Assembly: GCA_018303805.1 (NCBI GenBank)
Contig: JAGVXL010000001.1
Location: 369,528 to 433,527, forward strand
Origin: Candidatus Pacearchaeota archaeon
Lineage (GTDB): Archaea; Nanobdellota; Nanobdellia; Pacearchaeales; DTIR01
Reading direction: 5' to 3'
DNA: 64,000 bases
Part shown: positions 1 to 64,000 of the stretch, one piece after another
Layout: each line of letters starts with the position of its first letter
How positions within the stretch are numbered: position 1 is the stretch's first letter
Notes under the pieces: model-generated
What the model was told of the DNA's origin: nothing
What the model saw: the letters and a program-made list of their open reading frames with translations, nothing else
Databases searched by the model: none
Program-made: the position numbers and the translations under genes

Positions 1-621
1 CATCTCGGCAGTCTTTACAGACACCATATAAACTTCAGCGTTTATTTTGGAATAAAGAAGCGCTATTTTTTCCCTTGATTGAACATCATCGCAACCTATC
101 ACTATGTAAGGAGGTTCAAAAAAGTCTTTTACTGCAGTCCCTTCTCTCAAAAACTCTGGATTTGAGGCCAGAATAAAATCCTTATTTTCAATCAATTTCT
201 TCTTTAAGAAAATACTCTTTAGGCCGTCTATTGTTCCTGGGGGGATTGTGCTCCTTACGACTATTATGTACTTACTGCCTTTTTTTGAAGATAAACTATC
301 AGAAATTCTATCGCATACCTCCTCTATTGCTGAAATATCCATCTTGCCATCACTGCCAGAAGGGGTTCTTACGCATATGAAGCTTATTTCAGAATTATAC
401 ACAGCCCAATTTGCGTCCAAGCTTGCAGCAAAATTCTTATTTTTTATAGCCTCGACTAATAACTCTTTTAATTGGGGCTCTTCTATAGGCGTTTCACCTT
501 TGTTAAACTTTGATATTTTTCTCGAATTTATGTCATATCCAATAACCTCATGCCCTAATCTAGCAAGACATGCAGCAGTAACGCATCCAACATAACCCAA
601 ACCAATAACAGAGACTTTCAT
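1..621 (-). CDS. Nucleotide-sugar dehydrogenase (UDP-glucose/GDP-mannose 6-dehydrogenase family), C-terminus beyond window edge
   Basis: Reverse-strand translation from 621 begins MKVSVIGLGYVGCVTAACLARLGHEVIGYD (Rossmann GxGYVG) and contains NPEFLREGTAVKDF; open to window edge. Confidence 0.88.
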   Translation of the reverse strand, partial: MKVSVIGLGYVGCVTAACLARLGHEVIGYDINSRKISKFNKGETPIEEPQLKELLVEAIKNKNFAASLDANWAVYNSEISFICVRTPSGSDGKMDISAIEEVCDRISDSLSSKKGSKYIIVVRSTIPPGTIDGLKSIFLKKKLIENKDFILASNPEFLREGTAVKDFFEPPYIVIGCDDVQSREKIALLYSKINAEVYMVSVKTAEM

Positions 622-705
622 ATCCAGCAAAAAAGATAATAATTTAAAAAACCTATGTAAGAGTGTATCGTTAACTTTTTATACATTCCATTCCTGCCTT
701 AAAAA

Positions 706-2529
706 ATGTGCGGAATACTCGGAATTTACAGCAGGAACATAGACAAGGAACAAGTCAGGAAAGCAACGGAAACCCTCCATCATAGGGGCCCTGATGGAAC
801 TGGATATTTCTTTGACAATAACATTGCATTTGGGCACAGGAGATTGGCTGTCATTGACTTAAGCGAGAATGCAAAACAGCCGATGTGCAATGAATCCGGG
901 GATTTATGGATAACTTACAATGGGGAAGTGTATAATTTTAAAGAGATAAAGCAGGAGCTTGAAAATAAGGGGCATCAGTTCAAAAGCAATTCTGACACAG
1001 AAGTCATTCTGCACGCATATGAGGAATGGAAAGAAAAATGCCTTGAAAAATTCAACGGCATGTTTGCACTTGCAATATGGAACTCAAGGAATCGGGAGCT
1101 TTTTCTTGCAAGAGACAGAGCAGGTGTTAAGCCCTTATATTACTATTTTGACAGAGATAAATTTATTTTTGCCTCTGAAATCAAAGCAATACTGGAGTTT
1201 AGCATTGAAAAAAAACTGAACAAAAAAATCCTTTATGATTATTTCAATTACGGCATTTTAGTTGGAGAGGAAACGCTTTTTGAAAACATCAAGACACTTC
1301 CGGCAGCACACTATTTTATTCTCAAGAACAGCAAGATAACAGCAAAAAAGTGGTGGGATTTTGAATATTCCCCAGAACAAAAAACAGAAAGCGCATGGAT
1401 ATCTGAGTTGAGAAACCAAATTGCATTAAGTGTGGAAAAAAGGATGATAAGTGATGTTCCTGTCGGAGCTTTTATCTCGGGGGGCATAGATTCTGCATGC
1501 ATTGTAGCATGCATGAAAAAATTCAGCGAAAATGTAAAAACCTTTTATGTCTGTTCAGGGGATGCAGATGAAAGAAAAAATGTGGAGTTGACTGCAAAAT
1601 ACTTTAATACAGAGCACAATGAAATTTTTATTTCAGCAAATGAATTCGCTGAAAACCTGCAGGATATGATATGGCACAATGACATGCCATTGCCATGGCC
1701 CTCTGCTATTCCCCTTTATTTTGTATCCAAACTGAGCAAGGGCAAGGCAACTGTTGTCCTGACAGGAGAGGGCTCAGATGAGCTGTTTGCCGGCTATAGA
1801 AGATACTCCTTATTAAAAAGAACAACAGAGATAAACAGCAAAATAAAATTTCTTCCCCAGTTTGCCAGAAACAGCTCATTCAATCTTACTTCTTTTTTAT
1901 TCAAAGACGTGAGGTACAGAAAAAATTTTGAAATTCTCCTTAAGAAGTTTAATTTTGATTATGCTACAGGCACTAATGCCATAACCTCTGAAAGGGAAAA
2001 ATTGCTGAAAAACCTGCCAAAAGAAAACCCCTTGCAGCAAAAAGTGATAAGTATCTTTAACGAGAAAACAACTGACTTCCTGAACAAGCTGCTCTATTTG
2101 GATTTTAGGACTTACCTCCAAGAACTGCTGATGAAACAGGACAAGATGGGAATGGCTGCATCAATAGAAGCAAGAACGCCCTTCCTTGACTACAACATCA
2201 TTGAACTCGCGGCAAAAATCCCATCAAATTTGAAGCTCAAAGGAAATACAGGCAAATACATATTCAAGAAGGCAATGGAAACAATCCTGCCAAAACAAAT
2301 TGTATGGCAAAAGAAAAAGGGCTTTCCTGTCCCGATTGACAAATGGTTCAGGCATGAGTTGCATGGATTTATTCAAGAGGAATTATCAAGGGACAGCGGG
2401 GCATTGCATTACTTAAACAAAGATTATATCAAAAAGATTTTAGAAATGCACAAGAGGCATAACTGCTCATTGCAGATTTGGGCTCTCCTCAACTTCAAGC
2501 TTTGGCATGAGCAGTTTATAGAGCAGTAA
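706..2529 (+). CDS. asnB: Asparagine synthase (glutamine-hydrolysing)
   Basis: MCGILGIY N-terminal Cys, HHRGPDG, SGGIDSA PP-loop motif, full length. Confidence 0.95.
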   Translation: MCGILGIYSRNIDKEQVRKATETLHHRGPDGTGYFFDNNIAFGHRRLAVIDLSENAKQPMCNESGDLWITYNGEVYNFKEIKQELENKGHQFKSNSDTEVILHAYEEWKEKCLEKFNGMFALAIWNSRNRELFLARDRAGVKPLYYYFDRDKFIFASEIKAILEFSIEKKLNKKILYDYFNYGILVGEETLFENIKTLPAAHYFILKNSKITAKKWWDFEYSPEQKTESAWISELRNQIALSVEKRMISDVPVGAFISGGIDSACIVACMKKFSENVKTFYVCSGDADERKNVELTAKYFNTEHNEIFISANEFAENLQDMIWHNDMPLPWPSAIPLYFVSKLSKGKATVVLTGEGSDELFAGYRRYSLLKRTTEINSKIKFLPQFARNSSFNLTSFLFKDVRYRKNFEILLKKFNFDYATGTNAITSEREKLLKNLPKENPLQQKVISIFNEKTTDFLNKLLYLDFRTYLQELLMKQDKMGMAASIEARTPFLDYNIIELAAKIPSNLKLKGNTGKYIFKKAMETILPKQIVWQKKKGFPVPIDKWFRHELHGFIQEELSRDSGALHYLNKDYIKKILEMHKRHNCSLQIWALLNFKLWHEQFIEQ

Positions 2530-2610
2530 AGATAAAAGCCAAAATCAGAAAGATTTATAAACATTCACTAATTATGAATAATTATTCACTTAAAGTGAAA
2601 ATTAACTAAA

Positions 2611-3186
2611 ATGATACCAAAAAACACTAAAAAAATAATGCTCTATTTATTAAGGAATTTAGAATTGCCCAATATAAATCAGATTTCAAGGAAATTGAAT
2701 ATAAGTGTTGGAAGTGCTTTTAAAATTCTCAAAAGCTTAGAGGAGAAAAGCATTGTTTTATCTTCTAATTTGGGAAATGCCAAGTATTATCAAATAAACT
2801 TAGAGAATGAAGAAGCAAAAATGGTAAGCGAGTTAATTTTGTTAGAGGAAAAGAGAACTTTAAAGGGGTATGCTAAACTATACTCAGATGAACTGCAGAC
2901 ATTTAAATGTGCAGAATTAATTGCCTTATTTGGCTCTGTTTTATCTAATAAAGAATTCAATGATGTTGACATCTTATTTTTAACTGATAAGCCAAAAGAA
3001 GTTACAAAATTTTGCCGGGAATTATCACGGATAAGAACAAAGCCAGTTATCCCTTTGATATTAAAAAAAGAAGATTTTATTAAAGAAATAAAAGATAAAA
3101 AAGAGGCGATTTTAAATATCCTTAAAACAGGGGTTATATTAAGGGGGGAATCTGCCTTTTTAGAGGTGTTAAAAAATGCCAGATAG
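2611..3186 (+). CDS. Winged-HTH plus MNT-type nucleotidyltransferase domain protein
   Basis: N-terminal HTH (ISRKLNISVGSAFKILKSLE) and GSVLSNKEFNDVDILF NTase motif (GSx(n)DxD). Confidence 0.75.
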   Translation: MIPKNTKKIMLYLLRNLELPNINQISRKLNISVGSAFKILKSLEEKSIVLSSNLGNAKYYQINLENEEAKMVSELILLEEKRTLKGYAKLYSDELQTFKCAELIALFGSVLSNKEFNDVDILFLTDKPKEVTKFCRELSRIRTKPVIPLILKKEDFIKEIKDKKEAILNILKTGVILRGESAFLEVLKNAR

Positions 3187-3652
3187 GAAGTCTAAACTAA
3201 ATTGGTGTCTTGAAAGCAAAAAGAGAATGAAGAAGATTAACCCTGATGATGCGCTTTCTAAAGAACATATAGAAAAAGCAAAGCACAATTTAAAGGCGGC
3301 AGATTATAATATCAAAGGAAATTTTGATGACTGGGCTGTTTCACAATCCTATTATGCAATGTATCATGCACTTTTAGCTATATTATTCAAAAAAGGATTT
3401 GAATCAAAGAATCATGAATGCACGATTAATACAGTTGAATTTTTAATAGAAGCCAAGGAAATTAATCTGAGCATGGAAGATTTATCATTTATTCGTACAG
3501 CTGAACAAATGACAACTAAAGATGTTAAATCTTTAAGAGAAGAATTTCAATATGGAACTAAGACAAAGGTTAATAGATTATTACTTGCCGAACTTCTGCA
3601 AAAATCAAAGGAAATTGTTGAAAAAGTAGAAATAATGTTAAATGAGATGTAA
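3176..3652 (+). CDS. HEPN domain protein, partner of upstream MNT protein
   Basis: HIEKAKHNLKAADYNIK..DWAVSQSYYAMYHALLAIL HEPN-like helices; overlaps upstream NTase ORF; start may be internal. Confidence 0.7.
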   Translation: MPDRKSKLNWCLESKKRMKKINPDDALSKEHIEKAKHNLKAADYNIKGNFDDWAVSQSYYAMYHALLAILFKKGFESKNHECTINTVEFLIEAKEINLSMEDLSFIRTAEQMTTKDVKSLREEFQYGTKTKVNRLLLAELLQKSKEIVEKVEIMLNEM

Positions 3653-3713
3653 CTTATTTTTTGGTTGTGGCTTTCAAGACTCTTATGAAAAACTAAGAAA
3701 ATTATAAACAAAA

Positions 3714-4688
3714 ATGAAAAAGGCAAAAAAACAACCTTCAGTAGCAGTTATAATAACTACATGGAACTATCCTGAAATAGACCGGTGCCTTGAATCATTG
3801 AAAAAAGGGCAGAAAAGATGCAAAAATCTGTATGTAGTTGTTGTGGATAATGCCTCTGCAAATAATGAAGGCAAAAGGATAAAGAAAAAATTTCCGTGGA
3901 TTTATTTGATACAGAATAAAGAGAACTATGGCTTTGCAAAGGGCAGCAATACTGGGATAAAATATGCAATTAAGAAATTCAAGGCAGATTATTTCTTCTT
4001 GCTGAATAATGACACAGAAGTCAGGAAAAATGCAATAAAAAACATGGTTGAATTTGCTGAATCAAGGAAAGATGCAGGAATAGTTGGATGCAAACTTCTC
4101 TATCCTGGCGGCAAGATACAGCATGCAGGAGGCTGGATAAAGCCCTATGGCATGGGGCACTATGGCAACAATGAAGAAGACAAAGGGCAATACGGCAAAA
4201 TTAAGGAAGTTGATTATGTCACAGGGGCTGCATTCTTGATTAAAAGAGAGATGATAGAAAAAATTGGCTTGCTTGATGAGGTGTTCTCGCCTTTCTTCAG
4301 GGAGGAGGTGGATTTTTGCTTCAGGGCGAGAAAATCTGGCTACAAGATTTTCTACTTTCCAGAATCAACAATAATCCATTACACATCTGAATCAATAAGA
4401 AAAAGGCAGGGTTTTTACCGTTTCTTTGTGTTTGAAAAGAACAGGATAAGGCTGGCATTTCTAAACTTTCCTCTTGCATGGCTTATTCCCTTTGAAATTG
4501 CATCCCTTGCATTTATATTCATAAGCAAAAGAGATGAAAACAAGAAATTTGGCATTGGCAATCTTGCTTTCAACGGGGATTTTCCAGTAAAACTTGCAAT
4601 CTCCTTATGGGCGCATCTATTCACTTTTGCAAGATTGCCTGAAATTTTAAACAAGAGGTTCAACAGAAGAAAGAAGATATGGTATTAA
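3714..4688 (+). CDS. Glycosyltransferase family 2
   Basis: VAVIITTWNYPEIDRCLESL, NNDTEVRKNAI, FFREEVDFCFRARKSGYK. Confidence 0.9.
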   Translation: MKKAKKQPSVAVIITTWNYPEIDRCLESLKKGQKRCKNLYVVVVDNASANNEGKRIKKKFPWIYLIQNKENYGFAKGSNTGIKYAIKKFKADYFFLLNNDTEVRKNAIKNMVEFAESRKDAGIVGCKLLYPGGKIQHAGGWIKPYGMGHYGNNEEDKGQYGKIKEVDYVTGAAFLIKREMIEKIGLLDEVFSPFFREEVDFCFRARKSGYKIFYFPESTIIHYTSESIRKRQGFYRFFVFEKNRIRLAFLNFPLAWLIPFEIASLAFIFISKRDENKKFGIGNLAFNGDFPVKLAISLWAHLFTFARLPEILNKRFNRRKKIWY

Positions 4689-4808
4689 TCTGCTGAAGCC
4701 AAGCCGAGAAATTGCACAGATTATGATATTTTCAGTAATGCCATTGGGGGATAAGTTATTTAAATTGTTTATACTTTTTATTCCAAAGAAATAAACAACT
4801 GATAAAAG

Positions 4809-5273
4809 CTAATCAATCCTTAAGGGCTCTTCTTTTATTGTGTGGAGAATAAATTTTGTGAAAGTTCTTTCTATAAAATCGTATGTCTGAATTTTCTTCA
4901 AAAAATAATCCATAGATTTTCTATTCTTAAATCTTGCAATTATAACAGCATCAAAATCTCCTGTTATGTCATATACCGCAACAACATTTGGATGTGTAGC
5001 TATTTTCTTTTCAACTTCAATCAGTTTTCCCTTGGATATTCTCAACTCAATTATCACTTCAATCTCATAGCCAAGCTTTTCATAATCTAACAATGCAGAA
5101 TATTTTTTAATTATATTTTTATGGAGATTATTTGTCCTGTTCATGATTGTTGCAGGGGAAACTTTCAATATTCCAGCTATTTTCCTGTAAGACAGCCTCG
5201 AGTCTTCTAAGAGCAAATTCAATATCTTTTTGTCAAACTCACCGATTTTCTCGATTTTTTCCTGTTTTTCCAT
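4809..5273 (-). CDS. Lrp/AsnC family transcriptional regulator
   Basis: FDKKILNLLLEDSRLSYRKIAGILKVSPATIMNRTNNL HTH plus RAM-like ligand domain. Confidence 0.9.
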   Translation of the reverse strand: MEKQEKIEKIGEFDKKILNLLLEDSRLSYRKIAGILKVSPATIMNRTNNLHKNIIKKYSALLDYEKLGYEIEVIIELRISKGKLIEVEKKIATHPNVVAVYDITGDFDAVIIARFKNRKSMDYFLKKIQTYDFIERTFTKFILHTIKEEPLRID

Positions 5274-5399
5274 TTGTTTAGATTAAATCCCTTAATTTTT
5301 ATCAAGATAAACATATATTTAAATATTTCTATTATTATACTTACTTTGTTTAATAAATCTCAAGAAAGATATATATACTTCTTAATATTTTAGGATATA

Positions 5400-6740
5400 A
5401 TGAACATCCATAAGAAGTGGCTAACTCTGTTTGTATTTATGTTTCTCATAGCTTTAAGTGTTCCTTATATGGTCTTGGGGTATGAAGCCACTCCCGAAAA
5501 TAACGCCAAGTCTATAGATTTGATATGGATGCTCCTAACTGCTTTTTTAGTGTTTATGATGCAAGGAGGCTTTGCGATGCTTGAAACAGGGCTCACAAGA
5601 GCAAAATCAGCGGGGAATATTATGATGAAGAATTTACTTGATTTTTGTTTTGGAGCTTTAGCTTTTTGGGCAATAGGATTTGGAATAATGTTTGGTGTAG
5701 GAAATTTATTATTTGGAACGACTGGCTTTTTCTTAAGTGCAGGCAAGGGAGGAACTGATTTATGGCAGTATGGTTTTTTTATGTTTCAGTTAGTTTTTGC
5801 AGCAACAGCAGCAACGATAGTTTCGGGGGCAGTAGCTGAGAGAATCAAATTTATAGGCTATCTAATCTATACAGTCGTAATCACCGCATTGATCTACCCC
5901 ATAGTGGGCCATTGGATATGGGGGAGCGGCTGGCTTTCTAAACTTGCGTCTCCTTTCATAGATTTTGCAGGCTCAACTGTTGTGCATTCAGTAGGGGGCT
6001 GGTCAGCTTTAGCAGGAGCCATTGTTTTAGGCCCAAGAATAGGAAAATATTTTGGAAAAACCATAAAACCAATAAAAGGCCATTCACTTACCTTGGCTGC
6101 CTTAGGAGTTTTTTTATTGTGGTTTGGGTGGTATGGATTTAATCCTGGCTCCACTTTATCAGGAACAAACTGGAGTATTGCCCTCATAGCTGTAACAACT
6201 ACTTTAGGGGGATCAGCAGGGGCTATTGGTGGCTTGATAACTTCTTGGCTCAAATACAAAAAACCAGATGTTGGCCTGACATTAGGGGCAACAATAGGGG
6301 GATTAGTTGCGATAACAGCCGGAACAGCCAATACAAGCCCTTTAAGTTCAATAATTATTGGAGCGATTGGAGGAATTTTATATGTGTATTCAGTTGCGTT
6401 TTTTGATAAAATTAAAATAGACGACCCTGTTGGTGCGGTATCAGCACATGCTACTTGCGGTGTATGGGGGACTTTAGCAGTTGGCTTGTTCGCACAAGAG
6501 GCATATGGGGGGATTAATGGATTATTTTTTGGCGGGGGAATTTCACAACTTGTGAGCCAGCTTATTGGAGTCGGAAGTGTCTTCATATTCGTATTTCCTG
6601 CTATGCTGATTACATTTAAAATTATGGATAAGGCAATCGGATTAAGAGTAAGCAGAGAAGATGAATTAAAGGGGCTTGACATTGTTGAGCACGGAGCAGA
6701 AGCTTATCCAGATTTTTCAACAACTGCTGTTAATAATTAA
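5400..6740 (+). CDS. amt: Ammonium transporter
   Basis: Multi-TM; FMQGGFAMLETGLTRAKSAGNIMMKN, DDPVGAVSAHATCGVWGT. Confidence 0.95.
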   Translation: MNIHKKWLTLFVFMFLIALSVPYMVLGYEATPENNAKSIDLIWMLLTAFLVFMMQGGFAMLETGLTRAKSAGNIMMKNLLDFCFGALAFWAIGFGIMFGVGNLLFGTTGFFLSAGKGGTDLWQYGFFMFQLVFAATAATIVSGAVAERIKFIGYLIYTVVITALIYPIVGHWIWGSGWLSKLASPFIDFAGSTVVHSVGGWSALAGAIVLGPRIGKYFGKTIKPIKGHSLTLAALGVFLLWFGWYGFNPGSTLSGTNWSIALIAVTTTLGGSAGAIGGLITSWLKYKKPDVGLTLGATIGGLVAITAGTANTSPLSSIIIGAIGGILYVYSVAFFDKIKIDDPVGAVSAHATCGVWGTLAVGLFAQEAYGGINGLFFGGGISQLVSQLIGVGSVFIFVFPAMLITFKIMDKAIGLRVSREDELKGLDIVEHGAEAYPDFSTTAVNN

Positions 6741-6766
6741 ATATATTGAAACTGAGACCATAAAAA

Positions 6767-7111
6767 ATGAAACTTGTTAAGGCAATAATAAAGCCAGAAA
6801 AGCTGCCAGATGTCAAGAAAGAGCTTGCAAAAGAAAACATAATTGGAATGACGGTTTATGATGTGCACGGCTGCGGACAGCAAAAAGGCTACACAGAAGA
6901 ATACAGGGGGGTTGTACATGAAGTTAATTTATTGAGAAAAGTTGTTATAGAAATAGTTGTGGAAGATGCTCTTGTGAATAAGATGGTTGATGCAATAATC
7001 AAAGGGGCGAGAACAGGAAAAATAGGTGATGGAAAGATTTTTGTCTTAAATGTAGACGAATCCATCAAAATAAGAACTAAAGAAAAAGGGGAAAAAGCCT
7101 TGAAGGGTTAA
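6767..7111 (+). CDS. glnK: Nitrogen regulatory protein P-II
   Basis: MKLVKAIIKPEKLPDVKKEL, T-loop YTEEYRG, GARTGKIGDGKIFV; directly downstream of amt. Confidence 0.95.
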   Translation: MKLVKAIIKPEKLPDVKKELAKENIIGMTVYDVHGCGQQKGYTEEYRGVVHEVNLLRKVVIEIVVEDALVNKMVDAIIKGARTGKIGDGKIFVLNVDESIKIRTKEKGEKALKG

Positions 7112-7134
7112 AAAAAGGATTGAGTATAATTAAC

Positions 7135-7845
7135 TTATTTTTTCTGTTTTTCTTTCTGGCTTGCAAGGATATTAGCCCGCAACAGGCTGTCAAATGTCCC
7201 TGCATCTGTCCAAAAACCTTTCAGAATTTCATACTGCATTTTTTCATCTTTTATATAGGAACTATTTAGCTCACTCACTTCCAGCTCGCCTCTTGCAGAG
7301 GGCTTAAGGTTTTTTATCCTATAAAAAACAGTATGATCATAAAGATACAAGCCAGTAACAGCATAATTTGTCTTTGGGTTTTTTGGCTTTTCCTCTATGC
7401 CTGCAAGCCTGCCATTTGAAATTTCAGCAACACCAAACCTGTTTGCATCTGGAACTTCTTTCAAGAATACCTTTGCCCCATCATAAAAATCATCAAAATT
7501 AAACCTATCTTCAAAGATATTATCTCCGAGAATTGCCGCAATAGCCTCCCCATTGGCAAAATCCTCTGCCAATGAAATGGCATGAGCTATTCCCAATGGC
7601 TTTTCCTGAATGCTGTATGTAATTCCTGCATTAAATCTTTCCCCTGAACCAAGCAATTCCAAAAAATCTCCTGTGTGCTCCGGGCCAGAGACAACCCTTA
7701 TTTCTTTTATGCCTGCATCAATCAGAGTTTCAAGAGGATGATAAATCATCGGCTTGCTATAAACAGGCAAAAGATGCTTGTTTGTAACTTTTGTCAACTC
7801 CCCCAATCTTGTTCCCAACCCGCCAGCAAGAATTATGCCTTTCAT
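7135..7845 (-). CDS. Glucose-1-phosphate thymidylyltransferase-type nucleotidyltransferase
   Basis: MKGIILAGGLGTRLGELTKVTNKHLLPVYSKPMIYHPLETL; start set at internal Met (ATGA overlap with upstream gene). Confidence 0.9.
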   Translation of the reverse strand: MKGIILAGGLGTRLGELTKVTNKHLLPVYSKPMIYHPLETLIDAGIKEIRVVSGPEHTGDFLELLGSGERFNAGITYSIQEKPLGIAHAISLAEDFANGEAIAAILGDNIFEDRFNFDDFYDGAKVFLKEVPDANRFGVAEISNGRLAGIEEKPKNPKTNYAVTGLYLYDHTVFYRIKNLKPSARGELEVSELNSSYIKDEKMQYEILKGFWTDAGTFDSLLRANILASQKEKQKK

Positions 7846-8669
7846 TTTTGATAAATCATATAGCCCAACAAACATTCCTCAACAGATTGGGGTATCTCAG
7901 GGAGTCCAATGCCTTCAGATTCCAATTTTGCTGTGTTAAGCATGCAGTTTGACCTCTTTGCTTCGGTTTCCTTGTCGAGCTTTTCTAAGGAAATTGCTTC
8001 AAATTCGTGGCTTGGCTCAATAATCTCTTTGTACATCTGCATTATTTCAGCAGGAGAAATTGTGCTAGGATTCGTAAGATTGTAAACTCCTGTTTTTTTT
8101 CTTTCAACCAAAACTTCCAGGGCAGAAAGCATATGCGGAACAGTTGTCATTGAATTCTGTGCATCAAGAACTTTTGAATATTTTACAAGCTTGTCAATCA
8201 AATTCCTCTCATGCGGCCTGTCATCTATTGGCATTCTTATTCTAATCTGCAAGCATGGAAATTTTTTCAATCTCTTTTCTGCCAAGATTTTTGTTTTTGC
8301 ATAAAATTGCCCCTGTAGATTTGGCTCATCTTCCTCAGAATAGCCTTTTCCATTATTATTACCGCGATAAATGCAGCCGCTTCCCAAATGAACAAAATAA
8401 ATGCCTTTTTTTGAGCAGCTTGCAGCCAAATTCTCCGCAATAGTCACATTAGCCTCAAATGTTTCTTCTTTATGGCTTTCGCACCAGTCAATGTTTGGTC
8501 TGCCTGTTTTCCCAATTGCATTCACAACTATGTCCGGTTTTTCTTTATCCAAGAAATCTGAGAGAAAATCAGAATTAAGGACATTAACCTCTCTGCCAAC
8601 AAGTTCATAGCCAAACTCATTTGCAATCCTTGTGCCTAAAAACCCTGCCCCGAAAACAATTCCTTTCAT
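7842..8669 (-). CDS. RmlD-like NAD-dependent sugar-nucleotide reductase/epimerase
   Basis: MKGIVFGAGFLGTRIA; YAKTKILAEK (YxxxK). Confidence 0.8.
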   Translation of the reverse strand: MKGIVFGAGFLGTRIANEFGYELVGREVNVLNSDFLSDFLDKEKPDIVVNAIGKTGRPNIDWCESHKEETFEANVTIAENLAASCSKKGIYFVHLGSGCIYRGNNNGKGYSEEDEPNLQGQFYAKTKILAEKRLKKFPCLQIRIRMPIDDRPHERNLIDKLVKYSKVLDAQNSMTTVPHMLSALEVLVERKKTGVYNLTNPSTISPAEIMQMYKEIIEPSHEFEAISLEKLDKETEAKRSNCMLNTAKLESEGIGLPEIPQSVEECLLGYMIYQK

Positions 8670-9673
8670 TTTTTCCCGTAATTCTCGCTCGTAATCCTCC
8701 CGCTGGAGAATTGCCTACGAGCCATGCCCGTTCTCCACCATTTTTCATTCTCTTTATACCACTTAATTGTTTTTTTCAGTGCATCTCTAAAATCATGTTC
8801 TGGCTTCCATCCAATATCATTAATTTTTGAGCAATCAAGGGCGTACCTTTTATCATGCCCTTTTCTGTCAGGAACAAATTCAATAAATCTTTCATCTTTG
8901 ATAAGCTCATTTAAAATGAGGTTAGTCAATTCAAGATTTGTTTTCTCATTTCCACTTCCAACATTATAAATCTCTCCTGCCTTGCCATTATGCAAAATGA
9001 AATCAATTGCCTCACAGTTATCCTTGACATAAATCCATTCCCTGACATTCAAGCCATCTCCGTAAAGAGGCACTTTCTTTCCTTCAAGCAGGTTTGTTAT
9101 AAATAAAGGGATAACTTTTTCAGGATATTGATAAGGGCCAAAGTTGTTGCATGTTCTGGTTATTACAACAGGCAATCCATGCGTGACAAAATAGCTCATC
9201 GCAAGCAAGTCAGCAGAAGCCTTTGATGCTGCATAGGGGCTGTTTGGATGCAAGGTATCTGTCTCCTTAAAACTGCCTTCTAAAATGCTGCCATAAACCT
9301 CGTCTGTTGAAATCTGAAGAAATTTTTTGATATTGCTCTGTAAAGCAGCATCAAGCAAAACACAAGTCCCTTCAACATTTGTCCTTATAAATTCCTCAGA
9401 ATTTTTAATGCTTCTGTCAACATGTGTTGAGGCAGCAAAATTGATGACTGCATCAGCATCCTTCATCAGTCTTTTAACAAGTCCAGCATCACAGATATCC
9501 CCCCGCATGAACTGATAATTCCTGCTTTTCTCAATATCCCCGAGATTTTCAGGATTTCCGGCATAAGTCAGTTTGTCAAGGTTTGTGATTCTGCAATCTT
9601 GATGATTATCCAGCATATACTTGATAAAATTACTTCCTATAAAACCGCAGCCGCCTGTTATAAGTAGATTCAT
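8666..9673 (-). CDS. rfbB: dTDP-glucose 4,6-dehydratase
   Basis: MNLLITGGCGFIGSNFIKYML, STDEVYGS, YAASKASADLLA. Confidence 0.93.
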   Translation of the reverse strand: MNLLITGGCGFIGSNFIKYMLDNHQDCRITNLDKLTYAGNPENLGDIEKSRNYQFMRGDICDAGLVKRLMKDADAVINFAASTHVDRSIKNSEEFIRTNVEGTCVLLDAALQSNIKKFLQISTDEVYGSILEGSFKETDTLHPNSPYAASKASADLLAMSYFVTHGLPVVITRTCNNFGPYQYPEKVIPLFITNLLEGKKVPLYGDGLNVREWIYVKDNCEAIDFILHNGKAGEIYNVGSGNEKTNLELTNLILNELIKDERFIEFVPDRKGHDKRYALDCSKINDIGWKPEHDFRDALKKTIKWYKENEKWWRTGMARRQFSSGRITSENYGKK

Positions 9674-9825
9674 TTTTATTGCAATTCCTTATCAATCTTA
9701 ACCCCCTCAATCATATTTTGGAAATACAAGAGATTAACTTATAAGGCTTGTGGAATTCAAACTCGAAAGTAATTAAAAGCCTCTTGTGGTGAAATATTTA
9801 TAAATTTTTAAAGACAAAACAAAAA

Positions 9826-10944
9826 ATGCAAAAAAATAAAAAAGCCAAAATTGCTGTATTGGCAACATTTTTCTGGCCTGTATCGGGGGATGTTCATGAT
9901 TATCCCTATAACATTGCAAGAATGCTAAAAGAGGCGAAACAGGATTTTGAAGTTCTTACTCCAAATGTATGGCCTGATGGCAGAAAAATAAAATCAATGG
10001 AGGAGAAGCATAATGGCATTCTAATAAAAAGATTTCCCGTTTATGCGGGCATAACCTGGTTCACAAAACTCTGGTTTCCTGAATTTGAAAATGTCAGCAT
10101 TATCCACTGCTGCGGGGGTTACAGGCATCCGCATATGTTTATTGCCTTCCTGAAAAGAGGAAAGGCAAAGTTTATGCTTTCGCCTTTTTTTCCAATGCAT
10201 CCCAGAAAAAATCCTTTCCTAAAACTTGCAGTCTGGGTTATTGACAACACAATTGGAAAATATGTTATTTCACATTCTGATTGCTGTTTTGCAGAAACAA
10301 AGCAGGAGGCAAAGTGGCTGAAAAAACTTGGGGCAAGGAAGGTTGTCATGCTGCCAAACTCGTTGCCTGATGAAGCATTTAAAAGAGGCAATGCGGCAGC
10401 ATTCAGGAAAAAATATGGCATCAAGGGCAAAATGCTTTTCTCGCTTGGCAGGCAGGTTCCAATAAAAAATTTTGAGGAGATTATAAGCATAATGCCGAAA
10501 CTTGATGCAACGCTTGTGATTGGCGGAGAAAAAACGCAATACACAGAGAAATGCAATAAGCTAGCAGAAAAATTAGGCATGGAAAGAAACATAATCTGGC
10601 CTGGCTTCATGAACCAGCAACAGAAAACAGATGCGTACTCTGCCTGCGATATTTATCTCTGCAGCAGCATCCGCGAGAGTTTAGGAACAACTGTTCTTGA
10701 GGCAATGGCTCAAAGCAAGCCAGTAATAGCAACGAATGCTGGCGGCATTCCCGAAGTAGTGCCAGATAAATTTTGCCTGTATAAACAAGGCAATAAGAAG
10801 GAATTGCTGGAAAAGATAAGCAAGCTGCTCGAAGACAAAAAACTTGCCTCTAAAATTGCAGAAAAGGGAAAGAGAAAAGCCCTGCAGTTCAGATTTGAGA
10901 TTACAAAAAAAACTTACCTTAAAACAATCAATGAGTTAAATTAA
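9826..10944 (+). CDS. Glycosyltransferase family 4
   Basis: FSLGRQVPIKNFEEII, SSIRESLGTTVLEAMAQSKPVIATNAGGIPEV. Confidence 0.9.
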   Translation: MQKNKKAKIAVLATFFWPVSGDVHDYPYNIARMLKEAKQDFEVLTPNVWPDGRKIKSMEEKHNGILIKRFPVYAGITWFTKLWFPEFENVSIIHCCGGYRHPHMFIAFLKRGKAKFMLSPFFPMHPRKNPFLKLAVWVIDNTIGKYVISHSDCCFAETKQEAKWLKKLGARKVVMLPNSLPDEAFKRGNAAAFRKKYGIKGKMLFSLGRQVPIKNFEEIISIMPKLDATLVIGGEKTQYTEKCNKLAEKLGMERNIIWPGFMNQQQKTDAYSACDIYLCSSIRESLGTTVLEAMAQSKPVIATNAGGIPEVVPDKFCLYKQGNKKELLEKISKLLEDKKLASKIAEKGKRKALQFRFEITKKTYLKTINELN

Positions 10945-10946
10945 AA

Positions 10947-11678
10947 ATGCTGAAAGTTTGTGTAGTTGTAGATGTTGAGAATTTTATTTCATTCAAGCAG
11001 GGCAATCCTTCTTGGAACTCTTGGCAGAAATTGAAGGGCAGAATCAACAATTTAATCAAAGACTTCAGATATGACAAAAATGGATTTGAAAAAATCTACA
11101 AACTTGCAGAAAAAGAAAAATTTCCTATAAGTTTCATGCTTGTTGGCAGTTTATTCCAACCTGAAAAAAGCCAGAAATTCATTGATTTTGGCTATCACAC
11201 ATTAAGCCATAAGCCATTGACATTGATTTCTGATGCTGAATTAAAAGAAGAGGTTAAAAACATATACAATGCAAAAAGTTTCTCTGCACCTATGTGGATG
11301 ATTGAAGATTCGGAAAACCCATCAAGAATATTTGAGGCATTGAAAAAGCAAAAATACAAAATCACAGTTTATAGGGGGGCAAACAATGGCATAAGCAACA
11401 GGCATGAAAACAGAATAAGCAAGCCAATCACAAAATACGGCATACAATGTGTTTACACAAGCAATTGGTTTGACGGCGAGAGGAAGCAAAAAATTAGGGA
11501 AATTTTGAGGGAAATAATGCAGAGTTCAGAAAGGGATGCTGTTTACTGCATAACAACCCATGACTTCAGCAACAAAAACATGAAAAATTTCAAATTTTTA
11601 GTTAAAAAGCTCAAAGAGATGCAGAAAAAAGGGATGATAAATATTGTAAATATGAAACAGCTTGCGAGGGATAGATGA
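10947..11678 (+). CDS. Polysaccharide deacetylase-like (NodB-fold) protein
   Basis: CVVVDVEN, FGYHTLSHKPLTLIS, CITTHDFSN arrangement. Confidence 0.6.
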   Translation: MLKVCVVVDVENFISFKQGNPSWNSWQKLKGRINNLIKDFRYDKNGFEKIYKLAEKEKFPISFMLVGSLFQPEKSQKFIDFGYHTLSHKPLTLISDAELKEEVKNIYNAKSFSAPMWMIEDSENPSRIFEALKKQKYKITVYRGANNGISNRHENRISKPITKYGIQCVYTSNWFDGERKQKIREILREIMQSSERDAVYCITTHDFSNKNMKNFKFLVKKLKEMQKKGMINIVNMKQLARDR

Positions 11679-12310
11679 AAATGGCATGGAAAGGCTTTAA
11701 GGATATTCAAGCAACAATTGAAATAGACTTGACAAAAACACTGGAAGAATTATGGAAAGGTTTGGACAAGGATGCGCGATGGGGTGTGAACAAGGCAAAA
11801 AAAGAGGGCTTAATAATGCAAGAAGCCAAGGAAGAGGATTGGCAGAAATTTTATCCAATTTATGCTGATACATGCAAAAGGGGCATTATTCCTCCCTTGC
11901 CTCTTGAAGAAACCAAGAAATCAAAGCTTTTTGTATGCAAGAAGGATGCAAATATTATTGCCGGCGCGGCAGTAAAACAAAAAGATGAAAAGATTGAATT
12001 ATTCCTAAATGCTTCTCTGCCAAAATTCCTGAATCTTCAGCCAAATAACCTTATTTACTGGGGGCTGATAGAATATGGGAAAAATAATAATTTCAAGGTT
12101 CTTGATTTAGGCGGCTATCAATTAAAGGCAAAACCTGGAAATAAACTTTATGAAGTTAATAGATTCAAGGAAAGATGGGGCGGCAGGATTGTTACTTACC
12201 ACATCCACAGCAAGAATCCACTTTACATTCTTGGAAGAAAGATAATCAGAAATTTTCCTGTTGCAAAAAAGATAAGGGACAAAATGAGGATGATAAAATC
12301 TGCAACTTAA
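11675..12310 (+). CDS. FemAB/GNAT-like acyltransferase
   Basis: DLTKTLEELWKGLDKDARWGVNKAKKEGL, LDLGGYQLKAKPGNKLYEVNRFKERWGG; 4-nt overlap with upstream ORF. Confidence 0.7.
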   Translation: MKMAWKGFKDIQATIEIDLTKTLEELWKGLDKDARWGVNKAKKEGLIMQEAKEEDWQKFYPIYADTCKRGIIPPLPLEETKKSKLFVCKKDANIIAGAAVKQKDEKIELFLNASLPKFLNLQPNNLIYWGLIEYGKNNNFKVLDLGGYQLKAKPGNKLYEVNRFKERWGGRIVTYHIHSKNPLYILGRKIIRNFPVAKKIRDKMRMIKSAT

Positions 12311-13458
12311 ATTTTTCCTGATTTAATTGCTTTTCGCATTGCCTCATCAATTTGCCCCTGCATCCTCTCCAACGAGAATTTTTTTGCCCTTTGCCTTGCA
12401 TTCCTGCTCATTCTCCCCCATAACCTTTGATTTTTAACAAGCATCTTCAGCTTTTCTACTGCCTCTTCCCTTGTATCAAACAGAAAGCCATTTTTTCCAT
12501 TTTCAACAGACTCTTTATAGCCCCCTTTATTAAGCAGTATAGGCACACATCCATGCGCCATTGCCTCAACAGCAGACATGCCAAAATGCTCAAGCAATGC
12601 AGGATACTTACTTTCATTGATGCCAAGGCCTTTTGCCTGAACAAAGATTTTTGATTCTGAATATATTTTATTCAGTTCCCTGCCCTTGGGATTTATTATA
12701 ATCCTGATTGGATATCCTTCTGACAATTTTTTCAGCTTTTCATAATATTCTGCAGGCGGCTCGCTGCCGCAAATCCAGCACTCATAATCCTTTATGCCAG
12801 CATCGTAAACTGCCTTAAAGCACTCTATTGTGAATTCATAATTCTTGTCGGGGGTTAATCTGCCCAGGCTAAGAATTATGCTTTTCCTGCGTGCAGAAAT
12901 CTTTTTTGGAATGTCTATTGGCGGGTAGATTACAGAAGAATTAACACCCCATTTCTTCCCCAGCCATGCCTTGGTATAATTGGAATTGCAGTAAACTTTA
13001 TCATACTGCCTGGCATAATTCCTGGCAATTGTCTTCAAGAGCCATCTTGCGCACAATTTTACAAAATCAAAAAAAGATTCTGCGGGCTTGGGCCATTTCA
13101 AGCCAAAAAAATGGCAGTACATCACATTGTATCTTGCGTTCGGCTTTACTGTTTCATGAGCATCAGCATTGAAAAACAAGTCATACTCCATTGCAATCCT
13201 TGAAATTTTTCTGAAGCTAAACAGATGCAGCAAGGTGGGGTTCAGACTGCTTTTTTTGTAGAGATATTTGAAATTTTTTATTCGAGAAAAGTCTACCGCA
13301 TATGCCTCTTCAAGCTGTTTTTTGCTTACTGGGAATAGGCTGAGAATATCAACATCATTTGTTTTGCTTAAATGCTCTGTGATTTTGCAGTCAAATTTCT
13401 GCCCCCCACCTATGCTGTGCAAAGCCCAGTCATACACGCATATCTTCATAATATCCAT
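12307..13458 (-). CDS. Glycosyltransferase family 4
   Basis: LSLGRLTPDKNYEFTIECFK, HFGMSAVEAMAHGCVPILLNKGGYKE; start may be the internal Met three codons in. Confidence 0.88.
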   Translation of the reverse strand: MDIMKICVYDWALHSIGGGQKFDCKITEHLSKTNDVDILSLFPVSKKQLEEAYAVDFSRIKNFKYLYKKSSLNPTLLHLFSFRKISRIAMEYDLFFNADAHETVKPNARYNVMYCHFFGLKWPKPAESFFDFVKLCARWLLKTIARNYARQYDKVYCNSNYTKAWLGKKWGVNSSVIYPPIDIPKKISARRKSIILSLGRLTPDKNYEFTIECFKAVYDAGIKDYECWICGSEPPAEYYEKLKKLSEGYPIRIIINPKGRELNKIYSESKIFVQAKGLGINESKYPALLEHFGMSAVEAMAHGCVPILLNKGGYKESVENGKNGFLFDTREEAVEKLKMLVKNQRLWGRMSRNARQRAKKFSLERMQGQIDEAMRKAIKSGKI

Positions 13459-13530
13459 ACCTTCTTCCGCTATATAAAGATTATTTACTGGAATTCCACA
13501 AGTAATTTAAACGATTTCTCTGCCTTATAA

Positions 13531-14997
13531 ATGATGGAAAAAAATAATTCAAGAGCGGTAAAACTTGCACTTGTAAATATAACAAAGGACTTAGAATGCC
13601 CCCCATTAACCCTGGTTTATCTTGCTACATACCTAAAAAAACACCTGAAAAACAGGATAAAAATAAAGATAGTAGACATTAATTTTGAAGACCCATCAAA
13701 AACAATAATGCGGCTCAAACCAGATATTGTAGGCATATCATCCATGACAATCAGGTATAATTATGCCAAGAGACTTGTAGAACAACTTAAAAAGCATGCA
13801 GATGTGCCTGTTATTTTGGGTGGCGTGCACATTTCCACATGCCCAGAGTCCTTCAGCAAGGTTTTTGACATTGCTGTCAGGGGGGAGGGAGAAAAAACAA
13901 TTCTGGAGCTTATTGAATTATTTGAAAAAAGAAGGGCTTTTCCTGTAGATGAGCTGAAAAAGATCAAGGGAATAATGTTCTGGGATAACAGCAATGCAGT
14001 CAGGACAGAAGCAAGAGAGATGCTCGACCTGAAAGAGATTCCTGTTCCCGATAGAGATTACCTCAACCCGCAATATTTCTGGCCAAGGGTTTCATACAAT
14101 AAAATAAGGGGAAAAAAAGTCATAGAGGCAGGTATGTTAACATCTAGAGGGTGCCCTTACAGATGCGTTTTCTGCTCAACCTCATTGTTCTGGAACAAGA
14201 TTAGATTCCAGGCTGCTGAAAAAGTCGCAAAGGAGATTAAGTACCTAATCACAAATTTTAAGGTAAACTATATTGTTATGTATGATGATTTTTTTGCGAT
14301 AACAGAGGATAGGGCAACAGAAATCTACAATGCAATGAAAAAAGAAAGTTTAATAGGAAAAGTAAGGATTTCATGCTCCTTAAGGGCAAATCTTGTTACA
14401 GACAAGTTGTGCAGCATATTGAGAAAAATTGGCGTTGTAACAGCTAATTTTGGCTTCGAATCTGGCAGCAACAGAATCTTGCAGTACCTTAAGGCAGAAA
14501 GCGTCACAGTTGAGCAGAATAAAAATGCAGTCCGACTATGCAGAAAGCACGGCTTTGATGTTACCGGCTCTTTTATGATGGGGAACCCCGGAGAAAAAAT
14601 GGAAGATATGCAAAAAACACTTGAATTGATGGGCTGGATGCAGAAGAAAGGCGTAATAGACCTGTGGTGTGGCGTGGCAAAGCCATACCCCGCAACCAAA
14701 TTTTGGGAATACGGCATCAAAAACAACCTAATAGACGAAAATTTTAACTTTGATTTGGTTGACCCGAGCTACATACACAATCCTGTTTTTCTTGACAAAA
14801 GCATAAGCAAAGAGGAATTTTTCAGGATTTTCAGGGAGGCAAAATATATATCATTTAGTATCTCCAATAAAAATGAGTCCAGAATAGCGAGAAAAATAAA
14901 GGATTTTGTTTACTACAACAAAATCCTATGCGATATAGCCAAGTTCATGGCCCAAAGGATGCCTGACAAAATAACAGAGAGGATGCATTTAAAATGA
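13531..14997 (+). CDS. B12-binding-domain radical SAM protein
   Basis: Rossmann N-domain (VILGGVHISTCPE) plus SRGCPYRCVFC (CxxxCxxC). Confidence 0.92.
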   Translation: MMEKNNSRAVKLALVNITKDLECPPLTLVYLATYLKKHLKNRIKIKIVDINFEDPSKTIMRLKPDIVGISSMTIRYNYAKRLVEQLKKHADVPVILGGVHISTCPESFSKVFDIAVRGEGEKTILELIELFEKRRAFPVDELKKIKGIMFWDNSNAVRTEAREMLDLKEIPVPDRDYLNPQYFWPRVSYNKIRGKKVIEAGMLTSRGCPYRCVFCSTSLFWNKIRFQAAEKVAKEIKYLITNFKVNYIVMYDDFFAITEDRATEIYNAMKKESLIGKVRISCSLRANLVTDKLCSILRKIGVVTANFGFESGSNRILQYLKAESVTVEQNKNAVRLCRKHGFDVTGSFMMGNPGEKMEDMQKTLELMGWMQKKGVIDLWCGVAKPYPATKFWEYGIKNNLIDENFNFDLVDPSYIHNPVFLDKSISKEEFFRIFREAKYISFSISNKNESRIARKIKDFVYYNKILCDIAKFMAQRMPDKITERMHLK

Positions 14998-16487
14998 AAT
15001 CAGAAGAGTTGAGGAATATAAAGGAAGTAGGGGAAGATAAAAGGAAACGTGTGCTTTTTGCTAACCCAAGAAGAAACACAACAACAAACCAAGTTCCGCA
15101 CATGGGGCTGGCAATTCTTGCTTCGATATTGAAGAAAAGGGGGCATGAAATTCTTGTTGTGGACTACAACCTAATTCCAGATGCGCCTAATATCCCAAGC
15201 TTCATAAGGAAATTCAAGCCAGATGTCATAGGCATAACCATCTATACTGCTAATACAAAAGAGGCTGACAAAATAATAGGCGATTCCAAAATTTTTGCCC
15301 CAAACACCCCGCTAATTGTTGGCGGGCCGCATCCGACTCTTTATTATGACGAATCGCAGAAAGATAATCGGATAGATTATATTGTAAGGGGAGAGGCAGA
15401 ACTAGTAATTATGGATTTGGTTGAGAATGCAAAAAAGGAGAAAATAGCAAGTATAATTCAGGCGAGGGAAAGAGTAAATCCTGATGATGTGCCCTATCCT
15501 GAATACAAGGTATTTTACAAATGGCAGTACATCAGGGGATACTCAATAATGACTTCAAGAGGATGCCCTTACAGGTGCAGTTTCTGCCCTGTTGTTTCTG
15601 TCTCTGGGAAATTATGGAGGGTAAGAGCTCCTGAGAGTTGCATAAGGGAAATAGAGCATGCAATGAAAGAGATTTCACCAAACCTTCATATTCTTGTGCA
15701 GGACGACAACCCGCTTGTTGACAAGAATAGATTTTACAGATTTCTCAGAATTTATGCTGAAAGAATAGGATTGAGGTTAAGCGTAACGAATATTCGGGCA
15801 GATGATGTTAATGATGAGCTGCTCACATTGTTGAAAAAGGCAAACTGCAATTCTGTAGGCTTGGGGGTTGAGCATGCGCATCCTGAAGTTTTCAAGCTGA
15901 TAAACAAAGGCGAAACTCTTGAGCAGATAGAAAAAGCGGCAAACCTTGTAAGAAATCACGGCATGCTGTTAAGCTTGTGCTTTGTTATTGGATTGCCTGG
16001 AGACAACATCAGGAGAATAAGGGCTTCTATAGAATTCGCAAAAAAGCTAAAACCTGATTCAATATACTGGAATTCTGTTATGCCTTACAGGAGCACTTCA
16101 ATAAGGGCCTGGTTTGGGAAGCATGGCACATTATACAACGAGATAGGGCATACATCCCTTGCCGAAGGGAGTTTCATGGCTAATGAACCGGTTGTTGAAA
16201 CTCCTGACTTTACAAAAGAGGAAAGAATAAAGGCACATTATTTGTGCCTGTTTGAAACCATTGATGACAAGTTAAAATTAGGCAAATCAATCCTGATTTT
16301 TTTAGAGGCTGCAAAATACCAGCTTTACAGCGAATTTTTCTACTGGCTGCCGAGAGCAGTGATAAAAGAGATTAAAAATACTCGAAGTCTGATTGAAAAA
16401 GCACATGATTATTCAAAGCGTGAAGGTGTAAAAGCAATGCTTGAAAGGATGATTTTCCTTATGAAAAGCAGAAATGCAGAAAATTAA
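14994..16487 (+). CDS. B12-binding-domain radical SAM protein
   Basis: IVGGPHPTLYYDE, SRGCPYRCSFC. Confidence 0.92.
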   Translation: MKSEELRNIKEVGEDKRKRVLFANPRRNTTTNQVPHMGLAILASILKKRGHEILVVDYNLIPDAPNIPSFIRKFKPDVIGITIYTANTKEADKIIGDSKIFAPNTPLIVGGPHPTLYYDESQKDNRIDYIVRGEAELVIMDLVENAKKEKIASIIQARERVNPDDVPYPEYKVFYKWQYIRGYSIMTSRGCPYRCSFCPVVSVSGKLWRVRAPESCIREIEHAMKEISPNLHILVQDDNPLVDKNRFYRFLRIYAERIGLRLSVTNIRADDVNDELLTLLKKANCNSVGLGVEHAHPEVFKLINKGETLEQIEKAANLVRNHGMLLSLCFVIGLPGDNIRRIRASIEFAKKLKPDSIYWNSVMPYRSTSIRAWFGKHGTLYNEIGHTSLAEGSFMANEPVVETPDFTKEERIKAHYLCLFETIDDKLKLGKSILIFLEAAKYQLYSEFFYWLPRAVIKEIKNTRSLIEKAHDYSKREGVKAMLERMIFLMKSRNAEN

Positions 16488-16489
16488 AG

Positions 16490-17233
16490 TTAATAACGGC
16501 CAAGAAAGCTGTTTATCTTTATTCTGGCAATCTCAAGCAGCATCTTCAATGAATCCCTGAATGGATTCAATTTGCTGCCCGAAGCATCATTCCATATTAC
16601 TGGAATCTCAAGTATCTTTGTGCCCTTTTGCCTTGCGATAAATAATATCTCGACATCAAATGCCCACCCATCCAGTGTTTGCTTCTTGAAAATGGGTTTG
16701 CAATTCTTGAACAGCTTGAAGCCGCATTGGGTGTCCTGCACATTTACAGGCAACACTATTCTTGTAATCTTGCTGAATATCCCCCCAAGAAGAACTCTGA
16801 ATCTTGGCTGTTTTCTCACAATTTTATGCCCTTCAACAACCCTTGAACCAACTATTATGTCATAATCTTTTATAGATTTCATAAATTTGCCAAGTTCCTC
16901 TATTGGCGTGCTTAAATCTGCATCACAAAACAAGGCAAGATTGTTTTTTGCAGCAAGCATTCCTGTTCTGACAGCATAGCCCTTGCCTTGATTTTTTCTG
17001 TATTTTATTATCCTTAACCTCTTATCTCTTATTCTTCCCGCCACCTGCGCTGTATTATCCCTGCTGCCATCATCAACCACTATAATCTCAAAAGAATAGT
17101 TTTTTCTGCTCAGATAATCCCTTATCTTTTTTAAGCTGTTATAAATTCTATTCTCTTCATTATAGGCTGGGATTATAACAGATATTTTTTTCTGCCTGTA
17201 TTTTTTCATTAAGGATATGATTTTCATAAGCAA
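16490..17233 (-). CDS. GT2 glycosyltransferase, dolichyl-phosphate sugar synthase type
   Basis: ISVIIPAYNEENRIYNSL, VVDDGSRDNT, CDADLSTPIEEL, DTQCGFKLF. Confidence 0.9.
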   Translation of the reverse strand: MLMKIISLMKKYRQKKISVIIPAYNEENRIYNSLKKIRDYLSRKNYSFEIIVVDDGSRDNTAQVAGRIRDKRLRIIKYRKNQGKGYAVRTGMLAAKNNLALFCDADLSTPIEELGKFMKSIKDYDIIVGSRVVEGHKIVRKQPRFRVLLGGIFSKITRIVLPVNVQDTQCGFKLFKNCKPIFKKQTLDGWAFDVEILFIARQKGTKILEIPVIWNDASGSKLNPFRDSLKMLLEIARIKINSFLGRY

Positions 17234-17302
17234 TTTAAACCTTTTTGTCAGTTATTTCTGTCTGTTTGCTGAATATCCAAACGAAATATTAATAAATCCA
17301 AT

Positions 17303-18835
17303 TTGTTCTTACTTTTAAGGGCTAACAGAATAAAAATGAAGTCCATGAAAACTCTGCTTATCAACCCGCCTGAAACAGCCGAGAAAGGCGGTTTAACTGT
17401 CTTAGGCCTGCCTCTCGGCATACTTTATCTTGCAGCAGTATTAGAAAAAGAAAGCAAAGATGTAAAGATATTTGATTCCATTACCTGCACCAACAAGCTA
17501 ATCACAAAAGACATCGGCAACAATATGATTAGATTGGGTGCATCTTGGGAAAGAATAGAGGAAGAAATCAGAAAGACAGAGCCGAATATTATTGGAGTAT
17601 CAAACCATTTCAGCTCTCAAATTGACAATGCCATACGGGTTGCAAGGATTGCAAAAAAAGTGAATAGCAGAATAATAACTGTTGTCGGAGGGCCTCATGC
17701 CTCCTGCATGCCAGAGGATTTCCTAAAAGAAGAGTGCATAGATTTTATTGTGATGGGGGAGGGGGAATATGCCTTTCTAGAACTTGTAAAAAGGCTTGAA
17801 AAAAATGAGAGAATAGACAATATAGGCAACCTTGCTTTCAGAAAGAAAGGGAGGAATATAATCAATCCAGTAAAAGCCATAGAAAATCTTGATGAGCTGC
17901 CGTTCCCCGCATATCATCTGACAAACATGGAAAATTATTTCAATATTAGCAAGGATTTGGGCAGGGTGGCAGTTGGAGCAGTGAATGACAGAAAGATATC
18001 AGTGATAACATCTAGGGGGTGCCCTTATAATTGCTGTTTCTGCTCAATACACTGCCATATGGGAAGAAAATGGCGTGCACATTCAAGTGAGTATGTTATA
18101 AGGCATATCCAGTATCTTGTTGCTAAATTAAGGATTAACCATATAAGCTTTGAAGATGATAATCTTGTCTTGGACACAAAAAGGCTGGAAGAGATACTTG
18201 ACGGCATTGAAAAAAACAAAATAAAAATCGCCTGGGATACGCCCAATGGCATCCGGGCAGACAGAGTCAATCTAAATTTGCTTGGAAGGATGAAAAAGGC
18301 AGGATGCAGCTCAATAAAAATAGGCATAGAATCAGGGGACCAGCATGTCCTGGACAATATTGTCGGCAAGAATCTTAAACTGAAAGATGTTATTGATGTG
18401 GCAGATGCCTGCAAGAAACTGGATATTCCGCTTACAGGCTTCTTTATAATAGGTTATCCTGAAGAAAAGAAGGAAAATATTAAACACACTCTTGACTTTG
18501 CTTACATGCTTAAGAGGAGATACTATATGGATTCTGTCATGACTATTGCGATGCCCTTGATTGGAACAAAGATGTACGAAACAAGCAAGGAAAAAAACTA
18601 TCTGGTTGAAGGGCATAACCCGTCAGAATTTGGAAGCAAGGATAGCTGGGTAATCGAAACTGAAAATTTCAATCTTGATTACCTTAGATCAGAAAGAAAC
18701 AGATTTTACAAAAAGATAATGCTGCTGCAAATATTGCAAATTATAGGGAAACCATCAATATTGTTGAGATATATCCATATTTTAAAAAATCCGAAAAACT
18801 GCATGCAAATTTTAAGATATTTGATAAAAACATAA
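17303..18835 (+). CDS. B12-binding-domain radical SAM protein
   Basis: VVGGPHASCMPEDFL, SRGCPYNCCFC. Confidence 0.92.
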   Translation: MFLLLRANRIKMKSMKTLLINPPETAEKGGLTVLGLPLGILYLAAVLEKESKDVKIFDSITCTNKLITKDIGNNMIRLGASWERIEEEIRKTEPNIIGVSNHFSSQIDNAIRVARIAKKVNSRIITVVGGPHASCMPEDFLKEECIDFIVMGEGEYAFLELVKRLEKNERIDNIGNLAFRKKGRNIINPVKAIENLDELPFPAYHLTNMENYFNISKDLGRVAVGAVNDRKISVITSRGCPYNCCFCSIHCHMGRKWRAHSSEYVIRHIQYLVAKLRINHISFEDDNLVLDTKRLEEILDGIEKNKIKIAWDTPNGIRADRVNLNLLGRMKKAGCSSIKIGIESGDQHVLDNIVGKNLKLKDVIDVADACKKLDIPLTGFFIIGYPEEKKENIKHTLDFAYMLKRRYYMDSVMTIAMPLIGTKMYETSKEKNYLVEGHNPSEFGSKDSWVIETENFNLDYLRSERNRFYKKIMLLQILQIIGKPSILLRYIHILKNPKNCMQILRYLIKT

Positions 18836-18836
18836 A

Positions 18837-20330
18837 ATGGAAGAAAAAACAAAAAGCCAGATGGAAATGAAAACAAAAGAGGCAGATGTGCTGCTTATCC
18901 ACCCGCCACTCTCTGTTAATGAGAGATATGCAAGAGATGTTGGAGATGTCGGAGGAGATTTGCCTCCATTGGGATTGGCTATGGTTGCCGCTGTGCTTAA
19001 GGAGAAGGGATTCAAAGTAAGGATAATAGATTCAATTGTTATGCATTTGTCAAATAAAGATTTGATTGAGATTATCAGAAGAAATAATCCCAAAGTTATA
19101 GGAATAACTGCAATGACTCCCTCTTATCCAAGGGCAAAAGAAATTGCTGAGATAATCAAAAAAGAATTTCCAGAAACTCTTTTGCTAATAGGGGGGCATC
19201 ATGTGACCATAATGCCTGAAGATGTCCTTAAAGAATCAAGATATGACATTGGGATTATCGGCGAGGGGGAATTAACGATTATTGAATTGTTAAAATTATA
19301 CAAATCTATGGATTATAATTATAAAAAATTCTTATCAAGCATGAAATTAGAGAGCATAGACGGAATTGTCTTCAAAAACAAGAAAGGTAGAGTAATATTA
19401 AACAAGCCAAGGGAATTGATAAGCAATCTTGATGAACTGCCTTACCCCGCAAGAGAGCTGCTGCCAATGAGCAAGTATCTGCCATTGCCAAACCAATATA
19501 AACGAAAGCCTGTTGTGCATATGGTTGCAATCAGGGGATGCCCTTACAACTGCGCATTTTGCTCAAACAACAAGCTTTTTGGCAGAGGAATAAGGGCAAG
19601 AAGCCCTGAAAAGGTTGTTGAAGAGATTATCTATGTAATGAAAAAGTACAATGCAAGAGAAATTTCATTCTGGGATGACATGATGACTACAAGCAAGGAG
19701 TGGGTGCATAAATTCTGCGACATTATAATCCAAAACAAAATTGACATAACCTGGACTTGCTATGCAAGAGTTGATTCTGTTGATGAAGCAATGCTTAAAA
19801 AGATGAAAAAGGCAGGATGCTGGAACATATTTTTTGGATTTGAGTCAGGAGTGCAGGAACTGCTTGACAATATCCACAAAGGAATTACACTAAAACAGAT
19901 AGAAGAAGCAAATGCATTATGCAAGAAGTATGGCATAGAAGTCAGAGCAAGCTTCATGATTGCACTTCCAGGAGAAACTCCTGAGCTTGCAAGAAAAACA
20001 ATAGAGTTTGCAAAAAAGCTTAATCCAGACTATGTGCAGTTCTGCATTACAACCCCTTATCCCGGGACAGAACTTTACGAGAACGCTGAAAAATACGGCA
20101 GGCTTGAAAAGGATTTTGCAAAATTCAGCATGTGGGAGCCTGTTTTTGTTCCTTATGGATACAGAAATCAAGAAGAAATAAAGGAAATTGAAAGAAAAGC
20201 TATGCATGAATTCTACCTGCGCCCGGAATACATCATTTCCAGAATAAAAAAGATTAATTCCATTGAGGATATTTTCAGATACTTAAAAGGGCTGAGATTT
20301 TTGCTGGGATTTATCAGCAATAAGAAGTGA
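18837..20330 (+). CDS. B12-binding-domain radical SAM protein
   Basis: LIGGHHVTIMPEDVL, IRGCPYNCAFC. Confidence 0.92.
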   Translation: MEEKTKSQMEMKTKEADVLLIHPPLSVNERYARDVGDVGGDLPPLGLAMVAAVLKEKGFKVRIIDSIVMHLSNKDLIEIIRRNNPKVIGITAMTPSYPRAKEIAEIIKKEFPETLLLIGGHHVTIMPEDVLKESRYDIGIIGEGELTIIELLKLYKSMDYNYKKFLSSMKLESIDGIVFKNKKGRVILNKPRELISNLDELPYPARELLPMSKYLPLPNQYKRKPVVHMVAIRGCPYNCAFCSNNKLFGRGIRARSPEKVVEEIIYVMKKYNAREISFWDDMMTTSKEWVHKFCDIIIQNKIDITWTCYARVDSVDEAMLKKMKKAGCWNIFFGFESGVQELLDNIHKGITLKQIEEANALCKKYGIEVRASFMIALPGETPELARKTIEFAKKLNPDYVQFCITTPYPGTELYENAEKYGRLEKDFAKFSMWEPVFVPYGYRNQEEIKEIERKAMHEFYLRPEYIISRIKKINSIEDIFRYLKGLRFLLGFISNKK

Positions 20331-20347
20331 TAGGGGCTGCAAAAAAA

Positions 20348-21007
20348 TTACTGCTTCTTGAATGCCTGGACTGCTTCCAAAGAAAAAGCAAAGGGCAGAT
20401 TAACTGGAAGATTTAACTGCTTTACAACAGGTAAATTAAATTCTTCCTGCATTTTTTTTGGAATAAAAGAATTAACATGATCTATTGCTTTGGCTGGCTT
20501 AATTCCAAGCAAGAATCTTGAAATAGTTAAATTTGTTTCATTAGGATAGCTTACTATAATTCTCCCCCTCTTTTTTGTAACTTTCTTTAAATTGTAAATA
20601 ACTTTTTTGTAATCATGCACATGCTCTAACATATCCGCACAAATCACAATATCAAAATATCCTTCTGGAAATTTTAAGTTTGTTGAATCCTGCAAGAAAA
20701 GTTTTGCTTTTTTCCCAAGTCTTTTCCTTGCAGAAGCAAGAGCAATCTTTGTTACATCAATACCAGAAAGCAAAATGTTAGGATTTTTTTTATGAATTTC
20801 CCGCAAGAGATGACCTTCACCACAGCCAGCATCCAGAACTTTCAGATTTTTCTGTGATTTTAATTTAGGAATAAATTTTAAGATACAATGCAATCTTTGA
20901 TTGTGGAAAAATCTAATTAAAGGATTGCTTGAGTTGTAAAGCTTGTCCATGTGGTTTTCTTCCATGACTAAATGCTTATTTACAGATTTCATATCTAGGA
21001 TAAGCAA
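20348..21007 (-). CDS. Class I SAM-dependent methyltransferase
   Basis: VLDAGCGEGHLLREI, DIVICADMLEHVHDY. Confidence 0.9.
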   Translation of the reverse strand: MLILDMKSVNKHLVMEENHMDKLYNSSNPLIRFFHNQRLHCILKFIPKLKSQKNLKVLDAGCGEGHLLREIHKKNPNILLSGIDVTKIALASARKRLGKKAKLFLQDSTNLKFPEGYFDIVICADMLEHVHDYKKVIYNLKKVTKKRGRIIVSYPNETNLTISRFLLGIKPAKAIDHVNSFIPKKMQEEFNLPVVKQLNLPVNLPFAFSLEAVQAFKKQ

Positions 21008-21095
21008 GAGTATATTTTAAAATCTTTTTAATAACAAGAACAACAAAGCCAAATTAATAAGGTATAAAAATACAAAGAATATTCTTAAAGTTAGA

Positions 21096-22490
21096 ATGGA
21101 CAAGGACGCAAAGGTTATTGTTGGCATAATCGTAACAGCAATTATTATCAGAATTTTTCTCCTATTTATAGCGCCAATAAGCATGTTTGCCGATCCAGTA
21201 ATCCGCTACATCCCTGATGCTGAGAAAGTTCTTCATGGAAATTTCTCTTTTCACGACATGCCCTTATTCATAATTCTTGAGGCATTCTGGATGTTGCTTT
21301 TGAAAGGCAAGTTGCTCTGGCTTGCATGGAAATCAACATCTTTCATTTTTTTCATAGCAATTTTATTCCTGCTTCCAAAAGTATTCAGAAAATTCAATCT
21401 AAACAAAAAGGAGCAGATTATGCTTCTTGCGTTATTTTCATTTTCAACATGGTCTATCTTACTGAGCGTGACAATAATGCAGGACATGATGCTTGCATTT
21501 TTTGTGCTTGCCTTGTTTTTAAGCATTGAAAATTACCTCAGAAATCCAAAGGGCAAGGGGATTGCAGGTTTGATATTTTTTACAGCATTAATGATATTGA
21601 CAAAACAGACAGGATATTTACTGCTTGCTGGTTTTATATTGTATATTTTAAGCAAGAAGGTTAATAAGACAGAGATAAAAAAGAAGACCAAAATTATTTT
21701 TTATTTAGCAATTGGCGGCTTATTGACTATCTTCTGGCCAATCAAGAACTATATAACTTTAGGAAAGGCATTTATAGGAATCCATCCACCAGCGCCTTCA
21801 ATTCATAGTGTTGCAGAATATCTGAATATCTTTATAAAAACATACCATTATTTCTGGGAAATTCCTATACTCGAGAAAGTCAGCCTACAAGGAATTTTTT
21901 CCAATCTTTATGTTTTATTTTATATTTCAGCAATATTAGTAACTGCCATAATATCAATTATAACTGTTTTTGCATTAATTAAGTACGGCAAAAAGCATAA
22001 AGGATATATAGCAATATTACTGCCTATCCTTGCTTTTATTTTCTATTGGATTTTTGTCATATTCCTTGGCTTTAATGATGCAGGCAGATATTTATTTCCC
22101 TTGCTGCCTTTTTTATTTCTTTTTCCAGTTAAATTTATAAGTGAAATAAAAAAACCTCTAATCAAGAGATTCTTTTATCTCGTTATTGTCGCATTTTGCA
22201 TTCTCTCTGTCATCTCAGCTTTGGGCATTGCATTGCATATCCGAAATACAGACAACCAGATTTTAGAGATAAATGATGCACTAAAAAAAATCAATGCAAC
22301 AGGCACTTTTGTGACAAATGATGAATTTACAAGCTCTGCCCTGCCTTATTATCTCAAACAGCCAGTAATTTTTAACTTGACAAGAAATGTTAGAGATACA
22401 AGCGTGCCCTGCAATGGCGAGCACATTTTCTTCACGAAGGATTATGACGTGTTCAGGGAAGGGGACGAATACAGGGTATGCAGGTATTAG
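21096..22490 (+). CDS. GT39/PMT-like membrane glycosyltransferase
   Basis: Multi-TM protein with GT-C-like layout (FADPVIRYIPDAEKVLHG; FNDAGRYLFPLLPFLFLF). Confidence 0.7.
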   Translation: MDKDAKVIVGIIVTAIIIRIFLLFIAPISMFADPVIRYIPDAEKVLHGNFSFHDMPLFIILEAFWMLLLKGKLLWLAWKSTSFIFFIAILFLLPKVFRKFNLNKKEQIMLLALFSFSTWSILLSVTIMQDMMLAFFVLALFLSIENYLRNPKGKGIAGLIFFTALMILTKQTGYLLLAGFILYILSKKVNKTEIKKKTKIIFYLAIGGLLTIFWPIKNYITLGKAFIGIHPPAPSIHSVAEYLNIFIKTYHYFWEIPILEKVSLQGIFSNLYVLFYISAILVTAIISIITVFALIKYGKKHKGYIAILLPILAFIFYWIFVIFLGFNDAGRYLFPLLPFLFLFPVKFISEIKKPLIKRFFYLVIVAFCILSVISALGIALHIRNTDNQILEINDALKKINATGTFVTNDEFTSSALPYYLKQPVIFNLTRNVRDTSVPCNGEHIFFTKDYDVFREGDEYRVCRY

Positions 22491-22617
22491 AACTCTTTTT
22501 TTTTAGAGTGTTCATTATAAATGAAAAGATTTAAAAGAGATATTTAAGTAAAAAGGGGATATTTTTATCCACTTTCTATATAGAAAAGTTTAAAAAGAGC
22601 GGTAAATTGTAAAGTTT

Positions 22618-23289
22618 ATGTATGAGTTGAAAATAGCAAAATTAAGGGAAATGCCTGTATTTTCTTTAGCCGACATTTCACAAATTGTTTCTGGCAAGGA
22701 ATATGCTAAGAAGTTAGCAAAAAGGCTTGTAAAAGCTAATGCCCTATTCAAAATAAAAAGAGGCCTCTACACTTTTTATGATGACCCTTTTCTTGTAAGT
22801 TCCTTTTTGTTAAAGCCAAGTTATATCTCTTCTGCTTCAGCACTCTCCTACCATAAATTGATAACCCAATTGCCAAAAGACATTTTCTGTTTTACATCAA
22901 AACAAAAGAAAAAATTAGATTTTGTAACAGAAATTCTTTTTTTTCATACAAACTATTTTTTTGGATTTGAAATGCAAAAATATGAAAATTTTATTTTGCC
23001 AGTAGCAACCCCTGAGAAAGCGGTAATTGATTCTCTTGGCATACTTCCGATTTCAGTGTTTGAAGAAGCAATGGAAAAAATAGATTTGGAGAGAATGCTG
23101 GCATATTTAAAAAAAATAGGAAAGAGCTGTTTCACAAAAAGAATTGGGTATTTATTAGAAAAAAATGGTTTTGATGTTTATGATAGGCTAAAAAAAGGCA
23201 TTAACAATAAATATATTCTTTTAGACACTATTGCCAAAAAGGAAGGGGCAAAAGATAAAAGATGGAAGCTGATAATTAATGTAAGATGA
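22618..23289 (+). CDS. AbiEi-type antitoxin / transcriptional regulator
   Basis: HTH N-terminus, SALSYHKLI.QLP, VATPEKAVIDSLG; ATGA overlap with AbiEii-type gene. Confidence 0.82.
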   Translation: MYELKIAKLREMPVFSLADISQIVSGKEYAKKLAKRLVKANALFKIKRGLYTFYDDPFLVSSFLLKPSYISSASALSYHKLITQLPKDIFCFTSKQKKKLDFVTEILFFHTNYFFGFEMQKYENFILPVATPEKAVIDSLGILPISVFEEAMEKIDLERMLAYLKKIGKSCFTKRIGYLLEKNGFDVYDRLKKGINNKYILLDTIAKKEGAKDKRWKLIINVR

Positions 23290-24029
23290 TACCGAAAGAA
23301 TTATTAGTTATGATAGCAAGGAAGAAGGGTTTAACGAATAAAGAGCATATGGAGAAGGATTATTTTCAAGATTTATTTCTTTACAAGTTATATAAAAAAA
23401 CAAATATGCTTGTTTTTAAAGGAGGCACCTGCTTGTATAAGATTTATAACCTCAAAAGATTTTCAGAGGATTTGGATTTTTCTTTATTAAAATATTTTGA
23501 TGTGGAAAGCTTAATTAAGGGTATAATCAAGAGCATTGGAAATTGTGAAATAAAGAGCATTAAAAAAACAGAAGATTCTTTGCTGATAAAAATTAGCTTT
23601 ATAGGGATATTAACAAATTACAACACTTTAAGGATTGATATAAATTTTAAAAACATAATTTTAGAGGATTTTGACACAAAAAATTACATTTCAGATTATA
23701 CAGACATAAATCCTTTTTCAGTTAGAGCCATGAATTTAAAGGAAATGCTTGCTGAGAAAATACACTCTTTGTTAGCAAGAGAAAAGGCGAGAGACTTATT
23801 TGACCTTTTTTTCCTTCTGAAGCTTGCTGAGTTTGACAAAAAGCTTGTAGAGAAAAAATTGAGAAATTTCAACATGAAATTTGATTGCAAAACATTAAAA
23901 AATAAGATAAGTAAATTGAAAAATGTTTGGGAAAGAGAGCTCAAACCATTTGTCTTAACGGAATTGCCAGAATTTGAGGTCATTAAAAATTTTGTTTTAA
24001 GCAAAATTGAAGCAGGAATAAAAGAATAA
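23286..24029 (+). CDS. AbiEii/AbiGii-type nucleotidyltransferase toxin
   Basis: LVFKGGTCLYKIYNLKRFSEDLDFSLL motif; LKEMLAEKIHSLLAREKARDLFDLFFLL. Confidence 0.88.
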   Translation: MIPKELLVMIARKKGLTNKEHMEKDYFQDLFLYKLYKKTNMLVFKGGTCLYKIYNLKRFSEDLDFSLLKYFDVESLIKGIIKSIGNCEIKSIKKTEDSLLIKISFIGILTNYNTLRIDINFKNIILEDFDTKNYISDYTDINPFSVRAMNLKEMLAEKIHSLLAREKARDLFDLFFLLKLAEFDKKLVEKKLRNFNMKFDCKTLKNKISKLKNVWERELKPFVLTELPEFEVIKNFVLSKIEAGIKE

Positions 24030-24081
24030 AAACTAGGCAAAAAAACTTCAAGGTTTTCAAAGAGCAAGAGGAACACAGGAT

Positions 24082-25056
24082 TTGCAGGATATAGGGGAAA
24101 GCATGCGCTATAACATAGGAAAATTCTGGAAAAATAGAAAGCAGCCAATTGAAGTAAGAAAAAAGAATTCTGAAAGTTTGAAAAAAGCATACAAAGAGGG
24201 AAGGCACAAAAGAGTTTGGCTGGGGGAGCATTTTGCAAAAGAGCATAGAGAAAAATTGAAAAAAAGCAATGAGAAAACATGGAAGTCCTTGACATTAAGA
24301 ATAGAACATATAAAGAAAGCAAGAAAAAGATGGAAAAGCAAAGAGGCAAGGAAGAAGCATGCTGAAATCATGAAAAAAAGATATCAAGATAGGGTGTTGA
24401 GGGCAAAAATGGCAATAATCATAAGGCAGATAAAATTGCAGCCAGAAAACAGAAAAAAAGCCAAGGAAAAAGCAGCAGAGATACACAAACAACATCCTTA
24501 TCTCAAGAAAAAATTTCAGAGAGGGCTGCAGGTTTATCTTGCAATATACGAGCTTGAAAAGCTTCTCGGCAAAGACAATGAGAAGCCGCATATAAAAACA
24601 TTAACAAAATACAAAGTAAGAAGCAAATATGAAAGAGATGCTGTAAATTTCTTATGGTTCAGCAGGATAAAGCAGGAATATGAAACCTTCTGCCTGTTTT
24701 TTCCAGAGATGTTCTGCATTCCTGACATCTATTTGAGAGAATTCAACATAATAATAGAGATAGCAGGGCAGTTTCCCAGAACAAGAAAAAAGAACATGAT
24801 AAAAAAACAAGTTTATGAAAAATACAATCTTCCTGTCATCTGGCTCACTCCGAGCAGTTTCGCAAATCTGCATAGAAACATAATCTTGAGACTTGCAGAC
24901 CAGGAAATAAGAAAAAAGGCAAGAAAATTCAGGCTTGAATATTGGACAGACCCTCTGAACTACAAAAGAATAAAGGCACTAAAAGAGGCAAAGCCAGAAA
25001 TTTACAATGCATACATGCAAGAATTAAGGAAAAAATATCCAAGAACAAATGCGTAA
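24082..25056 (+). CDS. NUMOD3-repeat protein with PD-(D/E)xK/Vsr-like nuclease C-terminus (homing-endonuclease-like)
   Basis: Repeated basic SxxxxKKAYKEGR / HREKLKKSNEKTW motifs, then SKYERDAVNFL and PDIYLREFNIIIEIAGQF. Confidence 0.6.
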   Translation: MQDIGESMRYNIGKFWKNRKQPIEVRKKNSESLKKAYKEGRHKRVWLGEHFAKEHREKLKKSNEKTWKSLTLRIEHIKKARKRWKSKEARKKHAEIMKKRYQDRVLRAKMAIIIRQIKLQPENRKKAKEKAAEIHKQHPYLKKKFQRGLQVYLAIYELEKLLGKDNEKPHIKTLTKYKVRSKYERDAVNFLWFSRIKQEYETFCLFFPEMFCIPDIYLREFNIIIEIAGQFPRTRKKNMIKKQVYEKYNLPVIWLTPSSFANLHRNIILRLADQEIRKKARKFRLEYWTDPLNYKRIKALKEAKPEIYNAYMQELRKKYPRTNA

Positions 25057-25165
25057 ATCTGGCATTCTTGCAATTTGGATAGGTAACAATCTCCTCTTTT
25101 CACAAGCTTTAAAAGTGTCTACAAGTATTTTCCTAACATCCTTATTAAAAAGATAAATATAGAAA

Positions 25166-26419
25166 ATGGGTCAAAAAAGAATTGCAGTAGTTGGGTTGGG
25201 TTATGTTGGTTTGCCTCTTGCTCGTCTAGCTGCAAAAAAAGGCTATCAAGTTTATGGTATTGATAATAATAAAAATAAGCTTGAGAAAGTAAAAAAATCA
25301 ATAGACCCCATAACAAATCAAACATTAAAAGAAAAAATAATAATAACTGAACCAGCTAAAGCAATCAGCCTTTCTGATATAATTATTGTCTGTGTCCCTA
25401 CTCCCGTGAATGAAAAGTGTATGCCTGATTTTAGACCATTAATCTCTGCTGTTAAATTGATTTCTGAAAATTTAAAGAAAGGACATTTGATTGTAATAGA
25501 ATCAACTGTTAACCCTGGTGTTTGTGAAGAAGTTGTAAAACCAATTTGGGAAAAATCTGGCTTAAAGGCAGAAAAAGATTTTTATCTTGTTCATTGCCCG
25601 GAAAGAATTAATCCAGGAGATGAGAAGTGGGATGTTGAGAATATTCCTCGTGTGATTGGGGGACTAAGCAGAGAGGGGTTAGAAAAAGCGTTTGAATTTT
25701 ATTCTTCAATAATAAATGCAAAAATCACAAAAATGAGCTCTATAAAGGCTGCAGAAGCAGTTAAAATAACGGAAAATGCTTTTCGTGATGTTAACATAGC
25801 TTTTGTTAATGAATTAGCAAAAAGTTTTGATAATCTTGGCATTGATATTCTTGAAGTAATTGAGGGTGCAGCAACAAAACCGTTTGCTTTTCTGCCGCAC
25901 TACCCTGGCTGCGGGGTTGGGGGGCATTGCATTCCTGTTGATCCCTATTATCTCATCGAAGAAGCAAAATCAAAAGGTTTTGACCACAAGTTTCTGAGGC
26001 TAGCGAGAGAGATAAATGATTCTATGCCGGATTATGCAGTAGAATTACTAATAAATGAGATAGACAAAATTGGAGAGAAAATTAAATATGCAAAAGTAGG
26101 TGTGTTAGGGGTAGCTTACAAAGGCGGGATCTCTGATATTAGAGAAAGTCCAGCAATTAAAATCATTTCTAAACTAAAAAATCTTGGTGCAAGTGTTACA
26201 GTATATGACCCCCATGTTCCAGAAAGATCTGACGTTAAAAATTTAGGGGAATTTTTACAAAAATGTGAATATATCCTACTTGCAACAAATCATCTAGAGT
26301 TTAAATCAATAGAAAATTTAGATCTGCAAAATGTTAAAGTTATAATTGATGGCAGAAATTTTTTAGATAAAGAGAGGATAATTAAAAAAGGTGTTATATA
26401 CAAGGGTATTGGGAGATAA
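25166..26419 (+). CDS. UDP-N-acetyl-D-mannosamine dehydrogenase-type nucleotide-sugar dehydrogenase
   Basis: IAVVGLGYVGLPLARLAA, LVHCPERINPG, GCGVGGHCIPVDPYYL. Confidence 0.9.
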   Translation: MGQKRIAVVGLGYVGLPLARLAAKKGYQVYGIDNNKNKLEKVKKSIDPITNQTLKEKIIITEPAKAISLSDIIIVCVPTPVNEKCMPDFRPLISAVKLISENLKKGHLIVIESTVNPGVCEEVVKPIWEKSGLKAEKDFYLVHCPERINPGDEKWDVENIPRVIGGLSREGLEKAFEFYSSIINAKITKMSSIKAAEAVKITENAFRDVNIAFVNELAKSFDNLGIDILEVIEGAATKPFAFLPHYPGCGVGGHCIPVDPYYLIEEAKSKGFDHKFLRLAREINDSMPDYAVELLINEIDKIGEKIKYAKVGVLGVAYKGGISDIRESPAIKIISKLKNLGASVTVYDPHVPERSDVKNLGEFLQKCEYILLATNHLEFKSIENLDLQNVKVIIDGRNFLDKERIIKKGVIYKGIGR

Positions 26420-26454
26420 AAAATCAAAGGGGTTCTTCTTAGGTTTTCAACAAC

Positions 26455-28377
26455 ATGAAAATGATAAAACCGATCAACAAAAAAAATAAAATTGTAATGT
26501 TAGTAAAGAAGGAGTATCCCTTTCCAGATTTCTGGATATTCAAAAAATTAAATAAATTCTATTGGGGGGTTGTGTTTAAAATTTTTATAAAGAGGGAAAT
26601 TAAAAAATATTGCAAAAAACAAGATTTCCTTGTAATTTCAGATTTTGAGCAATATGGTGAATTAAAAAAAATATGTGAGAATGTCAAGATATTCGAAGAT
26701 TATGCTGAAATAAATGAACCATATGTAGGGACATATCCTGAAGCATCAAAACTGGCAGAAGAGTGGCTTAATAAAGCAAAAGATTTTTTGAATTTTGAAA
26801 GTTACAATCTTAAAGATATTCTAAAAGAGGAACTTACTTATAACATGATGCCTTACATAGACGACTTCAAAATAGTAGAAGAGATAACGAAGAGAGAAAA
26901 TCCAGAAACATTCTTGTGCCTGAACACTGAAAGCTCGCTAGCAAAAAATGCTGCAATATTCTGTAATGTGAAAAAGATTATGCATCTCGGTCTTAAAGAA
27001 AGCATAATAAAAATAAGGGGCATCTTAAGAAGATTCTCTCCGAATTTGAGGGCATTATTCAGTAGCTTTTTGAATAACAGAGAACTAATAAAAACAAATT
27101 TTAGAAACAATGACAATGATAAAAAAATTCTTTTTACAGCTTATTGTAATTTTGATTTTTATTTATTACACTCTTTGATAAAATTGGTGGAGAAAAAGGG
27201 AGAAAAATTTATGATTCTTTCCAATTATCATGAAACCCAAAGATTGCTTAGGAAAGAAGGAATCGCTTACTTCTCTTTTGGGGATTTTCTAAAGAAAAAA
27301 GATAAAAAAGAAATAAAAAGTGCAGAAAAGATTTTAGAAAAAGAATGGAGAAAGGTTAAAGATAAACTAAAAAAGGAAATGATCTATAAAAAGTACAATT
27401 TTTGGAATGTATTTGGGTGTGAATTGGAACATTATCTTTTAACAAGGGTTCCTTTAATAATAAATTATATAAAGAGTAGCAAAAATATTTTTGCAGATAA
27501 TAAAATTAGCATAATAGTTTCTATGGGAGATATAATTCCTATGAGAAGGACTCCTATTGAAGTCGCAAAAAAATCCAATATTCCTTCTATAACCATACAA
27601 AATGGAGCATATATGCGCTCAATTAAAATGGGTATTTTTCCATTAATTTCTGATGTAAAAAGTGTGTGGGGAAAAGCTTCAAAGGAGTTGTTAGTTAAGT
27701 TTGGGATTGATTCTGAAAGGATAATCATAACGGGCAGCATGAAATTGGATGATTATATAAAGAAAAAAAAAGCAGATAAAAACACTTGGAAGAAAATTGG
27801 TTTAAAAAAGGGAGAAAAATTCTTTTTGGTAGCAATGCAGCCCCTTGAAGACACTTTTTTGCGAAAAGAGAATATACAAATTATCAGGAAAATGATAAAT
27901 ACAATGCTAGAATTTCCCGATATGGCACTTATTTTTAAATTACATCATAGAGATATGGACACGGGGAGTATAATTTGTAACATTCTAAAAGAAACTGATG
28001 AAGAAATCAAAAACAGGATTAGAGTTATTAAAGATGCAGATATAATAAATTTAATAAGTGCTTGTGAGATTTTATTTACTGTAAACTCAACAACTGCTGT
28101 GGAAGCCATGTTCATTAAAAAACCAGTAGTGATATTAGATTTGTTTGATGTTAGACATAAAGGCATTTTTGAAAAGTTTGACACTATCCAAAAAGTTACC
28201 TTAAAAGATGACCTAACTAAAATAATAAAGAATAATCTAGATGGTAATCATAGAAAAAAATACCTCAAAAAAATTGAAAAATTTTTGAGATGGTACTGTT
28301 ATAAATTAGATGGCAAAGCAACAGAAAGGGTTTTTTCATTAATCAAAAAGCTAAAAAATAAAAGATTAAAAGAATAG
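26455..28377 (+). CDS. Polysaccharide-biosynthesis protein, GT-B-like (uncertain)
   Basis: C-terminal ITGSMKLDDYIKK..GEKFFLVAMQPLEDTF..VNSTTAVEAMFIKKPVVILD resembles capsule/CDP-glycerol-type transferases; N-half unassigned. Confidence 0.5.
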   Translation: MKMIKPINKKNKIVMLVKKEYPFPDFWIFKKLNKFYWGVVFKIFIKREIKKYCKKQDFLVISDFEQYGELKKICENVKIFEDYAEINEPYVGTYPEASKLAEEWLNKAKDFLNFESYNLKDILKEELTYNMMPYIDDFKIVEEITKRENPETFLCLNTESSLAKNAAIFCNVKKIMHLGLKESIIKIRGILRRFSPNLRALFSSFLNNRELIKTNFRNNDNDKKILFTAYCNFDFYLLHSLIKLVEKKGEKFMILSNYHETQRLLRKEGIAYFSFGDFLKKKDKKEIKSAEKILEKEWRKVKDKLKKEMIYKKYNFWNVFGCELEHYLLTRVPLIINYIKSSKNIFADNKISIIVSMGDIIPMRRTPIEVAKKSNIPSITIQNGAYMRSIKMGIFPLISDVKSVWGKASKELLVKFGIDSERIIITGSMKLDDYIKKKKADKNTWKKIGLKKGEKFFLVAMQPLEDTFLRKENIQIIRKMINTMLEFPDMALIFKLHHRDMDTGSIICNILKETDEEIKNRIRVIKDADIINLISACEILFTVNSTTAVEAMFIKKPVVILDLFDVRHKGIFEKFDTIQKVTLKDDLTKIIKNNLDGNHRKKYLKKIEKFLRWYCYKLDGKATERVFSLIKKLKNKRLKE

Positions 28378-28418
28378 AGATAAATAAGTTATTTAAATGA
28401 TCTCTAGCATGCTAAAAA

Positions 28419-29120
28419 ATGATCAAAGGCAAAACCATCCTTGCAATAATTCCTGCTCGTGGCGGCAGTAAAGGGATTCCAAGAAAGAATATAATTCCCA
28501 TAAATGGAAAACCCCTCATTTACTATGCTATAAAAGAAGCAAAAAAATCTAAGTATGTAGACAGGCTTATTGTTTCAACAGAAGATGAAGAAATTGCGAG
28601 GGTTGCAAGAAATTATCAAGTAGAAGTTATCAGAAGACCAAAAAAGTATGCTAAAGATAATATTCCTATAAGACCTGATCTAATTCGTTATATAACCAAA
28701 AAACAATTGAAGGAGAAGTATGATATAACTGTAGTGATTATGGCTACATCAGTTTTCATAAAAGTGAGAGAAATAGATGCAGTTATAGAAAAACTTAGCA
28801 AGACAAAGGCAGACTGGGTGACTACTATTTGTGAAGCCGAAACGCATCCTTATAGAATGGGGAGGATTATTAATGATAAACTGGTTCCAGTAATAAAAGG
28901 GAATATATGGGCTCAAAGACAGAATCTTCCAGGGATATACCAGATGGTAGATTCTGTGTATGCTACTTGGGCAAAAATTTTAGATAAAAAGAATTGCCTT
29001 GATAGTAAGAATTGGAGAGGTGTAATAATAAATAAAGATGAAAGTATAGACATTCATGAACCAATTGATTTGATTATTGCTAAGGCTATTTTAAAATTTG
29101 TAAAAAATCGGGAGAAGTAA
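28419..29120 (+). CDS. neuA: CMP-N-acylneuraminate cytidylyltransferase family
   Basis: LAIIPARGGSKGIPRKNI..INGKPLIYYAIKEA. Confidence 0.88.
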   Translation: MIKGKTILAIIPARGGSKGIPRKNIIPINGKPLIYYAIKEAKKSKYVDRLIVSTEDEEIARVARNYQVEVIRRPKKYAKDNIPIRPDLIRYITKKQLKEKYDITVVIMATSVFIKVREIDAVIEKLSKTKADWVTTICEAETHPYRMGRIINDKLVPVIKGNIWAQRQNLPGIYQMVDSVYATWAKILDKKNCLDSKNWRGVIINKDESIDIHEPIDLIIAKAILKFVKNREK

Positions 29121-29124
29121 AAAA

Positions 29125-30195
29125 ATGTCAGGTAGAGGATATTCTTATTTAACTGGGAAAGCAAGGAATTTAAAATATTTTTTTAATCAAGGACCTTTAC
29201 TCAAACATGTAGTAGACAGAATAAAATTTAATATTCTTCCGAAATATTTTATAGCACCAAATTTTCCAACACACATTGATATAGAATCTTCTTCTTTATG
29301 CCAATTAAAATGTCCTATGTGTAAACAAAGATTAATGGCAAAAGAAATAAAGGGGAACATGAATTTTGATTTATATAAGAAGATAATAGATGAATGTAGT
29401 AGAAGAAGAGTTTATTCTATAAAATTAAGCTGGAGAGGGGAACCTTTAATGAATCCTGGGATTTGGGATATGGTTAGATATGCGAAAGAGAAGAGAATAA
29501 AAGATGTTGCATTTTTGACAAATGGGGAGAGGTTAAAAATTAAAGACATACCAAAACTTGTGGAATCTGGTCTCAACTGGATAAGTTTTTCTATAGATGG
29601 GTTAGGAAAAACTTATGAAAAGATAAGATCCCCCTCTAAGTTTGAGGATATTGTTGAGAAATTGAAAGCTATAAAAGAGTATAAAGAAAGGAGGAATCTT
29701 AAAAATCCACTTGTTAGAATACAAACATTCTATTCTGCTATAAAGAATAATCCAAAAGAATATTTTGATTTTTTTAGTCCGATAGTTGACAGGATAAATG
29801 TTGGAGCTGACAGAATTGAAATAGGAAGCAAGGATTTCCCAAGAGACAGGGATTTTATTTGTCCAACAGCATGGCAGAGAATGATGATAGCTCATAACGG
29901 AATTGTTGCACAATGCCATGACGATTATTTATTAAAAAATCCCATGGGTAATGTAAACGAAAAATCTTTATATGAAATTTGGCATGATGAACCATTCGGA
30001 AAATTCAGAAAACTGCAAAAAACAAAACAACAGGATTTATCACTTACATGTAGAGAATGTCCTCATCGCGGCCTGATGAATGAAAAGGTTCTTAAGATTC
30101 ATGATAAGAAAGTTGTAATTGAGAAGTTTACTGGTCAAGATTTTGACATTAAAAAAATAAACGCTAAAAAATTGTTTAGAAGAGAAAGAAAGTAA
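29125..30195 (+). CDS. Radical SAM/SPASM domain protein
   Basis: ESSSLCQLKCPMCKQ and C-terminal GNVNEKSLYEIW..LTCRECPHRG. Confidence 0.9.
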   Translation: MSGRGYSYLTGKARNLKYFFNQGPLLKHVVDRIKFNILPKYFIAPNFPTHIDIESSSLCQLKCPMCKQRLMAKEIKGNMNFDLYKKIIDECSRRRVYSIKLSWRGEPLMNPGIWDMVRYAKEKRIKDVAFLTNGERLKIKDIPKLVESGLNWISFSIDGLGKTYEKIRSPSKFEDIVEKLKAIKEYKERRNLKNPLVRIQTFYSAIKNNPKEYFDFFSPIVDRINVGADRIEIGSKDFPRDRDFICPTAWQRMMIAHNGIVAQCHDDYLLKNPMGNVNEKSLYEIWHDEPFGKFRKLQKTKQQDLSLTCRECPHRGLMNEKVLKIHDKKVVIEKFTGQDFDIKKINAKKLFRRERK

Positions 30196-30206
30196 AAATA
30201 AAAAAA

Positions 30207-30776
30207 ATGGTAAAAAAGTATGAAAAGATTAAATATATTATAAAAAAAATTAAGGTAATATTTATAGATATAGACGGTGTTTTAAGTGATGGAGTTATGA
30301 TTTATAGTGAAGCGGGCTATGAAATGAAAAATTTTCATGTGAGGGATGGCGTAGGTATAAGACTAGCTCAAGAAGCTGGTTTGAGAATTGTTTTTATCAC
30401 TGCCGAACAACTCCAATTAATAAAAAATAGAGCCAAAAAATTGAATGTAAAGGATTTGTATATGGGTGTGAAAAATAAGGTTAGATTCATTAAAGAATTT
30501 GTTGATAAAAATTCTTTAGTTATGGAAGAAATAGCATTTATTGGTGATGATATAAATGACATTCCTGCCTTAGAAACTGTTGGATTGCCTATTGCTGTTG
30601 GAGATTCTGTTAATGAAGCAAAAGAGATTGTAAATAAAAGAAATGGAATAATAACAGAAAATCTTGGTGGAAAGGGGGCGGTTAGAGAGGCGGTTGAAAT
30701 AATTCTAAAGGCTAAGGGGATATGGGAAAAAGTTCTTGAAGAGGACATCAATGCCCATAAATCTGCGGGTTTCTGA
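30207..30776 (+). CDS. KdsC-like HAD phosphatase
   Basis: VIFIDIDGVLSDGVMIYSEAGYEMKNFHVRDGVGIRLA; AFIGDDINDIPAL. Confidence 0.92.
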   Translation: MVKKYEKIKYIIKKIKVIFIDIDGVLSDGVMIYSEAGYEMKNFHVRDGVGIRLAQEAGLRIVFITAEQLQLIKNRAKKLNVKDLYMGVKNKVRFIKEFVDKNSLVMEEIAFIGDDINDIPALETVGLPIAVGDSVNEAKEIVNKRNGIITENLGGKGAVREAVEIILKAKGIWEKVLEEDINAHKSAGF

Positions 30777-30830
30777 ATATCTGTAAGGTAGATACATAAG
30801 CCTTATAAATTATTGAATTCTCCTTAAAAA

Positions 30831-31862
30831 ATGAAGATAAGGATAGGTAATAAATTTGTAGGAGAAAATGAACCCTGCTATATCATAGCCGAGGTAGCGA
30901 GGACTTATGAAAATAATATCAAAAAAGCCGAAAGAATGATTAAAATAGCAGCTGAATGCGAAGTTGATGCTATAAAGATACAATCTATCAAAGCAGAAGA
31001 TTTACTGGTGTATAATAAAAATACTGCAGACTACTACAAAAAAGTAGAAAGATTAGAAAGAAGTTTTGAAGAGCATAAGCAGCTTGCGGATACAGCTAAA
31101 AAGCATGGAGTAGAGTTTGTATCAACTCCAGAGAGCATTGAAATGGTTGATCTTTTAGAAAAAGTGGGAGTTAATGCATATAAAGTGGCTTCCTTAGATT
31201 GTGTTTATTATGATTTATTAAAGCATATTGCTTCAAAGAAGAAACCAATTTTATTATCAACCGGGATGGCTGATTTTAACGAAATAGAGGAAGCAATTAA
31301 GATTATTAAATATGCTGGGAATAATGATGTAATTCCGTTGCATTGCGTTTCTTTATATCCTACAAAACTGGAGAACCTAAATTTAAGTAATATCACCTTA
31401 TTAAAGGAAAAATTTGGTTTAATAACTGGTTTTTCAGACCATAGTAAAGGCTACCTTGCATCTTTATGTGCTGTTGCTCTTGGTGCAAAAGTTATTGAAA
31501 AGCATTTTAAAATAGATGAAGGAAAAAATAGTGAATGGGATATTGATTATGATGTTGCAATTAACCCAAAGGAATTAAAAGAGATGGTAAATGGGATAAG
31601 AAAAATTGAAAAAATCATTGGATATAAGCAAGAAAAGGTAGGTGAAGAGGAAAAAGAAAGACAAATTTTAAGGAGAAGGAAGATTGTCGCTATAAAAAAT
31701 TTAAAGAAAGGTACAACTATAACAAAAGAACTCGTTACATGTAAGCAGAATTTAGAAACAAAGGGCATAGATTCCAGCAGGCTAGATAAAATTATAGGTA
31801 AAAAATTAAATAAAGATAAAAAGAAGGATGATGTTATTGAACTTCAGGATATAGAAATCTAA
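30831..31862 (+). CDS. neuB: N-acetylneuraminate synthase family with SAF-like C-terminus
   Basis: CYIIAEVARTYENNIKKAERMI, DAIKIQSIKAEDL, GFSDHSKGYLASLCAVALGAKVIEKHF. Confidence 0.92.
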   Translation: MKIRIGNKFVGENEPCYIIAEVARTYENNIKKAERMIKIAAECEVDAIKIQSIKAEDLLVYNKNTADYYKKVERLERSFEEHKQLADTAKKHGVEFVSTPESIEMVDLLEKVGVNAYKVASLDCVYYDLLKHIASKKKPILLSTGMADFNEIEEAIKIIKYAGNNDVIPLHCVSLYPTKLENLNLSNITLLKEKFGLITGFSDHSKGYLASLCAVALGAKVIEKHFKIDEGKNSEWDIDYDVAINPKELKEMVNGIRKIEKIIGYKQEKVGEEEKERQILRRRKIVAIKNLKKGTTITKELVTCKQNLETKGIDSSRLDKIIGKKLNKDKKKDDVIELQDIEI

Positions 31863-31864
31863 AA

Positions 31865-32812
31865 ATGAAGAAAGTGAAAGTACTTGTTACTGGTGGTGGA
31901 GGAGAAGGCGCGATAGGGCTAATACGCATTTTAAAAGAGCTCGGAGCAGAAGTTTTCTCTTGTGATATTACTGAATTTGCAAGTGGATTATACTTAGCTG
32001 ATAAATGGTTTATAGTGCCGAAGGCAAAAGAAAAGCAAGTTTTTGTAAAAGAAATTGAAAGAATAGTTAAAGAAAATAAAATAAATGTTATATTATGCAT
32101 GGTTCATGATGAGCTGTCTATTTTTGCTTCTTTAAAAGAGGAGTTCAAAAAAAGATTGAATTGTGATATTATAACTTCTCCTACAAGAACCATTGAGGTT
32201 TGCAACGACAAAGTAAAAACGATTAATGCTTTAAAACTAATAGTTCCTTGCCCTGAAATATATGAGGATAAGATAAATTATCCATGTTTTATCAAACTGA
32301 GGAGTTCAAGTGGTACCAAAAATGCTTTTATTGTAAACGATGTAGATGAGTTAAATGTTGTTCTTATGTCATTAAAGAAAAAAAATATTGGGAGAGATGA
32401 TTTGATTATACAAGAATACTTGCCTGGAAAGGAATATACTGTAGATGTTTTGTGTGATTTTAATGGAAATCTTATTGTTGCTGTTCCTAGACAAAGAATA
32501 TTGGTAAAGGGAGGCATATGTGTTATAGGCAAAACAGAAAAGAACAAGGGGATTATAGATTACGTAAAAAAGATAACCGAAGAATTAAGCTTTTTTGGAC
32601 CAATAAATATACAATTTAAGGAAGATTCTGATGGAATGCCAAAACTTCTTGAAATAAACCCAAGGTTTTCTGGTGGATTGATGATAACTTTGCTGAGCGG
32701 AGTTAATACCTTAGAGTTTTTGCTTAAATTGCTATATAACGAAAAACTTGATAAAAGCGAACTTGAATGGGAGGAAAAGACAGTTTTTAGACATCTTACC
32801 GAGGTAGTTTAA
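31865..32812 (+). CDS. ATP-grasp ligase
   Basis: VLVTGGGGEGAIGLIRILKEL; IQEYLPGKEYTVDVLCD; LLEINPRFSGGL. Confidence 0.85.
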   Translation: MKKVKVLVTGGGGEGAIGLIRILKELGAEVFSCDITEFASGLYLADKWFIVPKAKEKQVFVKEIERIVKENKINVILCMVHDELSIFASLKEEFKKRLNCDIITSPTRTIEVCNDKVKTINALKLIVPCPEIYEDKINYPCFIKLRSSSGTKNAFIVNDVDELNVVLMSLKKKNIGRDDLIIQEYLPGKEYTVDVLCDFNGNLIVAVPRQRILVKGGICVIGKTEKNKGIIDYVKKITEELSFFGPINIQFKEDSDGMPKLLEINPRFSGGLMITLLSGVNTLEFLLKLLYNEKLDKSELEWEEKTVFRHLTEVV

Positions 32813-32815
32813 AAA

Positions 32816-33355
32816 ATGAAGGATGCTGTTATTGTGCTCTCCCACAAAATTGACAAAAGGGGTAGATTAAGCGAGGAATATAAAAAACGTTTAGACAAGG
32901 GGATTGAATTAGTTGTAAGAAAAAAAGCAGAATATATCATATTGTGTGGCGAAAAAGCCGATAAAGATGTAAAAAAATATGTTATTGATAAAGGTATTCA
33001 AGCTGATAAAATTCTTTTCCAAACAACATCAAAAGATACAATAGGTGAAGCCTTTTTCACTAAGAAACAAATTTTAATTCAGAAAAATTTAAGGAATATT
33101 ATAGTAGTATCAAGTGGTTATCATATTCGTTATAGGGCCGGATTAATTTTTGATTTCATCTTAGGTAAAAATTTTAATATTGAGTATGTAGGTGTTAGAT
33201 CCAGTAAATTAAATAATGTTAAAGTTATAGAAGATCAGATGAATAGCTTAGTAGCATTTCTTAAAAGTTGGGGGGATATTTCTGCCGGAGATGATGAAGA
33301 AATAGAAAAAACAATTTTAAAGAATCATGATTTATATAAAAATCAAGATTTATGA
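32816..33355 (+). CDS. YdcF-like (DUF218) protein
   Basis: DAVIVLSHKIDKRGRLSEEYKKRLDKGIEL; ILCGEKADKDVKKYVIDKG; VVSSGYHIRYRAGLIF. Confidence 0.7.
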   Translation: MKDAVIVLSHKIDKRGRLSEEYKKRLDKGIELVVRKKAEYIILCGEKADKDVKKYVIDKGIQADKILFQTTSKDTIGEAFFTKKQILIQKNLRNIIVVSSGYHIRYRAGLIFDFILGKNFNIEYVGVRSSKLNNVKVIEDQMNSLVAFLKSWGDISAGDDEEIEKTILKNHDLYKNQDL

Positions 33356-33400
33356 TTTTTGGGTTCATAAGCTTTTTAAATTTAATCAGGAGTGATTCTT

Positions 33401-34048
33401 ATGGGTAAAATGAATGTACTAGCAATCGGAGCACACTTTGATGATATAGAATGTGGTTGTGGTGGAACTATAGCAAAGCATATTCTTGCAGGAGATGATG
33501 TTACAATGCTAGTTGTAAGTGATAGTGCTTATTTTGATAGAATCTTAAAACATGGTAGAACCAAGGAGCAGGCCTTGCGTGAAGGAAATGAGGGAGCCAA
33601 AATTCTTGGTGTCAAGAATCTCAAATGTTTAGAGTATAAGGGCAGAGTATTTGAGGTTTCTCTTAAATTAGTAGAAGACTTAGAGGCCATAATCAGGGAG
33701 CTTAAAATAGATACTGTTTATACACATTGGATTCATGATGTCCACCAGGATCATTCAACAATCAGTAGAGCAACATTAACTGCTGCAAGATATGTTCCTA
33801 GATTATTAATGTATCAAAGTAATTGGTATATCCCAGCAAAGATCTTTAATGGAAATTTTTATGTAGATATAAGTGATGTAATAAATAAAAAAATCGAGGC
33901 AATAAAAGCCCACCTATCAGAATATAAGAGGAAGGGTGAAGAGAAATGGATAGATTTTATTATTACACAAAATCATGCCGAAGGAGTAAAGCTTGGCAAA
34001 CAATATGCCGAAGTATTTGAGATCGTTAGATACTTAAAAGAAAATTAA
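33401..34048 (+). CDS. PIG-L family deacetylase
   Basis: VLAIGAHFDDIECGCGGT; WIHDVHQDH; GGAG-like ribosome-binding site before ATG at 33401. Confidence 0.92.
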   Translation: MGKMNVLAIGAHFDDIECGCGGTIAKHILAGDDVTMLVVSDSAYFDRILKHGRTKEQALREGNEGAKILGVKNLKCLEYKGRVFEVSLKLVEDLEAIIRELKIDTVYTHWIHDVHQDHSTISRATLTAARYVPRLLMYQSNWYIPAKIFNGNFYVDISDVINKKIEAIKAHLSEYKRKGEEKWIDFIITQNHAEGVKLGKQYAEVFEIVRYLKEN

Positions 34049-34071
34049 TTCTTTTTTCCACCTTAATTAAG

Positions 34072-35538
34072 ATGAAAATTTTATTAATAAACCCGCCAAT
34101 AAGAACAACCGACCCGCCAATAGATTTTCCTTCTGGTTTAGGTTATATTGCTGCAATGCTCCTAAGGGAAGATTATGATGTAAAGGTTTTGGATATAAAT
34201 GGTCATCGATACGATAGAGAGACAGTTTTAAAATTTTTGAATAAATATCTTATTGAAGAGAAGATTGATAGTATTGGGATAGGCTGTTTGATCACCTGCT
34301 ATAACTATGTTAAATGGTTGATAAAAAAGATAAGAGAGATAAAACCTGAAACAAAGATTATAGTTGGCGGTGGCCTCGGTAGTTCTATACCTAAGATAGT
34401 GATAGAAAAACTCGGAGCAGATATTGCAGTTATAGGTGAAGGAGAACATACTATAATAAACTTAATAAAAAATTTTGAAAGCGGGGGTAGTTTAAATAAA
34501 GAACTCAAGAAGTTAGATGGAATATGTTTTGAAAATAAAGGGAAGGTAGTAATAAAAAAACCAATAAGTTTCATCAAAAATCTTGATGAGCTTCCGTTTC
34601 CTGCATGGCACCTTTTCCCAATGCATATTTATCTTAAAAATTTGTGGGGGGAAATGAAGAATATGGGAATTAATTCTAATAGCAGCATAAATATAGTTTG
34701 CGGCAGGGGCTGCCCGTATAATTGCACTTATTGTTATGACCCTCTGGGCCATTTTAGGAGAATACGCTCTGTAGATAATGTCTTAAAAGAAATGAAAACT
34801 CTAAAAGATGAATACAACATTGATTTCGTATTCTTTGGCGACCCTATATTCATGACCAGTAAACAGTGGGTAAATGAACTTTGCGATAAGATGATAAAAC
34901 AAAAAATGGGGATTATATGGGCTTCTGCAGGAAGAGTAAATTTAGTTGATGAAGAATTGGTTAAAAAAATGAAAAGAGCCGGATGTATTGCAATAAATTT
35001 TGGTATAGAATCGGGCAGCCAAAGAATATTGAACATGATAAAGAAGGGTGTAACGGTTGAACAAGCTTCTCAGGCAATTAAATTAACAAGAAAAATTGGC
35101 ATGCCTGATTGGATGAGCTTTATGATAGGCTTCCCAGAAGAAACAAAGGAGGACATAGAAGAAACAATAAAATTTTGTATAGATAATGATATCCATCTTG
35201 TAAGCATATTTTTTGTAACTCCTTACCCTGGCACTGCCTTATATGAACAGGTAAAAAGCAAGGGTCTGATAAAAAATGAGGAAGAATATATCAGCCAATT
35301 AGGAGATGCAACAGAACTGACAATAAATCTTACAAAATGGAACGATGATGAACTCAAAGCATTAAGAGAGTACATTATTCATAAGGTAAGGAAAGCTTAT
35401 TTCAAAAAACACAAAGATGAATATTTTTCATGGCTAATCAAAAAACAGAGATGGTATTTGAATTATATCAAAGTGCATGGTTTGCATGCTTTCCTAGATG
35501 AAGCAAGGAAAAAAGTTACAAGCATCATTCTGACATAA
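34072..35538 (+). CDS. B12-binding-domain radical SAM protein
   Basis: IVGGGLGSSIPKIVIEKLGADIAVIGEGE; GRGCPYNCTYC. Confidence 0.92.
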   Translation: MKILLINPPIRTTDPPIDFPSGLGYIAAMLLREDYDVKVLDINGHRYDRETVLKFLNKYLIEEKIDSIGIGCLITCYNYVKWLIKKIREIKPETKIIVGGGLGSSIPKIVIEKLGADIAVIGEGEHTIINLIKNFESGGSLNKELKKLDGICFENKGKVVIKKPISFIKNLDELPFPAWHLFPMHIYLKNLWGEMKNMGINSNSSINIVCGRGCPYNCTYCYDPLGHFRRIRSVDNVLKEMKTLKDEYNIDFVFFGDPIFMTSKQWVNELCDKMIKQKMGIIWASAGRVNLVDEELVKKMKRAGCIAINFGIESGSQRILNMIKKGVTVEQASQAIKLTRKIGMPDWMSFMIGFPEETKEDIEETIKFCIDNDIHLVSIFFVTPYPGTALYEQVKSKGLIKNEEEYISQLGDATELTINLTKWNDDELKALREYIIHKVRKAYFKKHKDEYFSWLIKKQRWYLNYIKVHGLHAFLDEARKKVTSIILT

Positions 35539-35556
35539 GTTTTAATTAATCTTTAT

Positions 35557-36498
35557 TCATGTTTTATACCATTCAATTGTTCTTTTTAGACCTTCTTCCA
35601 AACTCACTTCTGGCTGCCAGCCAAGCATTTTTTTTGCCTTGGTTATATCTGGGCATCTCCTTTGAGGATCATCTGGGGGTAAAGGACAAAAAACTAAATT
35701 TGAAGAAGAATGGGTTAGTTTTTTTATGATTTTTGCAATTTCTAAGACAGTCTTCTCAAGAGGATTCCCTAAATTTATCACTTCGCCTGCAAGATTCTTT
35801 GAAAACATGAGATACATCAAACCTTTAACTAAATCTGAGACATAGCATAAGCTTCTTGTCTGCTTTCCAGAGCCGTAAATTGTTATCGGTTTTCCTTCTA
35901 ATGCCTGATTAATGAAATTGGGTATGACCCTGCCATCATCTTTTTTATTTCTCTCCCCATATGTATTAAATATCCTTGCTATCCTTATGTCCGTGCTATA
36001 CATCTTAACATGTGCTATACCTAATGCCTCACCAAATCTTTTGCCTTCATCATAGCAACTTCTAGCTCCGATAGGATTTACATTTCCCCAGTAAGTTTCT
36101 GGCTGGGGGCTTATTGCAGGGCTCCCATAAACTTCTGAAGTTGAGGTAAACAGGAATCTTGCATTATTCTTCCTTGCAAGTTCAAGTAGGTTCAATGTTC
36201 CAGCAGAATTAACAAGTAAGGTTTTTATTGGGTCTCTCTGTTCATCTGGTACAGAAGCTGGACTTGCTAAATGAAAAACATAATCCAGCTTGCCAAAATC
36301 TTTTTTTATGGGCTCAATTACATCATGCAAAAGAAATTCAAAATTTTTATCCTTCTTCAAATGTGTGATATTCTCTTTAGTGCCTGTATACAGATTATCT
36401 ACGCATATAACCCGATAATTCTGTTTGAGCAGTTCTTCACATAACCAGGAGCCTATAAATCCCGCTCCGCCAGTAACTAAAACCTTCTTATTTTGCAT
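35557..36498 (-). CDS. NAD-dependent sugar-nucleotide epimerase/dehydratase (UDP-glucuronate decarboxylase-like)
   Basis: VLVTGGAGFIGSWLCEEL; SEVYGSPAISPQPETYWGNVNPIGARSCYDEGKRFGEAL. Confidence 0.88.
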   Translation of the reverse strand: MQNKKVLVTGGAGFIGSWLCEELLKQNYRVICVDNLYTGTKENITHLKKDKNFEFLLHDVIEPIKKDFGKLDYVFHLASPASVPDEQRDPIKTLLVNSAGTLNLLELARKNNARFLFTSTSEVYGSPAISPQPETYWGNVNPIGARSCYDEGKRFGEALGIAHVKMYSTDIRIARIFNTYGERNKKDDGRVIPNFINQALEGKPITIYGSGKQTRSLCYVSDLVKGLMYLMFSKNLAGEVINLGNPLEKTVLEIAKIIKKLTHSSSNLVFCPLPPDDPQRRCPDITKAKKMLGWQPEVSLEEGLKRTIEWYKT

Positions 36499-36546
36499 TT
36501 TACCCCTAATTATATTTGATTTGGTATTTAAAACTTTTGAAGTTTT

Positions 36547-38130
36547 CTATTGATTTTCTAAATGAACTGAAATTTTGAATTTATTAAGCATCAATCTTAA
36601 TATTTCAAAATCCTCTTTCTTAAAACCATTAAACAGGAAAAGTAAGCCAATATAAACAAGTACGAAAAGTAAGCCCATCAACAGCAGTATAAAAATATTC
36701 GTTGGAAAAAATCCTACCTTGGTAATATAATATGCAACCACTATTGCCATCAGCCCTACTAAAAAGACATTTAAAAAAGACTTGTCAAAGGGGTATGTTT
36801 TTACTTTTTTATAGCCGAGAAAGGTAAAGAAAATAAAGCCGATAACAAAAGAAGTAGAAGTTGCAGTTGCCGCTCCTATCACTCCATATAATGGAACCAG
36901 AATCAAATTAAGAAGGATATTGCTGCCAGCAAAGATACATGTAGTCACAAAAACAATTTTTGTTTTTTTTGCCATGCTAAGGATATTGCTGCTGGTATAA
37001 CTCATAGAATAAAGCAGATAACCTGCAGAAAGGATTGCTAGTGGAATTACAGAGGAAGTATACCCCCCCCCAAAAAGAATCGGTATAATCTGTTTAGAGA
37101 AGAAAAATAGAATGAGGAATACTGGAAAGTTAACCAGAAAAATCCACCTTGAAACTGTCTTGTAAAGTTTCTTGACTTTTTCATGTTTTTTCTTGCTGTA
37201 AAAGTCTGTAATAATAGGCAAAAAGAGCGAGATGAGAGCAGTTGGCAATATAAACATCAGGGCGGCAGTAGAATGCGCAGCACTGTATATCCCCACCTCT
37301 GCAGCAGTTCTAAAATAACCGAGCATTAATGTATCTACCCAAACTATAACAAAAACTAAAACACTGGTAAGAAGCAGGGGAATTGAATAATGCACCAATT
37401 CTTTTGTGTAATACCTTGCTTTTATTTTTGTCTTAAATAAAGGAAAAACCCTCTTCTCAAGCAGGAAAAATCCGATAATACAAATAAGAACTGCAGATAC
37501 TAAATAAGCATAAGACGCGCCTATAACCCCAAAACCAAGATAAATAAGCAGCAAGGTTGCAAGCAATCTGGTTGCTTTCTCAGTAATCTCGCTCAATCCC
37601 ACCTGATAATCTACCCTTTGAAATCCCCTAAAGCAAGAAAGAAAAATCGTCCCTATTGCTGCAAAAGGAACCATAAATGCAAAAATTCTCAATATAGGAA
37701 TAAGCTGTGTGTTATGAAAGAAAAAAGTTGCAATCTGTGGTGAAAATGAAAATACTATCAAAGCAAGAAATATGCTTAAAGGGAGACATATTTTCAGGGC
37801 GGAAATTATCGTGCCTTTCACTCTTGGCTTGTCTTTCTTGCCTTGATAATAAGCAATATAGCGTAATACGCCGTTATCCAAACCCAAAAGGGACAAAGTC
37901 ACAACAAGTGAAACAATTGAAAAGCCCAAATTAAGCAATCCAAACTGCTCTGCCCCAAGCCTTGCAACAAGAATAGTGTAAAAATAGCCTATTGCCTTGC
38001 CGATAATCATGCCAAGAAAAACTATTCCTGCCCCTTTGACTATTTTCGTAAGGGAGTGGTTTATCTCTTCTGATTCGGCAATCCTCTTCTTGAGTTTACT
38101 AACTATCCTCCCTGCTTTATTTTTGCTCAT
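36547..38130 (-). CDS. Polysaccharide flippase (Wzx/MOP superfamily)
   Basis: Multi-TM, KGAGIVFLGMIIGKAIGYFYTILVARLGAEQFGLLNLGFSIV. Confidence 0.9.
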   Translation of the reverse strand: MSKNKAGRIVSKLKKRIAESEEINHSLTKIVKGAGIVFLGMIIGKAIGYFYTILVARLGAEQFGLLNLGFSIVSLVVTLSLLGLDNGVLRYIAYYQGKKDKPRVKGTIISALKICLPLSIFLALIVFSFSPQIATFFFHNTQLIPILRIFAFMVPFAAIGTIFLSCFRGFQRVDYQVGLSEITEKATRLLATLLLIYLGFGVIGASYAYLVSAVLICIIGFFLLEKRVFPLFKTKIKARYYTKELVHYSIPLLLTSVLVFVIVWVDTLMLGYFRTAAEVGIYSAAHSTAALMFILPTALISLFLPIITDFYSKKKHEKVKKLYKTVSRWIFLVNFPVFLILFFFSKQIIPILFGGGYTSSVIPLAILSAGYLLYSMSYTSSNILSMAKKTKIVFVTTCIFAGSNILLNLILVPLYGVIGAATATSTSFVIGFIFFTFLGYKKVKTYPFDKSFLNVFLVGLMAIVVAYYITKVGFFPTNIFILLLMGLLFVLVYIGLLFLFNGFKKEDFEILRLMLNKFKISVHLENQ

Positions 38131-38137
38131 CTATCCA

Positions 38138-38179
38138 AAAAATTTCCAGCCCTTTAAATTACTTATGGATGATAAGAAA
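38138..38179. repeat. 42-bp perfect direct repeat, copy 1 (contains flippase TATA-like promoter)
   Basis: aaaaatttccagccctttaaattacttatggatgataagaaa, identical at 40027-40068. Confidence 0.95.
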
Positions 38180-38184
38180 AAAAT

Positions 38185-39450
38185 TTATCGGGAAGTTTCG
38201 AGCAGCCATTTCCAAACAGGGAGAACTTTTATTAATTTCCCACTTGTTTCTAATTTGTCTTCTTGGTTGTAGGTCAATATTAATCCTTCCTTCAGCTTAA
38301 ACTTATTTAATGCTTCAATTAAGCCGTTTATTTCCCTTTCTTTCGTTTCTTCGTTGAAATCAAAACAAACTTGGATAGCATTAGTGATCTTCTCTTTTTC
38401 TTTAACAACAAAATCACATTCTTTCTTCTCCTGAAAGTAGAATATGTCTTTATATTTTCTTCTCAATGCCAGAAATACCAGATTTTCAAGCATTTTCCCG
38501 CTGTCTTTTGAGAATGATGCGGAGTTGCTATTTGAGAATCCATTGTCTACTGAGTAAGCTTTCTTTGGATTTACCTGCTGTTGCTTGAAAGAATAGCTGA
38601 AACTGGGCACGCTAAAGACCAGATAAGCATCTTCAAAAAATGAAACATAATCAATTACACTCTGGACTGCCTTAATATCAAACATTTTCTTTATTGAATT
38701 ATAAGAAAACTCCTTTCCAACATTGCTAATCAAAAAAACTGCTATTTTGTTTAATATACCCGTGTTCTTTATATTAAACCTGACTGCAATGTCCTTCATA
38801 ACAATGTCAGATAACAACTCATGCAAGATTGTTGGATTTTCTTTTTTGAGAAACTCTGGAAATCCCCCCTTGTAGAGATACTCTCTAAATGAATTTAAAG
38901 AGCCATCAAGCTTTTTCATGTCAAGAAATTCCTTGAAGGAAAAAGGGAACATCTCTGCTTGGATATGCCTTCCGGTTAATTTTGTCCCCATTTCCCTGCT
39001 TAATATAGAGGCATTGGAGCCAGTTATAACTACCTTCTCTTTTTTATCAGCCAGATATCTTATAAACTTCTCCCATTTAGGGATGTTCTGTATTTCATCA
39101 AAAAAATAAACCCCTCCCCCGCCATAAATTTCTTTCATAATAACCTCAATTTTATTAAAGTCTGCCAGATCAAATCCTTCCAAACGGGGGTCTTCAAGAT
39201 TAAGGTAATACGCTTTCTTCTGCTTTCCTATAAGCTGATTCAGGAAAGTGCTTTTGCCGCACCTTCTTACACCGGTAATTATCAAAGCAAAAGAGTCTAA
39301 AATAGCCACTTCATTCTCCTCCTCTCTGGGGGTGCCAATTTCAAACTTATTCAGGGCTTCCCTCTGCAAGATTATAACCTCTCTGAGTGTTTCTTTAGTT
39401 ATCATCCTTATTACAGCAGGATTCCAATATTTAAATCTTTCTATTAACAA
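38185..39450 (-). CDS. AAA+ ATPase with C-terminal DUF4143 domain
   Basis: ITGVRRCGKSTFLNQLIG Walker A, VYFFDEIQNI Walker B, ECDFVVKEKEKITNAIQVCFD. Confidence 0.9.
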   Translation of the reverse strand: MLIERFKYWNPAVIRMITKETLREVIILQREALNKFEIGTPREEENEVAILDSFALIITGVRRCGKSTFLNQLIGKQKKAYYLNLEDPRLEGFDLADFNKIEVIMKEIYGGGGVYFFDEIQNIPKWEKFIRYLADKKEKVVITGSNASILSREMGTKLTGRHIQAEMFPFSFKEFLDMKKLDGSLNSFREYLYKGGFPEFLKKENPTILHELLSDIVMKDIAVRFNIKNTGILNKIAVFLISNVGKEFSYNSIKKMFDIKAVQSVIDYVSFFEDAYLVFSVPSFSYSFKQQQVNPKKAYSVDNGFSNSNSASFSKDSGKMLENLVFLALRRKYKDIFYFQEKKECDFVVKEKEKITNAIQVCFDFNEETKEREINGLIEALNKFKLKEGLILTYNQEDKLETSGKLIKVLPVWKWLLETSR

Positions 39451-39701
39451 TAGAAACTAGTTTCTATTAGGAATATAAAACAAGAAACAAATATACTGAC
39501 AATCGCTTGATTGTATATTAGTGTGATGTCGCTTATTATCCCTTTATTTATCTTGTATAATACCTTACCCAATATAAATATTTTGTACATAGTTTGTACT
39601 ACTTCTTGTTTTTTATCTTTCTAAACTTTAGTACTCTATAGCTTTTAGGGCTGGAAAGAGCGGTATATTTGGGTATATAAACTGGGATTTATCCTTTATT
39701 T

Positions 39702-40020
39702 TTCATGCTTTTCTTCGGTCATCCTTATTGCATCATTTTCACAAGTTGCATAACAACTTCCGCAACCAGAGCAAAGAGAAGTATTAACTTCTGCTTTAGA
39801 ACTAGATTTTTTTAATGCCCTTTATCCTTTCTTCTACTTCATAATCATCTATTAGAACAAGCAAATTGCTGCATTTTAATTCTTTGTTTGCCTTGAGCAA
39901 TGCTTTAACTTCCCTTTTTTGGTATCAGAATCTTCTATATTATAACATACTTTTATTGGCTGCTTAACTTTAAAGCCTTGTTTAACAACAAAATCAACTT
40001 CCTTTTGCCTTCTCGCTCAT
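39702..40020 (-). pseudogene. Decayed, truncated DUF4143-ATPase paralogue C-terminus with ferredoxin-like 4Fe-4S tail
   Basis: Reverse strand with two A-tract frameshifts: EVDFVVKQGFKVKQPIKVCYNIEDSDTKKREVKALLKANKELKCSNLLVLIDDYEVEERIKGIKK / KSSSKAEVNTSLCSGCGSCYATCENDAIRMTEEKHEK*. Confidence 0.75.
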
Positions 40021-40026
40021 TCAGGC

Positions 40027-40068
40027 AAAAATTTCCAGCCCTTTAAATTACTTATGGATGATAAGAAA
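40027..40068. repeat. 42-bp perfect direct repeat, copy 2
   Basis: Identical to 38138-38179. Confidence 0.95.
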
Positions 40069-40147
40069 TCTAACTGCTTCCTAAATTTGATGTAATTCTT
40101 CTTCACAAGATTTATAATTTCTCAACAGGATTAAGCCCTATAAACAG

Positions 40148-41449
40148 ATGGAAATGGGAAAGAACATCGCAGTAATCGGCTCGGGCTATGTCGGCTTAAC
40201 AACTGGAACATGCCTCGCAGATTTAGGTAACAAGGTTATTTGCGTGGATAATAACGAAGAGAAAATTGCAGGGCTGAAAAATTGTAAGATTCCTATTTTT
40301 GAGCCAGGGTTGGAGCTATTAATAAAAAGAAATTCTCTGGAAAAAAGGCTTGAATTTTCGACGGATATTGCAGACGCAACCAAAAAATCAGATTTGGTTT
40401 TTTTATGTGTTGGCACGCCCCCGAAAGAAAATGGTGAAACTGACTTATCTGCTATTGAAAATGTTACAAGAGAAATAGCAAAGGCGAGCAATGGCTATAA
40501 GATTATTGTGCAAAAGAGCACTGTGCCTGTGAATACCGCTGTTGGTTTAAAAGGAATAATGAAGCAGTATATAAAAACAGAGTTTGATACTGCTGTTAAC
40601 CCTGAATTTCTAAAGGAAGGCTCTGCTGTGTATGATTTCATGAATCCGGATAGGATTGTGATAGGGACAGAAAGTGAAAAGGCATACGCTGAACTTGCTG
40701 AAATGTACAAGCCATTAAATGCGCCAATATTGCACACAGACATAAATTCTGCTGAATTAATCAAGCACCTAAGCAATGCTATGCTCGCCCAAAAAATCTC
40801 AACAATAAACTTGATAGCAATGCTATGCGAGAAAACAAACGCAGATATAGAAACTGTTGCAAAGGGCGTTGGCATGGACAAAAGAATAGGCCCGGATTTT
40901 CTTAAGGCGGGAATTGGTTATGGCGGCTTCTGCTTCCCTAAGGATTTAGATGCATTGATATACATCTTGAAGAAAAACGGGCTTGATTCTGGATTATTTG
41001 AAAAGGTTAGGGATATCAACTATGATATCAGAAATCATTTTGCCCGAAAAATTAGCGAGAGATTTGATAAAGAAGGGGGGTTAGAAGGCAAGATTATAGG
41101 AATTTTGGGCTTGGCTTTCAAGCCAAATACTGATGACATAAGGCTTGCGCCATCAACGGATATAATAAACAAACTAAAATCAAAAAAAGCAAAAATTAAG
41201 GCATATGACCCCAAAGCAATGGAAAACAGCAGGAAAATCCTAGAGATGGAATATTGCGATAATTTGTATAGCGCAGCTGAGAATTGCGATGCACTTTTGA
41301 TATTAACAGAATGGCAGGAATTCAAGGATATGGACCTGACAAGAATAAGGGGTTCAATGAAAAAGCCCTTAATTTTTGACGGCAGAAATATTTACAATAA
41401 GGAAAGGATGAAAAATTTGGGGTTTGAATATTACTGCATCGGCCGATAG
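40148..41449 (+). CDS. UDP-glucose 6-dehydrogenase family
   Basis: IAVIGSGYVGLTTGTCLADLG; NPEFLKEGSAVYDFMNPDRIVIG; GIGYGGFCFPKDLDAL. Confidence 0.93.
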   Translation: MEMGKNIAVIGSGYVGLTTGTCLADLGNKVICVDNNEEKIAGLKNCKIPIFEPGLELLIKRNSLEKRLEFSTDIADATKKSDLVFLCVGTPPKENGETDLSAIENVTREIAKASNGYKIIVQKSTVPVNTAVGLKGIMKQYIKTEFDTAVNPEFLKEGSAVYDFMNPDRIVIGTESEKAYAELAEMYKPLNAPILHTDINSAELIKHLSNAMLAQKISTINLIAMLCEKTNADIETVAKGVGMDKRIGPDFLKAGIGYGGFCFPKDLDALIYILKKNGLDSGLFEKVRDINYDIRNHFARKISERFDKEGGLEGKIIGILGLAFKPNTDDIRLAPSTDIINKLKSKKAKIKAYDPKAMENSRKILEMEYCDNLYSAAENCDALLILTEWQEFKDMDLTRIRGSMKKPLIFDGRNIYNKERMKNLGFEYYCIGR

Positions 41450-41461
41450 CAGAGGGATAAA

Positions 41462-41932
41462 TTAGAGTTTAACCTTGATTTTGCCAAAAGTTTCCTTATC
41501 TCTCGAAAGAAGATGATATGCCAAAAATAAGGTCTTGAGATAATAAAAGAAGTACTTATTCTTGAACTCCCATTTTGTTGAGATGATATCAAGAGAAAGA
41601 TGAAAAATAAATCCTAAAAAAATAAAAAATAAAAATTTATTAAAAAAAGCAAATATAGAAAGAATAAGCAAAAATTCAAATGTATGAAACACGCAGAGAA
41701 AAAAGGTGTACCTGCCTTTAAAGCCTGGATTTTTTTGTTTTTCTTCCAGTTTTTTAAGAAAGATATATGCATTTTCCAAGCTTAAATCTTTCTTCTTAAC
41801 TGCATAAATAAGATAGTGGTCGAAATCAATCAAAACTGTAGCTGCAAGAAAAATAAGGATATGCCCTTTGAACAATGGAAACAAAATTAAAGAAATCAGC
41901 AAGCCATGCAAAAAGTGGAATTTGGGCAGCAT
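41462..41932 (-). CDS. Small membrane protein, metal-dependent hydrolase-like (DUF457-type)
   Basis: HFLHGLL..DFDHYLIY..HTFEFLL..FHLSLDII His/Asp-rich TM layout. Confidence 0.55.
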   Translation of the reverse strand: MLPKFHFLHGLLISLILFPLFKGHILIFLAATVLIDFDHYLIYAVKKKDLSLENAYIFLKKLEEKQKNPGFKGRYTFFLCVFHTFEFLLILSIFAFFNKFLFFIFLGFIFHLSLDIISTKWEFKNKYFFYYLKTLFLAYHLLSRDKETFGKIKVKL

Positions 41933-41935
41933 TCT

Positions 41936-43651
41936 TTATTTCTCAACCTGGCTGAGCAAGTCAGCAAATGCAGGCCTTGTTACCAAAACACCAATTGAAA
42001 TCCCAAGCAGGGTGGTTATTGCAAAACCCTTCAACAAGCCTGCACCAGCCCACCACAATGGCAATAAAGAAACAATGACTGTTGAATAAGCGCCAAATAC
42101 AATCGTGAATGCGCGTTTTATCCTCTCCTTCCAGCCGCGCTCTATGTTTATCCTGGATTCATCAACAATAACTATCTGGTCGTCTACCCCTGTACCAATC
42201 GCAGCTATTATCCCTGCAATGCTAGGCAAGTCAAGATTCCATTTTATCAATGCAGCCAGCCCTACTGTCATGAATATCTCTGATGCCATTGTGCAGAATA
42301 TCATGGCAGAAATCTTTATTTTATGATACCTGAAATACAAAACAAGGAATACAGAAACTGCAACGACAAGCCCTGCAATGAATATGCTCTTTATAAATTC
42401 ATTTCCTAACGCAGAGGAAATAGAATCCAGCTTGAGTATCTCCAATTTGAAAGGCAAACTTCCAGTTATCAAAACAGTCTGCAGTTTCTGCATTGATTTC
42501 TGCGCTTCAGAAAATGCTTCCTTCTCAGTCACTCCAAAACCGCCTCCCTGAATCTGCACTTGTGTTGTAATCTTGCCTTGCAAGTCCTCGCCTATAAACA
42601 AGGAGTCGACAAGCTTGTCATCCAAATACAACTCAAGCATTTTGCTGAGGTAATTGCCATTTTCAGTAACATTGACAGAGAGAGGGGAGGTTATGTCCGC
42701 ATGCCTCTCAGCTGCTTTTTCAGAGAGGTAAACGACAAATTTGAATCTGCATGAGTATCCATTCTGGACTGGATTGCAAGACTCTATGCCTGAGCACATT
42801 GCATCATTTCTGCATACAGAGGTAATATCCTCTTTTCCCCCAAGAAAAACAGTCTCATTCCCTATTTTTGCCTCAAACTTTCCCTGTTTGCCTATTAATT
42901 CCCGAAGTTCAGTTGGAGTAGCCCCTGCAACTTCAACCAGCATGTAAGTATTGCCGCTTAGGTCATTGGCAGTCCTGACATTTATATCACTTATTCCATA
43001 AACATTCAGCCTATAGCGGGAAACTTCAAGCAAGTCATTCATCTCCTGCATTGAAAGTTTTCTTTCCGGCTTAATCAGCCCTCTTGCACCGCCCTGCAAA
43101 TCCAAACCGGTTCGGATTCTTGTTTTTGGGACATTGCCAACCACAAGGTCAAGTGGATTATTAGTAAAAAAAGAGTAGGAGCGCTTATCTGTTGATATGC
43201 TAATTTTCAACTTTGGCTCAAGTGCGTTTTTTGCAACATAAAAATCATAATCCTCAGTTATGCTGTAATTATTAATCCCAAAAACAGTAAAATTCTCCTT
43301 GATGCCTGAATTTGCCGCATTTCCATAAACAGAAGTGACAGTCATATTTTCAATATCAAAATCAACTGTTTTGCTGCTGTAGTTAAATTTTCCTTTATCT
43401 GTCAAAATTTCAAATTCTATTGGCTTGACTTCCATTCCTGAAACAGCCGCAGAATAATCTGTGATGGTCTTGATAGGCATAGTATTGATATTTTTGATGA
43501 TTTCCCCTGCAGAAATTCCTGCTAATGCAGCGCTTGAATTCTGCTCCAAACTTTTGACGACAACCCCTGATGTAAAACTGGGGTTTATGGCTATCAATGC
43601 GATAATCATGCAGAGGATGTAAAGCCAGATTCTAAATGTAAATTTTACCAT
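41936..43651 (-). CDS. secD: Preprotein translocase subunit SecD
   Basis: RIRTGLDLQGGARGLI; ALGNEFIKSIFIAGLVVAVSVFLVLYFRYHK; GTGVDDQIVIVDES. Confidence 0.93.
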   Translation of the reverse strand: MVKFTFRIWLYILCMIIALIAINPSFTSGVVVKSLEQNSSAALAGISAGEIIKNINTMPIKTITDYSAAVSGMEVKPIEFEILTDKGKFNYSSKTVDFDIENMTVTSVYGNAANSGIKENFTVFGINNYSITEDYDFYVAKNALEPKLKISISTDKRSYSFFTNNPLDLVVGNVPKTRIRTGLDLQGGARGLIKPERKLSMQEMNDLLEVSRYRLNVYGISDINVRTANDLSGNTYMLVEVAGATPTELRELIGKQGKFEAKIGNETVFLGGKEDITSVCRNDAMCSGIESCNPVQNGYSCRFKFVVYLSEKAAERHADITSPLSVNVTENGNYLSKMLELYLDDKLVDSLFIGEDLQGKITTQVQIQGGGFGVTEKEAFSEAQKSMQKLQTVLITGSLPFKLEILKLDSISSALGNEFIKSIFIAGLVVAVSVFLVLYFRYHKIKISAMIFCTMASEIFMTVGLAALIKWNLDLPSIAGIIAAIGTGVDDQIVIVDESRINIERGWKERIKRAFTIVFGAYSTVIVSLLPLWWAGAGLLKGFAITTLLGISIGVLVTRPAFADLLSQVEK

Positions 43652-43653
43652 TC

Positions 43654-44601
43654 TCAGTTTTTCCTGCTTGTTTTTTGTTCATACCATGAAGCTGTTTTCT
43701 GCAGCCCTTCTTTCATGCTGATAGAAGGTTTCCAGCCAAGCAGTTTGCTTGCCCGGCTTATATCAGCCAAGGTTTCTTCAACTTCCCCGGGCCTTTTAGG
43801 GATATAGCTTGCTAATCCATTCCTGCAGGCATATTTTATGCTTGTCTTGAGAACCATCTCTGCGATACTGTTGATACTGTCATTTTTGCCGGTGCCTATG
43901 TTTATTATTTCACCATTGCCTGCAGGGGATTCCATGGCAAGAAGATTCGCCTTTACAATATCAGAGACATAAGTAAAATCCCTTTTTTGTTGGCCATCTC
44001 CAATAATAGTCAAGGGCTCCCTATTATATTTCTGCCTTAAGAAAATCCCTATTACCGTAGCATAAATTCCTTCCTCTGGCTGCCTCTGGCCATAAACATT
44101 AAAATATCTTAATGAGATGGTTTTCAGGCCGTAAAGCCCTGAAAAAAGCTTGCATATCTGCTCCCCAATAATCTTTGACAGGGCGTAAGGGTTTTTTGGC
44201 CCTGTTTTCATTCCTTCTTGCAGGGGCATTTTTTTCTGCGCGCCATATGCAGAGGACGAAGCAGAATAGACTACCTTCCGGACTTTTGCATCTTTAGAGG
44301 CAAGCAGGACATTTAGAGTGCCGATAACATTATCCTGGAAAGTTCTTCTGGGATCAAAGATAGAGGGCTGCATTCTTGCCTGCGCGGCTGTATGAAAAAC
44401 ATAATCAACTCCTGTAAACAGGGGTTTCATAGCATCAAAATCCACAATATCCCCCTGAAAAAATTTTGCCTTTTTATTCAAATTTTCTTTCCTGCCGCTT
44501 GACAAATTGTCAACTATAACAACCTCATACCTTTTTTCAATCAGGGCATCAACAATCTGCGAGCCGATGAAGCCAGCGCCGCCCGTAACTAGTATTTTCA
44601 T
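43654..44601 (-). CDS. NAD-dependent epimerase (UDP-glucose 4-epimerase-like)
   Basis: KILVTGGAGFIGSQIVDAL; SASSSAYG; NPYALSKIIGEQ. Confidence 0.9.
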   Translation of the reverse strand: MKILVTGGAGFIGSQIVDALIEKRYEVVIVDNLSSGRKENLNKKAKFFQGDIVDFDAMKPLFTGVDYVFHTAAQARMQPSIFDPRRTFQDNVIGTLNVLLASKDAKVRKVVYSASSSAYGAQKKMPLQEGMKTGPKNPYALSKIIGEQICKLFSGLYGLKTISLRYFNVYGQRQPEEGIYATVIGIFLRQKYNREPLTIIGDGQQKRDFTYVSDIVKANLLAMESPAGNGEIINIGTGKNDSINSIAEMVLKTSIKYACRNGLASYIPKRPGEVEETLADISRASKLLGWKPSISMKEGLQKTASWYEQKTSRKN

Positions 44602-44616
44602 TTTTCAGCCAAAATT

Positions 44617-45504
44617 TTACTTTATCCCTTTTTTGATGCAATACCATTTTAATATGCCGGTATTGCCAAACCACGTGCTTATCATGTCTGTGATAAGGCC
44701 TAAGGTAAGTATGAAGAATATCTCAGACAAAACAGGAGAAAGGCCCTTTACTATCATAAAAGTCAAGAAAACTGCTGTGAGAGATGTGAAAGTCATTGCA
44801 AGCCCTGTTTTTAATGCAGATTTAAATGCTTTGTTAAGCGGCACATCCCCTTTTCTCAGAACCCTATTAGTGAGCAGGATATCTGTATCTACACTGTAGC
44901 CTATCAGCATAAGAAATGCTGCGATGCCCGCGCCTGAAATCCTGAATCCTATCAAATCAAGAAAGGCAAGGGGCACAATTATGTCTGTAAATCCCGCCTG
45001 GATAACTGCGATAGAAGGTATTATTGTTCTAAACAGGAAAAAAACAACAACCGCCATCAATAGGAACGCAAGTATTAATGCGTTTCTCAATTCCTTATAG
45101 AAACTCTTGCTAAGAGCAGAGCCTGTGAATTCCACGCTTGAATTCTTTTCTGTGAGGTTATAACCCAAAAATGTTTCAATGGCGGGAGTAATTTCCTCTG
45201 GCTTCTTCTCTGTTTCTATTGAAAAAGCCAGTTGCTTGCCTGTCTGCAAGTCGCTCAAGCGCCTGACAGTAACATCTGGAAATGCTTTTCTTACTTCCCC
45301 TATATCATTATCAGCATAGATAGTCAGGGTTGTGCCCCCAGTAAGCGCAACATCTTTGTGCATGATATCGCCTGTTCTTAAATAGAAGAGAACTAAATAA
45401 ATCAATGCGGACAATGTCAAAAGCAGGGATATCGCAAATAAATATTTCCAATATTTATCATACCAGCTTCTGCTGCCGTATTTGCTTTCCTCTTCCTTAT
45501 CCAT
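44617..45504 (-). CDS. secF: Preprotein translocase subunit SecF
   Basis: ALTGGTTLTIY; LMLIGYSVDTDILLTNRV; GLAMTFTSLTAVFLTFM. Confidence 0.92.
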   Translation of the reverse strand: MDKEEESKYGSRSWYDKYWKYLFAISLLLTLSALIYLVLFYLRTGDIMHKDVALTGGTTLTIYADNDIGEVRKAFPDVTVRRLSDLQTGKQLAFSIETEKKPEEITPAIETFLGYNLTEKNSSVEFTGSALSKSFYKELRNALILAFLLMAVVVFFLFRTIIPSIAVIQAGFTDIIVPLAFLDLIGFRISGAGIAAFLMLIGYSVDTDILLTNRVLRKGDVPLNKAFKSALKTGLAMTFTSLTAVFLTFMIVKGLSPVLSEIFFILTLGLITDMISTWFGNTGILKWYCIKKGIK

Positions 45505-45530
45505 AATCTTCTTGGAATCAGAAAATCTTT

Positions 45531-45635
45531 AAAAACCTTTCCGCTAAAACCGAAGGTTTTAGGGGTATAGGAAATCAGGGGAAAAATCCATCTGATGATG
45601 GAGGCAACCTGATTTCCTTTATTGAAAAGGTTTTT
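45531..45635 (-). other. Three-way-junction structured element, copy A
   Basis: Outer helix 45531-45542/45624-45635; hairpin 1 45569-45576/45611-45618 with inner CCATC/GATGG; hairpin 2 45544-45551/45555-45562; linker ATACCC (minus). Confidence 0.75.
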
Positions 45636-45695
45636 AAATTAGAGTCGAGAATATTTCAAAGGGAAAGCAATAATGGACTATTTGCTTTCTTATTT

Positions 45696-45899
45696 GCGCC
45701 GGTGGTCCAATGGCTAAGAGTTCTTAAAATGAACTAGCAAACTTCAGCCTTCCATAAGCCTTCTTTTCTTAGCAAAGGAAAGCAAAGCTTTCCTGTGCCC
45801 CGAAAAGCACAGCTTTTCGCGGAAAGAAAAGAACCCTTGGGAAGAAAAAGGACTATAAGAGGAAAGCTGATTATCTGGGTTCGAGTCCCAGCCGGCGCA
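45696..45899 (+). tRNA. tRNA-Gly(TCC) with two introns (45719-45740 and 45755-45864)
   Basis: Spliced 72-nt cloverleaf GCGCCGG-TG-GTC CAATGGCTAA GAC-T-TCAGC CTTCCAA GCTGA-TTAT-CTGGG TTCGAGT CCCAG-CCGGCGC-A; both introns give 3-4-3 BHB geometry. Confidence 0.85.
45763..45831 (+). other. Three-way-junction structured element, copy C, inside the long tRNA-Gly intron
   Basis: CTTTTCTT/AAGAAAAG outer helix; AGGAAAGC-AAA-GCTTTCCT; GTGCCC linker; CGAAAAGC-ACA-GCTTTTCG; CGG. Confidence 0.75.
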
Positions 45900-45988
45900 T
45901 TCATCTTCTGGTTCAGAGCCCTTTCCCTTATATTTTGTCTTGAAAAATTTGCATTTTAAGACATAAGAAGTATGGTGTATATCTAACC

Positions 45989-46240
45989 TTACATTATCTT
46001 TTTTACATATCCACAAGAATATTTGTATTTTTTGAATACATATCTCTTGAACTTTTCATTTCCTTGTTGCACTCGTCTTAATAGCAACCTATCACCATAA
46101 TCATTATCCTCAAGCAATGATTTAGGGAATTCCTCATTGCCTGTCACTTCTTTCAGCTTTCTTTCATAATTGCACTTAAGGCAGTTGCCTCTATGTTTTA
46201 TAGGTCTTCCGCATGTATTGCGTTTATACTCCTTTTCCAT
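45989..46240 (-). CDS. Small cysteine-containing hypothetical protein
   Basis: MEKEYKRNTCGRPIKHRGNCLKCNYERKLKE; CxnCxxC spacing. Confidence 0.45.
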   Translation of the reverse strand: MEKEYKRNTCGRPIKHRGNCLKCNYERKLKEVTGNEEFPKSLLEDNDYGDRLLLRRVQQGNEKFKRYVFKKYKYSCGYVKKIM

Positions 46241-46284
46241 GTGGGTATTAGGAGAAGAAATTAGCGAGGACAGTTAGAGATAAT

Positions 46285-46530
46285 CTAAAATCCTACAGGC
46301 TCGCTTCTCTTTATAAACCAGATGATTATTGCAACAATAACTCCCACTGGAGGAATAGCTAAAATTAGCAGAACACCCCATCCAAGAGATTCAATTAATC
46401 TATTTGTAAATTCTTGCATACCAAATGCAACACCTCTTGTCCCAAGAATAAAGATTGCTAAAATAGCAATTACAATAAAAACTATTGTTTCTTTTGCGTC
46501 ATTAAATATTGCCTGTATCGGATTTGTCAT
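46285..46530 (-). CDS. Small membrane protein (two predicted TM segments)
   Basis: IVFIVIAILAIFILG and GVLLILAIPPVGVIVAIIIWFI. Confidence 0.45.
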   Translation of the reverse strand: MTNPIQAIFNDAKETIVFIVIAILAIFILGTRGVAFGMQEFTNRLIESLGWGVLLILAIPPVGVIVAIIIWFIKRSEPVGF

Positions 46531-46739
46531 TTTTCTTTAAATGTTAAATATCCTGCCCCAATCCAATAAAGAATAAACTGCAAAAACTCTAAGATACTAT
46601 CTTGAGGGCTAGGAATCAAAAATGTAAATAGCTCTTTTAATGGGAAATAAGGAGTAGAGGCTATAAAACTATCTAAGGCTGGAAAAAGAAAAATGGAGAC
46701 TATAAACGCTAACACAAATTCTCCTATTTTTGCAGGCAA
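46527..46739 (-). CDS. Small membrane protein
   Basis: Hydrophobic segments; ATGA-type overlap with neighbouring ORF. Confidence 0.4.
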   Translation of the reverse strand: MPAKIGEFVLAFIVSIFLFPALDSFIASTPYFPLKELFTFLIPSPQDSILEFLQFILYWIGAGYLTFKEK

Positions 46740-46753
46740 TGTTTTTTTCTCAT

Positions 46754-46936
46754 TTAAAATCTACTTTCCTTTATCATATCGCAAGCACAATGTTGGACTT
46801 CATTGCATCCAGGAAATCTGCATCCTTCTCTTTTAGGCAGTCCACACTTAGAGCAGTGTACAGTATGGTTTTTACTTATCTTTCTATGTCTCCTAAATGT
46901 TCTTGCATCCATTATCTGATCAATCTCCTTTTGCAT
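46754..46936 (-). CDS. Small putative zinc-binding protein
   Basis: HCSKCGLPKREGCRFPGCNEVQHCAC Cys/His cluster. Confidence 0.45.
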   Translation of the reverse strand: MQKEIDQIMDARTFRRHRKISKNHTVHCSKCGLPKREGCRFPGCNEVQHCACDMIKESRF

Positions 46937-47163
46937 CTTACTCTTGCAACAACGCGGTCATAGGAACGCCCAACAGATTGTAAAGTCACAACCTTACTTT
47001 GGACTTGCTTCCTTAGTCTTTCCTTTGCAGCCGCATATCCGAACTGCCATTTTTCAGGTGCATTGACGCCTGCAATTCTGACATATTGGCTTCCATTTAC
47101 CCTGGTTCTCACCTTGAAAGTGTCCCCATCAATGACTCTTTGGACTCTTCTTCTCATTACCAT
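46912..47163 (-). CDS. Staphylococcal-nuclease-like (thermonuclease) small protein
   Basis: VQRVIDGDTFKVRTRVNGSQYVRIAGVNAPEKWQFGYAAAKERL. Confidence 0.8.
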   Translation of the reverse strand: MVMRRRVQRVIDGDTFKVRTRVNGSQYVRIAGVNAPEKWQFGYAAAKERLRKQVQSKVVTLQSVGRSYDRVVARVRCKRRLIR

Positions 47164-47277
47164 CTTGTTTATTGTGCTTTGAGGTTTTTAAATCTTACTA
47201 TTATCTCAATTATTTTTTAATATTAACTTAATAAATATTAAGACTATAGTAACATTTATAAAGATATCTATTCTAGG

Positions 47278-48315
47278 GTGTACATGAAAGAAGAAGGCAA
47301 GGACGAGGGGAACAAGCTTTCTGGGACTATAGTTAATTTTCTTCTTGATGGGCCTGCATCAATAAATGATGTATGCAAGAAACTAGAGATATCATGGGCT
47401 ACTGCAAAGTCTGCTCTAGAAGAAATGGAGGCAAAAGGCACTGTAAAAGAAATTGTTTCTAATCCTAAAATAAGAATATTCAAACTTTCAATTGATCCTG
47501 CTTTTTATGGTGTGCCACTAACAAAAGAGCAGAAAGGGCAGGCTTTATTTTTGTTCCAAAATATAAGGCAAGAATGGCGGAATGATAAGCCATTATTAGC
47601 TACTACATTACATAAGATAGCAGTAGATGTAGCAAAAGAATGCAAATGTGATATTCCTGTTGCAACCTTCCACTATGGAATGGTTGTTCCTGTGGTAGAT
47701 ACTGCCCTTTTTGGCTATAGAGAACCAGCTAATTCAGCTCAGATTATCCAAAGCATAAGAAAAACAATACCTTCCCATACTAACAATTCCAAAGAAGAAA
47801 GAGAAAATCAATACAAAAAATATGATATGGTGTTATTTCAATCCAAAGAAAAATTAACAGAATTATGGACTAACTCTAAAAAAGAGATATCTAAGATAGA
47901 TAATAAAGGTGTTCAGTTAGCACTCACTGACTTTCTAGTTAAATGCCCCACAGACAAGAATAATTCCGAATTGTTTGATTTATGTTATAGCTTTTCTAGT
48001 AAAGTAAATGGTTTAATCTTGACTAAAGCATTTTCTTCTCATCTAGAGGAAGTAAAAGAATCCTTTGATGTTCTATGGGATTTTATTACAACCAATATAT
48101 TCTTTAAGGAAGTTGGAAGGTATATAGGAGAAGACAAGAAAGAGGTATTTGAATATATAAAGTCTTCTCAAATCTTAGTAAAAAAAGCCAATGTGGAAGA
48201 AAGAATAAATTATTTAGGTTCATTAATAAATCTAAGTGAAGAGATTCAGTTGCCTGCAGATGAACAATCATTAGCAATTAGAAGGATACTTGCAGAGGGT
48301 GCAGAGGAGGAGTAA
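47278..48315 (+). CDS. Winged-HTH N-terminus with long uncharacterised C-terminal region
   Basis: GPASINDVCKKLEISWATAKSALEEMEAKGTV HTH; TAATG overlap with the next ORF. Confidence 0.6.
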   Translation: MYMKEEGKDEGNKLSGTIVNFLLDGPASINDVCKKLEISWATAKSALEEMEAKGTVKEIVSNPKIRIFKLSIDPAFYGVPLTKEQKGQALFLFQNIRQEWRNDKPLLATTLHKIAVDVAKECKCDIPVATFHYGMVVPVVDTALFGYREPANSAQIIQSIRKTIPSHTNNSKEERENQYKKYDMVLFQSKEKLTELWTNSKKEISKIDNKGVQLALTDFLVKCPTDKNNSELFDLCYSFSSKVNGLILTKAFSSHLEEVKESFDVLWDFITTNIFFKEVGRYIGEDKKEVFEYIKSSQILVKKANVEERINYLGSLINLSEEIQLPADEQSLAIRRILAEGAEEE

Positions 48316-48953
48316 TGAACTGGTTTTTGGATATGTGCATTCTTATCTTCTATTCTTCAGGAGATAAAAGCAAATTCTCAGTAAAAACCTTAGAATTTAT
48401 GAGCAAGCACAAAGAGGAAAAGTATTTAGTCTGTTATTATATCGTTGAAGAGAATCTCCCAAAATGGATAAAAAGACAACAAATTATAGTAAAGGAAGTC
48501 ATAAGAAAAATTAAAAAGGATTCTTATAATATTGGAGAATCTGATGAAGGCTCTTTTTTATATCCTCAAGACAAGCAAAAAGCAGAAAAGCTTTTCATCA
48601 AATCTAGCTTAACTGTTGATAAAACTAACTTTATAACTGAACTGCAGATTATACAAAAAGAACAGGAATTTAAATTAATCAGATTTATAGAGCAAAGGGT
48701 TGAAAAAGTTATTCCAATAAAAGATATTGATACAGAGCTAAAAAGTAAATTATTTACTTACACAAACAATATTTCTGACTCCATTACAATTGCCTCTGGA
48801 ATTCAACAACATAACAAGGAACATCTGATTTTATTAACAAGCGACAAAAAAGATTGGAGAAGAGAGAATCTAGAATTAGCAGTAAATGAAAATTCCAAAC
48901 TTGCAGAGAAATATAAAAAGATTCCAGAAATAAAATATATTCAAGATATATAA
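48315..48953 (+). CDS. Putative PIN-like domain protein
   Basis: NWFLDMCILIFY N-terminal Asp; DSITIASGIQQHNKEHLILLTSDKKDW C-terminal PIN-like signature. Confidence 0.55.
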   Translation: MNWFLDMCILIFYSSGDKSKFSVKTLEFMSKHKEEKYLVCYYIVEENLPKWIKRQQIIVKEVIRKIKKDSYNIGESDEGSFLYPQDKQKAEKLFIKSSLTVDKTNFITELQIIQKEQEFKLIRFIEQRVEKVIPIKDIDTELKSKLFTYTNNISDSITIASGIQQHNKEHLILLTSDKKDWRRENLELAVNENSKLAEKYKKIPEIKYIQDI

Positions 48954-49000
48954 AAAAAGCAACATTTATATATAAGTGTGCCTTAAAACATCAAGAAGCA

Positions 49001-49066
49001 GCGACGGGTTTTCTAATCAGAAGATGCCCCAGAGCTAAACCAGAAAATCTTGGTTCGGCCGGCGCA
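49001..49066 (+). ncRNA. Transcribed tRNA-like or degenerate tRNA RNA upstream of tRNA-Pro
   Basis: GCGACGG...CCGGCGCA ends pair with one mismatch and match the tRNA-Gly ends; GGTTCG retained but T-arm incomplete; TATA-like tttatatataag at 48966. Confidence 0.35.
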
Positions 49067-49080
49067 TGGCTATTTTTAAT

Positions 49081-49154
49081 GGGGCTGTGGGATAGTCTGG
49101 TTAGCCTTCAAGCATGGGGTGCTTGCGACCCCAGTTCGAATCTGGGCAGCCCCA
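49081..49154 (+). tRNA. tRNA-Pro(GGG)
   Basis: GGGGCTG/CAGCCCC acceptor, CAAGC-ATGGGGT-GCTTG anticodon arm, CCCAG-TTCGAAT-CTGGG T arm. Confidence 0.92.
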
Positions 49155-49275
49155 TCGAGCATTTCGGTTTGCTAAAATTTAGTGTAGCAACCACAAAACT
49201 AAATGCGAGACAACGAGGAGTTTCGCTCTGCTAACATAGGAGATATCAATAACCAGAGCGTAACTCCGAGCAGCA
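49155..49275 (+). other. Structured RNA-like region 3' of tRNA-Pro (possible H/ACA-type guide)
   Basis: GCATTT..AAATGC lower and TTGCTA..TAGCAA upper stems followed by GAG-ACA; second stem GGAGTTTCGCTCTG/CAGAGCGTAACTCC (1 mismatch). Confidence 0.35.
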
Positions 49276-49282
49276 TTTTGAT

Positions 49283-49900
49283 TTATTCTGAATAAATCTC
49301 CCCAATTTCCTGAGTGATTTGCTCAAGTGTCTTGCCTGAAGTTTTGATTTTAGGCGGGATTTTTATTGTTATGTCCCTTCCCTCTCTTCTTATTTTTAAG
49401 GGGGTTATATCCACATTTCCTTTTTTTGCTATGAATGATGCACCGTCATAATACTTATTCTCATACATTTTGTGTGCCTCTCCTTGAGGAAATATCGCAA
49501 CTGTCTCCCCTTTTCTTGCATACCTTACCCCTTTTCTTAGATGGTTGGCAGAGAATGTTTCTAACCTCTCAAGAAAAAATCTTGTTAGGGGGTGCATATA
49601 CTGCTTGCCTTGCACAGCAAAATGTATTTTCCTTTTTGTAGGTATAACCCCCAGAATAGCATGATCCGCCAATTTTTCATGCCAGCCGAACCACCAAAAT
49701 TTAAACTTATAGCAGTGATTGATTGTTAGAAGTGATGGTTCCTCTGGAAATTGCCCTTCAATATTTATATTCAGTTTTTTTGAGACCTTATAGAAGGTAT
49801 AAATTGCCCTTATTACATTTCTTGTTCCAAAATAAATAAAATCTGACATCTTTAGCTCAGAAAACAGTCTGAGGCTGCTCACCTCATAATTCCCTTGCAT
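49283..49900 (-). CDS. PlsC-like acyltransferase
   Basis: TINHCYKFKFWWFGWHEKLADHAILG; VAIFPQGEAHK; start placed downstream of tRNA-like fragment. Confidence 0.65.
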   Translation of the reverse strand: MQGNYEVSSLRLFSELKMSDFIYFGTRNVIRAIYTFYKVSKKLNINIEGQFPEEPSLLTINHCYKFKFWWFGWHEKLADHAILGVIPTKRKIHFAVQGKQYMHPLTRFFLERLETFSANHLRKGVRYARKGETVAIFPQGEAHKMYENKYYDGASFIAKKGNVDITPLKIRREGRDITIKIPPKIKTSGKTLEQITQEIGEIYSE

Positions 49901-49923
49901 ATGCTGCTTTAAAAAACTTATCA

Positions 49924-49965
49924 AATGCCCCGGAGGATTTGAACCCCCGACCCTCTCATCATAAG
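49924..49965 (-). other. tRNA 3'-half-like fragment
   Basis: GAGAGGGTC GGGGG-TTCAAAT-CCTCC GGGGCAT on minus strand; no matching 5' half adjacent. Confidence 0.5.
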
Positions 49966-49980
49966 CAGGAGATAGCAAAA

Positions 49981-50055
49981 CGTCCCTGGCAGGATTTGAA
50001 CCTGCAACCTACAGCTTAGGGGGCTGCCGCGCTATCCAAGTTGCGCCACAGGGAC
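49981..50055 (-). tRNA. tRNA-Arg(CCT)
   Basis: GTCCCTG-TG-GCGC AACTTGGATA GCGC-G-GCAGC CCCCTAA GCTGT-AGGTT-GCAGG TTCAAAT CCTGC-CAGGGAC-G. Confidence 0.8.
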
Positions 50056-51027
50056 ATTATTCTTCAACCATGATTGATACTTTAAAAAATGTTTGGGATT
50101 GCTTGAGCCTATCTCTCTCATCCATTTTGTAACTTGTATGCTGCCTTTTAAAATCAATTCATATTCTCTAAATCTAACCTTAAAGTTATTAGCTAGAAGT
50201 TGTTTATTTAACTGAGCCAGCAAAAATGGCGATTTCATTGATATTGTAATAATGGGGTAAGGATTTCCAGAGGGAGTTTTATCTAAATAAAAAGATCCAT
50301 CGGTATCAAAAATTCCCCTTATAACATACTTAATTTTATTCCAATCATTAGCAAGGCTATCTTTTATTCTCAGATTTACTTTTTTGCCTATAGGGAATTC
50401 TAATTCTTTATTCATAAAAAGAATTAATTGTTTATGATAGCACAATATTTCCATCCCTTTACAGTCATTCTTATACTTAATTGCAACTTTTTTATTAAAC
50501 AATTTTTTAATAATCTCTTTCAAAAATAGTAAATAGGCTTTGTCTAATTCGGAATGACCGCTTATACCAATCAGCCAAATTCTCTTTTTATAGGCATAAG
50601 ACAAAGAACTTAACCATCCATCCCCTAATAAAGCTCCATAAAATTCTAAAAATAAGGGGTCTTCTATATCTATTCTGAGATTATTTTTTGCTTTTTCTTC
50701 CCTGATTAATGCACTAATCATAGCTCCTTTTAATTGTCTTTTCTTAATCTCTTTGATACCATATTTTTGAACTAATACTCTATAAGTTTCTTGCCCTCCT
50801 TTAATCTGCCCCCAGTTATCTGGTCTTTCATCAATTATTTCTAAATTGAGATTTGATGGTATAATCTCCCGGGGGACATATCTTTTAGGGTTATGTAACC
50901 ACTTGTCTAATGTTGAAAAAGGAATACCTAACTTTTGGGATAATTGGCTTAATGTTTCTACTTTGTTTTTTTGTTTTAAATAACCAAACAATCTCATTCT
51001 CGAAGTTTTTGATAATAAGATTCTCAT
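50032..51027 (-). CDS. LAGLIDADG homing endonuclease with N-terminal HTH
   Basis: EFYGALLGDGWLS and IRGIFDTDGSFYL motifs; HTH LSQLSQKLGIPFSTLDKWL; C-terminus VPVAQLG* read from tRNA-Arg. Confidence 0.88.
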   Translation of the reverse strand: MRILLSKTSRMRLFGYLKQKNKVETLSQLSQKLGIPFSTLDKWLHNPKRYVPREIIPSNLNLEIIDERPDNWGQIKGGQETYRVLVQKYGIKEIKKRQLKGAMISALIREEKAKNNLRIDIEDPLFLEFYGALLGDGWLSSLSYAYKKRIWLIGISGHSELDKAYLLFLKEIIKKLFNKKVAIKYKNDCKGMEILCYHKQLILFMNKELEFPIGKKVNLRIKDSLANDWNKIKYVIRGIFDTDGSFYLDKTPSGNPYPIITISMKSPFLLAQLNKQLLANNFKVRFREYELILKGSIQVTKWMREIGSSNPKHFLKYQSWLKNNVPVAQLG

Positions 51028-51272
51028 TAGAAAAAGAGATAATTAGTATATTTAAATTTTTCTCTATCCAAACTGAGCTAGGGGAGCATGAAAAGGCAAG
51101 AATAAATGCATATAAAAATTTATTTCTTAATTCAAATCACGCAAAGTGTATGGTAGTTCTTTAATGGGCTGTATTAATTTGAGCTTTTCGTATTTCTTTA
51201 CCAACTCCATTTGTTTTTCAAAATTTTTTAAGAGTTCTTCTGCTCTCTCAAGCTCTTAAATGGATTCTAATT

Positions 51273-51872
51273 TCATTTCTTTTTCCCAACAGAGGAAATC
51301 CCGTGATTCTCACTTCGGTGAGCCTTGCCTGATTTCCTATGCCCTGAAAATCTCCAGATTTTTGCGGAAAAAGAAAACCTTTTTTTCTTTTTCTGTTCAG
51401 GCTGCCTTGATTTAAGGAACAAAACTTTTATGCCGTATGCCTGCGAGGTTTTTGCCTGCACCAAATCTGCTGTTATTATTGTTGCATGGTTTTTTATTGC
51501 AATCTCCCTTATCAATGCGTCAATCTCCCCTGATTTTGCGAATTTAATCTGGTGCTCATTAGGCCTCAGCCCTTCAAAATAAACTGAAAATTTGAATTGT
51601 TTTTTTAGCTGATGAAGCCCTGCAACTTCCTCCAGTCCCTTAAACCCCGCCTCATTTCCCTTGTTTGCAAGATTTTCAAGTTCGGCCATGACTGCATTTG
51701 GTATAACTAATTTGCCTTTCAAGCCTTTTTTTATGAGCCTTCTGACAAACTGGTTTACAGCTATGCTTGTGTCAATCACATATGTCTGCTCTTGAGTGCT
51801 CATCTGCCTGTTGAGGCTTCTTCTTGCTCTAATCTTGATTCTCTGGCTAATTCCTTGTTTTTTTCTTATCAT
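51273..51872 (-). CDS. PIN domain protein, C-terminal tail encoded by structured element B
   Basis: TYVIDTSIAVNQFV, VMAELENLA, SGEIDALIREIAIKNHATIITADLVQA. Confidence 0.8.
   Translation of the reverse strand: MIRKKQGISQRIKIRARRSLNRQMSTQEQTYVIDTSIAVNQFVRRLIKKGLKGKLVIPNAVMAELENLANKGNEAGFKGLEEVAGLHQLKKQFKFSVYFEGLRPNEHQIKFAKSGEIDALIREIAIKNHATIITADLVQAKTSQAYGIKVLFLKSRQPEQKKKKRFSFSAKIWRFSGHRKSGKAHRSENHGISSVGKKK
51276..51376 (+). other. Three-way-junction structured element, copy B
   Basis: TTTCTTTTTCC/GGAAAAAGAAA outer helix; AGGAAATC/GATTTCCT with CTCAC-TTCG-GTGAG; ATGCCC linker; TGAAAATC-TCCA-GATTTTTG; CGG. Confidence 0.75.
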
Positions 51873-51886
51873 TTTTTTGTGTTAAG

Positions 51887-52033
51887 TGCGGGAGATAGGA
51901 ATCGAACCTATGCAGGCACTAAGCCAACAGCTTTCTGATGGTATTAAAGTTTTTCTTTGCCGAGCATTTCTTTTCTCTGAAAAGAAATGCTCTCTCTTGA
52001 GGCTGTCCCGTTTGGCCGCTCCGGCACTCCCGC
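51887..52033 (-). tRNA. tRNA-Leu(CAA) with 63-nt intron (51933-51995) at 37/38
   Basis: GCGGGAG acceptor and type II arm near-identical to tRNA-Leu(GAG) at 54878; ACAGC-CTCAAG^A-GCTGT after splicing. Confidence 0.88.
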
Positions 52034-52086
52034 ATAAATAAAGAATATTAGGCTAACTTATAAAGATTTCTTAAAAAATTGATAAT

Positions 52087-52653
52087 TCATTTTTTATTGT
52101 TCTCTTGCGAGGTGTCAAAGAACATTATTCTCGGGTCTGCAATTGCGCTTAAAGACGCGCTTATTTTTTTCAAGTCTGACAATTTTGTTTTGATTATCTC
52201 AAGATGGTATGCTTCCTGCCTTTTTATAAACTGGAACAGTTTTTTACAGCGCTTATTGCTTGTCTGTTTTAACAGATTTTCATAAAAAAGGGTGTCTTGC
52301 TTTTCAAGCTCTACAGCAAGATTAAGGATGTTTATATCCCCCATAATGCTCCTTATGCTTTCATTAAATTTCCTTTCTTTCCTGCCAGGAACAAATTTTA
52401 GCTTAAATTTAGATATCTCCTGCAATTGTATCTTGTCTGTTTCCTTCAGTTTCAGAATCTCATTTTTCAGCAGTTCAAGATGCCTTTTTTCAGAATTCGC
52501 AAGGAAAAGCAGGACTTCCTTGCCTTCCGGGTTCAGCACCTTGGCAGAATTCCTGGAATAAGTCCTGAATCTGTTTAATTCAAACAATTGTGCCTTCTTT
52601 AAAAGCAATATTAATTTATCCTTGCCCTCGACTTCACTGCCCATAATAAACAA
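52087..52653 (-). CDS. Ferritin/rubrerythrin-like protein
   Basis: QLFELNRFRTYSRNS, NSEKRHLELL, AVELEKQDTLFYENLL, KRQEAYHLEII Glu/His helices. Confidence 0.65.
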   Translation of the reverse strand: MFIMGSEVEGKDKLILLLKKAQLFELNRFRTYSRNSAKVLNPEGKEVLLFLANSEKRHLELLKNEILKLKETDKIQLQEISKFKLKFVPGRKERKFNESIRSIMGDINILNLAVELEKQDTLFYENLLKQTSNKRCKKLFQFIKRQEAYHLEIIKTKLSDLKKISASLSAIADPRIMFFDTSQENNKK

Positions 52654-52732
52654 GTGTTTAATCCTATATAAAAATTTAACGACAAGGATAAAAATTACTT
52701 CTGGAAATTGCTGCCTGGTTAAAAAAAGAAAG

Positions 52733-52834
52733 GGCAGAACAAGTTAGTGTGAATTCCAGAGGAATTCAATTCAGCAATGTCCGAAGACAAGTGATGCCGA
52801 AGCATCGCGCTGAAAAACACTAATTCCTTCTGCC
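52733..52834 (-). ncRNA. Multi-branched structured ncRNA candidate
   Basis: Perfect nested helices 52733-39/52828-34, 52744-50/52817-23, 52770-75/52809-14, two cUUCGg hairpins on minus, 7-bp triloop hairpin 52751-67; TATA CTTAAATATAG upstream and T-tract downstream on minus. Confidence 0.65.
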
Positions 52835-52930
52835 TTGTTTTTCAAATGCCTTTGCTATATTTAAGTTTTATTATGCCCTAAAGATGTTGTTTAGGGTTAA
52901 ATTTAAAAACTATTGTTTTCTGCCTTTGAT

Positions 52931-53041
52931 GAAGACGGCCATAGTAAGCAGGAAACACCTCTTCCCGTCAGATCAGAGAAGTTAAGCTGCCTACGTTTTA
53001 GGTTGTACTCTCTAACGAGGGGAATCCTAAAAGCTGTCTTC
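52931..53041 (+). rRNA. 5S ribosomal RNA
   Basis: GACGGCCATAGTAAGCAGGAAACACC, CAGAGAAGTTAAGC, helix I GAAGACGGC/GCTGTCTTC. Confidence 0.92.
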
Positions 53042-53100
53042 GCTTTTTATCTATGTTTCTTGACAAATAAAATTTTAAACTGCATTTCAGTCTTATTCAT

Positions 53101-53388
53101 ATGAGCAAACAGAAAAGTAAAGCGGATATCGAAAAAAAAATTAAAAACTGCCTTGAAAAAGCTGAAGAATCCCCTAATTCAGAAATTACAAGAGAGAATA
53201 TAAGAAAAGCTAGAAGATTGGCCATGCATTTTAAGATTAAATTGCCTAAAGAGGCAAAAAAGAAATTTTGCAGAAAATGCAATAATTTCTTCAATTCAAG
53301 AAACCGCAAAATACGCCTTAAGAAGGGTTTTCTTGTTTTCCATTGCTTAAATTGCGGGGGTATCTCAAGATATAAGGCAGGAAATTAG
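53101..53388 (+). CDS. rnp4: Ribonuclease P protein component 4 (Rpp21/Rpr2-like)
   Basis: ARRLAMHFKIKLPKEAKKKFCRKCNNFFN..HCLNCGGISRY zinc ribbon. Confidence 0.82.
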   Translation: MSKQKSKADIEKKIKNCLEKAEESPNSEITRENIRKARRLAMHFKIKLPKEAKKKFCRKCNNFFNSRNRKIRLKKGFLVFHCLNCGGISRYKAGN

Positions 53389-53582
53389 AATTTCTTAAAC
53401 TTGCTTACTAACTCAAGCAAGTCGACATGGCCCAGAAAAACAGCCCTACAGCAGTACCTATCCAAGCCAATGTCATCAAGAACCTTTTTAACTTCCTCCC
53501 CAGATTCAACGCGCTTCTTAAAATCTTCCCATAAGTGGGCTATTGGCTTCCCGCAGCTGAAGCAGCGAATTGGTATTATCAT
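53385..53582 (-). CDS. rpoN: DNA-directed RNA polymerase subunit N
   Basis: MIIPIRCFSCGKPIAHLWEDF; LDRYCCRAVFLGHVDL. Confidence 0.96.
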   Translation of the reverse strand: MIIPIRCFSCGKPIAHLWEDFKKRVESGEEVKKVLDDIGLDRYCCRAVFLGHVDLLELVSKFKKF

Positions 53583-53627
53583 TTTAACAATATATTTTGA
53601 GTGAATTTAAATATTCCTATTGTAAAT

Positions 53628-54062
53628 TTATCTGTATGACTTCTGCCTTTTTGCCCTTGCCTTGCTGTCATTCGGCTTGTACTGCTCTTTTCTCCTGACA
53701 TCTGCAATAAGCAATGAACGATCGTAATTTAAAAATGTTTTTCTCAACTCAACATTTTTTGTGAAAGCAAGAATAGCCTTTGCTATTGCAAGTCTTGAAG
53801 CCTCTATTTGGGATTCAGGGCCGCCCCCAGCAACATTGATAAAAATATCAAAGGATGGCTTTGTTTTTAGCATCTGTTCCGTTATCCTTAAGGGCTCTTC
53901 AATCATCAATCTCCTCAAAAAACTGAGGTGTTCTACTGGCATTTTGTTTATTCTTATAATGCCTGTGCCGCTGGAAATTGTTGCCTTGGCTACAGCAGTT
54001 TTTCTCTTTCCGCTTACAGTTATTTTGTTTTTAGCAAATTCTGGAATTCTTTTTCTTGCCAT
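53628..54062 (-). CDS. rps9: 30S ribosomal protein S9
   Basis: VSGKRKTAVAKATI; C-terminal DSKARAKRQKSYR. Confidence 0.96.
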   Translation of the reverse strand: MARKRIPEFAKNKITVSGKRKTAVAKATISSGTGIIRINKMPVEHLSFLRRLMIEEPLRITEQMLKTKPSFDIFINVAGGGPESQIEASRLAIAKAILAFTKNVELRKTFLNYDRSLLIADVRRKEQYKPNDSKARAKRQKSYR

Positions 54063-54063
54063 T

Positions 54064-54498
54064 TTATATTAATCTTGAAACCTCCTCAAGCGTTATGGAA
54101 TCTGCCGAGATATCTTTTCCCAGCTGAATTTTTTCAGCATCTTTAAGTTCTGGGGGAATAGAAACATAGCACTTGATATCTTTGAATGCCTCCCTTCCCC
54201 TCTTTTTATCATAAGGCAGCATCCCCCTTATAGCCCTTCTGAGTATCGCCTCCGGCTTTCTTGGAAAATACGGCCCTTTTTGTTTGCCTTTGCCTCTTAG
54301 AATTTTTGCCTTATACTTTTGGAGGATGTTCTCTTTTTTTCCAATTACAATTGCTTTTTCAGAGTTTATTATAATCACCCTGTTGCCAAGCAGGGCCTTT
54401 TTAGCGGCAAAACTTGCAAGCCTGCCAACGACAGTGCTAGTTGCATCTATAACCTCCTGTGCGTTTTCCTTTCTTATATTTTTAACTTCCTTTGCCAT
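54064..54498 (-). CDS. rpl13: 50S ribosomal protein L13
   Basis: IDATSTVVGRLASFAAKKALLG; AILRRAIRGMLPYDKKRGREAF. Confidence 0.95.
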   Translation of the reverse strand: MAKEVKNIRKENAQEVIDATSTVVGRLASFAAKKALLGNRVIIINSEKAIVIGKKENILQKYKAKILRGKGKQKGPYFPRKPEAILRRAIRGMLPYDKKRGREAFKDIKCYVSIPPELKDAEKIQLGKDISADSITLEEVSRLI

Positions 54499-54510
54499 TT
54501 TAATTTCTTT

Positions 54511-54864
54511 TCAAGAGATTATCTTTGTATCTTTATCATTTATCAGGAGGGATATCTCCTCTAACTTTGAGGATTTCAGTTTTTTTATTGCCTCTTGTGA
54601 AAATGAAAATGCTGCTATGATTATGTTATGCTGTATGCTCCCTTTGCCCAATACCTTTCCTGGAACGATAATCTTATCCCCTTGCTTTGTTTCTCTGCTT
54701 AACCTATCAATATTCACAATTATCCTTTTTCTTTTTGATGCGGCAAGCAGGTTTGCAATTTCTAGTTTGCCCTGTTTCTTTAGACTTCTGATTAATTCTC
54801 TCAATCCAGGATTTGTCTTCCTTTCTAATTTCTTCTCTATTTGTGTCTTGCTTATCTTCGCCAT
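54511..54864 (-). CDS. rpl18e: 50S ribosomal protein L18e
   Basis: TNPGLRELIRSLKK; GDKIIVPGKVLGKG. Confidence 0.93.
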   Translation of the reverse strand: MAKISKTQIEKKLERKTNPGLRELIRSLKKQGKLEIANLLAASKRKRIIVNIDRLSRETKQGDKIIVPGKVLGKGSIQHNIIIAAFSFSQEAIKKLKSSKLEEISLLINDKDTKIIS

Positions 54865-54877
54865 TTTTTATTATTTA

Positions 54878-54961
54878 TGCGGGAGACAGGAATCGAACCT
54901 GTGCAGGCACTAAGCCACAAGCACCTCAAGCTTGCCCGTTTGGCCGCTCCGGCACTCCCGC
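54878..54961 (-). tRNA. tRNA-Leu(GAG)
   Basis: GCGGGAGTGCCGGAGCGGCCAAACGGG-CAAGC-TTGAGGT-GCTTG, type II variable arm, T arm ACAGG-TTCGATT-CCTGT. Confidence 0.93.
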
Positions 54962-55059
54962 ATAAGAGAACCCAGGTTCCGATACCCCTTAGGGGGTTCT
55001 TATCTGTTTTTTCTCACAAATTCAACATGATGCGGGGGGATTTATAAGGATTACGATAA

Positions 55060-55842
55060 TTATAACACCTTTGCTATCTTCTTGTCCAGTTCTTTCAAGT
55101 GTTTCTCTATAATCCTGCATATCCCTGTGAAAATCTCTCTCACTGAAAGTTGCCCAAATGATTCTATGACAAAAACAAAATCTTCCTTGCTTGGCTTAAT
55201 GCTAATAGCATTCTTGCCTTTCTTATTGCAGGCATCAACACAAGCATTGCATAAATCGCAAGAGTTTATATCAGAAACAGAAACTTCCTTTCCTTGGAAG
55301 GAAAGTAAGTGCAATGGGCAGGCATCAACACAAGCATTGCATAAATCGCATTCTTTAGAGAAGTCTATTTGTGCCAGAGGCCTGAAGTAAACTAGTGCTG
55401 GAGAAAATTTAGAATGTTCTTTGCCGATACCTATCCTTGCATAAGCATTTAATTCCAACTCCTGGCCTTTTGTGAGTATAAGCAAGGGGGTTTTTTTGTA
55501 GACTATTATATCTTTCCCCTTAATATCTGATGCATAAACAGTACGGGGGCCTTCTGCTTTAAGTTTTAAAACTGATGTACATTTACTGCATCCTTTTCCT
55601 TTACAACTGCATTCATCCCTAGATAGAATGCCTTTTTCTGTTTTTAATGTCAATAAACCCAATCTATGCGCAATGATCTCATCAAACAATGCAGAATCAT
55701 TCTTGATAAACTCTACCTCATCTATAGCCAATGTAGGGACTTCCTGTGCTGTTCTTCTCAGAGAATTAGCGAGATTTGTATCTATCCCCTTTATTAAGTA
55801 GGTTGCTTTATCTTTCTCTTCATTCAAAAGTTTGATGTCCAT
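55060..55842 (-). CDS. rpoD: DNA-directed RNA polymerase subunit D with ferredoxin-like domain
   Basis: NSLRRTAQEVPTLAIDEVEF; two CDLCNACVDAC motifs. Confidence 0.95.
   Translation of the reverse strand: MDIKLLNEEKDKATYLIKGIDTNLANSLRRTAQEVPTLAIDEVEFIKNDSALFDEIIAHRLGLLTLKTEKGILSRDECSCKGKGCSKCTSVLKLKAEGPRTVYASDIKGKDIIVYKKTPLLILTKGQELELNAYARIGIGKEHSKFSPALVYFRPLAQIDFSKECDLCNACVDACPLHLLSFQGKEVSVSDINSCDLCNACVDACNKKGKNAISIKPSKEDFVFVIESFGQLSVREIFTGICRIIEKHLKELDKKIAKVL
55228..55260. repeat. 33-bp perfect direct repeat within rpoD, copy 1
   Basis: gcaggcatcaacacaagcattgcataaatcgca. Confidence 0.92.
55318..55350. repeat. 33-bp perfect direct repeat within rpoD, copy 2
   Basis: Identical to 55228-55260. 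Confidence 0.92.
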
Positions 55843-55898
55843 TTTGTGAATATTTATAGGTTAAAAATATAAAAAAGGGCGTTCCCTATATTTTTAAA

Positions 55899-56294
55899 TT
55901 ATACCCTTCTGCCGCGTTTCCCTCCTTTTGGTTTTGGCCCCCCTCTTGGCATGGGGGTTATATCCACTATATTAATGATTCTTAAACCGCTTTTTGCTAA
56001 ACTTTTTACTGCAGAATGCGCCCCTGGCCCTGCACCTGTAGAATCAGGTTTTCCCTTTATCCTTACATAGACGCTGTTTATCCCTTTTTCAATTGCCTGT
56101 TCTGCAACTCTTTTAGCAGCAAACATAGCAACAGTTGGATTTGCTTTCAACCGGTCATGTTTTGTTATCATGCCGCCAGAAACTCTTGCTATAGTTCTGC
56201 CTGTTAAGTCAGATATATGAATTATTGTGTTATTGAAACTAGTGAATATATGCGCTATTCCTATCCCTTTTAGTTTTTTTCTTTCTTCTGCCAT
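55899..56294 (-). CDS. rps11: 30S ribosomal protein S11
   Basis: IAHIFTSFNNTIIHISDLTG; GPGAHSAVKSLAKSGL; PHRR-type tail. Confidence 0.96.
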   Translation of the reverse strand: MAEERKKLKGIGIAHIFTSFNNTIIHISDLTGRTIARVSGGMITKHDRLKANPTVAMFAAKRVAEQAIEKGINSVYVRIKGKPDSTGAGPGAHSAVKSLAKSGLRIINIVDITPMPRGGPKPKGGKRGRRV

Positions 56295-56295
56295 C

Positions 56296-56805
56296 TTAAT
56301 CTCCCCCCCCCATTCCTTCTTCAGATTTAATCACTGCAGATTTTTCTTTCTTCTGTTTTTTGACAAGGGATATCTCATCCTCCAATGCGGTAGGCACAAT
56401 AAATGAAGGAATATTAACAATATTTTTGCTGACAAAAACGTGTTTATGCACAACTAGCTGCCTTGCCTCCTTTAATGTTTTTGCAAAGCCCTTCCTGACT
56501 AAAACTGTCTGCAGTCTTCTTTCAAGCAGGTTTTCCTTTGTCAATGCAAGAATGTCATCAATAGCCCCTACTTTAAAGCCAAGCACTTTTAATTTGGATA
56601 CAAGCTGCTCTGTTTGGTGGGGCTTGCTAATAATCTCCTTTGCCTGCCTTCTTATCTTATCAATCTTAAATTCCGCTTTCCACAGCTCTTTTTTATTTTT
56701 TAGGCCGTATTTCTGAATGAGAGCCTCTTCTTCCTTAATCCTAGCTAACTCAAATTTTTTCTTTGGTTTTGAGTACTTCTTGTGTTTTCTTCCTGGGTCT
56801 CCCAT
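56296..56805 (-). CDS. rps4: 30S ribosomal protein S4
   Basis: MGDPGRKHKKYSKPKKKF; LERRLQTVLVRKGFAKTLKEARQLVVHKHV. Confidence 0.96.
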   Translation of the reverse strand: MGDPGRKHKKYSKPKKKFELARIKEEEALIQKYGLKNKKELWKAEFKIDKIRRQAKEIISKPHQTEQLVSKLKVLGFKVGAIDDILALTKENLLERRLQTVLVRKGFAKTLKEARQLVVHKHVFVSKNIVNIPSFIVPTALEDEISLVKKQKKEKSAVIKSEEGMGGGD

Positions 56806-56818
56806 TTTACCTTAAATT

Positions 56819-57343
56819 TTATTTAGCTTTTGCAGGCTGTTTTTTTGCTCTCTGCACGCCTATTGACCTCCCTTTTCTAAAATGGCTCCTTGTTCTTTGC
56901 CCCCTTACTGGCTGCCCCAATGCATGCCTCCAGCCCTTGTAAGATCTTGTCTGTTTCATTCTCCTTATATCAAAATCCCTCTGCAATTCCAAATCAGAGG
57001 TTATCAAATGTTTATTTTCTCCGGTCTCAATATCCCGCCTTCTATTAAGAAGAAAGTCTTTTAAACCAGCCGGTTTTTTCATGAAAGAACTTATCTTTTC
57101 GATTTCACTTGCATTTAAGGAGCTAATCTTCCTTTTTTTATCAATGCCTAAAAATGTGCAGAGGGCATTTGAAAAACTCCATGAAACCCCCTTGACCCTT
57201 GTTAAACCCGGATATATGCTTGCTTCCCCTGAAATGTCTGCACCCAAGATTCTAACTATGCTTTTTGCCAGTATCTTTGTTTTTTCCTCTGGCTTTTTTG
57301 CCTTAATTATTGGCTTTTCTTTAGGGTTTTTGATTTCTTCCAT
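56819..57343 (-). CDS. rps13: 30S ribosomal protein S13
   Basis: KGVSWSFSNALC; DIRRMKQTRSYKGWRHALGQPVRGQRTRSHFRKG. Confidence 0.95.
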   Translation of the reverse strand: MEEIKNPKEKPIIKAKKPEEKTKILAKSIVRILGADISGEASIYPGLTRVKGVSWSFSNALCTFLGIDKKRKISSLNASEIEKISSFMKKPAGLKDFLLNRRRDIETGENKHLITSDLELQRDFDIRRMKQTRSYKGWRHALGQPVRGQRTRSHFRKGRSIGVQRAKKQPAKAK

Positions 57344-57345
57344 TT

Positions 57346-57882
57346 TTAAGATGTGAATAGGTTGTGCCTCTCATTGTGTTCCAGCTCCTGCAGTATTCTC
57401 TTTTCTATTGTTTTTTTTGGATTCGGGATACTATGCACCCTTTTTTTTATATCCTCAAAATTTGAAAAAGGTTTTTTCTCTCTTTCCGCAAGAACCGCTT
57501 CTGTATGCTTAGTGCCAAATCCCGGCAAAAGCTCTAGTTGGTGTAATCTAGTGTTTATTGGCTGCGCATTATTAAAAAAATCAACAAATCTTTTTTCCTG
57601 TTTTGCGACTATATCTTCTACAAACTCCCGCAGTTGAATCTTCGCGGTCTCAGTAAGCTTTTCAGGGGGTAATCTTCCTGAGATATAATATATTCTATCG
57701 CGCTTTCCGGAACCGATATAGACCTCCTCTTTAAGCTGGAGAGTTAACCCCCTTCTTGGGATAAGCTGTAAGAGAGTGAAATGTTTCATGCCTAAAGCCT
57801 GGGCAATCGGCATTGTTTTGCCTTCTAATGGATATCCATAAGGCAAAAAATCTAACACTAGTGCAGTTTCTTCCTTTTCCAT
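57346..57882 (-). CDS. DUF655 family protein
   Basis: VLDFLPYGYPLEG; INTRLHQLELLPGFGTKHTEAVLAER. Confidence 0.85.
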   Translation of the reverse strand: MEKEETALVLDFLPYGYPLEGKTMPIAQALGMKHFTLLQLIPRRGLTLQLKEEVYIGSGKRDRIYYISGRLPPEKLTETAKIQLREFVEDIVAKQEKRFVDFFNNAQPINTRLHQLELLPGFGTKHTEAVLAEREKKPFSNFEDIKKRVHSIPNPKKTIEKRILQELEHNERHNLFTS

Positions 57883-57887
57883 TTTTC

Positions 57888-58196
57888 TTAAATATACCCT
57901 TTAACAATTTCAAGTATTTTTGCGATTTCATTCTCTTCTATACTTGCTGAAGCAAGCACCTTCCTTACATCATCTGCATCCTTAGGCAAGAAATCAATTA
58001 TTTTGATTATTTGTTCTATGCCTAATTTTGAAAAGGATTCTTGCAATTCTTTTTTAAGTTTTAAAGCATTGGAGTTATTAATTTTGCTAAACTTCTTGAT
58101 ATAAGATTCTACTCTCTTCTCTTTATCAGACTCGGGCAATTTTTTTAGCGATTCTTTCACTTCAGCTAAACTTAAGGGCTCTGATTTTGCTATCAT
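57888..58196 (-). CDS. rpoF: RNA polymerase subunit F (Rpb4)
   Basis: PLSLAEVKESL; DADDVRKVLASASIEENEIAKILEIVKGYI. Confidence 0.85.
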   Translation of the reverse strand: MIAKSEPLSLAEVKESLKKLPESDKEKRVESYIKKFSKINNSNALKLKKELQESFSKLGIEQIIKIIDFLPKDADDVRKVLASASIEENEIAKILEIVKGYI

Positions 58197-58197
58197 T

Positions 58198-58455
58198 TTA
58201 TTTTGGTGATTCTATCTTTTTTAAATGTGCTGATTTTATTATAAATTGTTTATTCCGGGTTCCCTGCCTTACTTTAAGGATGTATGCTTCCCCGCGCTGG
58301 GCAGTAATAATCCCTGTCCGCCCTTCTACCCTTTTTGGCGCAAATACGGGGAAGGAGGGATTATAAACTAATGCAACCCTATCCCCTATTTTTAGCTCTT
58401 TAAAATGGGTTGTCAAACACTTATTTTGTTTGGGTTTGATTTTGCCTGTTTTCAT
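58198..58455 (-). CDS. rpl21e: 50S ribosomal protein L21e
   Basis: FKELKIGDRVALVYNPSFPVFAPKRVEGRTGIITAQRGEAYIL. Confidence 0.92.
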   Translation of the reverse strand: MKTGKIKPKQNKCLTTHFKELKIGDRVALVYNPSFPVFAPKRVEGRTGIITAQRGEAYILKVRQGTRNKQFIIKSAHLKKIESPK

Positions 58456-58465
58456 TTTTAGAAGA

Positions 58466-58825
58466 TTATTCCTTCTTTTGTTGTTCTACTTTATGCATCG
58501 CTTCTGCTATTATCTTTTCTAATACTTCTGACAGGGCAGAATAAAGATTATAGTTTGAAATATTCGCAGTGAGAATAATCTCTCTCCCTGTGATTATCTC
58601 TGCTTTTGCATCCAACTCGTAAAGGATGGATTTGCCATGTTCATGTTTTTTTAACCGGATTTTTAATTCTCTATAGTCTGCTATGCCCCTTAATCTCTTA
58701 ACATAGTTTCCAACTATTTTCTTCACAACAACGGCCTGCATTGGCACTAATTCAAAGTTTATCAGCGTTATATTGCCGCCAAACTGCTTGACTATGTCGC
58801 TTGTTTCCACCCCCCCTGTTGCCAT
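58466..58825 (-). CDS. Conserved hypothetical protein (possible HPF/S30AE-like fold)
   Basis: VVKKIVGNYVKRLRGIADYRELKIRLKKHEHGKSILYELDAKAEI pattern. Confidence 0.4.
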   Translation of the reverse strand: MATGGVETSDIVKQFGGNITLINFELVPMQAVVVKKIVGNYVKRLRGIADYRELKIRLKKHEHGKSILYELDAKAEIITGREIILTANISNYNLYSALSEVLEKIIAEAMHKVEQQKKE

Positions 58826-58831
58826 GTTAAT

Positions 58832-59290
58832 TTATGCCCGAGAACGTTTAAAAAGCTTTTTGTGGGGCTGGGATAAGAAAGCTCCAAGAAAACCCCCAAA
58901 AGAGTCTGCCAAAACATCCAAAAGACTTGCTGTCCTGTGCGGGACAAAGAACTGGTGAAATTCATCAGTCATGCCATAGAATAATGACAGCAAAAATGCA
59001 AACAACAGGGCTTTTTTTCTTGTCCTGCCATTGCTTCTGAAGCATGCCAATAGCAGAAAACCGAAGATAGAATACTCAAGAATATGTTTGAAGGTTGCTG
59101 AGACTTGCTTGAGCAGAGAAGGTTGTGGCGGCGCATAAGGGAATGATGAAAGCACAAAGATAAGAATTGCATATGCTGCTGCAAGTGTCCATGCCAATTT
59201 TGGTTTTGATTCAAGCCACAGTGTTGGGTGTTTTATCTTCCTTAAGAAGAAATTTTTCTTATCCACTTGCTTTGTTTTCTTCATCCTCAA
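58832..59290 (-). CDS. VanZ family membrane protein
   Basis: KHILEYSIFGFLLLACF; GMTDEFHQFFVPHRTASLLDVLADSFGGFLG. Confidence 0.85.
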   Translation of the reverse strand: MRMKKTKQVDKKNFFLRKIKHPTLWLESKPKLAWTLAAAYAILIFVLSSFPYAPPQPSLLKQVSATFKHILEYSIFGFLLLACFRSNGRTRKKALLFAFLLSLFYGMTDEFHQFFVPHRTASLLDVLADSFGGFLGAFLSQPHKKLFKRSRA

Positions 59291-59774
59291 GTTGTTTTAT
59301 TAAATCACCCATGCCAACTTTAACTATGTTGCCTCCGGATTTTATCACAATCTCTTTCAGCCCCGCATTGATGATTGCTTTTTTGCAGATAAGACAGGGC
59401 CCATAAATCTCTGTTTGTGTTTGTTTCTGCTGGTAAGCCAAAAGATTTTTCTCATCATAGAGATACATAACCCCCCCTAAAATGTTGCTGCCAACCCTTG
59501 CTGCGTTAATTATGGCATTCTGCTCTGCATGAACGCTTCTGCAAAGTTCATACCTTTCCCCGCTTGGGATTCCTTTTTCTTTCCTGAAACATGTGCCTAA
59601 ATCAATGCAGTTGGCAGTTCCGCGAGGAGAACCAACATAACCGGTAGAAATTATGGCATCATCCTTCACAATAACTGCGCCAACCCTTCTCCGAATACAG
59701 GTTCCCCTTTGCGCAATCTGTTGGGCTATATCTAAATAGTACTCATCCTTGGAAGGCCTTTTTTTCAGCTCCAT
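59259..59774 (-). CDS. dCMP deaminase family protein
   Basis: CRSVHAEQNAIINAA, GPCLICKKAIINAG. Confidence 0.92.
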   Translation of the reverse strand: MELKKRPSKDEYYLDIAQQIAQRGTCIRRRVGAVIVKDDAIISTGYVGSPRGTANCIDLGTCFRKEKGIPSGERYELCRSVHAEQNAIINAARVGSNILGGVMYLYDEKNLLAYQQKQTQTEIYGPCLICKKAIINAGLKEIVIKSGGNIVKVGMGDLIKQLEDEENKASG

Positions 59775-59835
59775 CCCTAAAACTTATAAACAAGCATATT
59801 AAAATATTTATATAATTGAATATAACCCTAAAACA

Positions 59836-60489
59836 ATGGCGAAGATTATAATAGACAAACATGAGAAAAACAGCTTGGTTGTTTCTGAGTTAGCTGGGCA
59901 AAAGGCAGAGATAGAATTCGCAATTTTGCCTGTTGCAGATTATATTATTGAGGATGTAGCCATAGAAAGAAAGACTGTCAGCGATTTTATAGGCAGCATG
60001 CTCAATAAACGGCTTTTAAGGCAGATTGAGTCTCTAAAACAGCATAAAAATAAAATTCTTATTATTGAGGGCATAGATGAACAACAGCTGTATAATGATT
60101 CTGCGAACGCTGGTTTGCATGCAAATGCCATCAGGGGAATGCTCTTGTCAATAATGTTAAAATCAAAAATTCCTGTGCTGTTCACACAGGACTACAAAGA
60201 TACTGCAAAATTCTTGATGCTCCTAGCAAAAAGATGTGAAAAAGAAGGCGGGGGTATAAGTATGAAATTCAAGAGAAAAGCAACAAGCATCTCTGGGCAG
60301 CAGAGGATGATTCTTGAAGGTTTTCCCGGCATAGGGCCCGCTACATCAAAAGAACTTTTAAAAAAATTTGGCACGATTAAGGCGGTGATAAATGCTGAAT
60401 TGGCTGAACTTGAGAAAATAAAAAAACTGGGCAGGAAAGCAAGGATAATAAAGGAAATAAGTGAAAAGAAATATCAACAAGAGGGTTAA
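59836..60489 (+). CDS. ERCC4/XPF-type nuclease with HhH
   Basis: IERKTVSDFIGSMLNKRLLRQ; ILEGFPGIGPATSKELLKKFG. Confidence 0.88.
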   Translation: MAKIIIDKHEKNSLVVSELAGQKAEIEFAILPVADYIIEDVAIERKTVSDFIGSMLNKRLLRQIESLKQHKNKILIIEGIDEQQLYNDSANAGLHANAIRGMLLSIMLKSKIPVLFTQDYKDTAKFLMLLAKRCEKEGGGISMKFKRKATSISGQQRMILEGFPGIGPATSKELLKKFGTIKAVINAELAELEKIKKLGRKARIIKEISEKKYQQEG

Positions 60490-60944
60490 ATACATCCTTT
60501 ACTTGAAAAAATTGCTTTGTTATATGCTGCCCTGTCCGCTATCTCCATTAAATTTAAATAAAAACCTTTGGGCAGTTTAGAAATTTTTTCTTTTACCCTG
60601 TTTTTTATCTCCTCTTTATAATCAAAAAGTGCTGGGATATATGCCCTGCTTTCATTGATATGCTTTTCTTTTGCAATTTCTTCTATGCTTGGCAGGACAA
60701 ATTTTCCTGCAATAGCAAGAAAGCTTTTTGCATCATAACTGTTCAATCCATATTTTTTCAGGCTCTCTGAAATTTCTTTCTGATGCTCGCCATCCAAATA
60801 ACATTTTTCAGCATATCTTTTTGCATGAATCCATTTATCCGAGATAACAGCCAATAAATCAAGAATTAGCTCATCTCGGTTGCTGACATATTCCATTAAA
60901 AAGATATATGGGATAGGAAGTATAAAAATAAATCTGTATTCCAA
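60486..60944 (-). CDS. Hypothetical protein
   Basis: Open reading frame between convergent/tandem genes; no recognised motif. Confidence 0.45.
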   Translation of the reverse strand: MEYRFIFILPIPYIFLMEYVSNRDELILDLLAVISDKWIHAKRYAEKCYLDGEHQKEISESLKKYGLNSYDAKSFLAIAGKFVLPSIEEIAKEKHINESRAYIPALFDYKEEIKNRVKEKISKLPKGFYLNLMEIADRAAYNKAIFSSKGCI

Positions 60945-60962
60945 AGCATATTTTTCAATGGG

Positions 60963-61502
60963 CTAAGAAAGTTCCGTTCTCCAGATGTCCTCATAAATTG
61001 GCCCTTGCCCCGTTAGTGTTGATTTTTTCAATGCAAAACTATCTACAGCAAATTCAACCTGCTTGAATTTTCGATTTTTGATTTTTTCAATAAACTGCCT
61101 TTTATCCTTAATAAATTTGATTCTTGCTAAGGTGATATGGGACTCAAACCTCTCATCAAGAGCAATCACACCCTTTAATGAACTGTGGATTTTTTCATGA
61201 AGCTCTTTTATAACCTCTTGAGGTTCTAAACTGACCCATGCAATCTTGATATAAGATTCAGAAGGAAAAACTCCAGCATTACCGAGATGCGCTGAAAATT
61301 TCGGAAATTTTATATTTTTTAAAAGTTCCCTGCATTGATTAACTTGAAAATCTGTCAATTCTCCCAAGAACTGTATTGTCATATGTAGATTCGGGGGTTC
61401 AACAAGCTTCATGTCCGCTTCTGAAAAATTTTTTTGGAGCTTTGCAATTTCGTCTCTTGCTTCATCAGATAAATCAATCGCAATAAAGCACCTCATTTTC
61501 AT
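60963..61502 (-). CDS. thpR: RNA 2',3'-cyclic phosphodiesterase
   Basis: RCFIAIDLSDEARDEI; HMTIQFLGEL; HITLARIKFI (two HxT motifs). Confidence 0.92.
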   Translation of the reverse strand: MKMRCFIAIDLSDEARDEIAKLQKNFSEADMKLVEPPNLHMTIQFLGELTDFQVNQCRELLKNIKFPKFSAHLGNAGVFPSESYIKIAWVSLEPQEVIKELHEKIHSSLKGVIALDERFESHITLARIKFIKDKRQFIEKIKNRKFKQVEFAVDSFALKKSTLTGQGPIYEDIWRTELS

Positions 61503-62293
61503 CTCACCAACTCTGAAATAATCTTCGCGGCAAGTTTTGAGGTGATGTTATTCAAATCTTTCATTGGATTGACCTCCACTATATCTGCTGCTTTCAAATT
61601 CTTTAATAGGCTTAATCGCTGTATAAGATAAATTGCTTCTCTGCTTGACATGCCGCATGGTTCTGGATAAGCAACAGCTGGTGCAAATGCAGGGTCAACA
61701 ACATCCAGGTCTATGCTTAGATAAATGGAATTAAATTTTCTCACAGATTCCATTACTGCATCACATGTATTCCTTAAATTTCCAAAAATCTGGTTCTGCA
61801 TGAGATGCCTTATTTTTTTTTCCGCAAGAAACTTAGCCTCAATAGGATGCATATTGCGCAGCCCAACCAAGAATATGTTTTCTGCTTTTAGATTATGCTC
61901 TACTGCTGTCCTAAGCCAGTCCTCATGTGTTGGCGGAGAAAAATCATGCATGCAGTCAGCATGGGCATCAAAAACAACCAAACAGGGATTTTCAAAAGTT
62001 TCTGAAAAAGCCCTTATTAATGGATAAGAAATTGAGTGGTCACCCCCAAGAAAAATACAGAATTCTTCTTTAGACAAAATTTTCTTGCTCTCTTTGTATA
62101 TCCCTTTATTTGAATCTTCAAGGTTGGCTTGAGCTATTCTTATCTCGTGTATATCTTTCTCATTAACCTCAACAACCTTGCCTTTCTCATTGCTGTATAT
62201 ATCTGAAAGTTCAGAAATTATTCTGTTTGGGGCCTGCTCACAGCCTTTTGTCCTGCCCAAACCATTCACCAGAGGAATTTTCACAATTTGCAT
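61499..62293 (-). CDS. Arginase/agmatinase family protein
   Basis: FLGGDHSISYPLI; VVFDAHADCMHDF; SIDLDVVDPAFAPAV. Confidence 0.93.
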   Translation of the reverse strand: MQIVKIPLVNGLGRTKGCEQAPNRIISELSDIYSNEKGKVVEVNEKDIHEIRIAQANLEDSNKGIYKESKKILSKEEFCIFLGGDHSISYPLIRAFSETFENPCLVVFDAHADCMHDFSPPTHEDWLRTAVEHNLKAENIFLVGLRNMHPIEAKFLAEKKIRHLMQNQIFGNLRNTCDAVMESVRKFNSIYLSIDLDVVDPAFAPAVAYPEPCGMSSREAIYLIQRLSLLKNLKAADIVEVNPMKDLNNITSKLAAKIISELVR

Positions 62294-62315
62294 TTTATGG
62301 CATATTCAAAACTGT

Positions 62316-63515
62316 TTATTTTGGCGCAAGGGCAAAAAAGGAATATTTCTTGATTCTTGCCAGTTGCTGAACTTCCTTTAATTTAACATTTAGAATATTT
62401 TTCTCAAAATTATAAAAATCCTCCACTTTCCCGTCAATTTCGTGGAGAAGGAGGTTTACCATCTGCCCCTGCGAATCTTCCATGGATATTTGGTGGTTCC
62501 CTATCACATGATTTTTAACGTCATTTAACTCATTCTCATCCAAACTTGAAGCAACCTTGTCAAACTCTCCAAGAATCAAGGACTTGATTTTTTCTATGTT
62601 CTCCTTCATTGCCCCAATATATATCATGTTGTAAGAAAAATCCTTTGTTGTATTCTCCTCCCCCTTAACTGCATATGCTAGATTCCTCTTTTCCCTTATT
62701 TCTGAGAACAATCTTGAAGACATGCCCCCCGCCATCAGCGTGTTAAGAACAAGTGCTGCATAACTTAATTTGTTTTGCGCCAGAGGAGCATGGTATGCAA
62801 AAACCATATTAGCCTGGTCTATTCCCTCCCTATCCTCTGTACCCTCCTCATCTTTCAGCTGGATTTTTGGCTGAAAAATTATCCCTTTTTCATTGCCAAA
62901 AGTTTTTTCAACAAAACTTGCAAGATTTCCAAAATCTGCATTGCCAACAACGCACAAAACAAGATTATTCGGGCGATAAACCTGCCTGAATTTTTCAAGA
63001 ATCTTGTTTTTATCAAGGGAATTCATTGATTCATATGTGCCGATAAGCGGAATGCCAAATGGGGGCTTGTACAGATAACTTTGGATTTTGTCATATACAT
63101 ATATCAGCGGGTTGTCTCTTCTCATTTTAATCTCCTCAAAGATAACCTTCCTTTCCTTTTCCAGTTCTTTTTTGTCAAACAAGGGATTTTTAATCATGTC
63201 GCTTAAAACATCCAAGGCAGTATCAAGATGCTTGGAGGGCATTTTGCACCAAAAAGCAGTAATAGCATCTGCAGTAAAACCATTCAATATGCCCCCTTTT
63301 CTTTCAATCTCTGATGCTATCTTCTGTGTATTTCTTGAAGGTGTGCCTTTGTAGAGCATGTGCTCAATATAATGAGAAATCCCTTTCTCTTGGGCAGTTT
63401 CATTTATGCCTCCAGCCCTAACAGCAAAGGCAACACTAACAATAGGCAGATTTCTCTTTTCAAGAAGGATAGTCATGCCATTTTTCAATTTCTTTTTGTA
63501 AAATTCTGCTTGCAT
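62316..63515 (-). CDS. M16 family zinc peptidase
   Basis: GISHYIEHMLYKGT (HxxEH); GGMSSRLFSEIREKRNLAY. Confidence 0.93.
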   Translation of the reverse strand: MQAEFYKKKLKNGMTILLEKRNLPIVSVAFAVRAGGINETAQEKGISHYIEHMLYKGTPSRNTQKIASEIERKGGILNGFTADAITAFWCKMPSKHLDTALDVLSDMIKNPLFDKKELEKERKVIFEEIKMRRDNPLIYVYDKIQSYLYKPPFGIPLIGTYESMNSLDKNKILEKFRQVYRPNNLVLCVVGNADFGNLASFVEKTFGNEKGIIFQPKIQLKDEEGTEDREGIDQANMVFAYHAPLAQNKLSYAALVLNTLMAGGMSSRLFSEIREKRNLAYAVKGEENTTKDFSYNMIYIGAMKENIEKIKSLILGEFDKVASSLDENELNDVKNHVIGNHQISMEDSQGQMVNLLLHEIDGKVEDFYNFEKNILNVKLKEVQQLARIKKYSFFALAPK

Positions 63516-63560
63516 TTTTAAACTAAACTTTTCAATCTTTTTATATTAAAAACAAAATGG

Positions 63561-64000
63561 TTATTTTCCGAATCTTCGCTCCCTCTTGCTATACTCCCTT
63601 ATTACCCCAACAAAATCCTCTTTAGTCAGTTCAGGGAACATCTTGTCTTTAAGAAAGACAATTTCTGCATAGGCTGACTGCCATGGCAGAAATCCGCTCA
63701 GCCTTTGTTCAGAGGTTCTTATTATCAAATCGACATCAGGCAGTTCTGCATAGAGATTCTTGGAAAGAATACTCTCGTCAATATTCTCCATATCCAATCT
63801 CCCTGCCTTAACAAGTTTTGCAATCTCCTTCGCTGCATGGACTATCTCCTGCCTGCCGCCGTAGGCTATTGCAAGGTTAAGTGTATAGGCATCATAACCT
63901 TTAGTTGCTTCCTTTGCTTTTATTGCTATCTTTTTAACATCTTCCGGCAGCATATTCAGGTCTCCGAGTACATTCAGCCTTACCCGCCCCTTATGAACAT
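63561..64000 (-). CDS. uppS: Isoprenyl diphosphate synthase (UppS family), start beyond window
   Basis: HKGRVRLNVLGDLNMLPEDVKKIA; NLAIAYGGRQEIVHA; DLIIRTSEQRLSGFLPWQSAYAEI. Confidence 0.93.
   Translation of the reverse strand, partial: VHKGRVRLNVLGDLNMLPEDVKKIAIKAKEATKGYDAYTLNLAIAYGGRQEIVHAAKEIAKLVKAGRLDMENIDESILSKNLYAELPDVDLIIRTSEQRLSGFLPWQSAYAEIVFLKDKMFPELTKEDFVGVIREYSKRERRFGK

Follow-up and report, generated by a model that had tools for sequence, protein, structure and literature searches.

A pair of short adjacent hairpins that recurs in the genome of this archaeon is better explained as a mobile palindromic repeat that targets loops than as a conserved regulatory RNA. We think it probable that the pair is a non-coding mobile element that inserts precisely into the loops of existing hairpins. 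Comparisons among sites and copies show insertion, with its boundaries and its position in a loop, as well as nesting, inversion of modules and dispersal within and between lineages. The target stem and the two inserted hairpins then fold together as a three-way junction.

Copies in the window and anatomy of the unit

The stretch of DNA analyzed (the window, 64,000 nucleotides) covers positions 369,528-433,527 of a single-contig host genome of 575,132 bases, an assembly scored 77% complete. Archaeal markers are matched (uS9_arch, archaeal Spt5 and archaeal-type SecF), and several tRNA genes carry introns; the size of the genome and its relatives suggest a DPANN archaeon. Three copies of the element lie in the window and, including their outer arms, span 45528-45638 (A, minus strand), 51276-51376 (B, plus) and 45761-45833 (C, plus). 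Their hosts are those named in the preliminary description of this DNA: copy A lies 5' of secF, copy C in an intron of tRNA-Gly(UCC), and copy B in the coding sequence of a PIN-domain gene, at its C-terminal end. The features are listed below, where G001 is a genome of the same family as the host.

45528-45540 (-): copy A target hairpin, 3' arm (outer helix), found without the unit in G001
45541-45621 (-): copy A inserted unit, 81 nt, two hairpins with module Z in the hairpin 1 loop; boundaries from the orthologous G001 site
45577-45610 (-): module Z in the loop of copy A hairpin 1; 31/34 identity to the reverse complement of the copy I insert
45624-45638 (-): copy A target hairpin, 5' arm (outer helix), found without the unit in G001
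45696-45899 (+): tRNA-Gly(UCC) gene with intron, host of copy C; assigned by eye and by orthology to the G001 tRNA-Gly(tcc) beside secF
45761-45770 (+): copy C intron hairpin (target), 5' arm
45773-45822 (+): copy C inserted unit, 50 nt
45824-45833 (+): copy C intron hairpin (target), 3' arm
51273-51872 (-): PIN-domain ORF interrupted in frame by copy B, likely start 51803; matches PF01850 and PRK13764, relatives 75-77% identical
51276-51284 (+): copy B target inverted repeat, 5' arm, pairing with 51368-51376
51290-51367 (+): copy B inserted unit, 78 nt, equal to 26 codons of the opposite-strand gene; in frame, with orthologues in G001, G005 and G009 that do not have it
51301-51330 (+): module Y in the loop of copy B hairpin 1; the genome has this module at nine places, in either hairpin and in either orientation
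51368-51376 (+): copy B target inverted repeat, 3' arm, pairing with 51276-51284

The unit is composed of two adjacent imperfect palindromes and, if neither loop is long, measures about 50 nt. Hairpin 1 has the form YAR-AGGAAAnC-loop-GnTTTCCT-RTR and is followed by hairpin 2, CCC-nnAAAAnC-loop-GnTTTTnn-CGG; in inverted orientation the two resemble each other only loosely. Each carries a mismatch near its base (R.R in hairpin 1, C.C or C.U in hairpin 2), and in hairpin 1 of genomes G009 and G010 that position is occupied by a bulged T. The insertion point is approximately RR^AR, often within a TAGAA loop. Target duplication is absent at the sites of copies D and A, where the boundary is ambiguous by about 1 nt.

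Several other features of this region were recorded. The tRNA-Gly(UCC) gene has an apparent second short intron in its D arm (45720-45741, GTTCTTAAAATGAACTAGCAAA), an unusual position, and a similar stretch forms an apparent second short D-arm intron in the tRNA-Val beside copy E (L015:1371-1470). The program ARAGORN mis-assigns the tRNA-Gly(UCC) gene because it has two introns. About 250 nt from copy B lies a free-standing LAGLIDADG-like ORF (50032-51027, minus strand; PF14528) with a helix-turn-helix-like start, which overlaps the 5' side of tRNA-Arg(CCU). The window also holds exact direct repeats of 42 nt (38138-38179 and 40027-40068) and 33 nt (55228-55260 and 55318-55350).

Family size and distribution

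A pattern search with the 3' half of the element found five copies in the host genome; copy D lies between secE and spt5, and copy E beside tRNA-Val on the opposite strand. A covariance model (R1) built from these five copies, with a short calibration and hence rough E-values, found 23 distinct loci in the 575-kb host genome at E < 1e-3, most of them outside the training set (for example copies F, 3.1e-18; G, 7.1e-16; and H, 1.6e-13). The three copies first described stand, but a family of three does not. Five of the 23 loci (C, F, G, I and L) are in tRNA introns and the others lie outside them; most of these remaining copies are intergenic, and copy B is inside a coding sequence.

Among the 91 genomes of the order that were searched, G001 yielded 20 matches at E < 1e-3. 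Per genome, as many as 12 were found in families f2 to f6, each with a sequence flavour of its own, and most genomes of the large family f8 have none. Several matches in G001 and G005 are located at contig ends, as repeats tend to be. The proposed covariance search has thus turned up further copies both in the host and across the order, and the suggestion of a dispersed, structure-conserved, mobile element is borne out by the 23 loci, by relatives in other families of the order, and by the empty sites described below. No Rfam 15 family was matched at any copy tested, at gathering or relaxed threshold, in agreement with the earlier remark that no named family was recognized. A scan of viral contigs for the element returned 0 matches, and a scan of a genome contig collection with one conserved string returned nine bacterial contigs, all unrelated, which is roughly what chance would give; records near the host may be absent from that collection.

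Class-wide matches at E < 1e-6 were not counted as members, and those inspected resemble other double hairpins. Separately, some genomes of the class (L081, which is G009:C31:60300-63300, and L096 and L100) contain runs of adjacent AT-rich hairpins of the AAATC..GATTT type, which are like the unit in plan and not closely so in sequence; perhaps they belong to a wider hairpin-repeat phenomenon.

Folding and covariation

Copies A, B and C do fold as the three-way junctions initially reported, with minimum free energy z-scores of -7.7, -5.2 and -5.3, respectively, and none of 200 shuffles equally stable. Covariation was judged by pair-count tests against shuffles. In the five-copy alignment, 93.7% of cells pair; shuffles reach 85.3 +/- 1.6%, and slid partners no more than 58%. 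Two-sided changes occur at 8 pairs (0/500 shuffles). For the two inner hairpins alone, 98.1% of cells are paired and the covariation score is 0.271 versus 0.086 (0/500). The covariations reported for hairpins 1 and 2 are real.

Stable folds and two-sided changes in the inner hairpins are what would be expected of a structured functional RNA family, such as a leader, a processing signal or a small RNA, in which selection on the RNA keeps the junction, including its outer helix. Furthermore, the intron copies are co-oriented with their tRNA in 8 of the 8 cases checked. This orientation count is not independent, however, since copies F, G, I and L sit on one scaffold. An attempt to separate selection on RNA from selection on DNA by counting G-U and A-C pairs was uninformative because one repeated module dominates the counts. 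What argues against a functional RNA is that the hosts are unrelated and the positions sense or antisense, that the outer stem occurs without the unit, that one copy is inserted in frame into a coding gene on the opposite strand, and that the loops contain inverted modules. We consider a functional RNA family very improbable. A narrower version, in which copy A is a riboswitch or leader, is rejected because the sites of the copies are unrelated and the orthologous site is without the unit.

Empty sites identify the outer helix as the target

Direct comparison of the flanks at filled sites with those at empty ones shows that the outer helix is not part of the element: it is the target, a hairpin already there before insertion, and the unit sits in its loop. 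First, the scaffold of copy D reads GAGCTCTCTTCTTTAG, then 50 nt, then AAAAGAAGAGACTTCGGAGAGAAGAAACTAA, and an empty paralogous scaffold elsewhere in the host genome (L116, at 258,022, minus strand) has nothing between TTTAG and AAAAG. The two sites are identical over 16 nt on the left and 31 nt on the right (47 in total), and exactly the 50 nt are missing from the empty one. The spacer before spt5 in several relatives contains neither the copy D scaffold nor the unit.

Second, the gene order tRNA-Gly(UCC)-secF is kept in several families, and the orthologous site of copy A in G001 is a bare hairpin, AAAAACCTTTTTCAAAAAGGTTTTTAAA; copy A with its 81-nt unit removed reads AAAAACCTTTTCAAAAAGGTTTTTAAA. 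Taken by itself, this site could possibly reflect precise loss of a unit in G001 instead of gain in copy A.

Third, copy B is an antisense, in-frame insertion of 78 nt close to the C-terminal end of the PIN gene; the protein there reads KKKKRFSFS, 26 further residues, and GKKK*. Relatives without the 26 residues end in KKKKFLWFKKK* (G001), KKKKFFFFKFKKRN* (G005) and KKKRFIFFKRKKGNRQ* (G009). The PIN gene is short (~180 aa) in the host and in these three genomes; G007 and G010 have it joined to an ATPase part (~540 aa).

Fourth, the tRNA-Gly(UCC) gene beside secF is intronless in G003, G004, G005, G009 and, by eye, G012. Its intron is 17 nt long in G011 and 46 nt long, without the hairpin pair, in G006; the pair is present in the intron of G000 and G001.

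A permutation test across 24 copies gave a consistent result. With the unit removed, each flank pairs best with its own partner (diagonal mean 7.17 versus 5.21 off the diagonal; 0/50000 permutations). The test is conservative for copies F, G and L because their stem is further out than the allowed offset, and the flank palindrome is weak or absent in copies K, R and S. The genomes compared include none of the host genus, so that recent movement is not seen.

The preliminary description had noted an outer helix that differs in every copy and yet remains paired. The pairing holds, but the helix belongs to the target palindrome instead of the element, and its sequence varies between copies because the targets differ. 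The proposal of a single three-way-junction RNA with a covarying outer helix consequently gives way to that of a hairpin pair set into an earlier hairpin at the insertion site.

Modules nest within the unit

The loops of the unit themselves carry inserts, so that hairpins are in some cases stacked several layers deep. Module Y, of 30 nt, is present at nine genomic places, in the first-hairpin loop of copies B, K, R and W and in the second-hairpin loop of copies G, I, J, L and O, and it is inverted in K and R (27/30 after reverse complementation). Likewise, module Z lies in copy A (hairpin 1) and, as the reverse complement, in copy I. This nesting of inner modules within loops, together with their inversion, points to a palindrome that is mobile at the DNA level. 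Copies K and M, at two unrelated sites, share a second whole unit inside the linker of the first, which indicates that composites are copied too.

tRNA introns as hosts

The tRNA hosts were read by eye from the anticodon loop as Cys(GCA) for copy F, Arg(UCU) for G, Ser(UGA) for I and Glu(CUC) for L; ARAGORN agrees for I and assigns other identities to the hosts of C, F, G and L because introns confuse it. Unit-bearing tRNA introns are also found in G001 (Gly), G020 (Arg) and G010. An intron-like scaffold is itself a repeat, present both within tRNA introns and between genes (L116, L115, L117, L013 and L015). It consists of a pyrimidine arm, a TAGAA loop and a purine arm, followed by CTTYGG and another purine arm like the first; either purine arm could pair with the pyrimidine arm, in competition with the other.

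The repeats might therefore have spread as tRNA introns, possibly via spliced RNA, with the intergenic copies being displaced introns. The five intron copies in the host and those in G001, G020 and G010 fit such a route, the intergenic sites D, E and L116 share the 3' tail of the introns, and intron transposition is known in Thermoproteales (PMC4090602). On the other hand, matching scaffolds L115, L116 and L117 have no hairpin pair, copies A and B have the pair and no intron tail, and neither the host nor G001 has a reverse transcriptase match. The first two of these observations mean that the pair moves separately from the scaffold, and that intron transposition alone is insufficient. We judge this route unlikely as the overall explanation. 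Within the preferred reading of a mobile, loop-targeting hairpin pair, the shared scaffolds of F, G, I and L mean that part of the spread may be intron copying.

A possible mechanism of insertion

The unit sits in hairpins of tRNA introns and of intergenic DNA and, in one case, in an inverted repeat at a coding end. Further modules (Y and Z) occupy the loops of the element's own hairpins, and its linker can accept a second unit. The substrate may be the tip of a single-stranded or cruciform DNA hairpin, as could form during replication, and a putative recombinase acting in trans would do the joining.

Such an enzyme might belong to the Y1 (HUH) transposases, of either TnpA-REP or IS200/IS605 type, and the repeat would then be a REP/BIME-like element. 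The conserved mismatch or bulge near the hairpin base, the inverted pairs, and insertion without target duplication would all suit this enzyme, and Y1 genes are present in the element-bearing relatives G009, G010 and G020. However, no Y1/HUH match was found in the host (in its 77%-complete assembly) or in G001, G002, G004 and G005, and only one of 12 Y1 neighbourhoods in relatives holds a clear element-like double hairpin (L120, E 2.6e-7). We regard mobilization by a Y1 enzyme as decidedly unlikely. A search for RVT_1, which is common in the order, gave no match in the host or G001.

For the mobile hairpin pair, we tentatively propose a more specific scheme, in which DNA hairpin tips would serve as both cargo and target, yielding nested hairpins, the recombinase would lie outside the Y1/HUH and reverse-transcriptase routes, and tRNA introns would be a main refuge.

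Implications

To our knowledge, clean empty sites are uncommon for hairpin elements; those described here directly show hairpins entering hairpin loops. Complex RNA-like structures can thereby arise without selection on RNA, and covariation-based RNA discovery calls for caution, since a palindrome that served as the target looks like an outer helix with covariation. The element is also a source of archaeal tRNA intron growth, and it makes the search for its mobilizing enzyme tractable.

Comparison with known systems

The open-access literature searched contains no prior description of this family; subscription journals were scarcely covered. REP/BIME elements, with their TnpA-REP enzymes, occur in inverted pairs as imperfect palindromes that are mismatched close to the base (PMC8266576, PMC2817692). 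The archaeal palindromes are likewise imperfect, repeated intergenically, often in inverted pairs, and mismatched near the base, but their host has no Y1 transposase match, no GTAG-type tag was seen, and insertion is into hairpin loops. Some insertion sequences, such as IS1397, also target palindromes, namely those of REP (PMC1525189), whereas what is inserted in the archaeon is a non-coding pair of hairpins, ~50 nt in length. Rickettsia palindromic elements are selfish and lie in frame in protein genes (described in PMC10969869), as copy B does; B is the one clear in-frame case here, the rest being intergenic or in tRNA introns, and the archaeal elements measure about 50-130 nt.

In Thermoproteales, different tRNA genes of one genome carry closely similar introns as a result of intron transposition (PMC4090602). 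Such introns in different host tRNA genes are seen here as well, although the archaeal hairpin pair is also found elsewhere than in tRNAs and can be separated from the intron scaffold. MITEs differ in that the D and A sites have no target duplication and the hairpins are only loosely alike when inverted, and the lack of an RVT_1 match in the host and G001 sets the element apart from retroelements.

Nearest in kind are the double-hairpin elements of mitochondria (PMC2800124) and the nested palindromes of Volvox (PMC2670323). The former (DHE/RHE) are described from fungal and sponge mitochondria as short adjacent hairpins that are dispersed and presumed mobile, with no known enzyme (PMC2800124; Paquin et al. 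2000, cited there), and they are situated mostly in intergenic regions or variable parts of RNA genes (PMC2800124). The archaeal element shares the plan of two adjacent hairpins, dispersed and mobile. It differs in residing on an archaeal chromosome, in a sequence that is unrelated as far as compared, in having tRNA introns as a main site, and in empty sites that place the insertion in a hairpin loop. In Volvox organelle DNA, palindromes lie within palindromes, and composites occur at several places, intergenic and intronic (PMC2670323). Nested palindromes and recurring composites at intergenic and intronic sites are found in the archaeon too, where, unlike in Volvox, the unit is a fixed pair of different imperfect hairpins and its filled and empty orthologous sites can be set side by side.

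Follow-up and report, generated by a model that had tools for sequence, protein, structure and literature searches.

Reviews of archaeal tRNA splicing associate noncanonical and multiple introns with the (αβ)2 and ε2 forms of the splicing endonuclease EndA, which carry CSL or ASL loops (PMC4033280, PMC4090602, PMC12397907). A D-arm example is the tRNA-Thr(GGU) gene of Caldiarchaeum, which has an intron at position 24/25 and a nearby tRNA fragment linked to a mobile element; the model put forward for it invoked an integrase, and the term "homing endonuclease" does not occur in the text (PMC3293823). Randau and Söll, as cited there, proposed that introns protect tRNA genes from integrating elements, an idea put forward without a proven attacker. 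LAGLIDADG endonucleases are already known from group I introns in the rRNA of Pacearchaeota (PMC6125680). Endonucleases that insert into the D-arm of tRNA genes and bring a replacement tRNA with them did not turn up in our search of the open-access literature, including that on DPANN archaea.

The genome described here bears on why introns occupy odd places in archaeal tRNA genes. For its D-arm intron, a specific gene with a specific site can be named as the candidate attacker, present in the same genome as the intron, and sister genomes show both the attacked and the unattacked state of tRNA-Gly(UCC), so that the protection idea becomes directly testable.

A tRNA-Gly(UCC) gene with introns in the D-stem and at position 37/38

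The window is a 64,000-nt stretch of DNA from a Candidatus Pacearchaeota archaeon. Its forward strand carries at 45696–45899 a tRNA-Gly(UCC) gene with three exons (45696–45718, nt 1–23; 45741–45754, nt 24–37; 45865–45899, nt 38–73) and two introns, one of 22 nt in the D-stem at 23/24 (intron 1, 45719–45740) and one of 110 nt at 37/38 (intron 2, 45755–45864). A sequence-only reading of the DNA had proposed this gene with its two introns; the positions proved correct, and the exons match those of orthologs. Excision of both introns joins GCGCCGGTGGTCCAATGGCTAAG-ACTTCAGCCTTCCA-AGCTGATTATCTGGGTTCGAGTCCCAGCCGGCGCA to a 72-nt product with anticodon UCC, and in the clean cloverleaf that the same reading had foreseen all pairs of the acceptor stem (7/7), the anticodon stem (5/5) and the T-stem (5/5) are intact. 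Exon 3 matches the T-arm model with 33.0 bits, and the spliced product is a normal tRNA that agrees with intronless orthologs. Neither ARAGORN nor Rfam RF00005 detects the gene, as expected from the presence of two introns. The two missed calls would also fit a pseudogene or an assembly artefact, a very improbable reading in view of the perfect stems after splicing, the conserved place beside secF and the lack of any second tRNA-Gly(UCC), which had been named as a possible counter-argument, among the 35 T-arm matches of the genome (a 575-kb contig rated 77% complete).

Intron 1 (AGTTCTTAAAATGAACTAGCAA) forms a central helix GCTA/TAGC between the bulges AG^A and AA^A, followed by a 4-bp inner hairpin GTTC/GAAC; both helices in exact register have a frequency of 8.5e-5 among shuffled inserts. 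Its position can be written as 23/24 or 24/25 because an A is repeated. The exact 3-4-3 bulge-helix-bulge (BHB) initially assigned to it stands with regard to helix and bulges, but the exon-side (outer) helix is absent, and the motif is BHBh′ rather than a full hBHBh′. An isolated 47-nt fragment with intron 1 favors another pairing (−9.3 versus −6.1 kcal/mol), which, together with the missing exon-side helix, means that the BHB must form within the whole precursor. Intron 2 has the canonical position and, as previously read, pairs CTTC/GAGG between the bulges CA^T and AA^A. A 3-4-3 bulge-helix-bulge is present at both introns, and it is well supported by the sequence that the gene is a functional tRNA-Gly(UCC), from which the EndA of the cell would remove both introns at these motifs. 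The D-arm intron is noncanonical, as had been recognized, with the 24/25 intron of Caldiarchaeum tRNA-Thr as a known example, and taken alone the gene is a further case of the known D-arm-introned archaeal tRNAs.

Conservation of the gene and invasion of its orthologs

A distance of 191 bp separates the tRNA-Gly(UCC) gene from the secF start (44617–45504, minus strand), and this arrangement is conserved, making secF a syntenic marker for orthologs. From 112 secF loci of Pacearchaeales relatives, found by an alignment-based scan, an automatic rule that also lets in a few other tRNAs picked 79 tRNA-Gly(UCC)-like genes. Many of these have a 37/38 intron, and the window's gene is the only one with a D-arm intron, indicating that intron 1 was either gained locally or lost everywhere else. 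The intronless ortholog of genome G026 (L072) has the D-arm GTCCAATGGCTAAGAC, identical to the spliced D-arm of the window's gene. In the ortholog of G001 (L061), which belongs to the same family, the sole intron is the one at 37/38.

The orthologous tRNA-Gly(UCC) beside secF is immediately preceded by an endonuclease gene in at least four sister genomes (L070, L084, L108 and L156), with a 5′ tRNA fragment that is clear in L070 and L156 and degenerate in L084 and L108. An endonuclease also abuts this secF-linked tRNA in L251 and L279, two loci from the endonuclease search, and L251 and L156 encode one and the same enzyme. Endonucleases of the L251 group are inserted about 2 nt further on in the tRNA-Gly(UCC) genes of relatives, at 25/26.

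Intron 1 might be what is left of an element at this same tRNA, whose replacement tRNA-Gly brought the intron along and whose endonuclease was later lost. Besides the invaded orthologs, such a history is favored by the existence of replacement tRNAs with D-arm introns in eight loci (L231 to L286) and of an element without endonuclease, at tRNA-Arg(GCG), in the same genome. Upstream of 45696, however, we found no endonuclease gene or trace of one and no 5′ tRNA fragment, and the exons look like those of vertical orthologs. We consider this origin unlikely.

The splicing endonuclease and other tRNA introns of the genome

The type of the splicing endonuclease, which the sequence-only reading had marked for identification, could be assigned from a 191-aa EndA encoded at G000:C1:516929–517504, with N- and C-terminal domains (PF01974 and PF02778). 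The genome has a single match to each domain, both in this ORF, and neither a second EndA subunit nor a fused three-unit protein was found. Residues 26–191 align to the homotetrameric EndA of M. jannaschii with one single-residue gap, hence without a loop insertion, and neither a CSL nor an ASL loop is seen in this alignment; the single detected EndA is thus of the α4 type. A clear PF01974 gene is present in 52 of 55 related genomes, with no clear second subunit and other matches weak or fragmentary. A second D-arm intron of the genome lies in tRNA-Val(GAC) (L013). Two D-arm introns beside an α4-like enzyme as the sole detected EndA run contrary to the reviews, in which enzymes of this kind are by rule restricted to canonical introns.

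At least 12 of the approximately 31 tRNAs of the genome have a 37/38 intron, and several of these share a repeat. The palindromic repeat GCCCCGAAAAGC..GCTTTTCGCGG lies at 45783–45830 in intron 2, whose position is shared by the 37/38 intron of the G001 ortholog; the repeat recurs at L028, L041, L042 and L044–L059, where it is found elsewhere in the genome as well as within the 37/38 introns of the tRNAs for Gly, Glu, Cys, Arg and Ser. Half of the 37/38 introns have a three-pair central helix with nt 35 unpaired, a pattern seen without exception in those of tRNA-Met, Phe, Thr(GGT), Arg(TCG), Cys and Arg(TCT), and such helices might point to relaxed cutting by an α4-type EndA. No tRNAs for Asp, His, Trp, Tyr, Asn and Gly(GCC) are among the 35 T-arm matches of the contig. 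Since there is also no overlap between the contig ends, the assembly probably lacks part of the genome.

A homing element in a tRNA-Arg(CCU) gene of the window

A homing element occupies positions 49926–51087 on the minus strand of the window, inside an old tRNA-Arg gene, and carries a complete tRNA-Arg(CCU). It begins with the 5′ remnant GCTCCCCTAGCTCAGTTTGGATAGAG of the old tRNA-Arg(CCU) (51062–51087, minus strand), broken in the D-arm, and continues with a TATA-like box TTTAAATA (51049–51056, minus strand) and the gene of a 331-aa LAGLIDADG homing endonuclease (50032–51027, minus strand; PF14528), an arrangement repeated in many related elements. The end of the endonuclease gene overlaps the intact replacement tRNA-Arg(CCU) (49981–50055, minus strand), behind which the 3′ remnant of the old gene, with a degenerate anticodon arm and a T-arm, is retained (49926–49976, minus strand). 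The protein has two LAGLIDADG motifs with the invariant D136 and D243, and its structural model (mean pLDDT 87.8) closely matches I-Tsp061I and I-DmoI. By motifs and fold the window enzyme is a LAGLIDADG homing endonuclease, and specific cleavage of the uninterrupted target is predicted for it. Relatives of the element occupy the same tRNA in L219 and L248. Elsewhere in the window, two overlapping genes at 47278–48953 (plus strand), encoding a wHTH protein of 345 aa with a weak TrmB match and a protein of 212 aa that matches no Pfam family, look like a two-gene module.

A tRNA-Gly gene broken at the position of intron 1

A T-arm model search of the genome recovered all known tRNAs and, just downstream of intact tRNAs, orphan 3′ fragments, three of which are remnants of broken tRNA genes. 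One of these loci, L184, concerns another tRNA-Gly and consists of a tRNA-Gly 5′ half GCGCTAGTGGTCCAATGGCTAAG ending at 23/24, a TATA-like box, a gene for a 339-aa LAGLIDADG protein and an intact tRNA-Gly(CCC), followed by a 3′ remnant. The acceptor strand of this remnant is complementary to the 5′ half in 7/7 positions. The 17 nt GTGGTCCAATGGCTAAG before the L184 break are the same as the 17 nt before intron 1; the D-arm context at the putative target site is GTGGTCCAATGGCTAAGAC. Since the L184 element broke a tRNA-Gly with these same 17 nt, an uninterrupted tRNA-Gly(UCC) would be expected to be a target as well. The resident L184 enzyme is not close kin of the L251-group endonucleases found at tRNA-Gly(UCC) in relatives.

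The tRNA-Arg(GCG) locus (L200/L009, G000:C1 around 484690–484890) has a degenerate 5′ fragment and a 3′ T-arm remnant and lacks an endonuclease. ARAGORN reports its tRNA as Asn(GTT); splicing of a 13-nt 37/38 intron yields Arg(GCG).

We rejected the orphan 3′ fragments as halves of split tRNAs, because 5′ halves and endonuclease genes are found in the same loci. The 5′ halves reach no further than the D-arm, two of the three loci lack nt 24 to about 44, and the halves do not make a whole tRNA. A nested arrangement of a tRNA within an intron was also discarded, as there are no complete 3′ exons.

Large spliceable introns were considered as well, in which the endonuclease genes would be intron parts, with the 5′ fragment and the downstream sequence as exons of one tRNA. 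The nearest enzymes in sequence and fold, I-DmoI and I-Tsp061I, do come from spliced archaeal rRNA introns. Yet the downstream tRNA is complete by itself in the three loci of the genome, the endonuclease ORFs overlap this complete tRNA, and the anticodon arm of the 3′ remnants is absent or damaged; the two intact exons expected of an endonuclease-bearing BHB intron of the I-DmoI type are not seen. A group I intron was not found in the window either, and in five elements Rfam finds nothing but tRNAs. We regard large introns as quite improbable here.

Homing elements at tRNA genes of related archaea

Of 200 Pacearchaeales genomes, 80 encode relatives of the window endonuclease; for the L184 enzyme, relatives were found across the phylum in 125 of 371 genomes. 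The typical Pacearchaeales element comprises a truncated 5′ tRNA half, a TATA box, the endonuclease gene, a complete replacement tRNA and often an old 3′ remnant. Among 70 loci, 45 have a same-strand T-arm no more than 200 nt downstream of the endonuclease gene (opposite strand, 2 of 70), and an A-box precedes within 100 nt upstream in 42 of 70, compared to 20% in shuffles. In many loci the similarity to tRNA ends in the D-arm, with the TATA box of the endonuclease immediately behind it. The 3′ remnants of L219, L223 and L224 are kept and pair with the 5′ half; a matched acceptor alone is a weak signal, seen in 15 of 70 loci against 8.5% per control pairing, because many remnants are degenerate. 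A downstream T-arm is also present at 9 of 17 loci from other orders, none of which has one on the opposite strand. Viral contigs, searched with peptide patterns, yielded no protein related to the window endonuclease.

The best endonuclease match is associated with the same tRNA isoacceptor in 40 of 45 cases, where 5.5 are expected (0 of 10,000 permutations reached this value). Such clustering is as expected of target-specific homing and may lend indirect support to the predicted specific cleavage.

Shorter endonucleases lie directly upstream of tRNA-Ile(GAT), with no clear 5′ fragment, in L239, L250, L254, L261, L264, L267, L278 and L284, and are perhaps free-standing. In L329 and L353, from other orders, the endonuclease-linked tRNAs have apparent extra introns in the T-loop.

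D-arm introns as candidate resistance alleles

By inspection, D-arm introns are found in 8 of 41 endonuclease-linked tRNAs (L231, L237, L240, L247, L255, L269, L286 and L243) compared to 1 of 148 others. One blind rule applied to both sets gave 9/41 versus 5/148 (Fisher p = 4e-4), in related samples with a control that is not matched for tRNA kind, the introned cargo being tRNA-Gln, Glu and Val. Further D-arm introns are found in other orders. In tRNA-Gln the intron (GGTCAA^A, L237) lies at the position of endonuclease insertion, between GGTCAA and ACAATAA; a survey of tRNA-Gln, with about 150 contiguous, nearly full-length matches, covers best matches only and provides no fair base rate. Most replacement tRNAs are without a D-arm intron, so that any resistance of these must come from sequence differences.

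From what can be read directly in the DNA (gene structure, motifs, the EndA gene, the elements and the shared site), we propose the following course of events. A LAGLIDADG endonuclease would cut a tRNA gene in the D-arm, and its own gene would be copied into the break by recombination, leaving the old tRNA in pieces. In place of the old gene, the element would provide a whole tRNA of matching type, which the enzyme presumably does not cut. An intron at the cut site in the D-arm would split the recognition sequence, and the introned tRNA-Gly(UCC) should be immune to the resident L184 endonuclease. With moderate confidence, we regard intron 1 as spliced by EndA and as occupying a homing site that it probably masks, which would explain its retention. 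Most likely, it confers resistance as such an allele or, failing that, is a vestige of a former element that carried it. Against this reading stand the lack of an endonuclease gene and of a 5′ fragment at this tRNA, the 25/26 insertion site of the L251 group and the distant kinship of the L184 enzyme to that group.

An ordinary noncanonical archaeal intron, acquired by transposition as in Thermoproteales, would be another origin, with the overlap with the homing site being due to chance and the D-arm being tolerant of introns and conserved. Introns are frequent in the tRNAs of this genome, several of them with a common repeat, and there is precedent for the transposition of introns on a large scale (Fujishima 2010, as cited in PMC4033280). 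On the other hand, intron 1 has no evident sequence kinship to the 37/38 introns, its position coincides exactly with the break in a paralogous tRNA-Gly, and tRNAs linked to an endonuclease have D-arm introns more often than others. A chance overlap thus appears rather unlikely to us.

Returning to the masked homing site, our data suggest that D-arm introns mark a site of homing-endonuclease attack, and they may block it. On the wider proposal, that Pacearchaeales and their relatives carry a natural cleave-and-rescue element and that D-arm introns are its resistance alleles or an immunity carried by it, we judge the chances to be even. If true, it would provide a selective cause for noncanonical tRNA introns.

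Comparison with known systems

Like the noncanonical BHB introns of Thermoproteales, Nanoarchaeum, ARMAN and Caldiarchaeum, intron 1 is short, lies outside 37/38, has a 3-4-3 motif and restores the cloverleaf upon removal; in contrast to these, it is found in a Pacearchaeales genome with a single α4-type EndA, and homing endonucleases use the site where it lies. With I-DmoI and I-Tsp061I from archaeal rRNA BHB introns, the enzymes described here share family, fold, the two motifs and an archaeal host, but they are located in tRNA D-arms, have their own TATA box and are followed by a complete replacement tRNA, and they do not evidently lie within a spliced intron. SegB of T4-like phages, a GIY-YIG type enzyme, is a free-standing endonuclease encoded beside tRNA genes, and it favors the transmission of the tRNA region to progeny. 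Unlike the elements here, SegB is not known to break a tRNA gene in the D-arm and to bring a replacement of the same isoacceptor. Integrases of the SSV and pNOB8 type likewise target a tRNA, restore its function and leave a tRNA fragment, whereas the elements described here show no integrase gene, break the D-arm with both a 5′ and a 3′ remnant, and bring a replacement tRNA that differs in sequence from the remnant.

By analogy, synthetic cleave-and-rescue and home-and-rescue drives (PMC7951863, PMC7968924) may have a common logic with these elements, in which an essential gene is cut, the element is inserted and a cut-resistant copy is provided; the elements here occur in nature, use a LAGLIDADG enzyme for cutting and rescue with a tRNA. 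D-arm BHB introns, protection by introns against integrases and LAGLIDADG enzymes in archaeal rRNA introns are each known, and what possibly goes beyond them is a D-arm intron in the context of a homing element.

Follow-up and report, generated by a model that had tools for sequence, protein, structure and literature searches.

The window, by which we mean the whole 64,000-nt stretch of DNA analyzed here, carries on its minus strand a predicted noncoding RNA (ncRNA) gene at positions 52721-52836, made up of a folded element (52836-52732) and a U-rich 3' end (52731-52721). A divergent 5S rRNA gene lies on one side, at 52931-53042 of the plus strand (Rfam RF00001, 68.7 bits). On the other side are a ferritin-like gene (Rubrerythrin/Ferritin_2) at 52087-52653 (-) and, beyond it, a tRNA-Leu(CAA) gene with a 63-nt intron at 51886-52033 (-), which was assigned by ARAGORN with intron search and had been overlooked by the default tRNA scan. 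A LAGLIDADG-type open reading frame (ORF) at 50032-51027 (-) overlaps with its end the 5' end of a tRNA-Arg(CCT) gene; in genome G139 an ORF of similar appearance (L040, 592-1344 (-)) overlaps tRNA-Leu(CAA). The structured element is free of overlapping ORFs of 50 aa or more, and the ncRNA is a single-copy feature of the 575-kb genome.

All five helices that an earlier note had described for the element are present in the sequence. Read on the minus strand, a 7-bp outer stem joins GGCAGAA (52828-52834) to UUCUGCC (52733-52739), and a 7-bp second stem joins UUAGUGU (52817-52823) to ACACUAA (52744-52750); both 3' arms were assigned from sequence and covariation. Between these stems is a conserved internal loop, with GGAA as its 5' strand (52824-52827; consensus GRGKAA before UC) and CUUG as its 3' strand (52740-52743; consensus CUUGUN, but UCCUUU in most of family f4). 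A 6-bp inner stem, UUCAGC (52809-52814) with GCUGAA (52770-52775), bounds apical hairpin 1, GAUGC-UUCG-GCAUC (52793-52806), and the accessory hairpin 2, UGUC-UUCG-GACA (52778-52789), both of which close on cUUCGg tetraloops on the minus strand, as the note had said. Hairpin 3, also accessory, ends in a triloop, GAAUUCC-UCU-GGAAUUC (52751-52767); like the 3' arm of the inner stem, it was assigned from sequence and fold. The minus-strand fold has an energy of -43.3 kcal/mol (z = -4.8) and the plus-strand fold a z score of -7.1, with none of 200 shuffles as good in either case; the isolated element, 52836-52732, gives z = -6.0.

Among relatives, a search at the DNA level brought up one clear homologue (G001; E = 6.6e-10, 73% identity), in the other genome of the window's family, which belongs to another genus; this copy likewise adjoins 5S and Rpp21. 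All main helices are kept in the alignment of the two, and the outer, second, and apical stems each contain compensatory changes. A model built from this pair only (R1) found three more genomes (G132, G037, and G139, with E = 1.4e-11, 1.2e-9, and 4.8e-8, respectively) and G184 at E = 1.4e-3. The resulting six-sequence core model (R2) found another seven (G048, G142, G117, G012, G146, G116, and G025), and scans of 5S loci added four members of family f4 (G015, G023, G019, and G027) together with G038. The model E-values are approximate, and sequences used for training necessarily match. In all there are 17 homologues from three families of the same archaeal order, 18 genomes with the window; the named records among them are Pacearchaeota. 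A third model (R3), run across the order, recovered 17 of the 18 members. Detection stands at 18 of the 211 genomes searched in the order; the genome search applies a strict first filter and overlooks divergent copies (G038 is one), which means that failure to find the ncRNA in a genome does not prove that it is lacking there.

An exact pattern of the core, run against the GTDB collection, matched three Pacearchaeota assemblies and archaeon BMS3Abin17 (G139, G142, G037, and G048), as well as a single bacterial sequence that we judged to be a chance match. A scan for the structure only gave 24 distinct matches in real loci, mostly members, compared to 1 in shuffled sequence. Phylum- and class-wide model searches gave convincing matches nowhere beyond this order, and the phage records and viral contigs searched held no match to the ncRNA. 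Weak or single-pattern matches at L042-L045, L052, L055 (Spirochaetes), L059, L066, L139, L140, and L145 were set aside as chance on the basis of sequence or score, most being AT-rich or coding-looking.

The earlier note had proposed covariation in relatives at the 5S locus as a check, and there the pairing proved to be conserved. With 6 sequences, 97% of cells are paired and 6 pairs are changed on both sides; with 17 aligned cores, 96.0% of cells are standard pairs and both-sided changes occur in 16 of 22 pairs. The covariation score for the 17 cores is 0.463, compared to 0.224 for shuffles (none of 500 reached the observed value) and 0.06-0.12 for slid structures, in which just 31-44% of cells pair. 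Accessory apical hairpins were trimmed from the alignments (A4 and A6), and in A6 the G146 sequence lacks one loop base. By helix, the outer stem has 98.3% of its cells paired and both-sided changes in 6 of 7 pairs, and the second stem 97.1% and 5 of the 6 pairs counted. Apical hairpin 1 is 100% paired, with both-sided changes in 4 of 5 pairs, among the 12 members that have it.

The conserved core is the basal part of the molecule, i.e., the outer stem, the internal loop, and the second stem. The KAAUC of the 5' loop strand is almost invariant: among the 17 aligned members, columns A14, U16, and U64 of the internal-loop region never vary, and A15, C17, and G58 hardly do. The loop does differ between families f8/f1 and most f4 members. 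The apical part ranges from 19 to 71 nt and from a single hairpin (G048) to three (the window and G132). A CAG/CUG counterpart of the inner stem is found in 12 of 17 aligned members; hairpin 2, inside the inner stem, is common to the window and G001 and absent in short members, in which hairpin 3 is not conserved either. The multi-branched architecture emphasized in the note is thus present in the window, but the apex that carries it is the least conserved part, and the UUCG hairpins are variable decorations.

Because the fold of the plus strand is no worse than that of the minus strand, energy cannot by itself fix the direction of transcription; the minus strand is fixed by the promoter, the U tract, and the pattern of G-U against A-C pairs in relatives. 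A TATA box, CTTAAATATAG, lies at 52855-52865 (-), and the TTAAAT within it starts 28 nt before the first core base; the note had put the box about 27 nt upstream. Every one of the 18 members has a TATA-like box 26-37 nt upstream of the core; 16 of these fall within a fixed 10-nt interval, compared to 2.8 on average and 8 at most in 2000 shuffles. The U-rich terminator tract that the note had placed after the outer stem is TTTCTTTTTTT, at 52731-52721 (-), and most members have U-rich tails directly after that stem or within ~15 nt of it; G038 has an extra terminator-like hairpin. In the basal stems of the 18 members, counted on natural, untrimmed sequences, 228 of 234 cells pair when read as the minus strand and 209 when read as its antisense; G-U combinations number 22 and A-C combinations 3.

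The ncRNA usually sits between divergent 5S rRNA and tRNA-Leu genes, in an order that, with variation, runs RpoN and Rpp21, 5S, ncRNA, tRNA-Leu, a PIN gene, tRNA-Arg(CCT), and tRNA-Gly. The window has this order plus the inserted ferritin-like gene, the intron in tRNA-Leu(CAA), and the LAGLIDADG ORF; in none of the other 17 members does the ferritin-like gene have a match close to the ncRNA. The neighboring 5S rRNA has a loop E of the AGUAGU / GCCAAA or GCGAAG type in G038, G117, G116, and G048 and of the CUGUACU / GGGAA type in most other members. In G146 the ncRNA lies on a different contig, away from both 5S and tRNA-Leu. The distance from 5S to tRNA-Leu is 219-265 nt in three members with both genes resolved, compared to 53-153 nt to the divergent tRNA-Leu in 22 nonmember genomes in which the ncRNA was not detected. 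The ncRNA therefore forms an optional unit whose place is conserved, and it is dispensable at the level of the order, since relatives keep the 5S/tRNA-Leu neighborhood without a detectable copy. Either repeated loss or a gain may lie behind this pattern.

The element matches no Rfam family at strict or lax thresholds. Rfam 15 at gathering score finds only 5S and tRNAs in the whole window; with E up to 10, a 461-nt region around the element yields just 5S and a sub-threshold SNORD74 match outside it. The homologous loci gave no matches other than 5S, tRNA, and, in archaeon BMS3Abin17, a distant RT-16 RNA (L152, 570-778 (+), 90.3 bits), ~2.4 kb from 5S. The view that the element is not tRNA, 5S, SRP, or RNase P RNA holds up throughout: ARAGORN places no tRNA or tmRNA gene at the locus, the Rfam 5S match is the neighboring gene, and the two other RNAs map to separate places in the genome, RNase P RNA to C1:51005-51320 (95.8 bits) and SRP RNA to C1:136282-136543 (E = 7.6e-17, below the family cut-off). 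A box C/D sRNA was rejected, since box C (RUGAUGA) near the 5' end is missing in all 18 members. Pairing with the anti-Shine-Dalgarno sequence through GGAGG, present in G037 and G142, was likewise rejected, since other members, the window and f4 among them, lack the motif. The accessible portions of open-licence papers on Pacearchaeota/DPANN ncRNAs or structured archaeal RNA candidates contain no prior description of it.

The TATA box, the U tract, the homologues, and the lack of an Rfam match together support the proposal that this is an unassigned minus-strand ncRNA gene with its own promoter and terminator. Mechanism left aside, the reading as a gene and as a family is close to certain. We go further more tentatively, and give slightly less than an even chance to the combined reading, in which a free-standing small structured RNA gene represents an undescribed family of Pacearchaeota-type DPANN archaea and works through a protein-docking, trans-acting ribonucleoprotein (RNP). 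On sequence comparison, the TATA box drives the minus strand, and the predicted RNA starts at the foot of the outer stem and ends in the U tract just past it, so that its 5' and 3' ends are paired. The constant part comprises the outer stem, the internal loop (5' GRGKAAUC, 3' CUUGUN or UCCUUU), and the second stem, and carries a stack of one short hairpin up to three UUCG-capped hairpins. A near-invariant loop strand beside freely covarying stems has the look of a protein or tertiary contact site, and a constant basal stem and loop under a variable apex suggest a protein docking site and an RNP that acts in trans. The RNA is thus probably protein-bound and trans-acting, a function that we infer. 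The basal stem and loop may dock a protein, with the apical hairpins stabilizing or accessory, and the small RNP could serve as a scaffold or a decoy for an RNA-binding protein that belongs to the transcription or translation apparatus. Patchy presence (18 of 211 genomes) argues against a housekeeping role, and the loop difference between f8/f1 and most f4 members weakens the case for a single fixed protein site. A bolder version, which we regard as doubtful, would make the ncRNA the center of a small RNP that is specific to DPANN and whose regulatory role has no known parallel in other archaea; it might, for instance, regulate transcription or translation in the way of 6S or 7SK, and the whole would have been gained or lost in one piece between 5S rRNA and tRNA-Leu.

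Other functions have to be weighed against the docking model. Archaeal H/ACA RNAs have a single hairpin with a two-sided internal loop, and in an H/ACA-related pseudouridylation guide the loop would be the pocket for a uridine of rRNA or tRNA. The geometry here is similar: the size is that of a single hairpin, the internal loop is 6 x 6 and has a stem of 6 bp on top, and ~13-14 nt separate the loop from where the basal stem ends. We nevertheless consider such a guide unlikely, as ACA directly 3' of the basal stem occurs in none of the 18 members and ANA in one, folds inspected by eye show, above the pocket, none of the tandem sheared G-A pairs that mark a kink-turn, and neither loop strand is the same in f8/f1 as in f4, meaning that the target would have changed.

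The position beside 5S in most members would also suit a decoy or mimic, 6S-like or 5S-like, that sequesters a ribosomal or transcription protein through a loop imitating 5S helix IV/loop E. The loop strands of the window ncRNA, GGAAU / CUUGUUCU, do resemble those of loop E in the window 5S, GGGGAAUCC / GGUUGUACUC, with the order of strands exchanged, but the resemblance is short and probably due to chance. G038, G117, G116, and G048 have another form of the 5S loop E but the usual ncRNA loop, and in f4 it is the ncRNA loop that has changed and the 5S loop E that has not. Such a decoy seems improbable to us.

Base pairing through unpaired segments, as in a regulatory antisense RNA, might draw on the U-rich single-stranded segments and the KAAUC strand, which are exposed in some folds; it is quite improbable, given that nearly all bases are helical, that apical sequences are unconserved, and that no seed-like conserved single-stranded region exists besides the internal loop. 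A same-strand gene lies ~50-150 nt downstream in most members, as would be expected of a leader acting in cis, whether a riboswitch, an attenuator, or a processed spacer, but there is no conserved downstream protein gene: the next gene is the ferritin-like one in the window and tRNA-Leu in most others. The RNA moreover has its own terminal U tract, TATA-like stretches precede the next gene, and the G146 copy is away from 5S and tRNA-Leu, which together make a leader very improbable. A chance cluster of inverted repeats, or a DNA element without an RNA product, would fit the plus-strand fold, which is at least equally good, but can be dismissed almost entirely in view of the compensatory changes, the strand-specific G-U bias, and the fixed positions of TATA boxes and U tracts across 18 genomes.

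On the best reading, this is a new, lineage-specific RNA family. A new structured RNA family backed by strong covariation is an uncommon find, and our searches turned up none described for Pacearchaeota, in which, given their tiny genomes and presumed host-dependent life, each retained gene is informative. The 18 genomes with the ncRNA and the 22 short-gap genomes without it form a natural comparison for finding a partner or function. Even if that function is modest, the family is defined well enough for RNA annotation libraries.

Several known RNAs share features with this one. Y RNAs, which are bound by Ro60, resemble it in their paired ends, basal stem with conserved internal loop, variable apex, and U tail; a Y RNA was nonetheless rejected, as the ncRNA has no Rfam match and the Ro60 partner (TROVE, PF05731) was found in none of the 18 member genomes, many of them incomplete. 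Archaeal box H/ACA sRNAs are similar-sized single hairpins in which a two-sided internal loop sits on top of a short basal stem; the ncRNA differs from them in lacking ACA (ANA in 1 of 18) and a visible kink-turn and in having loop strands that vary by family. 5S rRNA is a genomic neighbor of similar length with a short internal-loop resemblance in loop E, but its helix layout is different and the resemblance is not kept across members. The bacterial structured-RNA candidates of PMC6429828 and PMC11109978, as the available parts of those papers present them, are likewise conserved, intergenic, and found by comparison, whereas the ncRNA is archaeal and without a counterpart in Rfam 15. SRP and RNase P RNAs, finally, are also stable structured archaeal RNAs, and the gene for Rpp21 lies near the ncRNA.
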